This document shows positions 1-31,274 of a stretch of 31,274 bases of DNA, one piece after another. Within the stretch, counting starts at the first letter, position 1, and each line of letters starts with the position of its first letter. Source of the stretch: a virus; IMG/VR virus record IMGVR_UViG_3300017717_000037, positions 1 to 31,274 of that record, one strand, 5' to 3'. A program made the translations under genes and the position numbers. A model generated the notes under the pieces. That model was not told the DNA's origin. It did not search any database and saw only the letters and a program-made list of their open reading frames with translations.

Positions 1-1355
1 AATCCATTAATATCTTGGTTAGCTTGTGCTTGTGCTAGTGGAGAAGTAGACTGTATTTTTATTTCTCTACCATTTACTGTTGGTATATTTATTCTGCCTT
101 GTTTCTTTAAAATATGTATCACTCTTTGTAACACTGGAGTTACCATCTCTGCTTGCAGTCTACCAAATGATGAACCTATTTGTCTTGATAGATCAGCCAT
201 ACGTTCTGCTACTTCTGTAGCTGACATTGGTGTACGATTAGGGTCACCTAACATTTCATTATACAATGCTCGTTTAATATTCTGTCGCATATCTTTTAAT
301 ACAAGATCAGCTACATTAAAGTTACCAGCATTTTTAATTGGCTCTAATCCTCGAGAAGATGGAGAACGTGGAATGATAGTTCCTGGTAATAGTTGAATTG
401 TATCTACATTTATTATTCCATCATCTTCCATTTGATACATACCAGATATTGCCATCTGTGCATTTTCTAATATCATTTCTATTACAAGGTTACAGGTCTT
501 TATTGCTGGCATAGAATTTAAAAGTGGTCCACGACCATACACTTCACCAGCGGCTTTACTCCAACGAAAGACTACATATGGGTTTGATCCTTCACCTGTA
601 AATTGTTCTTGAACATATATATGTTGAGGGTTTGTACCAAATACTGTAAAGTCATTCATTTCTACATTTGGTTTACTATAGTTTCTTGATACACATTCTA
701 TTAATTGTACAAACATATCGTTACCATTTTGTAACTGTCTAGTTATTTCTGCTGGTACATTTGCTTGTGGATAAATTAATTGAATATTAGATGCTTTTAT
801 TTTTCTTGTTCTATAAACTGTGTCTATAATATCATTCGGTCCTGTATCTAATGTAAGTCTTGATAAAGGGACAGCAGTAAATTTTATAGGCTTTATTGCA
901 TCTCCTTCTTCTATTAACATTGCTCCTGTTCCTACAGCTAAATCTAAGAATGATTCATGTATTTCTTGTGCAAAGTTTGAGTTCTGTAATATTTCAAATA
1001 CATAATTTGTTACACCATCTAATGATTCATTTACTTCATTACGATCTTCTGATGGTATTTCACTACCAGCTATAAGTTCTGCCCATCTTGCATAGTTAGG
1101 AACAATACCAGCTTGTAATCGTGATGCAAATTCTTGTACACCAACCACAGCAGTTTCATCAAATATCTTATCAGTTTTAGTTTGCCCAGCAGATGTAGGA
1201 TAAAAACTTTCTCTTGCTGGCATACTGTATTCAAAACATTCTTCAAAGGTAGGTCGCCACAATTCTTTTATACTTTCTGCTCTTTTATATCTAGCTAACA
1301 TATTTTCTAAGCTAGACATTTCTTTCAGTATGGGTTGAGGAATTAATGCTACCAT
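1..1355 (-). CDS. Portal (head-to-tail connector) protein, T7-like, C-terminus cut by window edge
   Basis: The dodecameric portal sits at one capsid vertex, is the channel for DNA entry and exit and docks the terminase and tail. About 451 residues are readable from ATG at 1355, beginning MVALIPQPILKEM, and the frame stays open to base 1, so the last part of the protein is missing. The content fits the podoviral head-tail connector family: an N-terminal segment with RYKRAESIKELWRPTFEEC, the stretch GVQEFASRLQAGIVP typical of T7-type portals, then a region with RWSKAAGEVYGRGP (the usual YGRGP motif) and SATEVAERM near the visible end. The start overlaps the stop of the upstream small membrane protein (TAATG), indicating translational coupling. 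It follows the terminase and should be followed by scaffold and capsid beyond the window. Confidence 0.9.
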   Translation of the reverse strand, partial: MVALIPQPILKEMSSLENMLARYKRAESIKELWRPTFEECFEYSMPARESFYPTSAGQTKTDKIFDETAVVGVQEFASRLQAGIVPNYARWAELIAGSEIPSEDRNEVNESLDGVTNYVFEILQNSNFAQEIHESFLDLAVGTGAMLIEEGDAIKPIKFTAVPLSRLTLDTGPNDIIDTVYRTRKIKASNIQLIYPQANVPAEITRQLQNGNDMFVQLIECVSRNYSKPNVEMNDFTVFGTNPQHIYVQEQFTGEGSNPYVVFRWSKAAGEVYGRGPLLNSMPAIKTCNLVIEMILENAQMAISGMYQMEDDGIINVDTIQLLPGTIIPRSPSSRGLEPIKNAGNFNVADLVLKDMRQNIKRALYNEMLGDPNRTPMSATEVAERMADLSRQIGSSFGRLQAEMVTPVLQRVIHILKKQGRINIPTVNGREIKIQSTSPLAQAQANQDING

Positions 1356-1525
1356 TATATCTGTTTAATTATTATTGTTGCTAACATTACCATAATAACA
1401 CCACTAAAAGCAATAAAGATTGTTTCTAATCTTTTTACTCTACTTATAATCTCTAGCCATCTTTCTGTACATACAGCTTCATGTGTATCTAAATGTGCTT
1501 GTATCTTTTGTGCATCTGGTTTCAT
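1355..1525 (-). CDS. Small C-tail-anchored membrane protein, XhlA/holin-like candidate
   Basis: This is a 56-residue protein starting MKPDAQKIQAHLDTHEAV. The first ~36 residues are charged and could form an amphipathic or coiled-coil helix (ERWLEIISRVKRLE). Residues ~37-53 are a hydrophobic helix (IFIAFSGVIMVMLATIII), followed by a short KQI tail. This hydrophilic-N, membrane-C plan resembles XhlA-type hemolysin/holin accessory proteins and T7-like class II holins, but I see no diagnostic motif. It sits between a small virion-type gene and the portal, and its TAA overlaps the portal ATG. A lysis role is inferred from architecture only. A virion or membrane scaffold role is equally possible. 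A canonical 3TM holin lies elsewhere in the window, which weakens a holin call here. Confidence 0.7.
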   Translation of the reverse strand: MKPDAQKIQAHLDTHEAVCTERWLEIISRVKRLETIFIAFSGVIMVMLATIIIKQI

Positions 1526-1526
1526 A

Positions 1527-1763
1527 TTAACTTAAAGTTGTATTATTAGTAGTATTAGAAAGATATCCACCACCACTTGATGTTAGTAAACTTCTTCTTC
1601 CGAAGCCAGCTTGTATTTGTTTCTTTCTAGCTTTACTTGCTTCTGATTGATCGCTTAAATTTTGATCTCTTATTTCACCTTCTCTAATAGCTATAGATGG
1701 ATCAGGTTTAGATGGAGGTGGTAATACTACTCTTGGAGGTGATTTAAATAATCCTGAACACAT
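1527..1763 (-). CDS. Small proline/basic-rich phage protein of unknown function
   Basis: This 78-residue protein starts MCSGLFKSPPRVVLPPPSK. It has a Pro-rich N-terminus, a charged middle (KARKKQIQAGFGRRSLLTS) and a Gly/Ser/Thr/Asn-rich end. Small proteins of this plan (MC-G-x-K-x-P, then basic residues, then a Ser/Gly-rich tail) are common among podovirus structural genes, often near tail or head-completion genes, but the function is unknown to me. There is a fair ribosome binding site (AAAGGAA) before the ATG. It lies 12 bases downstream of the terminase large subunit and just before the small membrane protein, inside the same minus-strand unit. The early Cys is not in a convincing lipobox, so I do not call it a lipoprotein. 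Confidence 0.75.
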   Translation of the reverse strand: MCSGLFKSPPRVVLPPPSKPDPSIAIREGEIRDQNLSDQSEASKARKKQIQAGFGRRSLLTSSGGGYLSNTTNNTTLS

Positions 1764-1775
1764 AATAATTCCTTT

Positions 1776-3308
1776 CTATAATCTTGATCTAATATCGAAT
1801 ACGTTCCACTTCTTTCGTATACTCTTTTTTGGTGCTTTTGTAAAGACATCAAAATTAGTTTTTGCTTGTACTACTTTAGACTGTAATGAACTTTTAGTAA
1901 TTTGCCTACCTTCTCCAGCACCTAATAATAAATATTGTAGTGCATCATGTACGTGTGAGTAGTGATTCTTGTCTGGTTTTTCTGTGTATCGTTCACCAGA
2001 TACTTGCATACGTTTGTACTGATACCCACCTTCAAATCCTTTAATTAAATGTTTACAGCTTTTATCAATTAACAACCCTGACTTACCTTCTAACAATCGC
2101 ATCAATGGTGCAGTTACAGATTCTATTCTTAATGATACATCATTGGATGGTGCTGGAATGGCACGAATACCAGCACCACGTAGTATTTGGAATGGAGTAG
2201 ACTCATCAGTCTGTGCTCTATAATCTCCAGCTGGATCTCCAAATATTCGTGCTACTGGTATGTTGGGAAATTTACTTACCATTTCTTGTCTAAGTAGTTC
2301 CCCAAATCGCACCATACCCATATCTTGTGCTACGATCTCGTGTAGTATTAACCATCTCCCTCGGACTTGTTGTGCAAATACACAAGCTGGAGTTAAACCA
2401 AAGTCGATACCTATATAGTATGGAACTTCGGCTGGTATTATTGGTTGCTTGGCAACGTGTAAGTCTGAAGCAAATTGTTTGTATACAGGTTTACCGTCTT
2501 CGATTGAACCTAATCTATTCATTACATACACATCAATCCATGACTTTGTCTTTCCTCTAATAATAGAAGAATAGTAATCTCGCATTAGATTGTTTCTATT
2601 CTCTGCATCTGGATTATTTATATAGTTTTCTACTTCTTGATCTGAGTTTCTTTTTTCTAACATACCTGGTGGTTGTGTAAAAAATTTCCAGTTATCAGGT
2701 TTGACTAACATCATAACTTCTTCTCGTGATAGATGTTCTGGTGGTGGTGCATCTCCACTCATCACACTCCACCAATGATCTTCGTCTGGTGCGTTGGTAT
2801 CTGCTATCACACCATACCAAGTTGGTCCACCATCTTTCATAGAAGGGTATCTTCCTACACGCATAGTGCCAGCATCTATAATTGGCTTGGCTATTTCTCT
2901 GCTTTCATTAAAGAAAAGGAATGTTAATTCTAAAGATAATAACTTTTTAACATCTTCTGGTCTATCCAAAGCCAGAAAAATTACTTCTAAGTCTACATCA
3001 CCTACTTGTATTCTATGTGTATAGGGTGGTGACCAATTCATTTTACCAAACTCTTTTTCAGGAAACCAATCTAACCATGTCTTCATAGTCGTAGTCTTTA
3101 ACTGTGGGTTTGTATTTCTTATAATAGCTACACGAGATTTACGTATGCCATCTGGTGATGGTTTCTGTGCTAAGGCTCTACGGAATACTTCTATACAACA
3201 AGCAACAGATTTACCAGAGCCTACTGGTCCACGTAGTCCACGAAAGAAACTATTGTCTTTCATAAAACTTTTTACTACTGCACCATCAGGTTTGTAATTT
3301 AATTTCAT
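1776..3308 (-). CDS. terL: Terminase large subunit (ATPase-nuclease)
   Basis: This is the DNA packaging motor, which translocates DNA into the prohead through the portal and cuts the concatemer. It has 510 residues, normal for the family. The N-terminal ATPase carries Walker A GPVGSGKS at residues 27-34 and Walker B-type FLFFNE at 130-135, with the catalytic Glu last. The C-terminal RNase H-like nuclease shows the expected acidic residues in YIGIDFG (D302), ARIFGDPAGDY (D358) and HVHDALQYLL (Asp near 460). The start overlaps the stop of the upstream 62-residue gene (ATGA), so the two are probably coupled. Cleavage type (cos, pac or direct terminal repeats) cannot be read from the protein alone. 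Both the motor and nuclease sites look intact. Confidence 0.97.
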   Translation of the reverse strand: MKLNYKPDGAVVKSFMKDNSFFRGLRGPVGSGKSVACCIEVFRRALAQKPSPDGIRKSRVAIIRNTNPQLKTTTMKTWLDWFPEKEFGKMNWSPPYTHRIQVGDVDLEVIFLALDRPEDVKKLLSLELTFLFFNESREIAKPIIDAGTMRVGRYPSMKDGGPTWYGVIADTNAPDEDHWWSVMSGDAPPPEHLSREEVMMLVKPDNWKFFTQPPGMLEKRNSDQEVENYINNPDAENRNNLMRDYYSSIIRGKTKSWIDVYVMNRLGSIEDGKPVYKQFASDLHVAKQPIIPAEVPYYIGIDFGLTPACVFAQQVRGRWLILHEIVAQDMGMVRFGELLRQEMVSKFPNIPVARIFGDPAGDYRAQTDESTPFQILRGAGIRAIPAPSNDVSLRIESVTAPLMRLLEGKSGLLIDKSCKHLIKGFEGGYQYKRMQVSGERYTEKPDKNHYSHVHDALQYLLLGAGEGRQITKSSLQSKVVQAKTNFDVFTKAPKKSIRKKWNVFDIRSRL

Positions 3309-3493
3309 TCGACTTGTTTGTTGTCTACTGCGTATCGGATCATCTTACCAGCTAGTTCTGGACCGACTGCATTTATAAATTTATCGACTTCTACGTTTGT
3401 CATAAACTCATTAGGGTAAAATTTTAAATGGGTATTACGTACAATAGAACGTAGTCTATTTAAATCTTTTAAAGATAGTTCACGTATAAACAT
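3305..3493 (-). CDS. Small protein of unknown function upstream of terL
   Basis: This 62-residue protein, MFIRELSLKDLNRLRS at the start, is mostly helical in appearance (SLKDLNRLRSIVRNTHLKF, then VEVDKFINAVGPELAGKMIRYAVD). There is no membrane segment, cysteine pair or recognisable motif. A ribosome binding site AAAGGA precedes the ATG. Its stop overlaps the terL ATG by four bases and its own start overlaps the end of the 46-residue gene before it. The tight coupling to terL suggests a packaging-associated role, for example an adaptor, but that is only context. Codon use and the RBS make me confident it is translated. Confidence 0.8.
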   Translation of the reverse strand: MFIRELSLKDLNRLRSIVRNTHLKFYPNEFMTNVEVDKFINAVGPELAGKMIRYAVDNKQVE

Positions 3494-3620
3494 TTTTTTC
3501 CTTTATAAATTTTTTATACTCTGCATCTTCTTCTGGTGTGCGTAGAGTAAAACCTTTAGCTAATAGATCCCATAATCTACATTGCACTTCGTACTTAGTT
3601 GGTTTGCGATTAAACTCCAT
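3480..3620 (-). CDS. 46-residue protein of unknown function
   Basis: The reading frame begins MEFNRKPTKYEVQCRLWDLL and ends KEKNVYT, overlapping the next gene by 14 bases. It is short and charged with no membrane segment or cysteine motif (one Cys). The repeated acidic/basic alternation in the second half (TPEEDAEYKKFIKEK) looks like a genuine helix rather than chance translation, and it fills exactly the gap between two clear genes on the same strand. The ribosome binding site is weak (TATAAG before the ATG), which lowers confidence. Function is unknown. Its position suggests co-expression with the packaging genes. Confidence 0.6.
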   Translation of the reverse strand: MEFNRKPTKYEVQCRLWDLLAKGFTLRTPEEDAEYKKFIKEKNVYT

Positions 3621-3640
3621 CTTATAATTAATGGTATACA

Positions 3641-3907
3641 CTAACAGTTCCAAGCACGTAAAGATTTATTTATTCTTGAATTAGGATCACGAGCTGTCTT
3701 CTTACTCGTTAGCTTTTTCTTCATACCTTTCATCCTTGCACAAAACGAAGCACGTCTTTTATTGCCTACTACTTTGCTCGGTGCTTTTAGATTTCTTTTC
3801 TTACCAGTCTTAGTACGACCTTTATTATAACTGGCACGACCTTTAGCATTTAATCCTCCTTTAGGATTCTTGCCTTCTTTTCTTGTCCATGCTGGTGATT
3901 TAGCCAT
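3641..3907 (-). CDS. Lysine/arginine-rich small protein (DUF6321-like), cassette member
   Basis: This is an 88-residue, strongly basic protein. It contains SPAWTRKEGKNPKGGLNAKG, a KGRTKTGKKRNLKAPSK stretch, then ASFCARMKGMKKKLTSKKT and RDPNSRINKSLRAWNC. I recognise this arrangement from small basic proteins found in many marine phages and large viruses (Pfam DUF6321 from memory, unverified). The function is not established to my knowledge. The charge suggests nucleic-acid binding, perhaps with packaged DNA. Its ATG overlaps the stop of the preceding basic protein (TAATGG). It belongs to a run of six tiny overlapping genes between terS and terL. Whether it enters the virion is unknown. Confidence 0.85.
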   Translation of the reverse strand: MAKSPAWTRKEGKNPKGGLNAKGRASYNKGRTKTGKKRNLKAPSKVVGNKRRASFCARMKGMKKKLTSKKTARDPNSRINKSLRAWNC

Positions 3908-4158
3908 TACTTCTTTTTCTTTCTTTTAAAGGTTGCTACATTAGTAGGCTTACCACCCACTCCTTGTTTAACACTACGTTTTCTTTTTACTGCTGATGTC
4001 TTCTGTGCTGATGTCATTCGCTTTGCTTTAGCTAGTGGTACACATTTAGGATACTTACGTTTAGATCCCTTGCTTCTACCACATGGTTGATACTTACCAT
4101 TCTTCTTTGGTGCTCCAATATCAACCCACTTCTCACCAACCCATTTACGTAAACTCAT
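3907..4158 (-). CDS. Lysine-rich small protein (DUF5872-like), cassette member
   Basis: This 83-residue protein starts MSLRKWVGEKWVDIGAPKKN and continues with YQPCGRSKGSKRKYPKCVPL, AKRMTSAQKTSAVKRKRSV and a terminal KRKKKK. The Cys residues in CGRSKGSKRKYPKC and the basic tail fit a family I know from marine viruses (DUF5872-like from memory), of unproven function. The high positive charge suggests DNA or RNA binding. Its ATG overlaps the stop of the 39-residue membrane protein (ATGA), and its own stop overlaps the next ATG, so ribosomes probably pass directly between these genes. Confidence 0.85.
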   Translation of the reverse strand: MSLRKWVGEKWVDIGAPKKNGKYQPCGRSKGSKRKYPKCVPLAKAKRMTSAQKTSAVKRKRSVKQGVGGKPTNVATFKRKKKK

Positions 4159-4274
4159 ATCCTACGTATCCATCTATATAAAGCATATACCCCCAGACCT
4201 AAAAAAATATAACAGATACCATCAAACCAAGATATGTTGTGTATTGTTTCTATTAGTTCAGGAGTTATGGTCAT
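4155..4274 (-). CDS. 39-residue single-pass membrane peptide
   Basis: This is a very short gene that also fills the gap between two basic proteins. The peptide starts MTITPELIETIHNISWF and has one hydrophobic helix around residues 17-33 (DGICYIFLGLGVYALYR), followed by a positive WIRRI end, which by the positive-inside rule would put the C-terminus in the cytoplasm. A ribosome binding site (AAAAGGAAA) lies about seven bases before the ATG. Both ends overlap neighbours by four bases (ATGA). A membrane peptide in the middle of a basic-protein cassette is unusual. The function is unknown; a lysis or ejection accessory is possible. Confidence 0.7.
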   Translation of the reverse strand: MTITPELIETIHNISWFDGICYIFLGLGVYALYRWIRRI

Positions 4275-4429
4275 GCACGTTTCCTTTTCTTAGATGTTTT
4301 TTTCTTGGCAGACTTTGGCTTGATCCTACCAGAGCAAACACCAGAAGCATACATATTAGCATAAGCACTTGGATATACTTTAAATTTTCTTTTAGCGGCA
4401 GACTTACCCTTTGCACATAGTTTAGCCAT
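4271..4429 (-). CDS. 52-residue basic protein of the KFKVYPSAYAN type, cassette member
   Basis: The protein starts MAKLCAKGKSAAKRKFKVYP and continues SAYANMYASGVCSGRIKPKS, then an almost purely Lys/Arg tail ending KKKTSKKRKRA. The KFKVYPSAYAN-YAS-VC-G-I pattern is one I know from many cyanophage and pelagiphage small proteins, with no established function. The two Cys residues (C5 and C32) are far apart and could bind metal only with partners. The stop overlaps the ATG of the membrane peptide downstream (ATGA) and the start overlaps the end of the upstream gene. It is too short for most gene callers. The conserved core makes it convincing. Confidence 0.8.
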   Translation of the reverse strand: MAKLCAKGKSAAKRKFKVYPSAYANMYASGVCSGRIKPKSAKKKTSKKRKRA

Positions 4430-4553
4430 ACGTTCTTTTAGCCTTCTTATTTTTCTGTGCTTTGTTGTTGAAAGAATTTAGTGAGAGTTTTACTGGTTTC
4501 TTTTTAGGTTTCTTCTTTCCTACAGTTCCGTATGATTTCATAGTTCCTGGCAT
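4422..4553 (-). CDS. 43-residue lysine-rich peptide, cassette member
   Basis: The peptide starts MPGTMKSYGTVGKKKPKKKP and ends NKKAKRTYG, with about a third of residues lysine or arginine. It has a strong ribosome binding site (AAAGGAG, directly before TAATG), and its ATG overlaps the stop of the preceding gene, so translation looks likely. There is no recognisable domain. As with its neighbours, charge suggests binding to nucleic acid or a polyanionic partner. It could be a minor virion component packaged with DNA, but this is inference from composition and position only. Confidence 0.75.
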   Translation of the reverse strand: MPGTMKSYGTVGKKKPKKKPVKLSLNSFNNKAQKNKKAKRTYG

Positions 4554-4807
4554 TACTTTACTCCTTTATTTATTATTTTGTTAGTTTCTTTTTCTCTTTT
4601 CTCTCTTAATCGTTTAGCATCTTGTAGTTGATTTCTTACTGCATCTATACCTTCTTTAATATAAGCACCAACACCTACAGCACCTACTACACCAGCTGGT
4701 TTAGATAGGTTAATTTTTTTTAACCTACGTTCTATATCATGATGAGATTTATAACCTAACTGACCAAAGGATGTTTGTGCCTTCTTCATATCTTTCTTTA
4801 TTGTCAT
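4553..4807 (-). CDS. 84-residue basic helical protein, first gene of the small-protein cassette
   Basis: It starts MTIKKDMKKAQTSFGQLGYK, has a small Gly/Ala/Val segment (VVGAVGVGAYIKEG) near residues 39-53, then a charged helix (DAVRNQLQDAKRLREKREKE). The Gly/Ala stretch is too short and mixed for a confident membrane helix. A ribosome binding site AAGGAAAGGAT lies before the ATG. It opens the chain of overlapping small genes, about 150 bases downstream of terS. Function is unknown. The mix of a weakly hydrophobic patch and a basic helix resembles small head or ejection proteins, but nothing specific supports that. Confidence 0.8.
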   Translation of the reverse strand: MTIKKDMKKAQTSFGQLGYKSHHDIERRLKKINLSKPAGVVGAVGVGAYIKEGIDAVRNQLQDAKRLREKREKETNKIINKGVK

Positions 4808-4846
4808 AGCTTATCCTTTCCTTACAGGTAGGTATAAAATATGTTG

Positions 4847-4881
4847 GGACTTTTGTAAAGCTATTTTACGTGAGGTAGTCC
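4847..4881. other. Stem-loop in the terS-cassette intergenic gap
   Basis: The 154-base gap between terS and the small-protein cassette holds no credible gene. Within it GGACT at 4847-4851 can pair with AGTCC at 4877-4881, with an inner GTAAA/TTTAC stem at 4855-4859 and 4865-4869. There is no U-tract on either strand, so it is not a standard terminator. It may be an RNA processing or attenuation structure in the late transcript. The short, AT-rich stems make this weak evidence. Confidence 0.35.
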
Positions 4882-4961
4882 TGTTGCTCCATATAAGTAC
4901 CAGTTTTTTGAATAGGGGGTATAATTTTATGCCCAGTACGTACAAGACATATGCAGTGCAT

Positions 4962-5333
4962 TTAGCCTAGATCTATGTTTACTTGTATAGCATTGCCAAG
5001 GTTAGTTCTGTTACCTTCGTCTGTCTTTATTCCAGCTCGATCAAGTATATCCTTACTTGCTTCCAATCTCACGTACTCCGAGTTAGCAGACGCAGATAAG
5101 TTAGACACAGTATCCAATGCTTGTATTGTTCTGTATCCTAATGTCTTGATTGCTTGTGCTTGTAACTGCTTCAACACCTTGTCATGCTTGAGTAAGCGAC
5201 TTGCTTCGACCTTGGCTGATTTGGGACTGTATCCAGCTTTAATAGCACATTGTGTTGCATTACCACCATTTGTTAATAGGTTATCAATAAATGCCTGTTG
5301 TCGTGTAGTCAGTTCTTTGGTTTTGCTGTCCAT
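4962..5333 (-). CDS. terS: Terminase small subunit
   Basis: This is the DNA-recognition subunit of the packaging terminase. It has 123 residues. The N-terminal part reads LTTRQQAFIDNLLTNGGNAT followed by QCAIKAGYSPKSAKVEASRL, the typical helix-turn-helix of the Terminase_2 family. The middle (KTLGYRTIQALDTVSNLS, YVRLEASKDILDRAG) is the usual oligomerisation region ending with the K-x-I-LDRAG motif. It is the first gene of the late minus-strand unit. No Shine-Dalgarno is visible before the ATG, and the only good promoter ends a few bases upstream, so the mRNA may start almost at the start codon. No alternative in-frame start exists upstream before a stop. Confidence 0.95.
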   Translation of the reverse strand: MDSKTKELTTRQQAFIDNLLTNGGNATQCAIKAGYSPKSAKVEASRLLKHDKVLKQLQAQAIKTLGYRTIQALDTVSNLSASANSEYVRLEASKDILDRAGIKTDEGNRTNLGNAIQVNIDLG

Positions 5334-5344
5334 GATCTTGTTCT

Positions 5345-5372
5345 ATAGTAAGGGGTCTAAAAAGCTTGTCAA
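5345..5372 (-). promoter_or_regulatory. Sigma70-like promoter of the late (terS) operon
   Basis: Reading the minus strand, TTGACA (5372-5367, perfect consensus) is followed after 16 bases by TACTAT (5350-5345, four of six bases). The predicted start, seven bases past the -10 box, is near 5338, only about five bases before the terS ATG. It is the only perfect -35 I found associated with the minus-strand genes, and it stands at the head of the whole late unit. No phage RNA polymerase is visible in the window, so use of host RNA polymerase is expected. Confidence 0.6.
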
Positions 5373-5387
5373 GTAAATAATTTGACA
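5367..5387. promoter_or_regulatory. Inverted repeat over the late -35 box, possible operator
   Basis: TGTCAA (5367-5372) and TTGACA (5382-5387) form a perfect 6-base inverted repeat separated by nine AT-rich bases. The left arm is the -35 box of the minus-strand promoter. A dimeric repressor or activator bound here would control late transcription. The right arm also looks like a plus-strand -35 box, but I see only a poor -10 (TACGAG) after it. Confidence 0.4.
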
Positions 5388-5428
5388 CCTATGTTTTGCT
5401 GGGTTACGAGGGGGCTTTCGTACAAGTA

Positions 5429-5445
5429 TCGAGACGTTGTCTCGA
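5429..5445. other. Perfect 7-bp stem-loop
   Basis: TCGAGAC (5429-5435) pairs with GTCTCGA (5439-5445) around a three-base loop. No U-tract follows on either strand, so it is not an intrinsic terminator. It is one of a series of hairpins in the divergent control region. Confidence 0.6.
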
Positions 5446-5514
5446 CCAAAAGGCTTCAATCCGTCCTCGTGCGTTCACATTTATTATACATAATTCTATC
5501 CTCATCTTATCGGA

Positions 5515-5534
5515 CAGGATCGAAGACGATCCTG
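5515..5534. other. Perfect 8-bp stem-loop
   Basis: CAGGATCG (5515-5522) pairs with CGATCCTG (5527-5534) around the loop AAGA. It is GC-rich for this genome, with no adjacent U-run. Together with the next nested hairpin it forms the most structured part of the control region. Confidence 0.65.
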
Positions 5535-5539
5535 ACTTC

Positions 5540-5573
5540 GCATAGCTCTATTCCGATTCAATCGGTGCTATGC
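5540..5573. other. Nested stem-loop
   Basis: The outer stem is GCATAGC (5540-5546) with GCTATGC (5567-5573). The inner stem is CCGAT (5553-5557) with ATCGG (5561-5565) around a TCA loop, with an asymmetric internal bulge (six bases on one side, one on the other). Two stacked stems of this length in an AT-rich genome suggest a selected RNA or DNA structure. Confidence 0.6.
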
Positions 5574-5684
5574 TCTCTCCTGTTCCCCCTCCTAATGGGC
5601 AGAAGAAAGTTTAAGGAATAGACATAGATGTAGTATATGACATAAACAAAGCATACAGACGTGGGGGAGGTACAACAACAAAAT

Positions 5685-5797
5685 TTTAATTCAAGAACAA
5701 TCCCCACCATCCCCATACGTGGCTCTACCCCCAATCGTGAACTGATAGACGTTCTCTCTTGGACTCGCCATCGTTGCCATATTCTTCTTGAATTAAA
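5685..5797. repeat. Long-range 13-bp inverted repeat
   Basis: TTTAATTCAAGAA (5685-5697) is the exact reverse complement of TTCTTGAATTAAA (5785-5797), with 87 bases between. The enclosed segment is C-rich at its left end (CCCCACCATCCCC) and contains no gene. The arms would close a ~113-base RNA or cruciform domain. It may also be a pair of binding sites. A second 13-bp inverted repeat of similar span lies at the other operon boundary near 13.7 kb. Confidence 0.6.
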
Positions 5798-5811
5798 CCT
5801 TCTATTTTAAT

Positions 5812-5825
5812 GGGCTTACCAGCCC
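5812..5825. other. Short GC stem-loop before the first early gene
   Basis: GGGCT (5812-5816) pairs with AGCCC (5821-5825) around TACC. On the minus strand the bases after the stem are ATTAAAATAG, too weak for a terminator. It could insulate the early promoter region from the structured segment to its left. Confidence 0.4.
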
Positions 5826-5927
5826 TGATTATACGGATTTATTTCTTATGTTGTACCTTTGTGTTGTTCTTCAGCCCATGCGGAGGGGGAACGAAATTTT
5901 ATAAACCATATCTTGAAAGGATATACA

Positions 5928-6467
5928 ATGACTAAAACAAATAACAACAATACACAAACAAGAAATAAAACTAATTCTGTATACATTCCAGATGCACTTA
6001 TCTCAAAGATGATTAGTTTAGATACTATGGCAGACCCACAGACAGCAGGAACTAAACTTGGATTTATAGGTGAATCAACAGCTAGAATATATATGTCTAT
6101 CACTAGAGCAATAGATAAAGCAGAAGAAAAAATAAGTGAAAGACAAAGACTAGTAAAGAAATTAAAAGATATGTTACTAGACCCAGACAAAGGACAAGAT
6201 GTTTCAAATAGTGATATCGCAAAAATAGAATATGCACCTGAGTATTATGCTAAGTATAATACAAAGATAGAAATATTCGAATGTATTTTAGATTTCATAG
6301 ATATTGAATTAGTACAACCATTAAGAGGATCTAACCTAACTGAAGATATGATCAAGAAAGATCAGGCAATACTTGATAGTTTAGGAGGAGGTGCTAACAC
6401 TTCAAGAGCAGATAAAATAGCTAAGATTCTAGGTAAGAAACCACTAGTTGAAGTTACAAATAAATAA
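5928..6467 (+). CDS. Early protein of unknown function, 179 residues
   Basis: I chose the ATG at 5928 because AAAGGA lies eight bases before it. An in-frame ATG 69 bases upstream has no ribosome binding site and adds an implausible Cys/Ser/His-rich leader. The protein starts MTKTNNNNTQTRNKTNSVYI. It looks soluble and helical, with a charged coiled-coil-like segment (IDKAEEKISERQRLVKKLKD) near residues 63-82 and a C-terminal half with IEIFECILDFIDIELVQPL. No catalytic motif is recognisable. It is the first early gene, stands alone between the control region and a strong terminator, and is therefore probably expressed as a monocistronic message soon after infection. A host-takeover role is possible but unproven. 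Confidence 0.85.
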   Translation: MTKTNNNNTQTRNKTNSVYIPDALISKMISLDTMADPQTAGTKLGFIGESTARIYMSITRAIDKAEEKISERQRLVKKLKDMLLDPDKGQDVSNSDIAKIEYAPEYYAKYNTKIEIFECILDFIDIELVQPLRGSNLTEDMIKKDQAILDSLGGGANTSRADKIAKILGKKPLVEVTNK

Positions 6468-6484
6468 ATAAAATATCTCCCAAT

Positions 6485-6517
6485 GGGCTATCATTAATTT
6501 GGTAGCCCTTTTTTTTT
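6485..6517 (+). terminator. Intrinsic terminator after the first early gene
   Basis: GGGCTATC (6485-6492) pairs with GGTAGCCC (6501-6508), allowing one mismatch or wobble near the loop, and a run of nine T follows immediately (6509-6517). It lies 18 bases after the stop codon, in the correct orientation for the plus-strand gene. Confidence 0.9.
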
Positions 6518-6763
6518 GTGCCGATTTAAAAAAAAATTTTTGCCTTCGGCACGAGTCTGTTTTCGAACAGACAATCGAGCAAAGGGCAAGCCCTTATGCA
6601 ATCCCAATTAGATTTATTCTAAATGATCTGTATAATCCTCAAGACTTTATGTCCCATTAGGATAGGGGTGGTTGTAATCGCAAGCACCAAGCCCCACCCT
6701 CTAGGTCTGCTCTCAAACTATAATAATCTAATGCTAGATTCGTGCAAATACTTTCATATAATA
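6518..6763. other. Structured non-coding stretch between terminator and second early promoter
   Basis: There is no gene between 6468 and 6810. After the terminator come, in order: GTGCCGA (6518-6524) complementary to TCGGCAC (6546-6552) around an A9/T5 tract; a 7-bp stem with a TTCG loop (listed separately); AAGGG (6582-6586) with CCCTT (6591-6595) around CAAG; and GGGTGG (6666-6671) with CCACCC (6694-6699), extended by TAG/CTA (6663-6665 with 6701-6703). The density of stems is well above what AT-rich sequence gives by chance. A small structured RNA transcribed from this stretch is possible, although I could not identify a promoter of its own. Replication or packaging signals are alternatives. 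Confidence 0.5.
6555..6572 (+). other. Stem-loop with UUCG tetraloop
   Basis: GTCTGTT (6555-6561) pairs perfectly with AACAGAC (6566-6572) and the loop is TTCG, one of the most stable RNA tetraloop sequences when read on the plus strand (the closing pair here is U-A rather than the optimal C-G). No T-run follows, so it is not a terminator. The tetraloop suggests selection at the RNA level. Confidence 0.6.
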
Positions 6764-6764
6764 C

Positions 6765-6792
6765 TTGCACTTATGCATTGTATATATATAAT
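6765..6792 (+). promoter_or_regulatory. Early promoter P1 with TGCA-N4-TGCA dyad
   Basis: TTGCA-CTTA-TGCAT (6765-6778) is followed by a perfect -10 box TATAAT at 6787-6792. The bases TTGCAC act as a poor -35 at 16-base spacing, so the dyad may be where an activator replaces the -35, or an operator. CTTGCACTTATGCA recurs exactly before 9636 and a variant dyad occurs before 11006. The predicted start is near 6799, just before the Shine-Dalgarno of the 6811 gene. Confidence 0.7.
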
Positions 6793-6810
6793 ATAACCAA
6801 GGAGAATGAT

Positions 6811-7044
6811 ATGTTAAAACTAATACAAGAATCACTGACTCGTCAACAGTCAGAAGAATATATGCAGAACAAAGACAACGTGCAGTTACTAGATCATATT
6901 ATATTATGCTTACAAGACAGCATGAAGATCAATTCAGGTAGTGACATGGCTTTGATCAAGGCAGAGTTACTGCATAAATATATTGCAGAGAAAGCACAAC
7001 TAGTAAAGTACATTGAAACTTATGAGGAGAATAATAATGAGTAA
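6811..7044 (+). CDS. Small early protein of unknown function, 77 residues
   Basis: The start at 6811 is fixed by AAGGAGA a few bases upstream and by the promoter in front of it. An upstream in-frame ATG lies before the promoter and is rejected. The protein starts MLKLIQESLTRQQSEEYMQN and is helical and charged (LIKAELLHKYIAEKAQLVKY), with no membrane segment or Cys motif. It overlaps the next start by eight bases. It opens the second early block, which runs to about 9516. I do not recognise a family. Confidence 0.8.
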   Translation: MLKLIQESLTRQQSEEYMQNKDNVQLLDHIILCLQDSMKINSGSDMALIKAELLHKYIAEKAQLVKYIETYEENNNE

Positions 7045-7378
7045 GGTAATAGCAGAACAAACACATGAACGATACTTGAATAGACAGATGATAGAGAATG
7101 GTTGTAAGTTTATGATGGAGTACAACTATCGAGCAAAGAGATTAGCTTATGCTTATCTATCTATTGTAGTACTACAAGCACGACTAAACTTTCTTGAGAA
7201 ATATCGTAGTGATAATATAGCACAAGTACATGACCTATGGATTGAGCATAAAAGTATATTGTTAAGTGAACTCAAACAGCTAATCAAAAGAAAAGACTAC
7301 AATAGTTTTCAGTTAGCTTCACAACAAACTCAACAAGCATGGAGAAAATATTATAGGGAGGATAGACATGTCCATTAA
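7037..7378 (+). CDS. Early protein of unknown function, 113 residues
   Basis: The start ATG at 7037 has GAGGAG upstream, while the longer frame from 7013 would begin inside the previous gene without a binding site. The protein starts MSKVIAEQTHERYLNRQMIE, is rich in Tyr, Arg, Lys and Gln, and looks all-helical (AYLSIVVLQARLNFLEKYRS; KQLIKRKDYNSFQLASQQTQ). It has no recognisable catalytic residues. Its end overlaps the start of the ArdC-like gene by 11 bases, so the two are translated together. Anti-defence or host-takeover roles are plausible only by company. Confidence 0.8.
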   Translation: MSKVIAEQTHERYLNRQMIENGCKFMMEYNYRAKRLAYAYLSIVVLQARLNFLEKYRSDNIAQVHDLWIEHKSILLSELKQLIKRKDYNSFQLASQQTQQAWRKYYREDRHVH

Positions 7379-8264
7379 AACATTAGCTGAAGATAACATA
7401 AAAGAAATCACCGAGGGTATTATACGTGACATGGAATCACATGACATGAAACAACCATTTGTACCCAAGTGGATTACTAATCTGCATATGAATGTAGATG
7501 GATACCAATACACAGGATGGAATCAGTTTCATTTGAACTACAAGTATGGATACTCAACACCTATCTGGGGTACATACAATCAATGGAATAAGATTGGATT
7601 GCATCCAGCACCTAGATCAGGTAGACCATTGTGGCAACCAATGACATTCAAGACAGAAGATAAAAAAACAGGTGAAGAAAAAATTATACAACGATTCAAA
7701 GCAGTAGCAATACATTCTATAGATGATGTAAGTGGTGACTCTATATTAATAGAAGATCTAAAAGATTATTTATTAAATAGAATAAATATAGCTACAGAAT
7801 ATGCACGAATAGAAAGTATAGATAAACAAGTGAGTAGATTAGATGCAAAGATAACACATGGTAGTAATCGTGCTTGTTATATACCAAGTACAGATGAGAT
7901 CATGATGCCACAACACACAGCATTTAAGAAGACAGAGAGTTACTACTCAACATTATTCCATGAGATTACTCATTGGAGTGGGCATAAGACTAGATGTAAT
8001 CGTACACTATCAGGTTCGTTTGCATCAAATGATTATGCTTTCGAAGAACTTATAGCAGAACTTGGTGCTAGTTTTCACATGGCTAAGTATGGTATGTTAC
8101 ACACAACCAGGCAAGACCATGTGCATTACTTAAAGTCATGGGCTAAGGCTCTTAGAGATAAGCCAGATGCACTACGTTCTGCTTGTAAGTATGCTAGTCA
8201 ATCTTTCTTTTACATTAGGGATGTAACTAATAAGATAGATAGCATAGAACAAGTAGCAGTATAG
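7368..8264 (+). CDS. ArdC-like antirestriction / zincin metallopeptidase protein
   Basis: This is a 298-residue protein with two recognisable parts. The N-terminal half has the ArdC (DUF1738) look: W-G-TYNQWNKIGLHPAPRSG, then FKAVAIHSIDDVSGD. ArdC-type N-domains bind single-stranded DNA and protect incoming plasmid DNA from restriction. The C-terminal half is a zincin: FHEITHWSGH with H198, E199 and H202, and the downstream Glu in FEELIAELGASF (E226 or E227) as the third zinc ligand. Family knowledge places this fold in plasmid ArdC and phage polyvalent proteins. The target is unknown. A strong ribosome binding site (GGGAGG) precedes the ATG. Early expression suits protection of entering DNA. 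All zinc ligands look intact. Confidence 0.85.
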   Translation: MSIKTLAEDNIKEITEGIIRDMESHDMKQPFVPKWITNLHMNVDGYQYTGWNQFHLNYKYGYSTPIWGTYNQWNKIGLHPAPRSGRPLWQPMTFKTEDKKTGEEKIIQRFKAVAIHSIDDVSGDSILIEDLKDYLLNRINIATEYARIESIDKQVSRLDAKITHGSNRACYIPSTDEIMMPQHTAFKKTESYYSTLFHEITHWSGHKTRCNRTLSGSFASNDYAFEELIAELGASFHMAKYGMLHTTRQDHVHYLKSWAKALRDKPDALRSACKYASQSFFYIRDVTNKIDSIEQVAV

Positions 8265-8273
8265 GAGGTGAAC

Positions 8274-8348
8274 ATGTACGCAGTAAAAATTATATGGAGT
8301 ATAAATATAATAGTGTGGATGTACATTATTTTAATAACAATATATTAA
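8274..8348 (+). CDS. 24-residue hydrophobic membrane peptide
   Basis: This tiny frame is preceded by AGGAGGTG at 8263-8270, a near-perfect match to the anti-Shine-Dalgarno and the strongest I saw in the window, three bases before the ATG. The peptide begins MYAVKIIWSINIIV and continues with WMYIILITIY, so one lysine aside it is entirely membrane-compatible. The stop TAA is immediately followed by GGAG, the ribosome binding site of the next gene, so the peptide fits exactly between two genes. A single-span toxin-like, signalling or superinfection-exclusion peptide is possible. The alternative is that the Shine-Dalgarno serves only as a relay site for ribosomes reinitiating downstream. Confidence 0.65.
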   Translation: MYAVKIIWSINIIVWMYIILITIY

Positions 8349-8359
8349 GGAGAATGATT

Positions 8360-8695
8360 ATGCAGAAAGATGAATGGTATAATATAGTAAGGACTACCGA
8401 TCCTGAAACAAGTAGAGTTGCCGCCAAACAAGAAATAGGTAGGGTGCGTAAAGCTAAAGACAGAGTACTAGAATTAATCATGGAGATAGGTGGACTATCT
8501 GGTATGACTGATGAAGAACTAGCATATCAAGATGGTGTGATTACATCTAAGTATAGAACAGCTAGAGTGTGGTTAGAACGTGAAGGGTATATCGAAGCTA
8601 ATGGTACACGTAAATCTACACATGGTAAACAACAACGCATATGGTTTGCAACAAGACAAGGCAAAGATATGTATATAAATATAAAGGAGAATTAA
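8360..8695 (+). CDS. Winged-helix DNA-binding protein
   Basis: The start at 8360 has AAGGAG seven bases upstream. The longer frame from 8294 would run through the upstream peptide gene. The protein has 111 residues, starting MQKDEWYNIVRTTDPETSRV. It contains AKDRVLELIMEIGGLSGMTD and EELAYQDGV, then SKYRTARVWLEREGYIEANG, the helix-turn-helix plus a following RKSTHGKQQRIWFATRQG wing. This is the small phage winged-helix family with the ending G-x-R/Q-x-x-W-x-A-T, found in many siphoviruses and podoviruses. DNA binding is likely. The regulon is unknown. It is one of four HTH-type proteins in the early region and a candidate reader of the TGCA dyads. Confidence 0.8.
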   Translation: MQKDEWYNIVRTTDPETSRVAAKQEIGRVRKAKDRVLELIMEIGGLSGMTDEELAYQDGVITSKYRTARVWLEREGYIEANGTRKSTHGKQQRIWFATRQGKDMYINIKEN

Positions 8696-9016
8696 ATGAT
8701 AAACCAAGAGCAACGAGAAAAAATATTTCCAACATTATGTAAACGTACACAAGACAGAATCAAAAGTGGTGAAGATATATTCTGGATGGTAGATTTTGCA
8801 GATGAACCACAGATCTTTTCATATACTTATTATGAAATGATTGAACAATTAAATAGTTGGAGTGGGTTTGTTCAAGATGATTGGTCAATAGCATATGATC
8901 TAAAAGTGTTTGATGATTACTGGGATTGTCTTGATTACTTTAATACTAAACGTCAAGAGATACGTGATGCGTATGAAGCAGAATCACAACTAGCTTCGGA
9001 GGATAGTCATGTATAG
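8696..9016 (+). CDS. Acidic early protein of unknown function, 106 residues
   Basis: It starts MINQEQREKIFPTLCKRTQD and has a ribosome binding site AAAGGAG before the ATG, which directly abuts the previous stop. The protein is acidic and aromatic-rich (DIFWMVDFADEPQIFSYTYY; DDWSIAYDLKVFDDYWDCL). The strong negative charge over a small size is a feature of DNA-mimic and other inhibitor proteins of early phage regions, but no family is recognisable, so this is only a suggestion. It overlaps the next gene by eight bases. Confidence 0.8.
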   Translation: MINQEQREKIFPTLCKRTQDRIKSGEDIFWMVDFADEPQIFSYTYYEMIEQLNSWSGFVQDDWSIAYDLKVFDDYWDCLDYFNTKRQEIRDAYEAESQLASEDSHV

Positions 9017-9296
9017 AAGTGAACACATGAGTATGCTACATGAAATAGCACGTGCAGTTAATCGTGTCAAAGATATGGTTGATGTGTATATAGATTTCAT
9101 AGATGAGAATGATATAGAAGATAAGGTACGAGAGATAGAGTACATGCATTACAATAGATCAGGTGGCATCTATAATATACATGATTGTAATTGGACTCTT
9201 GATAAAGTTATAGGTGTAGTAGAAATGATAGAGAAAACTTATGAACCTAAAAGACATATAGCATATAGAAAAAAAAAGGAGAATAAGAATGGGTAG
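9009..9296 (+). CDS. Small early protein of unknown function, 95 residues
   Basis: It has a strong ribosome binding site (GGAGGATAGTC, then ATG). The protein begins MYRSEHMSMLHEIARAVNRV and is helical with acidic patches (DMVDVYIDFIDENDIEDKV) and a lysine-rich tail (YRKKKENKNG). No motif is recognisable. It overlaps the next gene by eight bases within the same early block. The alternating acidic N-terminal and basic C-terminal parts suggest a small protein-binding factor, but I cannot assign a role. Confidence 0.8.
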   Translation: MYRSEHMSMLHEIARAVNRVKDMVDVYIDFIDENDIEDKVREIEYMHYNRSGGIYNIHDCNWTLDKVIGVVEMIEKTYEPKRHIAYRKKKENKNG

Positions 9297-9516
9297 GTCA
9301 TCAATAAACTTAGAAGATTTTAAAGATGTACCTCATCATCATAGTAAGATGTTGTATCAGATAGCCAAAGACAAAGGACTAACTGTTACACAACTTACTT
9401 ATGAAGTGGATTTATCTTATACATTTGTATTGCAGATATTAAAAGGCATACAAAACATGAGTCCCAAGACTGCAAGTAGAATAAGAAAGAAGTATAACTT
9501 TCCTATCTATGGATAA
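9289..9516 (+). CDS. Cro/CI-type helix-turn-helix regulator
   Basis: This is a 75-residue protein with KDKGLTVTQLTYEVDLSYTF followed by VLQILKGIQNMSPKTASRIR, the standard five-helix HTH_XRE layout (recognition helix around DLSYTFVLQILKG). It ends soon after the fold, like small Cro proteins. The ribosome binding site AAAAGGAG precedes the ATG. It closes the second early block, after which comes an intergenic gap with promoter P2. It is a good candidate for the protein that binds the TGCA-N4-TGCA dyads at the three early promoters, although nothing in the sequence proves the pairing. Confidence 0.85.
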   Translation: MGRSSINLEDFKDVPHHHSKMLYQIAKDKGLTVTQLTYEVDLSYTFVLQILKGIQNMSPKTASRIRKKYNFPIYG

Positions 9517-9601
9517 TAAGTGTAAGGTTCAGGCATAAAAAACGTACAGAGAAAAATGATTAAATTATTCCTGTCCCTAATATCTGGGCATAAACAAAGC
9601 C

Positions 9602-9629
9602 TTGCACTTATGCAATAGATGAGTATGAT
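9602..9629 (+). promoter_or_regulatory. Early promoter P2 with TGCA-N4-TGCA dyad
   Basis: TTGCA-CTTA-TGCAA (9602-9615, perfect dyad) is followed by TATGAT at 9624-9629, a five-of-six match to the -10 consensus at exactly the same spacing as in P1. The predicted transcription start falls on 9636, the A of the next ATG, so the message appears leaderless. The 14 bases CTTGCACTTATGCA are identical to P1. The rest of the 119-base gap upstream holds no gene. Confidence 0.7.
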
Positions 9630-9635
9630 AATGAT

Positions 9636-9848
9636 ATGAAAAAATTAAATACATACATGGAACAACTTACTTTAGTTGCAGATAAAAAAGGTATCAACTT
9701 GCGAGAGGCTTTCCGTAAGTCTGGTATACAAGATAGTACTTACCATAGAATAAATACTGGTGAGTTTTGTTTAAGGGAATCAACAGCACAAACAGTATGG
9801 GAGTACATACATGAAGAACACTACAACAAAGTCCGTAAAGAAATCTAG
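9636..9848 (+). CDS. Small HTH regulator, probably from a leaderless mRNA
   Basis: The 70-residue protein starts MKKLNTYMEQLTLVADKKGI and contains NLREAFRKSGIQDSTYHRIN with TGEFCLRESTAQTVWEYI, a compact Cro-like helix-turn-helix. There is no Shine-Dalgarno before the ATG, unlike almost all other early genes. The -10 box of P2 sits so that the transcript should begin at the ATG. Leaderless regulators are known (lambda cI from PRM). The gene opens the third early block and may regulate its own promoter through the overlapping dyad. The HTH assignment is good and the target is inference. Confidence 0.8.
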   Translation: MKKLNTYMEQLTLVADKKGINLREAFRKSGIQDSTYHRINTGEFCLRESTAQTVWEYIHEEHYNKVRKEI

Positions 9849-10215
9849 GACAGGTAGATACGAAGCATATAATGGAGAGATGATTTACTTTCAATCCAAT
9901 GCTAAAGCAGATAGATACTTACAACTTGTAAAATTTTTAGAGAATAAATCTATTACTGATTTAGAAATCAAACCTACTTATGATGCAGTTGTACAGAATA
10001 AAAAGATGTGTACATTTACACCAGACTTTAGATACATGACACTTGAACCTAACGATCACCGAGGATATCAAGTTATTGAAGACGTGGTGGGTGTAACTAC
10101 AGATGTATACAAATTAAAAGTAAGTCTTATTGAAGCAACGAACTTCATTAAGGTACATAGTATACCAGCAAAGGAGATAGAAACATGGGCAGAGATTATA
10201 CCATTAAACCAATAG
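9811..10215 (+). CDS. DUF1064-type phage nuclease
   Basis: It has 134 residues, with GGGAG before the ATG. After a basic leader the protein reads GRYEAYNGEMIYFQSNAKAD, RYLQLVKFLENKSITDLEIK, PTYDAVV, FTPDFRYMTLEPN, YQVIEDVVGVTTDVYKLKVS. This is the DUF1064 layout: S-K-E-A-RY-L, then L-QP-Y, Y-x-ADF-Y, then VEDVKG-T-VYKLK. The family is a small PD-(D/E)XK-like nuclease, usually considered a Holliday-junction or replication-associated endonuclease. D and ED are present, but the usual Lys of the E-x-K motif appears as Val (EDVVG), so activity is uncertain. It overlaps both neighbours and sits among replication genes. Confidence 0.75.
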   Translation: MKNTTTKSVKKSRTGRYEAYNGEMIYFQSNAKADRYLQLVKFLENKSITDLEIKPTYDAVVQNKKMCTFTPDFRYMTLEPNDHRGYQVIEDVVGVTTDVYKLKVSLIEATNFIKVHSIPAKEIETWAEIIPLNQ

Positions 10216-10535
10216 ATGACGAGTGGATGCCAGATGATAAGTTGCAACTCTGGTTTTTCAATACATATCAACATGCAACAGACGGAGATTTAAATTATGA
10301 AACAGATCAATTTCGAGACTACTACCTTTCAAGAGGGGAAAGAAAGTACGACTGGTCAGCTTGCTTCAGGTTCTGGTGTCGTAAATCTTTCAGATTGGAT
10401 AAAGCTACATCAACGACCAAGGCCTATACTAAACAAGATAGAGTTAGTAACAACAACAATGACTCAATCAGATCTTATCTTGATAGATACAATAGCAACA
10501 GTAACGTACGACAAATTAGAACAGATAAAAAATAA
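10185..10535 (+). CDS. DnaT/replisome-organiser-like protein
   Basis: This is a 116-residue protein with AAGGAG before the ATG. Residues ~40-75 read QFRDYYLSRGERKYDWSACF followed by RFWCRKSFRL, matching the F-x-x-YW-x-x-G-x-K-DW-x-x-x-x-W-W domain at the end of many phage replication proteins (DnaT-like, DNA binding). The C-terminal third is Asn/Ser/Arg-rich and probably disordered. There is no initiator or helicase domain, so it likely works with the next protein and the host helicase. The gene is overlapped out of frame by the next gene by 77 to 239 bases, depending on the start used there. Confidence 0.6.
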   Translation: MGRDYTIKPIDDEWMPDDKLQLWFFNTYQHATDGDLNYETDQFRDYYLSRGERKYDWSACFRFWCRKSFRLDKATSTTKAYTKQDRVSNNNNDSIRSYLDRYNSNSNVRQIRTDKK

Positions 10536-10902
10536 CAGTGAGTTGACTGAAGTTAAGGAACGTATCAGTCGTGTGTTGTATAGTGTAGAAAAAGATTTAC
10601 ATTGGAACTGTAGTGTAGAACAACAAGACAAAAAGATAATACCATTCTTAAAAGTATTAGCTGATACCTTCCAAGTAGAAATGCCCAGGGCAGAAGGTCT
10701 AAAGTTTTACATAGAATCTATAAGAGATATTCCACCATTGTTATTACAAGAAGCAACAGTCAAAGTATTAAAGACTCATAAGTATAATACTTTCCCTTTG
10801 CCTGCCACCTTACGAGAAGCTATTGACACAAAGCTAGATCAAATGTTATCCTTTTATAATTGGTGCAAGGTGTCTTACTCACGTATTGCAACAATACAAT
10901 AA
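10459..10902 (+). CDS. Helicase-loader-like replication protein
   Basis: I use the ATG at 10459, giving 147 residues (MTQSDLILIDTIATVTYDKL). An earlier in-frame ATG at 10297 has GGAG upstream and would give a 201-residue product overlapping the DnaT-like gene by 239 bases. The conserved part is C-terminal: IIPFLKVLADTFQVEMP, then ESIRDIPPLLLQEATVKVLK and THKYNTFPLPATLREAI. The helix-rich fold with a late F-P-x-P-x-x-x-R/I motif resembles the G39P and lambda-P class of helicase loaders. No ATPase motif exists, as expected for that class. It closes the third block just before a strong terminator. The function is moderately supported. Start choice is uncertain. Confidence 0.6.
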   Translation: MTQSDLILIDTIATVTYDKLEQIKNNSELTEVKERISRVLYSVEKDLHWNCSVEQQDKKIIPFLKVLADTFQVEMPRAEGLKFYIESIRDIPPLLLQEATVKVLKTHKYNTFPLPATLREAIDTKLDQMLSFYNWCKVSYSRIATIQ

Positions 10903-10918
10903 TCATTCTCCGATATTG

Positions 10919-10952
10919 AGCCAGTAACATCCCTTAGTTACTGGCTTTTTTT
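10919..10952 (+). terminator. Intrinsic terminator after the replication block
   Basis: GCCAGTAAC (10920-10928) pairs perfectly with GTTACTGGC (10937-10945), extendable by A10919-T10946, and is followed by seven T (10946-10952). It lies 18 bases after the loader-like gene's stop and is oriented for the plus strand. It separates the third early block from the recombination block, which has its own promoter. Confidence 0.95.
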
Positions 10953-10964
10953 ATGTTGATTACA

Positions 10965-10992
10965 ATGCAGAAATGCATTACAATAATTTAAT
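10965..10992 (+). promoter_or_regulatory. Early promoter P3 with variant TGCA-N4-TGCA dyad
   Basis: ATGCA-GAAA-TGCAT (10965-10978, perfect dyad) precedes two possible -10 boxes: TACAAT at 10979-10984 and TTTAAT at 10987-10992 (the latter at the same spacing as in P1 and P2). With TACAAT the message would start near 10991 and keep the full Shine-Dalgarno AAAGGAGA of the exonuclease gene. With TTTAAT part of it would be lost. The dyad arms match P1 and P2, while the four spacer bases differ. Confidence 0.6.
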
Positions 10993-11005
10993 AAAGGAGA
11001 ATGTA

Positions 11006-11839
11006 ATGAAGAACTTTGATAGAACCATTGGTCTTGGTGGTAGTGATGCTAATAGTATATGGCATAACTATGACCCAGTAAAACTCTGGGAACTAAAGAC
11101 TAATAAAAGATTAGAAGACGATTTAAGTGATAACTTTCAGGTGCAACTTGGTACATATACTGAGTCGTTTCATGTAGATTGGTTACGTAAACATCACAAA
11201 CCATTTCATGGTATATCTGAATCCACTCATACTTACACTAGAGAATTGTATGGCATAACATTATACGCACATCTTGATGCTATTGTAAGAATAAATGGAT
11301 TGGAATATATACTAGAGTGTAAACACAGTAACAGTAGAGTAAGTCCAGAAGTAAAAGCTAGATACTATGCACCACAGTTACATCACTATATGCATATACT
11401 TGGTGATAGTTATTGTTACATATCTATCATATGTGGCAATGATACACCAGAAGTATTACGTGTAGATTTCAATGAGGAGTTTTGGAATAGACTAAAATCT
11501 AAGATGATAAGGTTCTGGTCGTTTGTTAAAAACGATAAGCAACCACCAGTGATAGGTAAGCCTAGTGATTCAGATAAAGAGATAGTGTCTGACATATTAG
11601 TCAATGAATACAAGGACTATAACATGATAGATAATACAGAGTATGTAAGATTAGATTCTACATTAGATCAATACTCTGGTGCTATCGAAGGCTTCGAAGA
11701 AACGAAGAAGAAGATTAAGTTACTAGTACCAAAGGATGCAAAGAAAGTATCGTATCCTAATAGTAATTATGTAATAACACGCAACAAGAAAGGTACACTT
11801 GTTGTAACTAAATCAAAGGAGAATGATAATGGCAGATAA
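11006..11839 (+). CDS. YqaJ/lambda-type 5'-3' exonuclease
   Basis: This enzyme digests one strand of duplex DNA and hands single strands to the annealase next door. I use ATG 11006 with AAAGGAGA in front. An upstream ATG lies inside the promoter dyad. The protein has 277 residues with GGSDA at 11-15, LGTYTE (E53), then the core HLDAIVRINGLEYILECK with D91, E104 and K106, and APQLHHYMHIL (Q124). These are the lambda-exonuclease-family signature residues (D-Ex K plus the Q-x-x-Y helix). All are present. The C-terminal quarter is charged and probably contacts the annealase. The end overlaps the ERF gene by 11 bases. Confidence 0.9.
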   Translation: MKNFDRTIGLGGSDANSIWHNYDPVKLWELKTNKRLEDDLSDNFQVQLGTYTESFHVDWLRKHHKPFHGISESTHTYTRELYGITLYAHLDAIVRINGLEYILECKHSNSRVSPEVKARYYAPQLHHYMHILGDSYCYISIICGNDTPEVLRVDFNEEFWNRLKSKMIRFWSFVKNDKQPPVIGKPSDSDKEIVSDILVNEYKDYNMIDNTEYVRLDSTLDQYSGAIEGFEETKKKIKLLVPKDAKKVSYPNSNYVITRNKKGTLVVTKSKENDNGR

Positions 11840-12443
11840 AAAAACTAAACCTGATTTTGACCAAGATCTTTTTAAACTATTGCATGATGTAAATAATCCA
11901 TACAATAGTGATAAAAACCCTCACTTCAATAGTAAGTTTGCTGGATTAGGTAGTTGTTTAAAGACAATCAAACCAGCACTTAAAGAAAATAACTTTGCTT
12001 TACAACAGATAGTAAAACAACTTGAAAGTGGTGGTGCAGTATTACAAACTAATCTTATACATCTATCAGGTAAAGTTGTATGTGATGGTGGTATACCTTT
12101 AGTATCTAAAGATGCTAATGATCCACAAAAACTTGGTGGTTCTATTACGTATGCTAGACGTTATGGTATGTGTGCAATACTTGGTATTGTAGGTGATGAT
12201 GATGATGATGGTAACTTATCTAGTAAACCAGATACTTCACCAAAAGCATTAGAAAGATTACAAAAAGATTTTGTACAAACTATTCATGAATCAGCAGATA
12301 AACCAATGCTAGATGATTTGTATACGTCATACAAAGAAGAAATATCAGCATTAAAAAATGAAGACCAAAAGTGGTTTAGAAATGAATACAAAAAACAAAT
12401 AACATTTATGAAAGAAAAGGAGAATAAAAATGCAGACAGTTAA
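11829..12443 (+). CDS. erf: ERF-family single-strand annealing protein
   Basis: This annealase binds single strands and promotes pairing during recombination-dependent replication. GGAG lies seven bases before the ATG at 11829, whereas the in-frame ATG at 11823 is only one base from it, so 11829 is the start. The protein has 204 residues. It reads NPYNSDKNPHFNSKFAGLGS, then LKTIKPALKENNFALQQIV and GGSITYARRYGMCAILGIVG, followed by a D-rich DDDDDG. The SKY/F-A-L and TYARRY motifs are diagnostic of ERF proteins. The pairing of exonuclease, ERF and SSB is a classic synaptase set. A ribosome binding site for the SSB lies near its end. Confidence 0.93.
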   Translation: MADKKTKPDFDQDLFKLLHDVNNPYNSDKNPHFNSKFAGLGSCLKTIKPALKENNFALQQIVKQLESGGAVLQTNLIHLSGKVVCDGGIPLVSKDANDPQKLGGSITYARRYGMCAILGIVGDDDDDGNLSSKPDTSPKALERLQKDFVQTIHESADKPMLDDLYTSYKEEISALKNEDQKWFRNEYKKQITFMKEKENKNADS

Positions 12444-12771
12444 TCAAGTTACAATACTAGGACATTGTGCAGTAGATCCAGAGTCAATGAAGAACGAAGA
12501 CTTTTGTAAGTTAGTAGTTACTACCAACTCAGGTAGTAAGGACAATCGTAAAGCAGATCATCATAAGATCAGTGTCTTTGATCCTTACAAGACTGGATTT
12601 ATTATGCAGTATATCAAGAAAGGTATGATTGTATTTGTTCAAGGTCAACTACAGTATAGCAAACTAGATGATGGTACATATTATACCAGTATCGTGTGTG
12701 GTAAGTTTGATAGTAAGGTAGAACTCTGTGAGAAAAAAGCAGTAGCAGATGATGACGCACCACCATTCTAA
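12430..12771 (+). CDS. ssb: Single-stranded DNA-binding protein (OB fold)
   Basis: It has 113 residues, with AAAGGAG before the ATG. The order of the OB fold is visible: NQVTILGHCAVDPE at the start, CKLVVTTNSG, then KADHHKISVFD, IKKGMIVFVQGQLQYSKLDD and TYYTSIVCGKFD. The C-terminus is DDDAPPF, close to the acidic DDDIPF tip by which bacterial SSBs recruit partners. The protein is short, with almost no linker. It probably protects single strands made by the exonuclease and may attract host replication proteins. Its stop overlaps the next gene's beginning by 23 bases. Confidence 0.9.
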   Translation: MQTVNQVTILGHCAVDPESMKNEDFCKLVVTTNSGSKDNRKADHHKISVFDPYKTGFIMQYIKKGMIVFVQGQLQYSKLDDGTYYTSIVCGKFDSKVELCEKKAVADDDAPPF

Positions 12772-12976
12772 TATATGCAAAACATTACGTAGAGCCAGAG
12801 CAGATTGTAGTTACACTTACTTAGATGTATCCAATCTGACTGGCTTGAGTATATCTACTATAGTTAATGCAGAAAGAAAGATACCTAGTCCTAGAACTAT
12901 CAAGGCATTATCACACTGCTATGGTATTAAAGTAAATCTTGCACAAAATATTAAAGGTAATGTAGTATACTTATAA
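12749..12976 (+). CDS. Helix-turn-helix regulator (XRE type)
   Basis: The protein has 75 residues. Past a short His-rich leader it reads ICKTLRRARADCSYTYLDVS and NLTGLSISTIVNAERKIPSP, then RTIKALSHCYGI, the classic XRE fold with recognition helix S-I-S-T-I-V-N-A-E. The start is inside the SSB tail codons (two ATGs in tandem, 12749 and 12752), with no good Shine-Dalgarno, so translation may depend on ribosomes finishing the SSB. The third HTH_XRE-like protein of the early region, it could repress early promoters late in infection. Its target is unknown. Confidence 0.8.
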   Translation: MMTHHHSNICKTLRRARADCSYTYLDVSNLTGLSISTIVNAERKIPSPRTIKALSHCYGIKVNLAQNIKGNVVYL

Positions 12977-12978
12977 TT

Positions 12979-13236
12979 ATGGGTACGTTTGATGATGCTT
13001 GGCGAAAAGCTACACTAAAAAAACAATGTAAGTATTGTGCAGATGAAGCTGTTAAGTGGAAAGGTGGTACGTATTATTGTAGAAAGTGTTACGAACAAGT
13101 GGTAATAAAAAGAATAGACAAGGAAATTTCTGCACCCCCTTATAGGAGAGGAGGGGGGTCGGAAATTTCCGAACACCAGGGAAAAAGAAAGAAGCCAAGA
13201 GAAATTAAAATATCAAAATATAAATTTATAAAATAG
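12979..13236 (+). CDS. Zinc-ribbon protein with basic tail and internal palindrome
   Basis: The 85-residue protein has a clear zinc ribbon: CKYC (C17, C20) and CRKC (C34, C37), separated by a Trp/Gly/Tyr-rich loop. The C-terminal half is very basic (GKRKKPREIKISKYKFIK). Between them lies an odd insert, KEISAPPYRRGGGSEISE, encoded by a large palindrome (listed separately). No strong Shine-Dalgarno precedes the ATG, which is two bases after the previous stop. Small zinc ribbons often contact nucleic acid or RNA polymerase; which applies here is unknown. Confidence 0.75.
   Translation: MGTFDDAWRKATLKKQCKYCADEAVKWKGGTYYCRKCYEQVVIKRIDKEISAPPYRRGGGSEISEHQGKRKKPREIKISKYKFIK
13122..13170 (+). repeat. 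Palindromic element inside the zinc-ribbon gene
   Basis: GGAAATTTC (13122-13130) pairs with GAAATTTCC (13162-13170), and CCCCCT (13135-13140) pairs with AGGGGG (13152-13157), separated by a small internal loop and an 11-base apex. The whole 49-base block is in frame and encodes the insert between the zinc ribbon and basic tail. It resembles an inserted palindromic element of the Rickettsia RPE kind, but I see no second copy in the window. Confidence 0.55.
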
Positions 13237-13244
13237 GAGTATAT

Positions 13245-13688
13245 ATGATAAATGAATTAGTAAATCAATTAATGATAGATGAAGGTAGTGTTACCAATGA
13301 TAGTGGTAGACACATAGCATACCTATGCCCAGCAGATAAATGGACAATAGGTTATGGTATTGAAGTACAAGATCATGGACTATCAGAAAAAGAAGCAGAA
13401 GATTTATTAAGACAAAGAGTTATGGCAGTAGTAGATGAAGTACATATGAACTATCCATTTATAAAGTCTGCACCTTTACCTATCAAGTTATCTTTTTATA
13501 ACATGGCATACAACTTAGGTATAACTAGACTTAGTAAATTTAAAAAGATGATTGCTGCACTCGAAGCTACAGACTATTTAACTGCAAGTAAAGAAGCTAA
13601 AGACAGTCAATGGTATAATCAAGTAGGTGAAAGAGCAGAACGTATTGTAAATATATTTAAAGATAGTGCAGACAAACATTTCTCTTGA
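13245..13688 (+). CDS. Endolysin, GH24 phage lysozyme
   Basis: It hydrolyses the cell-wall glycan for host lysis. It has 147 residues, a normal length for a T4/P22-type lysozyme, with AGGAG before the ATG. The N-terminal catalytic Glu is in LMIDEG (E13). The second site is AYLCPADKWTIGYG with C28 and T34 in the D/C-x5-T arrangement, then GIEVQDHGLSEKEAEDLL. The spacing from E13 to C28 (14 residues) is longer than the usual eight, showing a small insert. The rest (KLSFYNMAYNLGITRLSKF) is the typical lysozyme lobe. There is no signal peptide, so it needs a holin. It is last in the recombination block, facing the holin of the opposite strand. Confidence 0.9.
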   Translation: MINELVNQLMIDEGSVTNDSGRHIAYLCPADKWTIGYGIEVQDHGLSEKEAEDLLRQRVMAVVDEVHMNYPFIKSAPLPIKLSFYNMAYNLGITRLSKFKKMIAALEATDYLTASKEAKDSQWYNQVGERAERIVNIFKDSADKHFS

Positions 13689-13714
13689 AGTAAATAACAA
13701 TAAATATATATTAT

Positions 13715-13807
13715 TTGTACTAGGGATTTTATTAATAAACACGATTGTTATAATTATTGTGGGATAAATTACTATATATTGTGATTTTTATTATATCCCT
13801 AGTACAA
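13715..13807. repeat. Long-range 13-bp inverted repeat at convergent boundary
   Basis: TTGTACTAGGGAT (13715-13727) and ATCCCTAGTACAA (13795-13807) are perfect inverted copies, 67 AT-rich bases apart. They lie between the ends of the converging early and late units. No gene is inside. They could form a large stem in transcripts of either strand, adding to termination, or be a pair of protein binding sites. A 13-bp pair of similar span sits in the divergent control region. Confidence 0.6.
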
Positions 13808-13814
13808 TCACAAA

Positions 13815-13836
13815 CCCCAGAAAACTGGGATTTTTT
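13815..13836 (+). terminator. Intrinsic terminator of the recombination/lysozyme block
   Basis: CCCAG (13816-13820) pairs with CTGGG (13825-13829) around AAAA, followed by A and six T (13831-13836). It is oriented for plus-strand transcripts. On the minus strand the bases after the stem are GTTTGTG, not a good U-tract. A further hairpin-capable stretch, GGCTCACTGAGTGCC (13849-13863), lies just beyond and might slow minus-strand transcription. Confidence 0.85.
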
Positions 13837-13891
13837 GGATCGATATAAGGCTCACTGAGTGCCAATGAAAAATGTTTGCTTATGATTGTAC

Positions 13892-14281
13892 CTACTTTTT
13901 AGGAATCTTAGTATCAGTTTTCTTTAACTTGTCAAAGGATCTGAGTCCACCGAGTCCTAGTAGTCCGAGCAACAATGGCATCATGACCGACATGTCAGCT
14001 TGTGGTATTGTTATACCAAACCCAGCACAGATTGGTGAGATCATATAGTTAACCATTAAAGATATACTACAGACCCAACCTACGAGAGGTCGCCAAGATG
14101 ATTGAAACCAGTTACCTTTAGCTTCAGCTTTATTAATTTCTATTTGTTGAAGCATAAGTTGCTGGCTATGTTTCTCTGCCATAGTACTTATCTCATGAGC
14201 AAGCTGTGCTTGTTTATCTTTATCTCTTACAAATTTACCAATAAGTTTAGTCGCAGGTCCGATTAGTGCTGTCAATGCCAT
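13892..14281 (-). CDS. Holin of the 3TM GTA type
   Basis: The protein makes the membrane holes that release the lysozyme. It has 129 residues: an N-terminal amphipathic part (ALIGPATKLIGKFVRDKDKQ), a charged region (KHSQQLMLQQIEINKAEAKG), then NWFQSSWRPLVGWVCSISLM and hydrophobic helices at ~62-92 and ~95-114 (MSVMMPLLLGLLGLGG). The W-F-x-S-x-WRP-x-V-GWV motif is diagnostic of the GTA_holin_3TM family (Pfam Holin_3TM). A strong AAAGGAG lies before the ATG. It overlaps the end of the upstream gene by 35 bases. It is last on the late strand, next to the convergent lysozyme gene. Confidence 0.88.
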   Translation of the reverse strand: MALTALIGPATKLIGKFVRDKDKQAQLAHEISTMAEKHSQQLMLQQIEINKAEAKGNWFQSSWRPLVGWVCSISLMVNYMISPICAGFGITIPQADMSVMMPLLLGLLGLGGLRSFDKLKKTDTKIPKK

Positions 14282-14909
14282 TTGGATTCTCCTTTACAAT
14301 TATGTGTGTGTTTTTATATTCAAGTATATCTAGCTGTTGTTCTATTAAAGCATACTCATGTCCTTCATTCATGCATACCATGTAGTACTTTGGTTTAAAA
14401 ACCATACATTCTGCTGTATCTATTTCTTCTCCAAATGCAACATAAGCTATTACACACATGGCAACTATAGTAAATATAACACCAATACCAATGCTAGCTT
14501 GTTTTGCTACATCCATCATTTCTTTTTGTTTTTGCATCTTTTTTTTCCTTGCTATTTTTTTTTCTTCTTTAACTGCATCTATTCTACGTTTACGTTCCAT
14601 TAATATTTCATCCCAAGTGCCATGCCCAAAACGAAGATTAATCATATTTTTAACTTCTCTCATTTGCTCTTGTGCTAATTTTGCATCTATTATGGATTCA
14701 GTAACATTAGATAAACCTAATTCATTTGCAGTACTATTAGCATCTTTACTTCTTTGTTTATTAATTTGTTGTTGACCAGTAAACATTTGATCTATCTGTT
14801 TAGCTACACCAGAAATATCGTTAACTGTATTAATGTTTTCTTTTATAAATGAAGTTGCCTGTTTGAATAATGCTATTCCTGACAACACTGCTGTTACTGG
14901 TTCTACCAT
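14247..14909 (-). CDS. Membrane protein with long cytoplasmic coiled coil, 220 residues
   Basis: It starts MVEPVTAVLSGIALFKQATS with a Gly/Ala/Val hydrophobic start, a helical, charged middle (EQMREVKNMINLRFGHGTWD; KRRIDAVKEEKKIARKKKMQ) and one membrane helix at ~138-160 (ASIGIGVIFTIVAMCVIAYV). The ~60 residues after the helix contain three Cys and probably lie outside the inner membrane. This protein family is a frequent unknown in marine phages, often next to lysis or tail genes. The layout recalls an inner-membrane spanin or holin partner. Nothing proves it. It overlaps the holin gene by 35 bases and the AT-hook peptide's stop overlaps its ATG. Confidence 0.8.
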   Translation of the reverse strand: MVEPVTAVLSGIALFKQATSFIKENINTVNDISGVAKQIDQMFTGQQQINKQRSKDANSTANELGLSNVTESIIDAKLAQEQMREVKNMINLRFGHGTWDEILMERKRRIDAVKEEKKIARKKKMQKQKEMMDVAKQASIGIGVIFTIVAMCVIAYVAFGEEIDTAECMVFKPKYYMVCMNEGHEYALIEQQLDILEYKNTHIIVKENPNGIDSTNRTCD

Positions 14910-15022
14910 TAGAAGGGTCTTTTCTTAGGGGGTCTACCTCTTTTCTTAGGTTTGCATTTGCATAACTTACCAAACAATCTGGCTTTAATTTTTTGATAAA
15001 TCTTTTTTATTTTGTTTCTCAT
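14909..15022 (-). CDS. 37-residue AT-hook-like basic peptide
   Basis: The peptide starts MRNKIKKIYQKIKARLFGKL and ends CKCKPKKRGRPPKKRPF. The RGRP core flanked by Lys/Arg is the AT-hook motif, which binds the minor groove of AT-rich DNA. There is also a CKC pair. About half the residues are basic. No good ribosome binding site is visible before the ATG, but its stop TAA overlaps the ATG of the following gene, and it fills a gap in an otherwise tightly packed strand. Presence in the late unit suggests a DNA-binding role during packaging or ejection; this is inference. Confidence 0.6.
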   Translation of the reverse strand: MRNKIKKIYQKIKARLFGKLCKCKPKKRGRPPKKRPF

Positions 15023-15034
15023 ATAATTTTTTAA

Positions 15035-15424
15035 TTACATTGTTTGCCCATCAAACACTACCCATGTTTGAGTATCTTCTTTCCATATATAACCTTTTCC
15101 ATCATCTGGATATGCAACTGGTGCATCCCATTGACAAGTATCTTCATTCAATGTCCAACTATCCCAAGGCTTTAGAGGTATAAAAGCATCTTTACTAGCA
15201 TCATATGTAAAACCAATACCAGCATAGTTTTTTCTAAATGGTGTACCACCTAGTTTGTGTTCTCCAGCATAAGTATTATAAGATGTTTGTTTATACGTAC
15301 TAGTATTTTTATATAAGTTTTGTAAGAAAGCTTGTCCCTTTGCTTCAGTAGATGCATCACTATCTGCTACTACTATTACTTCTAAGACTAAATTGTTTTC
15401 ATCTAATTTTGCGAAATGTGCCAT
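15035..15424 (-). CDS. Tail-fibre-associated protein of marine phages
   Basis: The 129-residue protein starts MAHFAKLDENNLVLEVIVVA and includes KQTSYNTYAGEHKLGGTPFR, KNYAGIGFTYDASKDAFIPL and WDSWTLNEDTCQWDAPVAYP, ending KEDTQTWVVFDGQTM. I recognise this set (MAHFAKLDEN, then QTSYNT, RKNYAGIG, W-LNE-TC-W) from small proteins near the tail-fibre genes of many cyanophages and pelagiphages. They are thought to belong to tail or receptor-binding parts, but the exact function is not known to me. The start overlaps the stop of the adhesin gene (TAATG). Confidence 0.85.
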   Translation of the reverse strand: MAHFAKLDENNLVLEVIVVADSDASTEAKGQAFLQNLYKNTSTYKQTSYNTYAGEHKLGGTPFRKNYAGIGFTYDASKDAFIPLKPWDSWTLNEDTCQWDAPVAYPDDGKGYIWKEDTQTWVVFDGQTM

Positions 15425-16335
15425 TATGCTGTGTATGTCCCTGATGATGTGAATGTGTGATAAGTGTAACCTCCACTTGAAGTTACTGTTCCCCCTGATC
15501 CTACTTGCGTACCACTTTGATATCTAATTATAACTATACCAGATCCACCAGACCCACCATTTCCTGATGCACCTGGTGATGAACCACCACCTCCAGAGCC
15601 ACCTCCAGTATTTGCTGAACCATTAGCACCTGTATTACCTGAAGTGCCACTAGTACCAGCACCATTACCACCTCCACCATCAGAAGCAGTTGCTCCAGCT
15701 ACAGCATCTCCTCTACCTCCACCACCTCCAGAAGCATAAAATCCATTATCTCCTGTTGATGTTGCAGTCGCCCAAGCTGAATAAGCATTACTACCTGTAC
15801 CACCTTGACCTCCATCTTTAGCATCTTGACCAACACTTCCAGCACCACCACCACCAGAACCTCTGTCATTATCTTGATAAGAACTTCTTTGAGGAGAACC
15901 ACCATCATTTCCTTGTCCTGCAGTTCCAGAACCACCAGTGTGACTACTATTTCGGTTTCCTCCACCTCCTGAACCTCCGTCTTTACCAGACTGATGACCT
16001 GATTGTTTACCACCAGAACCACCACCACCTATTGCAGTTTGAGTTGCTACTGTACCACCTGAAAAAACTGAGTTAGATCCATTTACACTAGTTGTAGCAT
16101 TTGTTGCTCCAGCACCTACTGTAACTGTATATGCTGTAGTTGAAGAAACTTCTAAACCTGTTGCGTAAAGTAGACCACCAGCTCCTCCACCACCAGAACC
16201 CCAACCATTACCACCAGAAGAATTACTACCTCCACCTCCACCAGCAATAACTAATGTATCTATATTATATATTGCACCTAAAGCAGTACTTCCACCAGAG
16301 CCAAAACCTAATACATTATATCCAAAACCTGTCAT
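15424..16335 (-). CDS. Glycine-rich tail adhesin
   Basis: This 303-residue protein is about a third glycine. After a short N-terminus (LGAIYNIDTLVIAGGGGGS) come Gly/Ser/Asn-rich runs (SSGGNGWGSGGGGAGG and similar), and near the end GNGGSGGSGIVIIRYQSGTQ, then TYHTFTSSGTYTA, a familiar C-terminal signature of marine phage adhesins. Gly-rich strands can form polyglycine-II helix bundles, as in gp38-type tip proteins of T4-like phages that bind receptors. The gene sits between two other fibre genes. It is probably the outermost receptor-binding part. The Gly runs are encoded by repeated GGT/GGA-rich triplets that could vary by slippage. Confidence 0.85.
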   Translation of the reverse strand: MTGFGYNVLGFGSGGSTALGAIYNIDTLVIAGGGGGSNSSGGNGWGSGGGGAGGLLYATGLEVSSTTAYTVTVGAGATNATTSVNGSNSVFSGGTVATQTAIGGGGSGGKQSGHQSGKDGGSGGGGNRNSSHTGGSGTAGQGNDGGSPQRSSYQDNDRGSGGGGAGSVGQDAKDGGQGGTGSNAYSAWATATSTGDNGFYASGGGGGRGDAVAGATASDGGGGNGAGTSGTSGNTGANGSANTGGGSGGGGSSPGASGNGGSGGSGIVIIRYQSGTQVGSGGTVTSSGGYTYHTFTSSGTYTA

Positions 16336-16347
16336 ATAATATTCCTA

Positions 16348-17145
16348 TTATGCATCCGTTGATGCGTCAGTTGTAAAAAATAATTTAATTCCTAATAACC
16401 TTGAATCTCCTGATTGATCATCAGCTGATACATCTCTCATTACTTGAAAGTAAACTTGATCTCCTACTGCTGGTGTACCAGCTATAGTTACTGCTCCACT
16501 TTCTGCTGTAATATTTAAATCATTTGATGTACCACTATGTGCTTTAGCAGTTGCAACTACATTAGTTCCAAATGCTGTGTTAATAGAATCATTGTCTGAT
16601 ATTGCTACACCTGATAATCCCCAAGCTGTTGTACCTGTATTTGTTCCTGTAACTGTAAAGTATGCTTGAAAAGTTATTGTTCCTTCGTTCCATGATTTAG
16701 GAAAAGCTACTGCAAATTGTGCGTGTTCATCAGCACCAGTTGCAAAGTCTAATACTTTTATCTCTGGTCCGTTACTTAATTCTACTTGTGCAGATTCAGC
16801 ACCATTTGTTGTATTAGGATACATAGCATTAGCTGGCACCCACATAGTTTCTTTCCCTGGTAATTTTACTGTTTGAAATTCTAAAGCACTTGCTCCTGAA
16901 TTTACTGATAGAGATTGATTAGCACTACCTAATGAAGTTACTCCTGTTCCACCTCTTGCTACTGCCATTGTACCAGCAGTTATTTTACTAGCATTTAAAC
17001 TTGGTATTCTAGCATCTGCTAATGTTCCAGATCCTATTGTACTTGCCGCCAATCCATCTGTAATAGTAAAGGTTTGTCCTGAAGGTATTGTAATAGTACT
17101 ACCACCAGCTCCTTCTATTTTATCTACTTTAATTGTACTTGCCAT
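16348..17145 (-). CDS. Tail-fibre-like protein
   Basis: The protein has 265 residues, starting MASTIKVDKIEGAGGSTITI with an N-terminal repeat-type region (SLNASKITAGTMAVARGGTG) familiar from marine phage tail fibres. The middle and C-terminal parts look beta-rich (AQFAVAFPKSWNEGTITFQA; GSGDSRLL-like region near the end), like a receptor-binding or carbohydrate-binding domain. It lies between the long fibre and the adhesin. A role as part of the fibre or tip is inferred from order and composition. A ribosome binding site AAGGAG lies before the ATG (5'-AAGGAGTAAAAAATGG). Confidence 0.8.
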   Translation of the reverse strand: MASTIKVDKIEGAGGSTITIPSGQTFTITDGLAASTIGSGTLADARIPSLNASKITAGTMAVARGGTGVTSLGSANQSLSVNSGASALEFQTVKLPGKETMWVPANAMYPNTTNGAESAQVELSNGPEIKVLDFATGADEHAQFAVAFPKSWNEGTITFQAYFTVTGTNTGTTAWGLSGVAISDNDSINTAFGTNVVATAKAHSGTSNDLNITAESGAVTIAGTPAVGDQVYFQVMRDVSADDQSGDSRLLGIKLFFTTDASTDA

Positions 17146-17155
17146 TTTTTACTCC

Positions 17156-18907
17156 TTATAATATTTGTAAAGTTCCACTGCCACTTATTGTCCAGACTGA
17201 TGATCCACTTACTGTAATAGGTCCGAATAAAAAAGCGTTCTTTGTAGATGCTGTTGTTGATGTAACATCACTACTTACAGTATTATAGTTGCTAAAAAAG
17301 TTTCCTTCTGTGGATAACTCACTAGCCTGTATAGTACCAAATGATAACACTCCTGAGCCATTAGTCAACAATGCTTGATTAGCAGAACCATCAGCAACTG
17401 GATAACTTAATCCATCTAATACTACTTTACCTGATCCGTTAGGTGTAATGGCAATATTACCATTACTTGTAGATACAATGCTATTGCCATTGATATCAAG
17501 ATCTCCACCTAATTGAGGACTTCCATCTTGCACAACATCTGTTAATGAACCAGCAACTATAGTTACCCAAGCTGATCCATTATAATATTTTAATACGTTA
17601 GATGTTGTATTATAAGCTAAATCACCTTCATCTAAAGATGATGACGGATCACTGCTAGTTACTCTATATCTATTAGCAAAATCATTTACTGTACTTAAAT
17701 TACTTGCAACGGAATTTACATTTGATATTGAACCAGCTACGGATGTAATGTTTGAGTTTGCACCAGCGACTGTATTTATATTAGTAGTATTACCAGCTAC
17801 TGTACTTATGTTACTTGCTATTCCAGCTACAGTAGAAATATTAGAGTTTGCTCCAGCAACTGTTGCTATGTTTCCTACTACACCAGATGCTCCTAATGTA
17901 GCCATATTTGTTACATTTGCTGAAGTTGCTAACAAACTTAAATCAGTTACAATATCACTAGTAGCTAACGTATTTAGATCACTTATAATATCACTAGTTG
18001 CTAATGTGTTAAGATCACTTACAATATCAGTCGTAGCCAGTGTGTTTAGGTCATTAACGATATCAGTGGTTGCTAATTTATTTATATCAGATACTACATC
18101 AGATGTAGCCAATGTATTCAAATCACTTACTACGTCACTTGTTGCTAATGTATTTAAATCACTTACTATATCACTAGTTGCTAATGTATTGATGTCATTT
18201 ATTACATCTGTAACTGCTAATGTATTTAAATCACTTACAAAGTCAGAAGTTATTAAACTAGCAACTGCCGCCACTGAAGTAACTTCTGATGATTTACCAG
18301 CTACTGTCGTTACGTTACTAGAAATACCAGCAACAGTAGTTACATTACTAGCTATACCACTTACAGTAGTTATGTTACTTGATATACCAGCAACTGTGCT
18401 TACATCTGTTGCAGTAATAGAAGTTTCTACATTACCTGTACTACTAAATGTAAGTACTTTACTTGCTCTATCTGCTTTTAATGGTAATGTTAATGTTGCT
18501 GAAGGGTCTTCATCTTTTAATCTTATTGACCTTGATATCTCATCTTCTCTTTCACCCATCATTCCAACCATTTTATCAAGATCAGTATTTAAACTGTCAA
18601 TAACAAATGGTCCAGATAACGGAAAGTCTGTTGTTCTTTTAACTGGTATGTCACGTACTATAGTATAAATATCATTTACAGTAGCACCACCTCCGAGAGT
18701 AACATTACCACCACCAGTTGTACCAGCACCAGATACAGAATATTGTGTAGCATCTGATGGACTACTTGCATAAGTTAAAAGAGTCGATCCTTTAAATACT
18801 TTAATATCTGTTACTTCAAATATTTCAAATGAGTAAGCAAATACTGTTTGTCCAGCAGATGCTGTGTACTGGTTTCTGGGAGTCGTATCGTTAACTAATA
18901 TAGCCAT
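17156..18907 (-). CDS. T7-like tail fibre with two kinds of internal repeats
   Basis: The 583-residue protein begins MAILVNDTTPRNQYTASAGQ, then QTVFAYSFEIFEVTDIKVFK, the N-terminal domain of T7-type fibres that attaches to the tail (residues ~1-140). Residues ~171-216 and ~346-405 hold ten-residue repeats of TVAGISSNVT type. Between them, ~221-332 holds about nine twelve-residue repeats around SDLNTLATSDIV. After these come LDEGDLAYNTTSNVLKYYNG and GGDLDINGNSI, and a C-terminal domain. The repeats form a trimeric shaft. Shaft length sets fibre reach. The next genes probably add the tip. It follows the ejection protein with a 22-base gap. Confidence 0.9.
   Translation of the reverse strand: MAILVNDTTPRNQYTASAGQTVFAYSFEIFEVTDIKVFKGSTLLTYASSPSDATQYSVSGAGTTGGGNVTLGGGATVNDIYTIVRDIPVKRTTDFPLSGPFVIDSLNTDLDKMVGMMGEREDEISRSIRLKDEDPSATLTLPLKADRASKVLTFSSTGNVETSITATDVSTVAGISSNITTVSGIASNVTTVAGISSNVTTVAGKSSEVTSVAAVASLITSDFVSDLNTLAVTDVINDINTLATSDIVSDLNTLATSDVVSDLNTLATSDVVSDINKLATTDIVNDLNTLATTDIVSDLNTLATSDIISDLNTLATSDIVTDLSLLATSANVTNMATLGASGVVGNIATVAGANSNISTVAGIASNISTVAGNTTNINTVAGANSNITSVAGSISNVNSVASNLSTVNDFANRYRVTSSDPSSSLDEGDLAYNTTSNVLKYYNGSAWVTIVAGSLTDVVQDGSPQLGGDLDINGNSIVSTSNGNIAITPNGSGKVVLDGLSYPVADGSANQALLTNGSGVLSFGTIQASELSTEGNFFSNYNTVSSDVTSTTASTKNAFLFGPITVSGSSVWTISGSGTLQIL
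17912..18247 (-). repeat. Tandem 36-base repeats in the tail fibre
   Basis: About nine diverged copies of a 36-base unit encode the twelve-residue shaft repeat around SDLNTLATSDIV (residues ~221-332). Copies differ mostly at silent or conservative positions. This DNA could lose or gain units by recombination, changing fibre length. It is not a CRISPR array, since the units are contiguous, in frame and without spacers. Confidence 0.8.
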
Positions 18908-18929
18908 AATTAATCCTTAACATATTTTT

Positions 18930-21900
18930 TTAATATTTAACAGTATTATTATCATTTACTATACTATCCTTTAAACCATTAAATAACCATTTAGTATAAA
19001 ATAAATTATTATATGGGATCATTCTTTTAACCATATTTGCTTGATCTTTAAACTCTAAAGAATCATCAGCAAATAATTTATATGTATCAGCAATTATACT
19101 TCCAGCTGGACCACCTACTTCAGATATTTGATCTGGTAAATTACCAGTAAAAGGATTTTTTTCTCCAAATAAAGGTCTTATTCCTACAAAATTATTTGAT
19201 GCTATTTCTGCAAAACTATTTATATCTAATAAATAAGCAGTAAGTCCTGAATATTCTACTGCTTTAATAACTTTTTCTGTAGTAGATTTGTACTTCCACC
19301 ACTCAGGGTTTCTAGCATAATCTGATAACATACCTAATGCAAACATAGCAGTCATACCAGAAGCTACTCCTTGATGTCTACCTTGTAAGGTAGATAAAAC
19401 TATTTTACTATTTGCCGCCATTGCCCAAGACATAAATTGTATTGGTAGTTTAAAAAAATTATGTTGTCTGTCTTTCATGTTTTTGTTAAACCTAGATAGT
19501 TTTAATAAGCCATAAGAAAGTAAAGGTTTATCTGCTTCTGTTGGTGTTATAATAGTACTTAACACATCAGCTCTAACTGCTGATGTAAATTTTCTAAAAA
19601 TTAATGGATTTTTTTCCATCCATAAATCAGCATTACTATAATAAATTTCTTTTCCTCTTTTACCTCCAGCACTTTTCCATAATGCATATATACTTTTTAG
19701 ATCATCTTCAGACAATCCATGTGATCTTAATATTTCTAAATCTGTTTTTAAATATTTTTTAATAGATTGATCACCAGTATATTTTTTAGATAACATAGCA
19801 CCACTTCTAATAATTCTATCTACACTCATAGGAACAACCATTCTTTTATTAATAGCAGTCCATTGATTTAATAAATTTACATTATAAAATTGACCAGCTA
19901 TTTTATCTAAGGCTTCAAAAAATTTATCTCCTACTTTACCTAAAACTCTATTGTTTACTTCTCCAATACCAGTACCTTGTTCAACCATTCTTGATGCACC
20001 AGCTCCAGATAATGTTTCATTACCTTCTCCTATAAATCTTAACATATGTTTATTTGCTGAATCTTTTAAATCTATTTCATTTACATCTCTAATCCAACTA
20101 TTTATATATCTACCAAATGCTTGTTTAAATCCTCTCGATAAAATTACTTTGCCTGGATCAGCAAATCCAGCTATAGTAGCAGTTCCCATCATTGTAATTT
20201 GTGCAAATTGTTGTATTGCTTTGACAAGTCTATTTGATGCTGAACCTATTTCCATTCCTCTAGGAGCTCTATTTAATATTGCATCTGTCATTTCTTCTAT
20301 ATCATCTCTTTGATAAAAAAGTTTATCTGTCATATCTTTTGGATTTAATTCTATATCATCACTATGTCTTGTAATAACATCATTAAATGCTTCGTATAAT
20401 TTCATTTTACCAAATCTATCACCATCAAACATTCTTGCCATTTCTACTGCTGGACCAAATTTATTCATATATGTTCTCATTAAATCTGCACCATTAGTAT
20501 CTATAAAATCTGCTATACCATTACTTTCTTTAGTAAGTAAATAATTTGGTATATCAAAATTTCTATGCATAACAAATTTTTGTACTCCTCTACCAGCTAT
20601 GCCATCATAATCTTGTGCATCTCCTTCTCCTATAATTCTATTAATTATTTTTGTAGCTTGCATATCTGCTTGCAGTTTGATCATTTGTTCATTTACTTCT
20701 AATTTTATTAGTTCGCCATCTGCCATAGATAAACCAGATTTAAATTCTTTTTGTACTTTAAAAGGAATCACATCTACACTATCTTTGTTAAAAAATTTTT
20801 TCTTTGAATAAAAATTTATTATATCTAATACTTCGGTTGCTCCAATAAATTTGTTCTTAAAACTATTTGCTTTTGGTACTAAATCACTATTAAGATCTAT
20901 TTGATTTTCTTCTAATGCTTCATCTTCACCAACTTTTTTTTTGTTTGAAGCATTATCTTGTTTAATTTTTTGTCTTACTGTTTGATTTCTAGGTATAGCA
21001 ATCATTTTTTCAAATGTATCATCATCTACCTTACCTTTGTATTTATTCTCTATAAATCTTATTTGTCTAATTAACATATTTAATTGTTCTTTAGATATAT
21101 TATTAGAAAAATCTATTTTTTCGTATTCAAATACATCATACATTTTATTATTTATACGTTTCTTTTTAAATCCACTTTTTAATAATAATGGTGCAGTACT
21201 ATCATCTTCTCCAAAAAATTGAAATCGTCTATTAAAATTACCAAAATCTTTATCTCTATAATAATAATGTCTTCCATCTTCCAGTATATAAATATTTTTA
21301 TTGTTTAATTTTACTATGTCTTCCGCTCTGTCTTGAGCATTAACATCTGTCACTCTATTAAAATATTCTTTAGGCATTGGCTTTCTTACTATTAAACCTA
21401 CATCTGCTAAAGAATCATCAGCTGGCACTATTATTGGTTGTTTACTTTTCATTGCATCTAGTAAAGTAGCTAATCTTCCTGATGGATTTTTCATTATGTA
21501 AGGAACTATTACTTCATTATGAAATTGTTCTCTTAAATCTATTATAGTATCTACTAAATATTTTCTCATGGTATAATGATCTTCACCAGAAGGTCTGGTA
21601 AAATCTTTATTTATAGACTTAATAGAATTTTTAAGTGATAGAAGTGTTGCTTCTACATCATATTCTCGTGGTTCACTAAGTTCACTTTTCATTTTATTGT
21701 AAAAATTTTTTTGTTTAGTAGTAAATCCATTTTCAACATCATCTTTTAGTCTGTTATATTCATCTATAATGGCTTGTTGTTTTGGTGTGTATTTATGATT
21801 TAAAATTCTTTGTTCTAATATTCCCATATATTCTAATTGTTTATCTGATACACCTTCATTTTCATACATTTTTCTTAATTCAGCAAATAATCTTAAATCT

Positions 21901-23573
21901 GTTTTGTGTCTATCTGCATGATCTTTTTGTATTTTTTTTGATAATTGACCATAAAAAGCAGTTCTATCTCCACTTTTTTTTACCATATTTTCCATCATAG
22001 ATGAATAAGATGTTCTTGTTGATTCTTCTATTTCTATATCTTCTAACACTTCATCTAATTTATTATATAAAGACTTTTCTTTTCTTATTAAAGAGAAACT
22101 AAATCGTTCTAATATTTGCATATCATGTAAAGCATTTTCTAATGCTTCTTCTTCATTTCTAATATGCATATTAACTGTTTCTGGTCTTTTAGTTTTGGGT
22201 AATTGATTTTTAAAATCATTAATATTTCTTAATCTACTTCCAGCAAAATCTGCTAGCATATCCATTTTTTTATTTAAATTTGTTGCTGTATTTAACAAAC
22301 CAGCATCTTGACCTTCTTTTAGAGCTCGTTCATTTAATTTTCTAGTCACTCGAACACCTTCTAAAACATGAGGTGCTTCTTTAGCTATGACATTATCATT
22401 ACCAAAGTAACTAGCTTTAATATTTGCTTTAGTAACTTTTTGCATAAATTCATCAAATGATTCAGATTTGTTAAATTTTGTTTTAATATTTTCTATAGTA
22501 AAACTTACGTTTTGTGTTGCGACTTTTCTTGGTTCTATTACACCTTTTGTACCTAACCATAAATTACGCATATCTTCTATGTATCCATAACTAGCACCAT
22601 ACCAATTACCTCTTAATAAATTTACTGAACCTTTTTTAAATGCTACACCACCAGCTTTTACTTTTTTTGTATTTAATCCTCCATCACCTACTACTGATAA
22701 AAGCCAATCTTCCATTTTTTGACTGTTAGTTCTATGTAAAGCATTACCTAAAGTTGTACCCCTTGCAGTAAATTCATATCCTATACCAGTTTTTTGATAA
22801 CCAGTATCTAATTTTTTATTTAATCTTGGGTCTTCTTCAACTGGTACAACTCCTTCTTCTCTTAATACAGTATTAGCATCACCTTGCATAACTGGTTCTG
22901 TAGTTTCTTTTGCCATTGTATCATTAGGTGCTTTACCTTTTACTTTAGTTTTTTTTATTTTTGCTTCCATACCATCATCATAAGCAGTTGCATTAGCAAT
23001 ATTACTTCCAGCTCTTTTTGCAGTTGCCGCTCCAATTCCTCCACCTAAAAGACCTCCAAAAAAAGCAGATCCTCCTACTGCAAAAACTGTTTCCATTGGT
23101 TGATAAGTAGGATCATTAGGTGCTCTTACTAATTCAGTACCTACTGTTAATCCAGCAGATCCAGCACCTACTCTTAATGCTCCTTTAGCAAAACCCATTC
23201 CTATTGCTGTTGGTATAGGTATTAAATTTACAGGATCAAATATACCAGCAAATAACATAGAACCAAAACCAGAATTAATAGATAAACTATTTTTAATATT
23301 AGACATTCTTGCATATAAATTTTTATTATAATCAAACTCTTGTTGGCTTTTAGAATTAATTAAATCTTGTATTAATTCTTCAGGTTCATTTGCTAACATA
23401 TCATCTGTTACTGTAAATGATGGATCATCTTTACCTATAAATGCCTGTTTAGCGGCAGATATAGATGGAAGATATGAATATCTATATTGATTACCTACAT
23501 TTTCCCAAAATGATGGTGGTGTTTGTGGAGTAGCATTAAATAAATATTCACTTGGTTTAGCATTTAATTTCAT
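18930..23573 (-). CDS. Very large internal virion (ejection) protein, 1547 residues
   Basis: Such proteins sit in the inner core of T7-like capsids and are ejected with the DNA to form a trans-envelope channel. The protein starts MKLNAKPSEYLFNATPQTPP. Two Gly/Ala-rich hydrophobic segments (GSMLFAGIFDPVNLIPIPTA near 105-125; AVGGSAFFGGLLGGGIGAAT near 165-185) could insert in membrane. The central region is long and charged, with helical stretches, and the C-terminal third has amphipathic parts (KAIQQFAQITMMGTATIAGF). I see no lytic transglycosylase motif. It overlaps the next upstream gene by four bases (ATGA). It is the T7 gp16-position protein. Base composition is very AT-rich relative to the tail-tube genes. 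Confidence 0.85.
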   Translation of the reverse strand: MKLNAKPSEYLFNATPQTPPSFWENVGNQYRYSYLPSISAAKQAFIGKDDPSFTVTDDMLANEPEELIQDLINSKSQQEFDYNKNLYARMSNIKNSLSINSGFGSMLFAGIFDPVNLIPIPTAIGMGFAKGALRVGAGSAGLTVGTELVRAPNDPTYQPMETVFAVGGSAFFGGLLGGGIGAATAKRAGSNIANATAYDDGMEAKIKKTKVKGKAPNDTMAKETTEPVMQGDANTVLREEGVVPVEEDPRLNKKLDTGYQKTGIGYEFTARGTTLGNALHRTNSQKMEDWLLSVVGDGGLNTKKVKAGGVAFKKGSVNLLRGNWYGASYGYIEDMRNLWLGTKGVIEPRKVATQNVSFTIENIKTKFNKSESFDEFMQKVTKANIKASYFGNDNVIAKEAPHVLEGVRVTRKLNERALKEGQDAGLLNTATNLNKKMDMLADFAGSRLRNINDFKNQLPKTKRPETVNMHIRNEEEALENALHDMQILERFSFSLIRKEKSLYNKLDEVLEDIEIEESTRTSYSSMMENMVKKSGDRTAFYGQLSKKIQKDHADRHKTDLRLFAELRKMYENEGVSDKQLEYMGILEQRILNHKYTPKQQAIIDEYNRLKDDVENGFTTKQKNFYNKMKSELSEPREYDVEATLLSLKNSIKSINKDFTRPSGEDHYTMRKYLVDTIIDLREQFHNEVIVPYIMKNPSGRLATLLDAMKSKQPIIVPADDSLADVGLIVRKPMPKEYFNRVTDVNAQDRAEDIVKLNNKNIYILEDGRHYYYRDKDFGNFNRRFQFFGEDDSTAPLLLKSGFKKKRINNKMYDVFEYEKIDFSNNISKEQLNMLIRQIRFIENKYKGKVDDDTFEKMIAIPRNQTVRQKIKQDNASNKKKVGEDEALEENQIDLNSDLVPKANSFKNKFIGATEVLDIINFYSKKKFFNKDSVDVIPFKVQKEFKSGLSMADGELIKLEVNEQMIKLQADMQATKIINRIIGEGDAQDYDGIAGRGVQKFVMHRNFDIPNYLLTKESNGIADFIDTNGADLMRTYMNKFGPAVEMARMFDGDRFGKMKLYEAFNDVITRHSDDIELNPKDMTDKLFYQRDDIEEMTDAILNRAPRGMEIGSASNRLVKAIQQFAQITMMGTATIAGFADPGKVILSRGFKQAFGRYINSWIRDVNEIDLKDSANKHMLRFIGEGNETLSGAGASRMVEQGTGIGEVNNRVLGKVGDKFFEALDKIAGQFYNVNLLNQWTAINKRMVVPMSVDRIIRSGAMLSKKYTGDQSIKKYLKTDLEILRSHGLSEDDLKSIYALWKSAGGKRGKEIYYSNADLWMEKNPLIFRKFTSAVRADVLSTIITPTEADKPLLSYGLLKLSRFNKNMKDRQHNFFKLPIQFMSWAMAANSKIVLSTLQGRHQGVASGMTAMFALGMLSDYARNPEWWKYKSTTEKVIKAVEYSGLTAYLLDINSFAEIASNNFVGIRPLFGEKNPFTGNLPDQISEVGGPAGSIIADTYKLFADDSLEFKDQANMVKRMIPYNNLFYTKWLFNGLKDSIVNDNNTVKY

Positions 23574-26500
23574 TGTATTAACTTTTTATCTTGATTATAT
23601 ATAATTTCTAATTTATCTATTGCTTGTTCTGCTTCTACTTTAGTATCATATTCAGATATAAAACCTGTATTTACAAAATATTCAAATTTACTTTTTCCAT
23701 CTACCATTACTGATTTAAAAATATTATTTGGTAATTCTTGTATTTGTCTACTAGGTACTACATAAAATTTATTATTATTTTCTATTATAGTATCAGTAAA
23801 ATCTGTATTAATATTAGTGTCTGCATTATTTATATTTAATGTATAAAATGATCTATTATAATTTAACAATCTTTTTTCTGATTCGTTTAAATTAGTAAAC
23901 GTATCTATTTTCTTTAAATTTTTAACTGCATTAGGTAAAGGTTGTATTTTTTGTGCAATAGGAGAAGCTAATTCTGAACTAGGACTTACTGTATCATATC
24001 TTTTTTTAAGAGCATATCCATATTTATTATTTAAATTAGTTAATTTATCAGTATGATTTTCTGGTATTGTAATAGTTATTAATTCATTATTGTCATCTGT
24101 AATTAATTGTTTATTATCTATTCCGTCTATTCTAGTTGTATATTGTACATATCTTTCATTTTCTGATAGAGATTCACTTGCAATAAATTTGACTCTATCA
24201 GGTGTAAAAGGCATACCATCTACAGTTAAAGCATCTATTAAATTATTATCATTAAATTGATTTCCTATAATATCTCCAGGTATACCTTGAAAAGATAAAC
24301 TTTGTTTTGCTTTATTTAACTCTGTTGCTGTTATAGTTTTTTTAACTTCTGTTGAACTAAATAATAAACTATCTCCTTTAAAAGAAGGTGCGTTACTATT
24401 TTTAATTTTTTGTTCCCAACTATTTTTGTTTTTTTCTGCATTTAATTCAAAGTTTAATGTGCCATTTTTTTTCTTTATTTGATCTGTTACATTTAAAAAT
24501 GTAAGTATTGATTGTGAATGAAAGTTATCGCTAGGAAAATATTCAGCAAATAATTCTGATTTTTTTTGTAGTTCTTGATACGGATTTCCTATTGCTAAAT
24601 CTATAAATTTACCTTCTTTATTTTGAAATGAATTATTTCTATAAGTAAAATCATTTTGTAAATTAGTTACTCCACTATCATTTAACTTTTTATAAGATAC
24701 ATCACCAATAGTAATTTGATCAAGTATTCTATTTACTTCTTTTTTAATATCTCCTCTATCTAAATCATCTGTAAATCCTGTATTTAATAATTCTTTATAT
24801 GTTTGAAAATGTATAAATTTTGATACTGCTTCTGCTAGTTTAGGTTTTTTAATGTCATCTGTTCCATCTAACATAGTATTAAAAATTATTTGTTTTACAT
24901 CATCAAAAACTTGCGAGTTGCTTTTATTAACAAATCCTTCAACAGTAGCTTTTTTTGTAAATTTTTGATATATGTTTCCATAATTATTTTTTATAGTTGT
25001 GTCTTCAATATCATTACTTGTGTTTTTAAACCTTTGAATAATTTCTGTTCTATCATTTGGGTTAATGTCTGCAAATGATTTAAGTAATCCATAAGTTTCA
25101 TTTGATATATTTAAATTAGATATATTTATATTTTCATCTTTTATTAATTTTAATAATGGAAGTGTAAATGAATTTAATAAATTTTCATCTCCTTCTCTTA
25201 AAGATACTTTAAATATATTTCCTATATTTTTAGATTTAAAACCACGTTCTATAAATTTTTTTATAATAGGTATATCATCTGGCTGAACTCCATTTGATAT
25301 AATTTGTTCTATATATTTATCGCCTTCACTTGAAGTAGTTGTAGCACTTACTACATTATTTGGTTTATCACTTAATAAACTACTATGTATTTTTGCTATA
25401 CTTATAGATTCTTTTGTTGCTGTTCCTGATGTTGATATAGCAGAGTTTATTTCTTCAATAGCAAATAAAGATACTGGTTTAAACAAATCAAATATTTCTA
25501 CTCTAGTTAAACCAAATATTTTGCCTTTTGTACTTAGTTGATTACCTCCTAATATTTCTTTAAATACTTCTAATGAACTTTTATCTGATTCTAAAACATT
25601 ACCTAATATGTTTTGTATTTCATTAAATTTATCTTCTGTAATATTTTTAACAGCATTTAATGCTTCATTATCTGGAATAAGATCTATAGATTCATTAAAA
25701 TTTTTTTGAAATGATTCATAAGTTCCTAGTGTTAAAGTATTGCCTAAATTTTTTAAAGTTTGTTTTTGATTATATTCTAAATTATTATCATTTATTTTTT
25801 GTTTAAATCTACCAACACTAGCTTTTATATTATTTAATGCTTTTGCTTTATTTAAAGCTACAACTTTAGTAGATTTAGAAGAACCAGTAATAGAAATATT
25901 ATCTAGTCCTGATCCCATATCATCAATTATAGATTCTAAATTAGATAAAGATAATGGCTTATTACTATTTAATTGGTCTAAAGCTATTCCTTGTAATTTT
26001 TCTATTTGTATATTAGCTTCTACTATTGCTGTATCATCTGTGCTTCTTCTGTTTCTAAAAGTATTTATTTCTTGATTAATGTGTTGTTTATTAGCATTTG
26101 TAAAAAATAATTTTTTTGCTTCTTCATTATTAAAAATACTACCATTTGGTAATTTTACTTGTAAATCTTCATTACCATTAAATATATTTTGTATTTTTCT
26201 TAATTGTTCTTGTGTTATTTTAAAGTCACCATTTTCATTTGTTTCAAACAAAACTGATCTAAATTTATTATATTCTTTATAACCAGCTAATTCTTTCCAT
26301 ATATCTTCAATTTCACTTTTTGATATTAAATCAGGATCAATTTTGTTTTGAGATAATATTACATCAGCTAACTCTTTTGTAAGTGCTTCATTCTCTGGTC
26401 CATCTTTTAATGTTTTTATCCTATCTATTATTTTATTTTGTCTTTGCCCTAAACCATTTAATAATTTTGTTCTTGCTCTATTTGCATTTTCTTTTGCTTC

Positions 26501-27007
26501 TGATTTTAATAAAGGATTAACTTTATTTCCAACAATAATATCAAAAGTGCTTTGAAACTCTTTTGGTATATTTTCTCTCATTGGTTCTAATACTGAATTT
26601 AAATTTCCTGCTAACAATTCTGTATTACTTCTATTTGATGGATTACTGTAAAAATCAGTAGTAATATCTGTTATCTTTTTTTCTACAGAATTTTCTAAAG
26701 TATTTAAATAAGTTACTTTTGCAGCTTTATTGTAAGCATCATTATATATTGATCCACCAGCTTCCATTTTATTTATATATGGAACACCATCTTTAATAGG
26801 TATTTCTGCAACACTTGCATCTTGTTCAGCTTGTCTTACAGCATTATCTTGAGCTTGTCTAAAAAATACATTACTTACAGTTTGACTAGCTTGTATTAAA
26901 GATTTAGCTATAGATTCTTGACCAGTAGTATCTATAGATATATTATAGTTTACCTTTGGTTTATCTGCTGTTCTTATTCTTCTTGTATCTTTATATCTTG
27001 TTACCAT
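23570..27007 (-). CDS. Large internal virion protein, 1145 residues
   Basis: The protein starts MVTRYKDTRRIRTADKPKVN, then YNISIDTTGQESIAKSLIQA and SQTVSNVFFRQAQDNAVRQA, and is helical, charged and Asn/Lys/Ile-rich throughout with long coiled-coil-like parts (KNLGNTLTLGTYESFQKNFN and similar). It has no catalytic motif and no membrane segment. Position and size correspond to T7 gp15-like core proteins. The N-terminal segment resembles other podoviral internal virion proteins. It starts two bases before the end of the gp14-like gene and ends overlapping the 1547-residue gene. Together the two take up about 8 kb, a quarter of the window. Confidence 0.85.
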   Translation of the reverse strand: MVTRYKDTRRIRTADKPKVNYNISIDTTGQESIAKSLIQASQTVSNVFFRQAQDNAVRQAEQDASVAEIPIKDGVPYINKMEAGGSIYNDAYNKAAKVTYLNTLENSVEKKITDITTDFYSNPSNRSNTELLAGNLNSVLEPMRENIPKEFQSTFDIIVGNKVNPLLKSEAKENANRARTKLLNGLGQRQNKIIDRIKTLKDGPENEALTKELADVILSQNKIDPDLISKSEIEDIWKELAGYKEYNKFRSVLFETNENGDFKITQEQLRKIQNIFNGNEDLQVKLPNGSIFNNEEAKKLFFTNANKQHINQEINTFRNRRSTDDTAIVEANIQIEKLQGIALDQLNSNKPLSLSNLESIIDDMGSGLDNISITGSSKSTKVVALNKAKALNNIKASVGRFKQKINDNNLEYNQKQTLKNLGNTLTLGTYESFQKNFNESIDLIPDNEALNAVKNITEDKFNEIQNILGNVLESDKSSLEVFKEILGGNQLSTKGKIFGLTRVEIFDLFKPVSLFAIEEINSAISTSGTATKESISIAKIHSSLLSDKPNNVVSATTTSSEGDKYIEQIISNGVQPDDIPIIKKFIERGFKSKNIGNIFKVSLREGDENLLNSFTLPLLKLIKDENINISNLNISNETYGLLKSFADINPNDRTEIIQRFKNTSNDIEDTTIKNNYGNIYQKFTKKATVEGFVNKSNSQVFDDVKQIIFNTMLDGTDDIKKPKLAEAVSKFIHFQTYKELLNTGFTDDLDRGDIKKEVNRILDQITIGDVSYKKLNDSGVTNLQNDFTYRNNSFQNKEGKFIDLAIGNPYQELQKKSELFAEYFPSDNFHSQSILTFLNVTDQIKKKNGTLNFELNAEKNKNSWEQKIKNSNAPSFKGDSLLFSSTEVKKTITATELNKAKQSLSFQGIPGDIIGNQFNDNNLIDALTVDGMPFTPDRVKFIASESLSENERYVQYTTRIDGIDNKQLITDDNNELITITIPENHTDKLTNLNNKYGYALKKRYDTVSPSSELASPIAQKIQPLPNAVKNLKKIDTFTNLNESEKRLLNYNRSFYTLNINNADTNINTDFTDTIIENNNKFYVVPSRQIQELPNNIFKSVMVDGKSKFEYFVNTGFISEYDTKVEAEQAIDKLEIIYNQDKKLIQ

Positions 27008-27009
27008 TA

Positions 27010-27618
27010 TTATCCTTTAAATGTATATCCACTATTTGCAAAACCTGTTGTTTTCCCTGGTCCACTACTACTTACATTTGTAACACCACCAGGAGTGTAA
27101 CTACTTGTAACTGTAGGTTTAGTAGGTGTTGGAGTTTTAACAGATAGATAATTACTATATCCACTAAAAGCTGTAGCTGTTGCATTTATGTAAGATGCAG
27201 TTCTTATAGAACTAGCATAACTAGGCATATTTCCTTGAGCAGTTAATACACCTATTTGTCTATCAGCTTGTGTATTAGCTATAGTTAAATTAAATCTATT
27301 AGTTGCTACGTCTGCTCCAAATAATTCTTGTGCAGTTGATTTAATATTGTCTTTACTTGATGAACTAAAACCTCGATTGTAAGCAGTTAAAGCTGATAAA
27401 TCTTGTTCTAGCAGTCTTCTTCTTTCTATTTCTTCTTCTCTAGCTTGAATTGCATTTATTCTTTTTTGTTCTTTTACTTCAGTAATTTGTTCAGATGTTT
27501 GAAACTTCATCAAATCATTACTGTTTTCTGCCATTCTTGCTTGAACTTTTCCTTGATATATTTGAGAGCCAGCAGTTATTGCTGTTGCCGCTACTGCCGC
27601 TGATACTGGATCACACAT
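27010..27618 (-). CDS. Internal virion protein, T7 gp14-like
   Basis: The 202-residue protein starts MCDPVSAAVAATAITAGSQI, an Ala-rich, membrane-compatible N-terminus, then a helical charged region (SEQITEVKEQKRINAIQARE; EEIERRRLLEQDLSALTAYN), the stretch RQIGVLTAQGNMPSYASSIR, and a Pro/Ser/Thr/Gly-rich disordered tail. The M-C-DP-x-x-Ala start is typical of the smallest podoviral ejection proteins, which insert into the outer membrane in T7. It lies directly after tail tubular B with a one-base overlap, the position expected in T7-like maps. Confidence 0.85.
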   Translation of the reverse strand: MCDPVSAAVAATAITAGSQIYQGKVQARMAENSNDLMKFQTSEQITEVKEQKRINAIQAREEEIERRRLLEQDLSALTAYNRGFSSSSKDNIKSTAQELFGADVATNRFNLTIANTQADRQIGVLTAQGNMPSYASSIRTASYINATATAFSGYSNYLSVKTPTPTKPTVTSSYTPGGVTNVSSSGPGKTTGFANSGYTFKG

Positions 27619-29804
27619 TAAAACATATACTCCATAATTAATCCTGTTATTCTTACTGGTAAAGGATCTGATTGTGTTATACTAACTGTCGCATCTTTAT
27701 TATAACCTAACAAATAGAAATCTCTTTTACCTGTTATTGGTGTAGGTGCATTTGATAAATCATCTGTTACTTGTCTAAGTGTAAGTTTGTTATTTGATAT
27801 AGTAGTAGCTAATGCAGAGTTTAAACCTAATACTACTTTACTAATTCTTTTAGGTTTACCTTGTAAAGAACCAGTTGTTACTACTGTTTCTACTGGCATA
27901 GTTTCTACTTCTACATCATAATCATATCCTACTGTAATAGTTGTAGTATCGAATCCAGAAGACAGTTCTAATACACCACCACTAGTTACTGCAAATGTAC
28001 CCATATGATAATCACCACTACGTACATTTACAGTTTTACTAGCATAATTACTTAGTCCTGTAAATGTAGTACCAGCACTTCCTATTGTAAAAGTACTTGA
28101 ATGATCTAATGTATTTTCTTCTGTTCCCATTTCTTCTATATAATAAGTTGAATTCCTATATACTGTAAAGAATAATCTACTTCCTACTGCTTCTATACTT
28201 TTAAATGTAGCACCTGTTGTTGTTTTCCATTCTGTCCAACCAGCTAATTTTTCAGAACGAACTGCATGAAACACACCAGCAGTACCATCTGTGTTTATAA
28301 ATATTGCATAAGATTCTGGTCGTTCTGCTGTACCTTGTAATATAGTCATGTCTATTGGAGTATTTATTAAATGACTAGCTAATACACTAATGTTTGTAGC
28401 TGAGTAAGATAATTCTAAATCTGTAAATAATAATTCTCTTACTGCTCTACCATGCTTTTGTACAAACAAAGCACCACCTTCTAATGTTTTTATATTTACA
28501 TGACTACATCCATGTGTAGTTTGTCTACGTGCTGTAAAATTACTAGGAGTTAAAACAGATTGTGTAGCTTGTGGAGCAAAAAATTCTCCATTAGCTGTAA
28601 ATATAAGTAAATGTCTATTAGATTGTAAATGTCTTATGTCAGCTACTTGTGATGCACCGATAGAAGATTGTATGCTATCTGCATCATCTGATTCACCAAG
28701 ATCAAAATTAAAATATTGATCTACTTTAGATGCCCATAACCAATCTGGTAAACTTGATGAACCACCAAACCACAACCTACCATCATGAAATGTTGCTGAA
28801 GCTGGATAACCTCTTACTGTACTAAAAACTTGTTCTTGCCATTCTGTATTTGCTTGATTTGGACTTGTAATAAATACAGCAGTTCCACCACCAGCATCAG
28901 TGTTATCTGCATTAGTAGATCCACCAGCAGTGAAACTATAACTATCTTCATTTAATACTGTTATGGTTCTTGCTCCGTTAATATTACCAGCAGTAATTGT
29001 ATCTACTGTATTAGCACCAGCTATAGTAACACTTGCATTATTTGTTAATCCATGTAAAGGATCATTTACAGTAATTGTTTTTGTACCTACTGCTGTAGTA
29101 AAAGGGTCATTGATTAATTTTTTTTTCAATGTGCCTTCTATTGTAGCTGTAACTGTAGTTGCATTTGTGTGTCCTGTAATTTCTAAAGTAGTATTTTCTA
29201 TTTTAATATAAGAACCTACATAATCAGCATTAAAATGATCTGCACTAGATGTAATTGTTACTGATCCTGTAGTACCACTTGATGATAATGTTACTGCACT
29301 AGATGCAAATTTATAATATGGTTGGTATACATTTTCTGTATCAGTATCAAAAGCAAAGTTAGATCTACTAAATGCTGTAAGACTTGTTCTTGTTATAACT
29401 TGTGTTGCCATACTAGGATGAGTAATAATCATAGTATCACCAGCTTGTGTAAATTGCATTTCAAATAAAATAGATGTTCCCCAAGGACATGATGTAATAG
29501 TTTGCGTTAAACTATCGTTTCCTAAATAATATATATCTACTCTTGTATTACTAAATGCACATATATACTGTTCATTATCATCAAAATCAAAACCTACTAG
29601 TCTAGCATTGCCAGGTAAACTTGCATATCGTTTTGTACCATTACGTCTTTTAAAACCACCTTGTGAAAACAAAGATACATTTTGCATTTTCTTTGCTCCA
29701 TTTGTATAGGCAGAAGTATCACTACGCAAGTTCATCATAGGATCTAATTCACCAGCCTGAAAAGTTGTTTTTAATTGTCTTAGTATTGCTCTAGTTTTTG
29801 CCAC
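27618..29804 (-). CDS. Tail tubular protein B (nozzle), T7 gp12-like
   Basis: This is the nozzle of the short tail. It has 728 residues, near the family's usual size. The N-terminus reads LKTTFQAGELDPMMNLRSDT, then YTNGAKKMQNVSLFSQGGFK and RRNGTKRYASLPGNARLVGF, the classic start of podoviral tail-tube B proteins (F-x-G-E-L-x-P, G-x-R-R-x-G). A beta-rich body includes FHDGRLWFGGSSSLPDWLWA and ATQSVLTPSNFTARRQTTHG, as in the family. It follows the tail tubular A gene by two bases. An unusual Thr/Ser/Ala-rich internal segment (GLTNNASVTIAGANTVDTIT) may be an insertion. Confidence 0.93.
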   Translation of the reverse strand: MAKTRAILRQLKTTFQAGELDPMMNLRSDTSAYTNGAKKMQNVSLFSQGGFKRRNGTKRYASLPGNARLVGFDFDDNEQYICAFSNTRVDIYYLGNDSLTQTITSCPWGTSILFEMQFTQAGDTMIITHPSMATQVITRTSLTAFSRSNFAFDTDTENVYQPYYKFASSAVTLSSSGTTGSVTITSSADHFNADYVGSYIKIENTTLEITGHTNATTVTATIEGTLKKKLINDPFTTAVGTKTITVNDPLHGLTNNASVTIAGANTVDTITAGNINGARTITVLNEDSYSFTAGGSTNADNTDAGGGTAVFITSPNQANTEWQEQVFSTVRGYPASATFHDGRLWFGGSSSLPDWLWASKVDQYFNFDLGESDDADSIQSSIGASQVADIRHLQSNRHLLIFTANGEFFAPQATQSVLTPSNFTARRQTTHGCSHVNIKTLEGGALFVQKHGRAVRELLFTDLELSYSATNISVLASHLINTPIDMTILQGTAERPESYAIFINTDGTAGVFHAVRSEKLAGWTEWKTTTGATFKSIEAVGSRLFFTVYRNSTYYIEEMGTEENTLDHSSTFTIGSAGTTFTGLSNYASKTVNVRSGDYHMGTFAVTSGGVLELSSGFDTTTITVGYDYDVEVETMPVETVVTTGSLQGKPKRISKVVLGLNSALATTISNNKLTLRQVTDDLSNAPTPITGKRDFYLLGYNKDATVSITQSDPLPVRITGLIMEYMF

Positions 29805-29806
29805 AC

Positions 29807-30430
29807 TTACTCCACAGTTCCAGTAATATTACCAAGTCCTGTTGAGTTACGAGTATTAGTGAATCTAGTAGTACGTAACCTACTGGATGTTCTTTGTTGT
29901 GCATCTAAGTTTTTAGCTAAAGCTATTTGTCTTTGTGATTTTACTTCTAATGAATCTGATAGTGATGTATTTTGTGCTACAGCAAAAGCAAATATAGAAG
30001 CTAGTACTAATTCTGCTGAGAATATAAAATATGGTGGAAAGAATACTTCAGGATTTGTTGCTGACTCATCATAAAAAGTATAATCTGCATACACAGTATC
30101 AGAAGATACTGCATCATTATAAACCATATCTCCGTATCTTTCAAATTTTATAGGTGTATCATTTACAAACACACCATGTAATCCTACTAAATCTGATGGT
30201 AATTGATATGCTGAATCCCATCTATGATCTGGTGCATCAGTTAATCTTGAAAGTTGTGCTTGTTTACTAGCAAACCTCCAACGATAACTTGATAACATAT
30301 TTTTAATTGTATCTAAGTACAAGTTACTTGCTACTGTACTTTCTGTTGTGCCATCTGAAAAAGAACTAATAGGACTTGCTCCTATCATTACTAATGCTCT
30401 TGCACATATATCTATCTTTGTTGTCGCCAT
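29807..30430 (-). CDS. Tail tubular protein A (adaptor), T7 gp11-like
   Basis: It forms the ring joining portal and nozzle. It has 207 residues. The start MATTKIDICARALVMIGASP and ISSFSDGTTESTVASNLYLD, then MLSSYRWRFASKQAQLSRL, are the typical head of tail tubular A proteins (C-x-x-AL-x-LG, W-x-FA, L). The middle LPSDLVGLHGVFVNDTPIKF fits the rest of the family. A ten-base spacer with a strong hairpin separates it from the small head protein upstream. No clear ribosome binding site other than weak GGGGGAG within the hairpin is visible before its ATG. Confidence 0.92.
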   Translation of the reverse strand: MATTKIDICARALVMIGASPISSFSDGTTESTVASNLYLDTIKNMLSSYRWRFASKQAQLSRLTDAPDHRWDSAYQLPSDLVGLHGVFVNDTPIKFERYGDMVYNDAVSSDTVYADYTFYDESATNPEVFFPPYFIFSAELVLASIFAFAVAQNTSLSDSLEVKSQRQIALAKNLDAQQRTSSRLRTTRFTNTRNSTGLGNITGTVE

Positions 30431-30437
30431 ATAATGT

Positions 30438-30459
30438 TAGGGGGAGTTTCCTCCCCCTA
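30438..30459 (-). other. 9-bp GC hairpin with GAAA tetraloop
   Basis: TAGGGGGAG (30438-30446) pairs perfectly with CTCCCCCTA (30451-30459). On the minus strand, the sense strand of the operon, the loop reads GAAA, a stable GNRA tetraloop. No U-run follows (ACATTATATGG), so it is not a simple terminator. It may protect or attenuate the head-gene mRNA and, since its foot is close to the tail tubular A ATG, affect its translation. Confidence 0.7.
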
Positions 30460-30464
30460 CTCCA

Positions 30465-30710
30465 TTAAGTACCGTTAGTTGTTGTAACAGTTGCCGCACC
30501 TGTCGCACTTGTTACGACTAATACATCTACTGTTTCTGTACCACCTGTTGCACCGACTGCTATAATAACATCATGTTCTTTTAGCTCGTTGGTTGAACTA
30601 CTAAAGTAGCCACTTCCAACAATAGTACTGACTGCATCAGTAGATTTGTATATCCAAAGTCCAGGGTTAGCACCACCGACTTTAAACAATGAAGTTGCTG
30701 TATAAGCCAT
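30465..30710 (-). CDS. Small head protein, probable capsid decoration or stabiliser
   Basis: It has 81 residues, starting MAYTATSLFKVGGANPGLWI. It is beta-rich with Gly/Thr/Val (VSTIVGSGYFSSSTNELKEH; DVIIAVGATGGTETVDVLVV), with no Cys or membrane segment. It stands right after the capsid gene, the usual site of decoration or head-completion proteins, and I recall similar small proteins next to capsid genes of marine podoviruses. The function is inferred from place and composition only. The ATG has a GGGGG-rich upstream (TAGGGGGTAAACATG) that serves as ribosome binding site. Confidence 0.7.
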   Translation of the reverse strand: MAYTATSLFKVGGANPGLWIYKSTDAVSTIVGSGYFSSSTNELKEHDVIIAVGATGGTETVDVLVVTSATGAATVTTTNGT

Positions 30711-30719
30711 GTTTACCCC

Positions 30720-31274
30720 CTATTCAGTTATTTGCACTTCAAAGACTGCGTTATCGTCAATTAAGACAACACCCAAACTCATATATGCTGTTATTAAATT
30801 AGACACTCTTTCTGGAATGTAGTTGATTTCTGTGGTTACATCTGCACCCATAGCTACACCTACTCCAGATCTGTGATATGCAAAACATTGTCTTCTACCA
30901 CCTGTTACTGGTAGTCCACTATGTGTCATCCACAAGAATCCAAGCCATCTTTTAGCAACCATACCACCTTTGTATGGAAGTTCATCTGGTCCAATGAAGT
31001 CTGCATCAGCAAACGCATTGATTGCTAATAGATCAATCCAACCATCAGGTGATACTACAAAGTATCTATCACCATCATCAGGTATATCGCCTTCACCCAT
31101 TGATCCAAATACACCATTTATCTTAGCTAGTGTTAAACCCTCTGAGTCAGAGTTACCTGATAGGTTTGATGTTCCATCAAGAGCAGTAGTAATTAGTTCG
31201 TCAGTCTTTCTTCCTAACGCACCAGCACTACTCTGTGCTACTACCATTCTTTCATCAATGTTGGTTTTTAGTTC
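30720..31274 (-). CDS. Major capsid protein, N-terminus beyond the window
   Basis: The frame is open to the right edge. 184 residues are visible, reading ELKTNIDERMVVAQSSAGAL at the edge, so the Met at 31247 is internal. Recognisable parts are GRKTDELITTALDGTSNLSG, DDGDRYFVVSPDGWIDLLAI and NAFADADFIGPDELPYKGGM, then KRWLGFLWMTHSGLP, and the end NLITAYMSLGVVLIDDNAVF. This matches the C-terminal half of HK97-type capsid proteins of marine and roseophage podoviruses, by pattern and memory. Its position after the missing scaffold and before tail tubular genes agrees. The absolute length is unknown. Confidence 0.85.
   Translation of the reverse strand, partial: ELKTNIDERMVVAQSSAGALGRKTDELITTALDGTSNLSGNSDSEGLTLAKINGVFGSMGEGDIPDDGDRYFVVSPDGWIDLLAINAFADADFIGPDELPYKGGMVAKRWLGFLWMTHSGLPVTGGRRQCFAYHRSGVGVAMGADVTTEINYIPERVSNLITAYMSLGVVLIDDNAVFEVQITE

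Follow-up and report, generated by a model that had tools for sequence, protein, structure and literature searches.

The DNA analyzed here (the window) is a 31-kb virus record (31,274 nt) from an uncultivated marine phage, a tailed one to judge by the terminase, head, and tail genes present; among isolates, Pelagibacter phage EXVC031P Hodr is closest by TerL (65%). Positions 5334-5927 are bounded exactly by terS, on the minus strand, and by a divergent plus-strand gene, and these roughly 600 bases contain no credible gene, in agreement with the original prediction. Genes to the left run leftward from terS; those to the right, including genes for a RecE-like exonuclease, an Erf annealing protein, and an anti-restriction protein, run rightward, so that the gap has the position of a divergent control region between late and early genes. 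Its features and bordering genes are as follows (L numbers, here and below, are our labels for collected loci):

4962-5333, minus strand: terS, encoding the small terminase subunit; opens the leftward (late) operon (PHROG 51, E 1.7e-16)
5345-5372, minus strand: sigma70-like promoter toward terS, TTGACA-N16-TACTAT, with a similar promoter at the equivalent place in most relatives
5367-5387, no strand assigned: operator-like dyad TGTCAAGTAAATAATTTGACA that overlaps the terS promoter at its -35 and is conserved in L009-L015, where the flanks have diverged
5402-5473, minus strand: branched motif, 72 nt, identified by covariation and covariance-model scores (below)
5515-5573, no strand assigned: pair of accessory hairpins (8 bp; 7+5 bp) separating rod from motif, z -3.6 and -3.1
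5582-5892, minus strand: rod, a long imperfect bulged hairpin with apical arms, recognized from its stems, fold statistics, and counterparts in relatives
5908-5924, plus strand: ribosome-binding site (RBS) region of the early gene, partly inside a 5-bp hairpin (5908-5912/5920-5924)
5928-6467, plus strand: first rightward (early) gene, 179 aa, with its own RBS and no family match

Read along the minus strand from the early gene, the order is RBS, 311-nt bulged rod (5892-5582), two hairpins, motif (5473-5402), and terS promoter/operator.

Several other parts of the window stand out. A second gene-free stretch (6468-6741) lies 3′ of the first early gene; after a terminator (6485-6517) it has hairpins GTGCCGA...TTCGGCAC, GTCTGTTTTCGAACAGAC, and GGGCAAGCCC, with a possible GGGGTGG/CCACCCC pairing, and is perhaps another structured element. 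A hairpin ahead of a strand switch (13122-13170; GGAAATTTCTGCACCCCCT/AGGGGGGTCGGAAATTTCC) and a 21-nt inverted repeat between converging operons (13715-13807) are perhaps terminators. A GC-rich island inside a phrog_2295-like gene (15424-16335) reaches 47% GC with strong skew, vs. about 33% GC for the contig. The 1145-aa product of 23570-27007, encoded in very AT-rich DNA (22-25% GC) adjoining an internal virion protein, has no sequence match in PHROG, Pfam, or PDB; promoters for an N4-type virion RNA polymerase were considered and set aside, this orphan protein having no RNA-polymerase match. No DNA polymerase was found among the window genes tested.

The stems originally predicted in the gap are all present: a 7-bp stem at 5429-5435/5439-5445, an 8-bp stem at 5515-5522/5527-5534, a 7+5-bp stem at 5540-5546/5567-5573 and 5553-5557/5561-5565, and a 13-bp inverted repeat at 5685-5697/5785-5797 with a C-rich stretch between its arms. 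The largest had been overlooked: 26 nt, 88% complementary, at 5582-5607/5867-5892, nested with 10 bp at 5668-5677/5849-5858 and with the 13-bp repeat to form the 311-nt rod. Folded as DNA, the minus strand of 5474-5927 has a z-score of -5.4, equaled by none of 100 shuffles; in the terms used for Frpo/ssi sites, this is a very stable ssDNA stem-loop in a non-coding stretch. As RNA, 5570-5905 gives z about -4 on either strand. Nested self-complementarity is 6.8 standard deviations above dinucleotide shuffles and the highest on the contig, by a narrow lead over AT-rich stretches (75.2 vs. 74.1). The region contains no tRNA, and a BLASTN search of it against phages returned 37-bp chance matches only. 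A search of the gap, motif included, against Rfam 15 gave no match at the gathering score and nothing convincing at a relaxed threshold.

Relatives were collected via TerS. Most have the same arrangement, with terS followed by about 280-800 gene-free nt (a few have more) and then a divergent gene for a helical protein, and a rod or quasi-palindrome occupies the equivalent place despite near-total sequence turnover. Averaged over 34 diverse loci, folding of the gap is better than that of dinucleotide shuffles by 27 (plus strand) or 29 (minus strand) kcal/mol, single values being rough at eight shuffles per locus. The Hodr gap forms a quasi-palindrome of 468 nt, which far outscores every other inverted repeat in that genome (208, vs. 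at most 41 away from it); its arm extends over the RBS and start codon and covers about 147 nt of the early gene, and short bulges account for most of the difference between the arms. Eleven Hodr-type sequences have 165 consensus pairs, 22 of them with compensated changes, while the near-identical IMG/VR contigs L004-L008 differ too little for covariation. Codons within the Hodr palindrome have few synonymous differences from those of L083, on small counts. Stem conservation in relatives, the check proposed with the original prediction, thus finds structure kept by compensatory change, and the selected structured element that it envisaged is borne out by this together with folding beyond chance. 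(The GenBank records of L089 and L102, OQ414635 and OQ414636, apparently have swapped locus tags: the Hodr record has EXVC032PBaldr tags and the Baldr record EXVC031PHodr tags.)

By its position, the first early gene of the window belongs with the fast-evolving helical-protein family found beside these gaps. The family (e.g., L089:12374-12814, L074, L062, and window 5928-6467) is seemingly large and very divergent, with a C-terminal F/Y...G..Y/W.P motif, and has no PHROG or Pfam entry. Two structure models of early proteins from relatives (mean pLDDT 83) predict a long helical hairpin; a search of a viral fold library with one of them found no named relative.

The palindromes might conceivably have no selected function, having arisen from repeated inverted duplication of the early gene start and been kept near-perfect by template switching. 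Arms that copy this start, RBS and codons included, occur in Hodr, L013-L015, L036, L083, and others, as such an origin would predict. Against it, excess folding is found at the equivalent place in every relative tested, and the motif described below covaries and keeps invariant unpaired bases across phages and plasmids; we regard the explanation as extremely improbable. A hairpin-ended (telomeric) genome, an idea prompted by the bulged palindrome, has no support.

Mismatches between palindrome arms in relatives bear on which strand folds. On the plus strand A.C mismatches outnumber G.T by 117 to 60, where composition predicts 94:83 (p 7e-4). Wobble pairs are therefore tolerated more on the minus strand, making it the better candidate for the folded strand; a subgroup (L020-L022 and L037) lacks the bias. 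Between terS and the divergent gene, loci L017-L022 have a row of several separate long palindromes with very small ORFs among them, and their mismatch bias is unlike that of other loci. The RBS in the outer stem of Hodr-type palindromes suggested an RNA thermometer or RBS-sequestering leader, an idea set aside because the wobble counts favor the opposite strand and the pairing is DNA-like.

In the branched motif at 5402-5473, the window has invariant blocks in common with L009, L010, and L012. The paired parts of the motif are P1 (5406-5411/5465-5470), the P2 hairpin (the 7-bp stem above), and P3 (CC-N4-GG). A pattern search of IMG/VR with two of the blocks found 52 stretches, most of them with a single architecture comprising P1 (about 5 pairs), P3, the P2 hairpin, and invariant GGATTGAAGCC and ACGAAAGCC. 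In 30 aligned sequences, 97.2% of cells are paired (about 40% in slid controls), and 51 cells are changed on both sides, vs. 11.6 in shuffles. G.U pairs are almost absent: 2 of about 343 in this set and 4 of about 749 in a larger, model-fitted one. In our judgment, made without an RNA control, this scarcity is unusual for an RNA with such covariation, and it fits DNA. Two covariance models were built, R1 from phage copies alone and R2 from phage copies without any sequence of the window clade; loci from the pattern search match by construction. In the window R1 scores 48.3 bits, and the leave-clade-out R2 has its sole match at the motif (32.6 bits; E 7.8e-6, E-values of such home-made models being rough).

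These pairing statistics also bear on a structured RNA, one of the forms originally proposed for the element. Such an RNA, or a long mRNA leader, would be transcribed from the minus strand as part of the late transcript, and would regulate terS or pair with early mRNA. The minus-strand wobble preference, the RNA fold score, and the 22 compensated pairs in the Hodr family would all suit it, but the near-absence of G.U from the conserved motif and the lack of an Rfam family would not. Nor would the strands on which the motif is found elsewhere (below), namely the virion-sense strand in microviruses and the conjugative transfer strand in the plasmids checked. In addition, the recognizable terS promoter is downstream of the structure, so that a terS transcript would exclude it. 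We think an RNA role quite unlikely.

The motif recurs in dsDNA phages, in microviruses, and in many, mostly conjugative, plasmids. R1 places it immediately upstream of terS, on the terS-sense strand, in the window and in L065 and L085, the latter two from outside the model; weaker matches are found in L048, L055, L046, L062, and others. The motif is undetectable in Hodr, where R2 has no match, and in several other relatives, though palindromes are strongest there, and rod and motif are therefore separable. In the microviruses L117, L140, and L137, which encode replication-initiation and pilot proteins, it is on the gene-sense strand, and in L117 and L137 on the virion-sense strand. Paired copies occur at ten dsDNA phage loci, where the two are oppositely oriented, are separated by 126-529 nt, and in every case point outward, an arrangement that resembles a bidirectional origin and is consistent with origin use.

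In bacterial genomes, a pattern scan found at least 117 stretches, plasmids included; almost all filtered loci searched have model-confirmed copies. A BLAST search with 251 nt of a Pseudomonas plasmid around one copy matched 615 plasmid records, 526 of them conjugative (BLAST matches, distinct from covariance-model matches), mostly over the motif and outside annotated genes. The motif is on the transfer strand in F and R46 and, by gene orientation, in other plasmids. A packaging start (pac) site read by the neighboring small terminase, again among the original suggestions, would explain why the element adjoins terS in the window and in many relatives, but the motif also occurs in plasmids and microviruses, where no terminase is close by, and this reading seems very unlikely.

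The flanks of the motif were compared at 79 loci from phages, plasmids, and chromosomes. With DNA parameters and few shuffles per locus, the folding gain over shuffles is 17.9 kcal/mol for the 450 nt facing the early gene, vs. 3.4 for the opposite flank, and the early-gene side is the more structured at 68 of the 79. The corresponding window values are 24.1 and 0.0.

In 25 kb of the F plasmid, R1 has two matches only, both on the minus strand: 58091-58176 (E 1.5e-13) and 63479-63564 (E 7.6e-12), these E-values again being rough; R2 scores them at 67.9 and 60.0 bits. The first is 466 nt upstream of ssb (58643) and the second 467 nt upstream of a gene at 64032, which from its position we take to be ygeA; the corresponding spacing in the window is 454 nt. 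In F, oriT is on the right-hand side, close to traM, with the leading region on the left, which makes the minus strand the transferred one. The published single-strand promoters of F are Frpo2, upstream of ssb, and Frpo1, upstream of ygeA/ygeB (PMC9849209), and the two matches are at these loci. Homology with Frpo is thus found at the level of the locus, through the covariance-model motif. Frpo transcripts are described both as primers for second-strand synthesis and as mRNAs of establishment genes (PMC7736820). Frpo1 and Frpo2 (ssiD) of F, and ssi2 and ssi3 of ColIb-P9, are attributed to Masai and Arai (1997), as cited in PMC9849209, PMC7736820, and PMC11541004. No report of Frpo in phages was found in the open-access papers searched, where mentions of it concern plasmids.

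The gap may thus, we are just inclined to believe, be a phage-borne single-strand initiation element of the Frpo/ssi kind, acting in minus-strand ssDNA to prime replication, early transcription, or both. The computations show that it is structured, that its pairing is under selection, that one strand is preferred, that order and spacing are conserved, and that its motif is also present at the F Frpo loci. The original suggestion of a replication origin came close to this, without foreseeing the link to F. Action in ssDNA and RNA polymerase as the partner are what we infer, as is which of the two uses matters in the phage. The minus strand would become single-stranded in the course of replication, strand displacement, or recombination, with displacement and RecE/Erf recombination as possible sources of the ssDNA. 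This strand would then fold into rod, hairpins, and conserved motif, and the folded DNA would recruit host machinery, with RNA polymerase the likeliest candidate, as at Frpo of F. RNA would start on the folded minus-strand template and run rightward into the early gene, and could prime the complementary strand, serve as early mRNA, or do both. No clear -35/-10 pair was found in the window rod, by a scan that also misses the authentic F Frpo promoters.

Microvirus and plasmid copies of the motif enter cells as ssDNA. Tailed phages are expected to inject dsDNA, so that a single-stranded stage is not obvious for the window phage, which counts against the Frpo-like reading.

A rival reading is a primosome-loading origin site of the PAS/ssi type, at which PriA or primase would bind the ssDNA motif and load helicase, with no promoter activity and with the rod as origin architecture. 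The outward-facing pairs in ten phage loci and the virion-sense copies in microviruses would suit such a site, as would the early gene at 10185-10532, whose product weakly resembles phage replication initiation proteins and the DNA-binding domain of DnaT. The classical PAS/ssi sites are carried by phiX174 and ColE1, and neither is matched by the covariance models; the matches are instead at F sites published as RNA-polymerase-dependent. We consider a primosome site unlikely, while giving it real weight.

More broadly, and as a tentative suggestion that we hold somewhat less readily than the Frpo-like reading of the gap itself, the motif of 70-90 nt could be a general ssDNA recognition element of conjugative plasmids, ssDNA phages, and dsDNA tailed phages, recruiting one host factor for an RNA start; tailed phages would then have a programmed single-stranded step that fires the first early gene, an origin, or both. 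A few plasmid families are known to have single-strand promoters, which turn on genes for establishment and anti-defense as soon as the DNA has entered. With a covarying motif as their mark in phages and plasmids alike, more of them can be searched for, and the motif shows which bases are important. That dsDNA phages also carry it implies that many phages may likewise use a device known from mating bacteria to start genes or DNA copying, and makes two questions testable: which host factor reads the ssDNA structure, and whether tailed phages have a single-stranded stage for early expression or replication.

Among known systems, large ncRNAs such as GOLLD, ROOL, and OLE are likewise large folded elements in non-coding DNA, but the window element differs from them in its DNA-like pairing and its context, as well as in having no Rfam match. 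The primosome assembly sites of phiX174 and ColE1 share with it structured ssDNA on the strand that needs priming. Leading-region (CUP) elements of IncN plasmids are similar by location: in R46 and IncN plasmids the motif lies within or close to the leading region, and the R46 copy is on what is inferred to be the transferred strand. The closest parallel is with Frpo1 and Frpo2 of F. The window differs from these in its carrier, a dsDNA tailed phage, and in lying between terS and an early operon; its rod is richer in A+T and of unrelated sequence, not alignable with that of F, and the two rods resemble each other in form only. In both, the same conserved motif (about 86 nt in F) is separated from the gene by a long imperfect hairpin; the structure is on the template strand of the first early or leading gene, at similar spacing; and the order along the functional strand is the same: complement of the early gene start, long imperfect hairpin, motif.

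Follow-up and report, generated by a model that had tools for sequence, protein, structure and literature searches.

Lambda, P22 and 434 carry an immunity region with the paired regulators CI and Cro, and the 434 palindrome is 14 bp long. Aca proteins and the C proteins of restriction-modification systems are small XRE-type regulators that are autoregulated through short palindromes and control one small operon. How uncultivated marine phages control transcription is difficult to investigate and, to our knowledge, has been little measured. Cluster A mycobacteriophages encode a CI-like repressor with many sites in the genome (operators and stoperators), and the distances between their motifs correlate with those between the repressors (PMC6550527). 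In the cited portion of that work, which also treats lambda cI/cro, the repressor binds as a monomer to sites of 13-14 bp that lack dyad symmetry, and a Cro analogue is not known (PMC6550527). The virulent phage SA97 is described, in the part of the report cited here, as having neither cI nor cro (PMC4632378), and it therefore offers no precedent for retaining Cro.

The window, that is, the whole stretch of 31,274 bases analysed here from a marine, uncultivated phage, contains three TGCA-N4-TGCA dyads that are probably operators of the phage's own 70-residue protein HTH_9636, judged from its DNA and that of relatives. HTH_9636 would then be an autoregulating Cro-type repressor. The sites and the genes around them are as follows.

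6485-6508, plus strand: intrinsic-terminator-like stem upstream of site 1 (consensus match only)
6765-6778, no strand: operator-like dyad 1, TTGCACTTATGCAT, ahead of the ArdC-containing early genes; left arm at the -35 place; kept in 10/10 distinct main-clade contexts
6787-6792, plus strand: -10-like TATAAT, 16 bases past TTGCAC
6811-8264, plus strand: first genes behind site 1, the last (7368-8264) for an ArdC N-terminal/MPTase-PolyVal protein
9602-9615, no strand: operator-like dyad 2, TTGCACTTATGCAA, ahead of the HTH_9636 gene
9624-9629, plus strand: -10-like TATGAT, 6 bases before the ATG of HTH_9636
9636-9848, plus strand: HTH_9636, 70 aa, proposed Cro-type repressor (from AlphaFold, fold comparison and co-occurrence with the dyad)
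9811-10902, plus strand: genes after HTH_9636, for a DUF1064/resolvase-like protein, a weakly matched DnaT-like protein (below cut-off) and a protein of unknown function
10918-10947, plus strand: intrinsic-terminator-like stem just upstream of site 3 (consensus match only)
10956-10961, plus strand: -35-like TTGATT of the putative exonuclease promoter; same layout in relatives, where TTGAT belonged to one retrieval pattern
10965-10978, no strand: operator-like dyad 3, ATGCAGAAATGCAT, within the -35/-10 spacer
10979-10984, plus strand: -10-like TACAAT; TATAAT in 11/12 distinct contexts of relatives
11006-12771, plus strand: recombination genes, for a RecE/YqaJ-like exonuclease (11006-11839), an ERF protein (11829-12443) and a third product (12430-12771) that we take to be an SSB-like protein

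The pattern WTGCANNNNTGCAW (WTGCA-N4-TGCAW) has three exact matches in the 31,274 bases, whereas 100 dinucleotide shuffles average 0.20 matches and never reach three. The first-pass annotation had reported the dyads at these three positions, each upstream of an early operon and beside a -10-like box, with nothing similar before the late operon. Both points hold: the arrangement is present at 3/3 sites, and a scan of the whole window returned no further exact dyad. Sites 1 and 2 likewise share the 14 bases CTTGCACTTATGCA and an equal distance of 8 bases from dyad to -10, as had been described. Sites with up to one mismatch to YTGCANNNNTGCAR occur at chance level (4 in the window versus 4.4 expected), so the exact dyads alone stand out.

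At sites 1 and 2 the -35 is poor, as the first-pass annotation had observed, TTGCAC agreeing with TTGACA at just 3/6 positions; this applies less to site 3, where a promoter-like pair had been missed (TTGATT, a 17-base spacer and TACAAT, with the dyad within the spacer). A sigma-70-type promoter scan of the region gave 40 matches versus 39.4 in shuffles, and the site 3 pair thus rests on conservation. Two loci retrieved by protein (L059 and L063) have TTGAAT-N17-TATAAT, again with the dyad within the spacer. In the motif-retrieved site 3 loci, the dyad, TTGAT and the trailing TTA were all part of the retrieval pattern, and their conservation there is by construction. The sorting patterns, moreover, demanded TTGAT plus TATAAT/TACAAT at site 3 and TATG[AC]TA at most of site 2, so the 12/12 agreement is no free test; earlier versions misassigned reverse-strand site 3. 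Of the 19 contexts in the site 1 class, 9 start with A, C or GTGCA and do not represent site 1, and the 10 relatives' contexts with the arm TTGCA show TTGCAN-N16-18-TATAAT/TATACT (best of spacers 15-19 taken). TATGAT or TATGCT follows the dyad in 13/13 distinct main-clade upstream sequences of the HTH gene. As the -10-like TATGAT lies only 6 bases from the ATG, the HTH_9636 transcript would be leaderless or nearly so. Terminator-like stems are not enriched in the region (3 versus 3.2 in shuffles).

Whether the dyads serve activation or repression had been left open in the first-pass annotation. An activator, HTH_9636 or another protein, would bind near -35 and recruit RNA polymerase to the poor -35 promoters, and the left arm TTGCAC does lie at -35 in sites 1 and 2. 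At site 3, however, the dyad stands between the -35-like and -10-like boxes, seldom an activator's place. The distance from dyad to -10 differs as well (in the window, 8 bases at sites 1 and 2; at other main-clade copies of site 2, 5 bases after TGCA; at site 3, abutting), and in distant clades the dyad is often 1-33 bases ahead of the start codon. Because its position relative to the promoter varies in this way, a repressor is favoured and activation appears unlikely. In distant clades the palindrome can also adjoin the Shine-Dalgarno sequence (for example TGCATATATGCAGTAGGAGG in L036), as would suit a small RNA hairpin by the ribosome-binding site that is bound by a protein for translation control. 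The three window dyads, however, lie upstream of a -10-like box and hence outside the transcript of that promoter, and the spacer has a fixed length of 4 bases, which is not loop-like. Copies in tandem, moreover, tend to be whole helical turns apart: 17/26 distinct pairs are spaced by 22, 31-32 or 41-42 bp, and the other 9/26 by 8, 16 or 35. A role in RNA is accordingly very improbable in our view, and we return to repression at DNA.

AlphaFold predicts HTH_9636 with a pLDDT of 92.7 and a pTM of 0.79, with helices at residues 7-17, 22-28, 33-40 and 48-69. From this model we confidently predict for the protein the lambda-repressor-like HTH fold by which the XRE / Cro-C1-type superfamily is recognized. 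Its structural matches are mostly XRE-type repressors; given a best Foldseek E of 0.11, a best Z of 6.5 and ties with unrelated POU-type proteins, they lend weak support to the XRE assignment. HTH_9636 has no Pfam match, no curated HTH model being reached above cut-off, and its homologue in L078 matches HTH_3 at E 0.002, below cut-off. The best E among PDB sequences is 0.029. A protein search found homologues down to 34% identity, and those analysed were fetched by protein and not by motif (best 80 of 175 matches). No match was found in 50,697 deposited phage records (four tblastn HTH queries, E limits 1 and 0.1), and two scans of genome contigs confirmed no host copy of the gene.

Free enumeration of 4-mer dyads with spacers of 0-12 upstream of the HTH homologues ranks TGCA-N4-TGCA first. 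It is present in 20/29 representative upstream regions (contexts shorter than 60 bases would be skipped; none was dropped, 29/29), versus 0.5 in shuffles, and the best of any dyad in 40 shuffles reaches 4. Across the whole family, 29/54 distinct upstream sequences of the HTH gene have the dyad. The loci fetched by protein were not picked by the dyad, yet their query alignments were built mostly from dyad-retrieved loci. Where the HTH protein is below 60% identical (41 distinct upstream sequences), the strict dyad occurs in 20 and the strict or loose form in 30, and any other spacer in at most 3. Among 7890 background windows, 218 have the strict and 368 the loose form. That the repeats are due to chance or inheritance and have no function is consistent with there being just three in the window; we consider it negligibly probable, as dyad counts are far above shuffles and background, and the arms are kept where the N4 centre and flanks drift. 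In GC-richer phages the dyad takes the form CTGCA-N4-TGCAG. Nine L079-type loci have only a half-degenerate dyad (CTGCATAAGTGGAG) at the HTH promoter, and L117, scored as a miss from a script-chosen start codon, has CTGCATAAATGCAC two bases ahead of the ATG at which homology starts. A few dyads fall beyond the early region (for example at 13490 and 32715 of the L010 record). Comparison of these sequences suggests that the arrangement is very probably kept in relatives whose HTH protein is only about a third identical.

The regulon proposed in the first-pass annotation, with the dyad enriched at early promoters of relatives, was borne out not only at the HTH gene but also at the ArdC and exonuclease genes. 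Upstream of ArdC, the dyad occurs in 10/10 distinct main-clade and 5/11 more distant contexts, excluding matches with less than 900 bases upstream or starting past residue 60; L067 and L075 have none there. In loci of 40-65% GC, dyads precede replication-initiator-like, ArdC-side and exonuclease genes. Among exonuclease loci with 2.5 kb or more of upstream sequence, one kept per 200-base exonuclease start, a dyad lies within 600 bp in 14/14 cases with the HTH gene versus 0/21 without it, and within 200 bp in 10/14 versus 0/21. The corresponding counts with no upstream limit are 20/20 versus 1/30 and 15/20 versus 0/30. In a pooled set that includes dyad-retrieved loci, and from which matches shorter than 180 aa were excluded, as were 13 rows that lacked the HTH and had less than 2.5 kb upstream (74 scorable of 87 non-redundant exonucleases), the strict dyad lies within 600 bp in 43/53 HTH-bearing loci versus 0/21 HTH-less ones. 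On the exonuclease tree the association amounts to only 2 independent pairs (sign test p 0.5 to 1), and with so few independent changes the 14/14 versus 0/21 contrast is not phylogenetically independent. In L078 and L081 no dyad, strict or loose, lies within 200 bp of the exonuclease. Two loose matches in the HTH-less L186 and L189 fall within an open frame of 85 codons whose end is immediately ahead of the exonuclease.

Four HTH proteins had been put forward as possible binders, and of these HTH_9636 stays with the dyad. HTH_9289 was rejected, being found in 18 loci only, all near-identical contigs at 96-100% identity. HTH_12749 was downgraded: tblastn detected it in 68/196 loci and in 0/53 distant HTH_9636 loci, a search that used main-clade queries and could miss distant forms in loci of at most about 10 kb. 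A scan of its own gave 24 loci, with 63-84% identity outside near-identical contigs; 4/24 (L121, L126, L130 and L131) are fragments in which 9636 was not seen. The winged protein wHTH_8360 reaches 48% in the clade, and elsewhere matches only L173, itself without 9636 and the dyad. In the main clade, 12749 and 8360 are conserved alongside the dyads and co-occur with 9636, and either could in principle occupy them; their distribution in distant loci speaks against both. A host protein would leave unexplained why HTH-less loci miss the exonuclease dyads and why dyads span loci of 32 to 65% GC. We thus hold binding by any of these three to be distinctly improbable.

HTH_9636 therefore remains our preferred binder. 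Its co-occurrence with the dyad suggests that a dimer would bind the 14-bp palindrome YTGCA-N4-TGCAR, and the position of the sites suggests that, bound over -35/-10 or near the start codon, it would block RNA polymerase. Judging by the sites, the targets it would repress are the operon it belongs to, the early genes with ArdC, and the recombination genes for the exonuclease and ERF, joined in distant relatives by a replication-initiator-like gene. Early and recombination expression would thereby be limited and timed by negative feedback. On our best reading, the regulon would comprise three to four early promoters and be CI-less.

A profile search found no CI-like gene in the window; the neighbouring gene 9289 shares the strand of HTH_9636, and the adjacent divergent CI gene of a lambda-type Cro was not found there. 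No tyrosine integrase (PF00589) was found in the window either, from a record that may be incomplete. With neither gene found, Cro would there act without the other half of the switch. Among relatives, an integrase is present in 2/21 records, PF00239 in 0/18, and a CI-like profile matched in 9/28; neither a CI-like gene nor an integrase was found in 14/16 long relatives tested for both. Where a CI-like gene exists, it is divergent from the HTH homologue (14/14 loci). In the integrase-bearing relatives the two genes stand back to back, so that the HTH homologue occupies Cro's position as in lambda. Between the two genes, L097, L104, L107 and L108 carry two dyads plus a third near-dyad. The CI-like proteins match HTH and S24 models only below Pfam cut-offs, L106 having no S24 match, and other matches are to phrog_811, UmuD-like (E 8e-5, L116), and phrog_1373, a regulator (E 2e-4, L106). 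We give even chances to a broader proposal. In it, marine phages that form a large group, most of them uncultivated, and that lack integrase and CI, would retain from a lambda-like switch only the Cro side, and CTGCA-N4-TGCAG operators would stand at three or four early operons scattered in the genome, namely those of the Cro gene itself, replication, recombination and ArdC. Gain or loss of CI and integrase would then shift lineages between temperate and virulent, the Cro regulon persisting.

This candidate regulator-operator pair marks early operons by sequence alone, and the dyad could help to tell early from late genes in metagenomic contigs. Since the same HTH gene occurs in the company of a CI-like gene and integrase as well as in their absence, it may show the role of a Cro repressor without the lysogeny decision, a question hard to pose in lambda.

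A literature search found no paper carrying the motif strings. The best terminase match in the phage collection is Pelagibacter phage EXVC031P Hodr (OQ414635.1; large subunit 65% identical), which encodes, in an order matching that of the window, distant homologues of the ArdC, DnaT-like, exonuclease and SSB-like proteins; unlike in the window, no TGCA-N4-TGCA and no 9636 homologue were found in it. One of the structural matches of HTH_9636 is Aca1 (7c0g, Z 4.9), whose palindromic target measures 14 bp, but in contrast to Aca and C proteins several early operons bear the site here. The Cluster A mycobacteriophages, as far as the cited portion describes them, resemble this phage in having one phage regulator with several genome sites, whereas the window sites are dyads at early promoters. 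Unlike lambda, P22 and 434, the window has single sites ahead of three separate operons, including those of ArdC and the recombination genes; its HTH protein lacks a Pfam match, and no CI-like gene or integrase was found in it or in those 14/16 long relatives. The features shared with lambda, P22 and 434 are a small single-domain HTH gene heading an early operon, dyads over promoters, a 14-bp palindrome as in 434 and, in some relatives, a divergent CI-like gene.

The window spans all 31,274 bases of an IMG/VR virus record and contains three copies of the dyad TGCA-N4-TGCA (strict form), all confirmed at the positions given in the first-pass annotation. The pattern WTGCANNNNTGCAW matches three times, always at these sites, against 0.20 expected, and a scan of the whole 31,274 bases found it nowhere else in the window.

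Site 1, 6765-6778: dyad before a plus-strand gene run including an ArdC-type protein (PF08401 and PF18818); -10-like box TATAAT at 6787.
Site 2, 9602-9615: dyad before the HTH gene 9636 (70 aa, HTH_9636), a DUF1064/resolvase-like gene and a weak DnaT-like gene; -10-like box TATGAT at 9624.
Site 3, 10965-10978: dyad before a RecE/YqaJ-like exonuclease (phrog_434, E 3e-25), then an ERF protein; -10-like box TACAAT at 10979.

Terminator-like stems are located directly ahead of sites 1 and 3, at a frequency not above that of shuffled sequences. In its terminase the window shares 65% identity with Pelagibacter phage EXVC031P Hodr, and a search of Hodr for such a dyad found none.

A scan of viral_contigs with a site-3-like pattern returned 31 stretches, 28 of which carry at least two of the window's early genes. 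Site 1, which played no part in that scan, is present in all ten distinct contexts with an ArdC gene at least 52% identical, as the sole dyad in 1.5 kb upstream. In a further 11 contexts, where ArdC is more distant, one or two dyads stand upstream in five and no dyad in six, the latter comprising four HTH-less loci (L015, L167, L170 and L171) and two HTH-bearing ones (L067 and L075). The TGCA arms are constant, and the N4 centre varies (CTTA, TTTA, CTTG, GTTA, TAAA, TATA, GAAA, GTTC).

The three promoters differ in layout. The left arm of site 1, TTGCAN, takes the position of a -35 box; in the 10 contexts reading TTGCA, a TATAAT or TATACT follows 16-18 bases downstream. At site 2, the dyad is followed by TATGAT or TATGCT in 13 of 13 distinct upstream sequences from the main clade, the window's closer relatives. 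In the window this box ends 6 bases ahead of the HTH_9636 ATG (9624-9636), so the transcript would have little or no leader. At site 3, TTGATT and the -10 are separated by 17 bases, with the dyad inside this spacer. This layout is kept in relatives, but its conservation is partly built in, since most were fetched by a pattern containing TTGAT and TTA, which is also in the class definition; freer support comes from the protein-fetched L059 and L063, which have TTGAAT-N17-TATAAT around the same dyad. In addition, main-clade dyads at sites 1 and 3 are often lengthened on one flank to TGCATTGT (other strand ACAATGCA), and recognition may therefore involve more than 14 bp.

Several HTH products of the window are candidate binders. 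HTH_9289 (9289-9516), which weakly matches Cro/C1-like and PHROG regulators, occurs in 18 of 196 loci examined, all near-identical contigs (96-100% identity), and is perhaps a recent acquisition beside the Cro-like gene. HTH_12749 (12749-12976; HTH_3 match E 0.0003, below cut-off) occurs in 68 of the 196 at 63-100% identity and was found in none of the 53 distant loci that carry a homologue of 9636; it is perhaps a second regulator. It lies downstream of recombination genes, and among more distant members of the clade its identity is 63-84%.

HTH_9636 has 175 relatives in viral_contigs. The analysis retained the best 80 of these 175 loci (34-100% identical). Across the family, 29 of 54 distinct upstream sequences contain an exact TGCA-N4-TGCA within 110 bases. 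When every 4-mer inverted repeat with spacers of 0-12 was enumerated motif-free, TGCA-N4-TGCA ranked first, with 20 of 29 representatives carrying it (mean in shuffles 0.5; highest count for any dyad in 40 shuffles, 4). Where the HTH is less than 60% identical (41 distinct upstream sequences), the strict dyad is found in 20 and the strict or looser form (YTGC-N6-GCAR) in 30, against 218 and 368 of 7890 background windows of these loci; other spacers reach at most three. The 11 with neither form are nine L079-type loci, L109 and L117. The L079-type HTH promoters carry a one-arm variant, CTGCATAAGTGGAG, and the two such loci examined (L079, L088) have perfect dyads at the exonuclease and another early gene. 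The L109 upstream region reads CTGCAATAACGCAT, and L117 counts as a miss solely through the start codon chosen in scoring. By eye and uncounted, operators of PDSTYYR/QDSTYYR homologues (L067, L073, L078, L068 and L096 groups) seem looser at the inner base (TGC[AG]) than those of PTSTYYR ones. These motifs are variants of the presumed recognition helix, and a specificity code linking helix variant and inner base is possible.

The dyad and the HTH also occur together at the exonuclease. An exonuclease-alignment search gave 75 loci; the test took distinct ones having 2.5 kb or more of upstream sequence. Ignoring kinship, the exonuclease has a dyad no more than 600 bases away in 14/14 HTH-bearing versus 0/21 HTH-less loci (Fisher 4e-10), and within 200 bases in 10/14 versus 0/21. 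Pooling gave 87 non-redundant exonucleases (74 scorable, some fetched by the dyad); kinship again ignored, the strict dyad accompanies 43/53 HTH-bearing versus 0/21 HTH-less ones, and the strict or looser form 51/53 versus 2/21. The exonuclease tree holds about four HTH changes and five dyad changes, yielding two independent pairs, too few for a test.

The AlphaFold model of HTH_9636 is confident (pLDDT 92.7, pTM 0.79; 36-row alignment). Its Foldseek and VIA-align matches are mainly XRE-type repressors and controllers (Lp1 prophage protein 11, DdrO, ClgR, C proteins, HipB, P22 c2, Aca1), none with E <0.1 or Z >6.5, and POU-type proteins are tied. The model supports a lambda-repressor-like HTH, with no particular family indicated.

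Where GC content is 40-65%, loci often have the dyad in the form CTGCA-N4-TGCAG, and it stands ahead of the HTH gene, the exonuclease gene and a replication-initiator-like gene (FHHIAWAM..., a label based on resemblance and on a 25% match with the DnaT-like protein of the window). Four of these loci have tandem dyad pairs upstream of the ArdC homologue. Among 26 distinct tandem pairs, 17 have a spacing of 22, 31-32 or 41-42 bases, near whole helical turns, and nine a spacing of 8, 16 or 35 bases. Distant clades also have a second ORF of XRE-like type (...SQEELAHRIGC.SSLIHKWEQ...), which overlaps the Cro-like gene at its end (L116:5158-5412, L070:5158-5421, L104:1754-2017, L106:2375-2635, L036 within 273-608).

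The distance from dyad start to -10 differs among the three window sites, the site 3 dyad lying within the spacer, and in distant clades the dyad is often 1-33 bases ahead of the start codon, adjoining or overlapping the Shine-Dalgarno. Because a blocker tolerates such varying positions and an activator seldom does, we infer that HTH_9636 would repress rather than activate.

In 14 of 14 loci having the gene (L070, L104, L106, L116 and others), a CI-like gene adjoins the HTH_9636 homologue in divergent orientation. The CI-like product (184 aa in the aligned part) shows a weak HTH, joined in three of four by a weak S24-like C-terminus. When 18 long records were searched for S24, the one match, below threshold, was in the record of L116. 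The CI-like profile matches 9 of 28 records, and 2 of 19 among those of at least 29 kb. These two were the only ones with a tyrosine integrase among 21 records tested. Of 16 long IMG/VR records searched for the two genes, 14 showed neither, all classed linear and possibly fragments, and the window matched neither the CI-like profile nor tyrosine integrase. Given the relatives' divergent CI-like gene and the lack of both matches in the window, HTH_9636 can be read as occupying Cro's place and, in the window, working without CI. Separately, L016 (3944-4073), a phage contig without the window's early genes, has a minus-strand CI-looking HTH gene and a small divergent HTH-like gene (labels by eye), with a TGCA-N4-TGCA dyad, TGCACTATTGCA, between them at 4031.

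In L097, L104, L107 and L108, the region between the divergent CI-like and Cro-like genes holds two dyads and, nearer the CI-like gene, a third near-dyad (L097:2076-2179; L104:1479-1582), an arrangement like that of a lambda right operator. Small autoregulating phage repressors are well known; within the databases and literature searched, what appears to be new is the regulator family, its operator, and a conserved regulon that covers separate early operons without CI.
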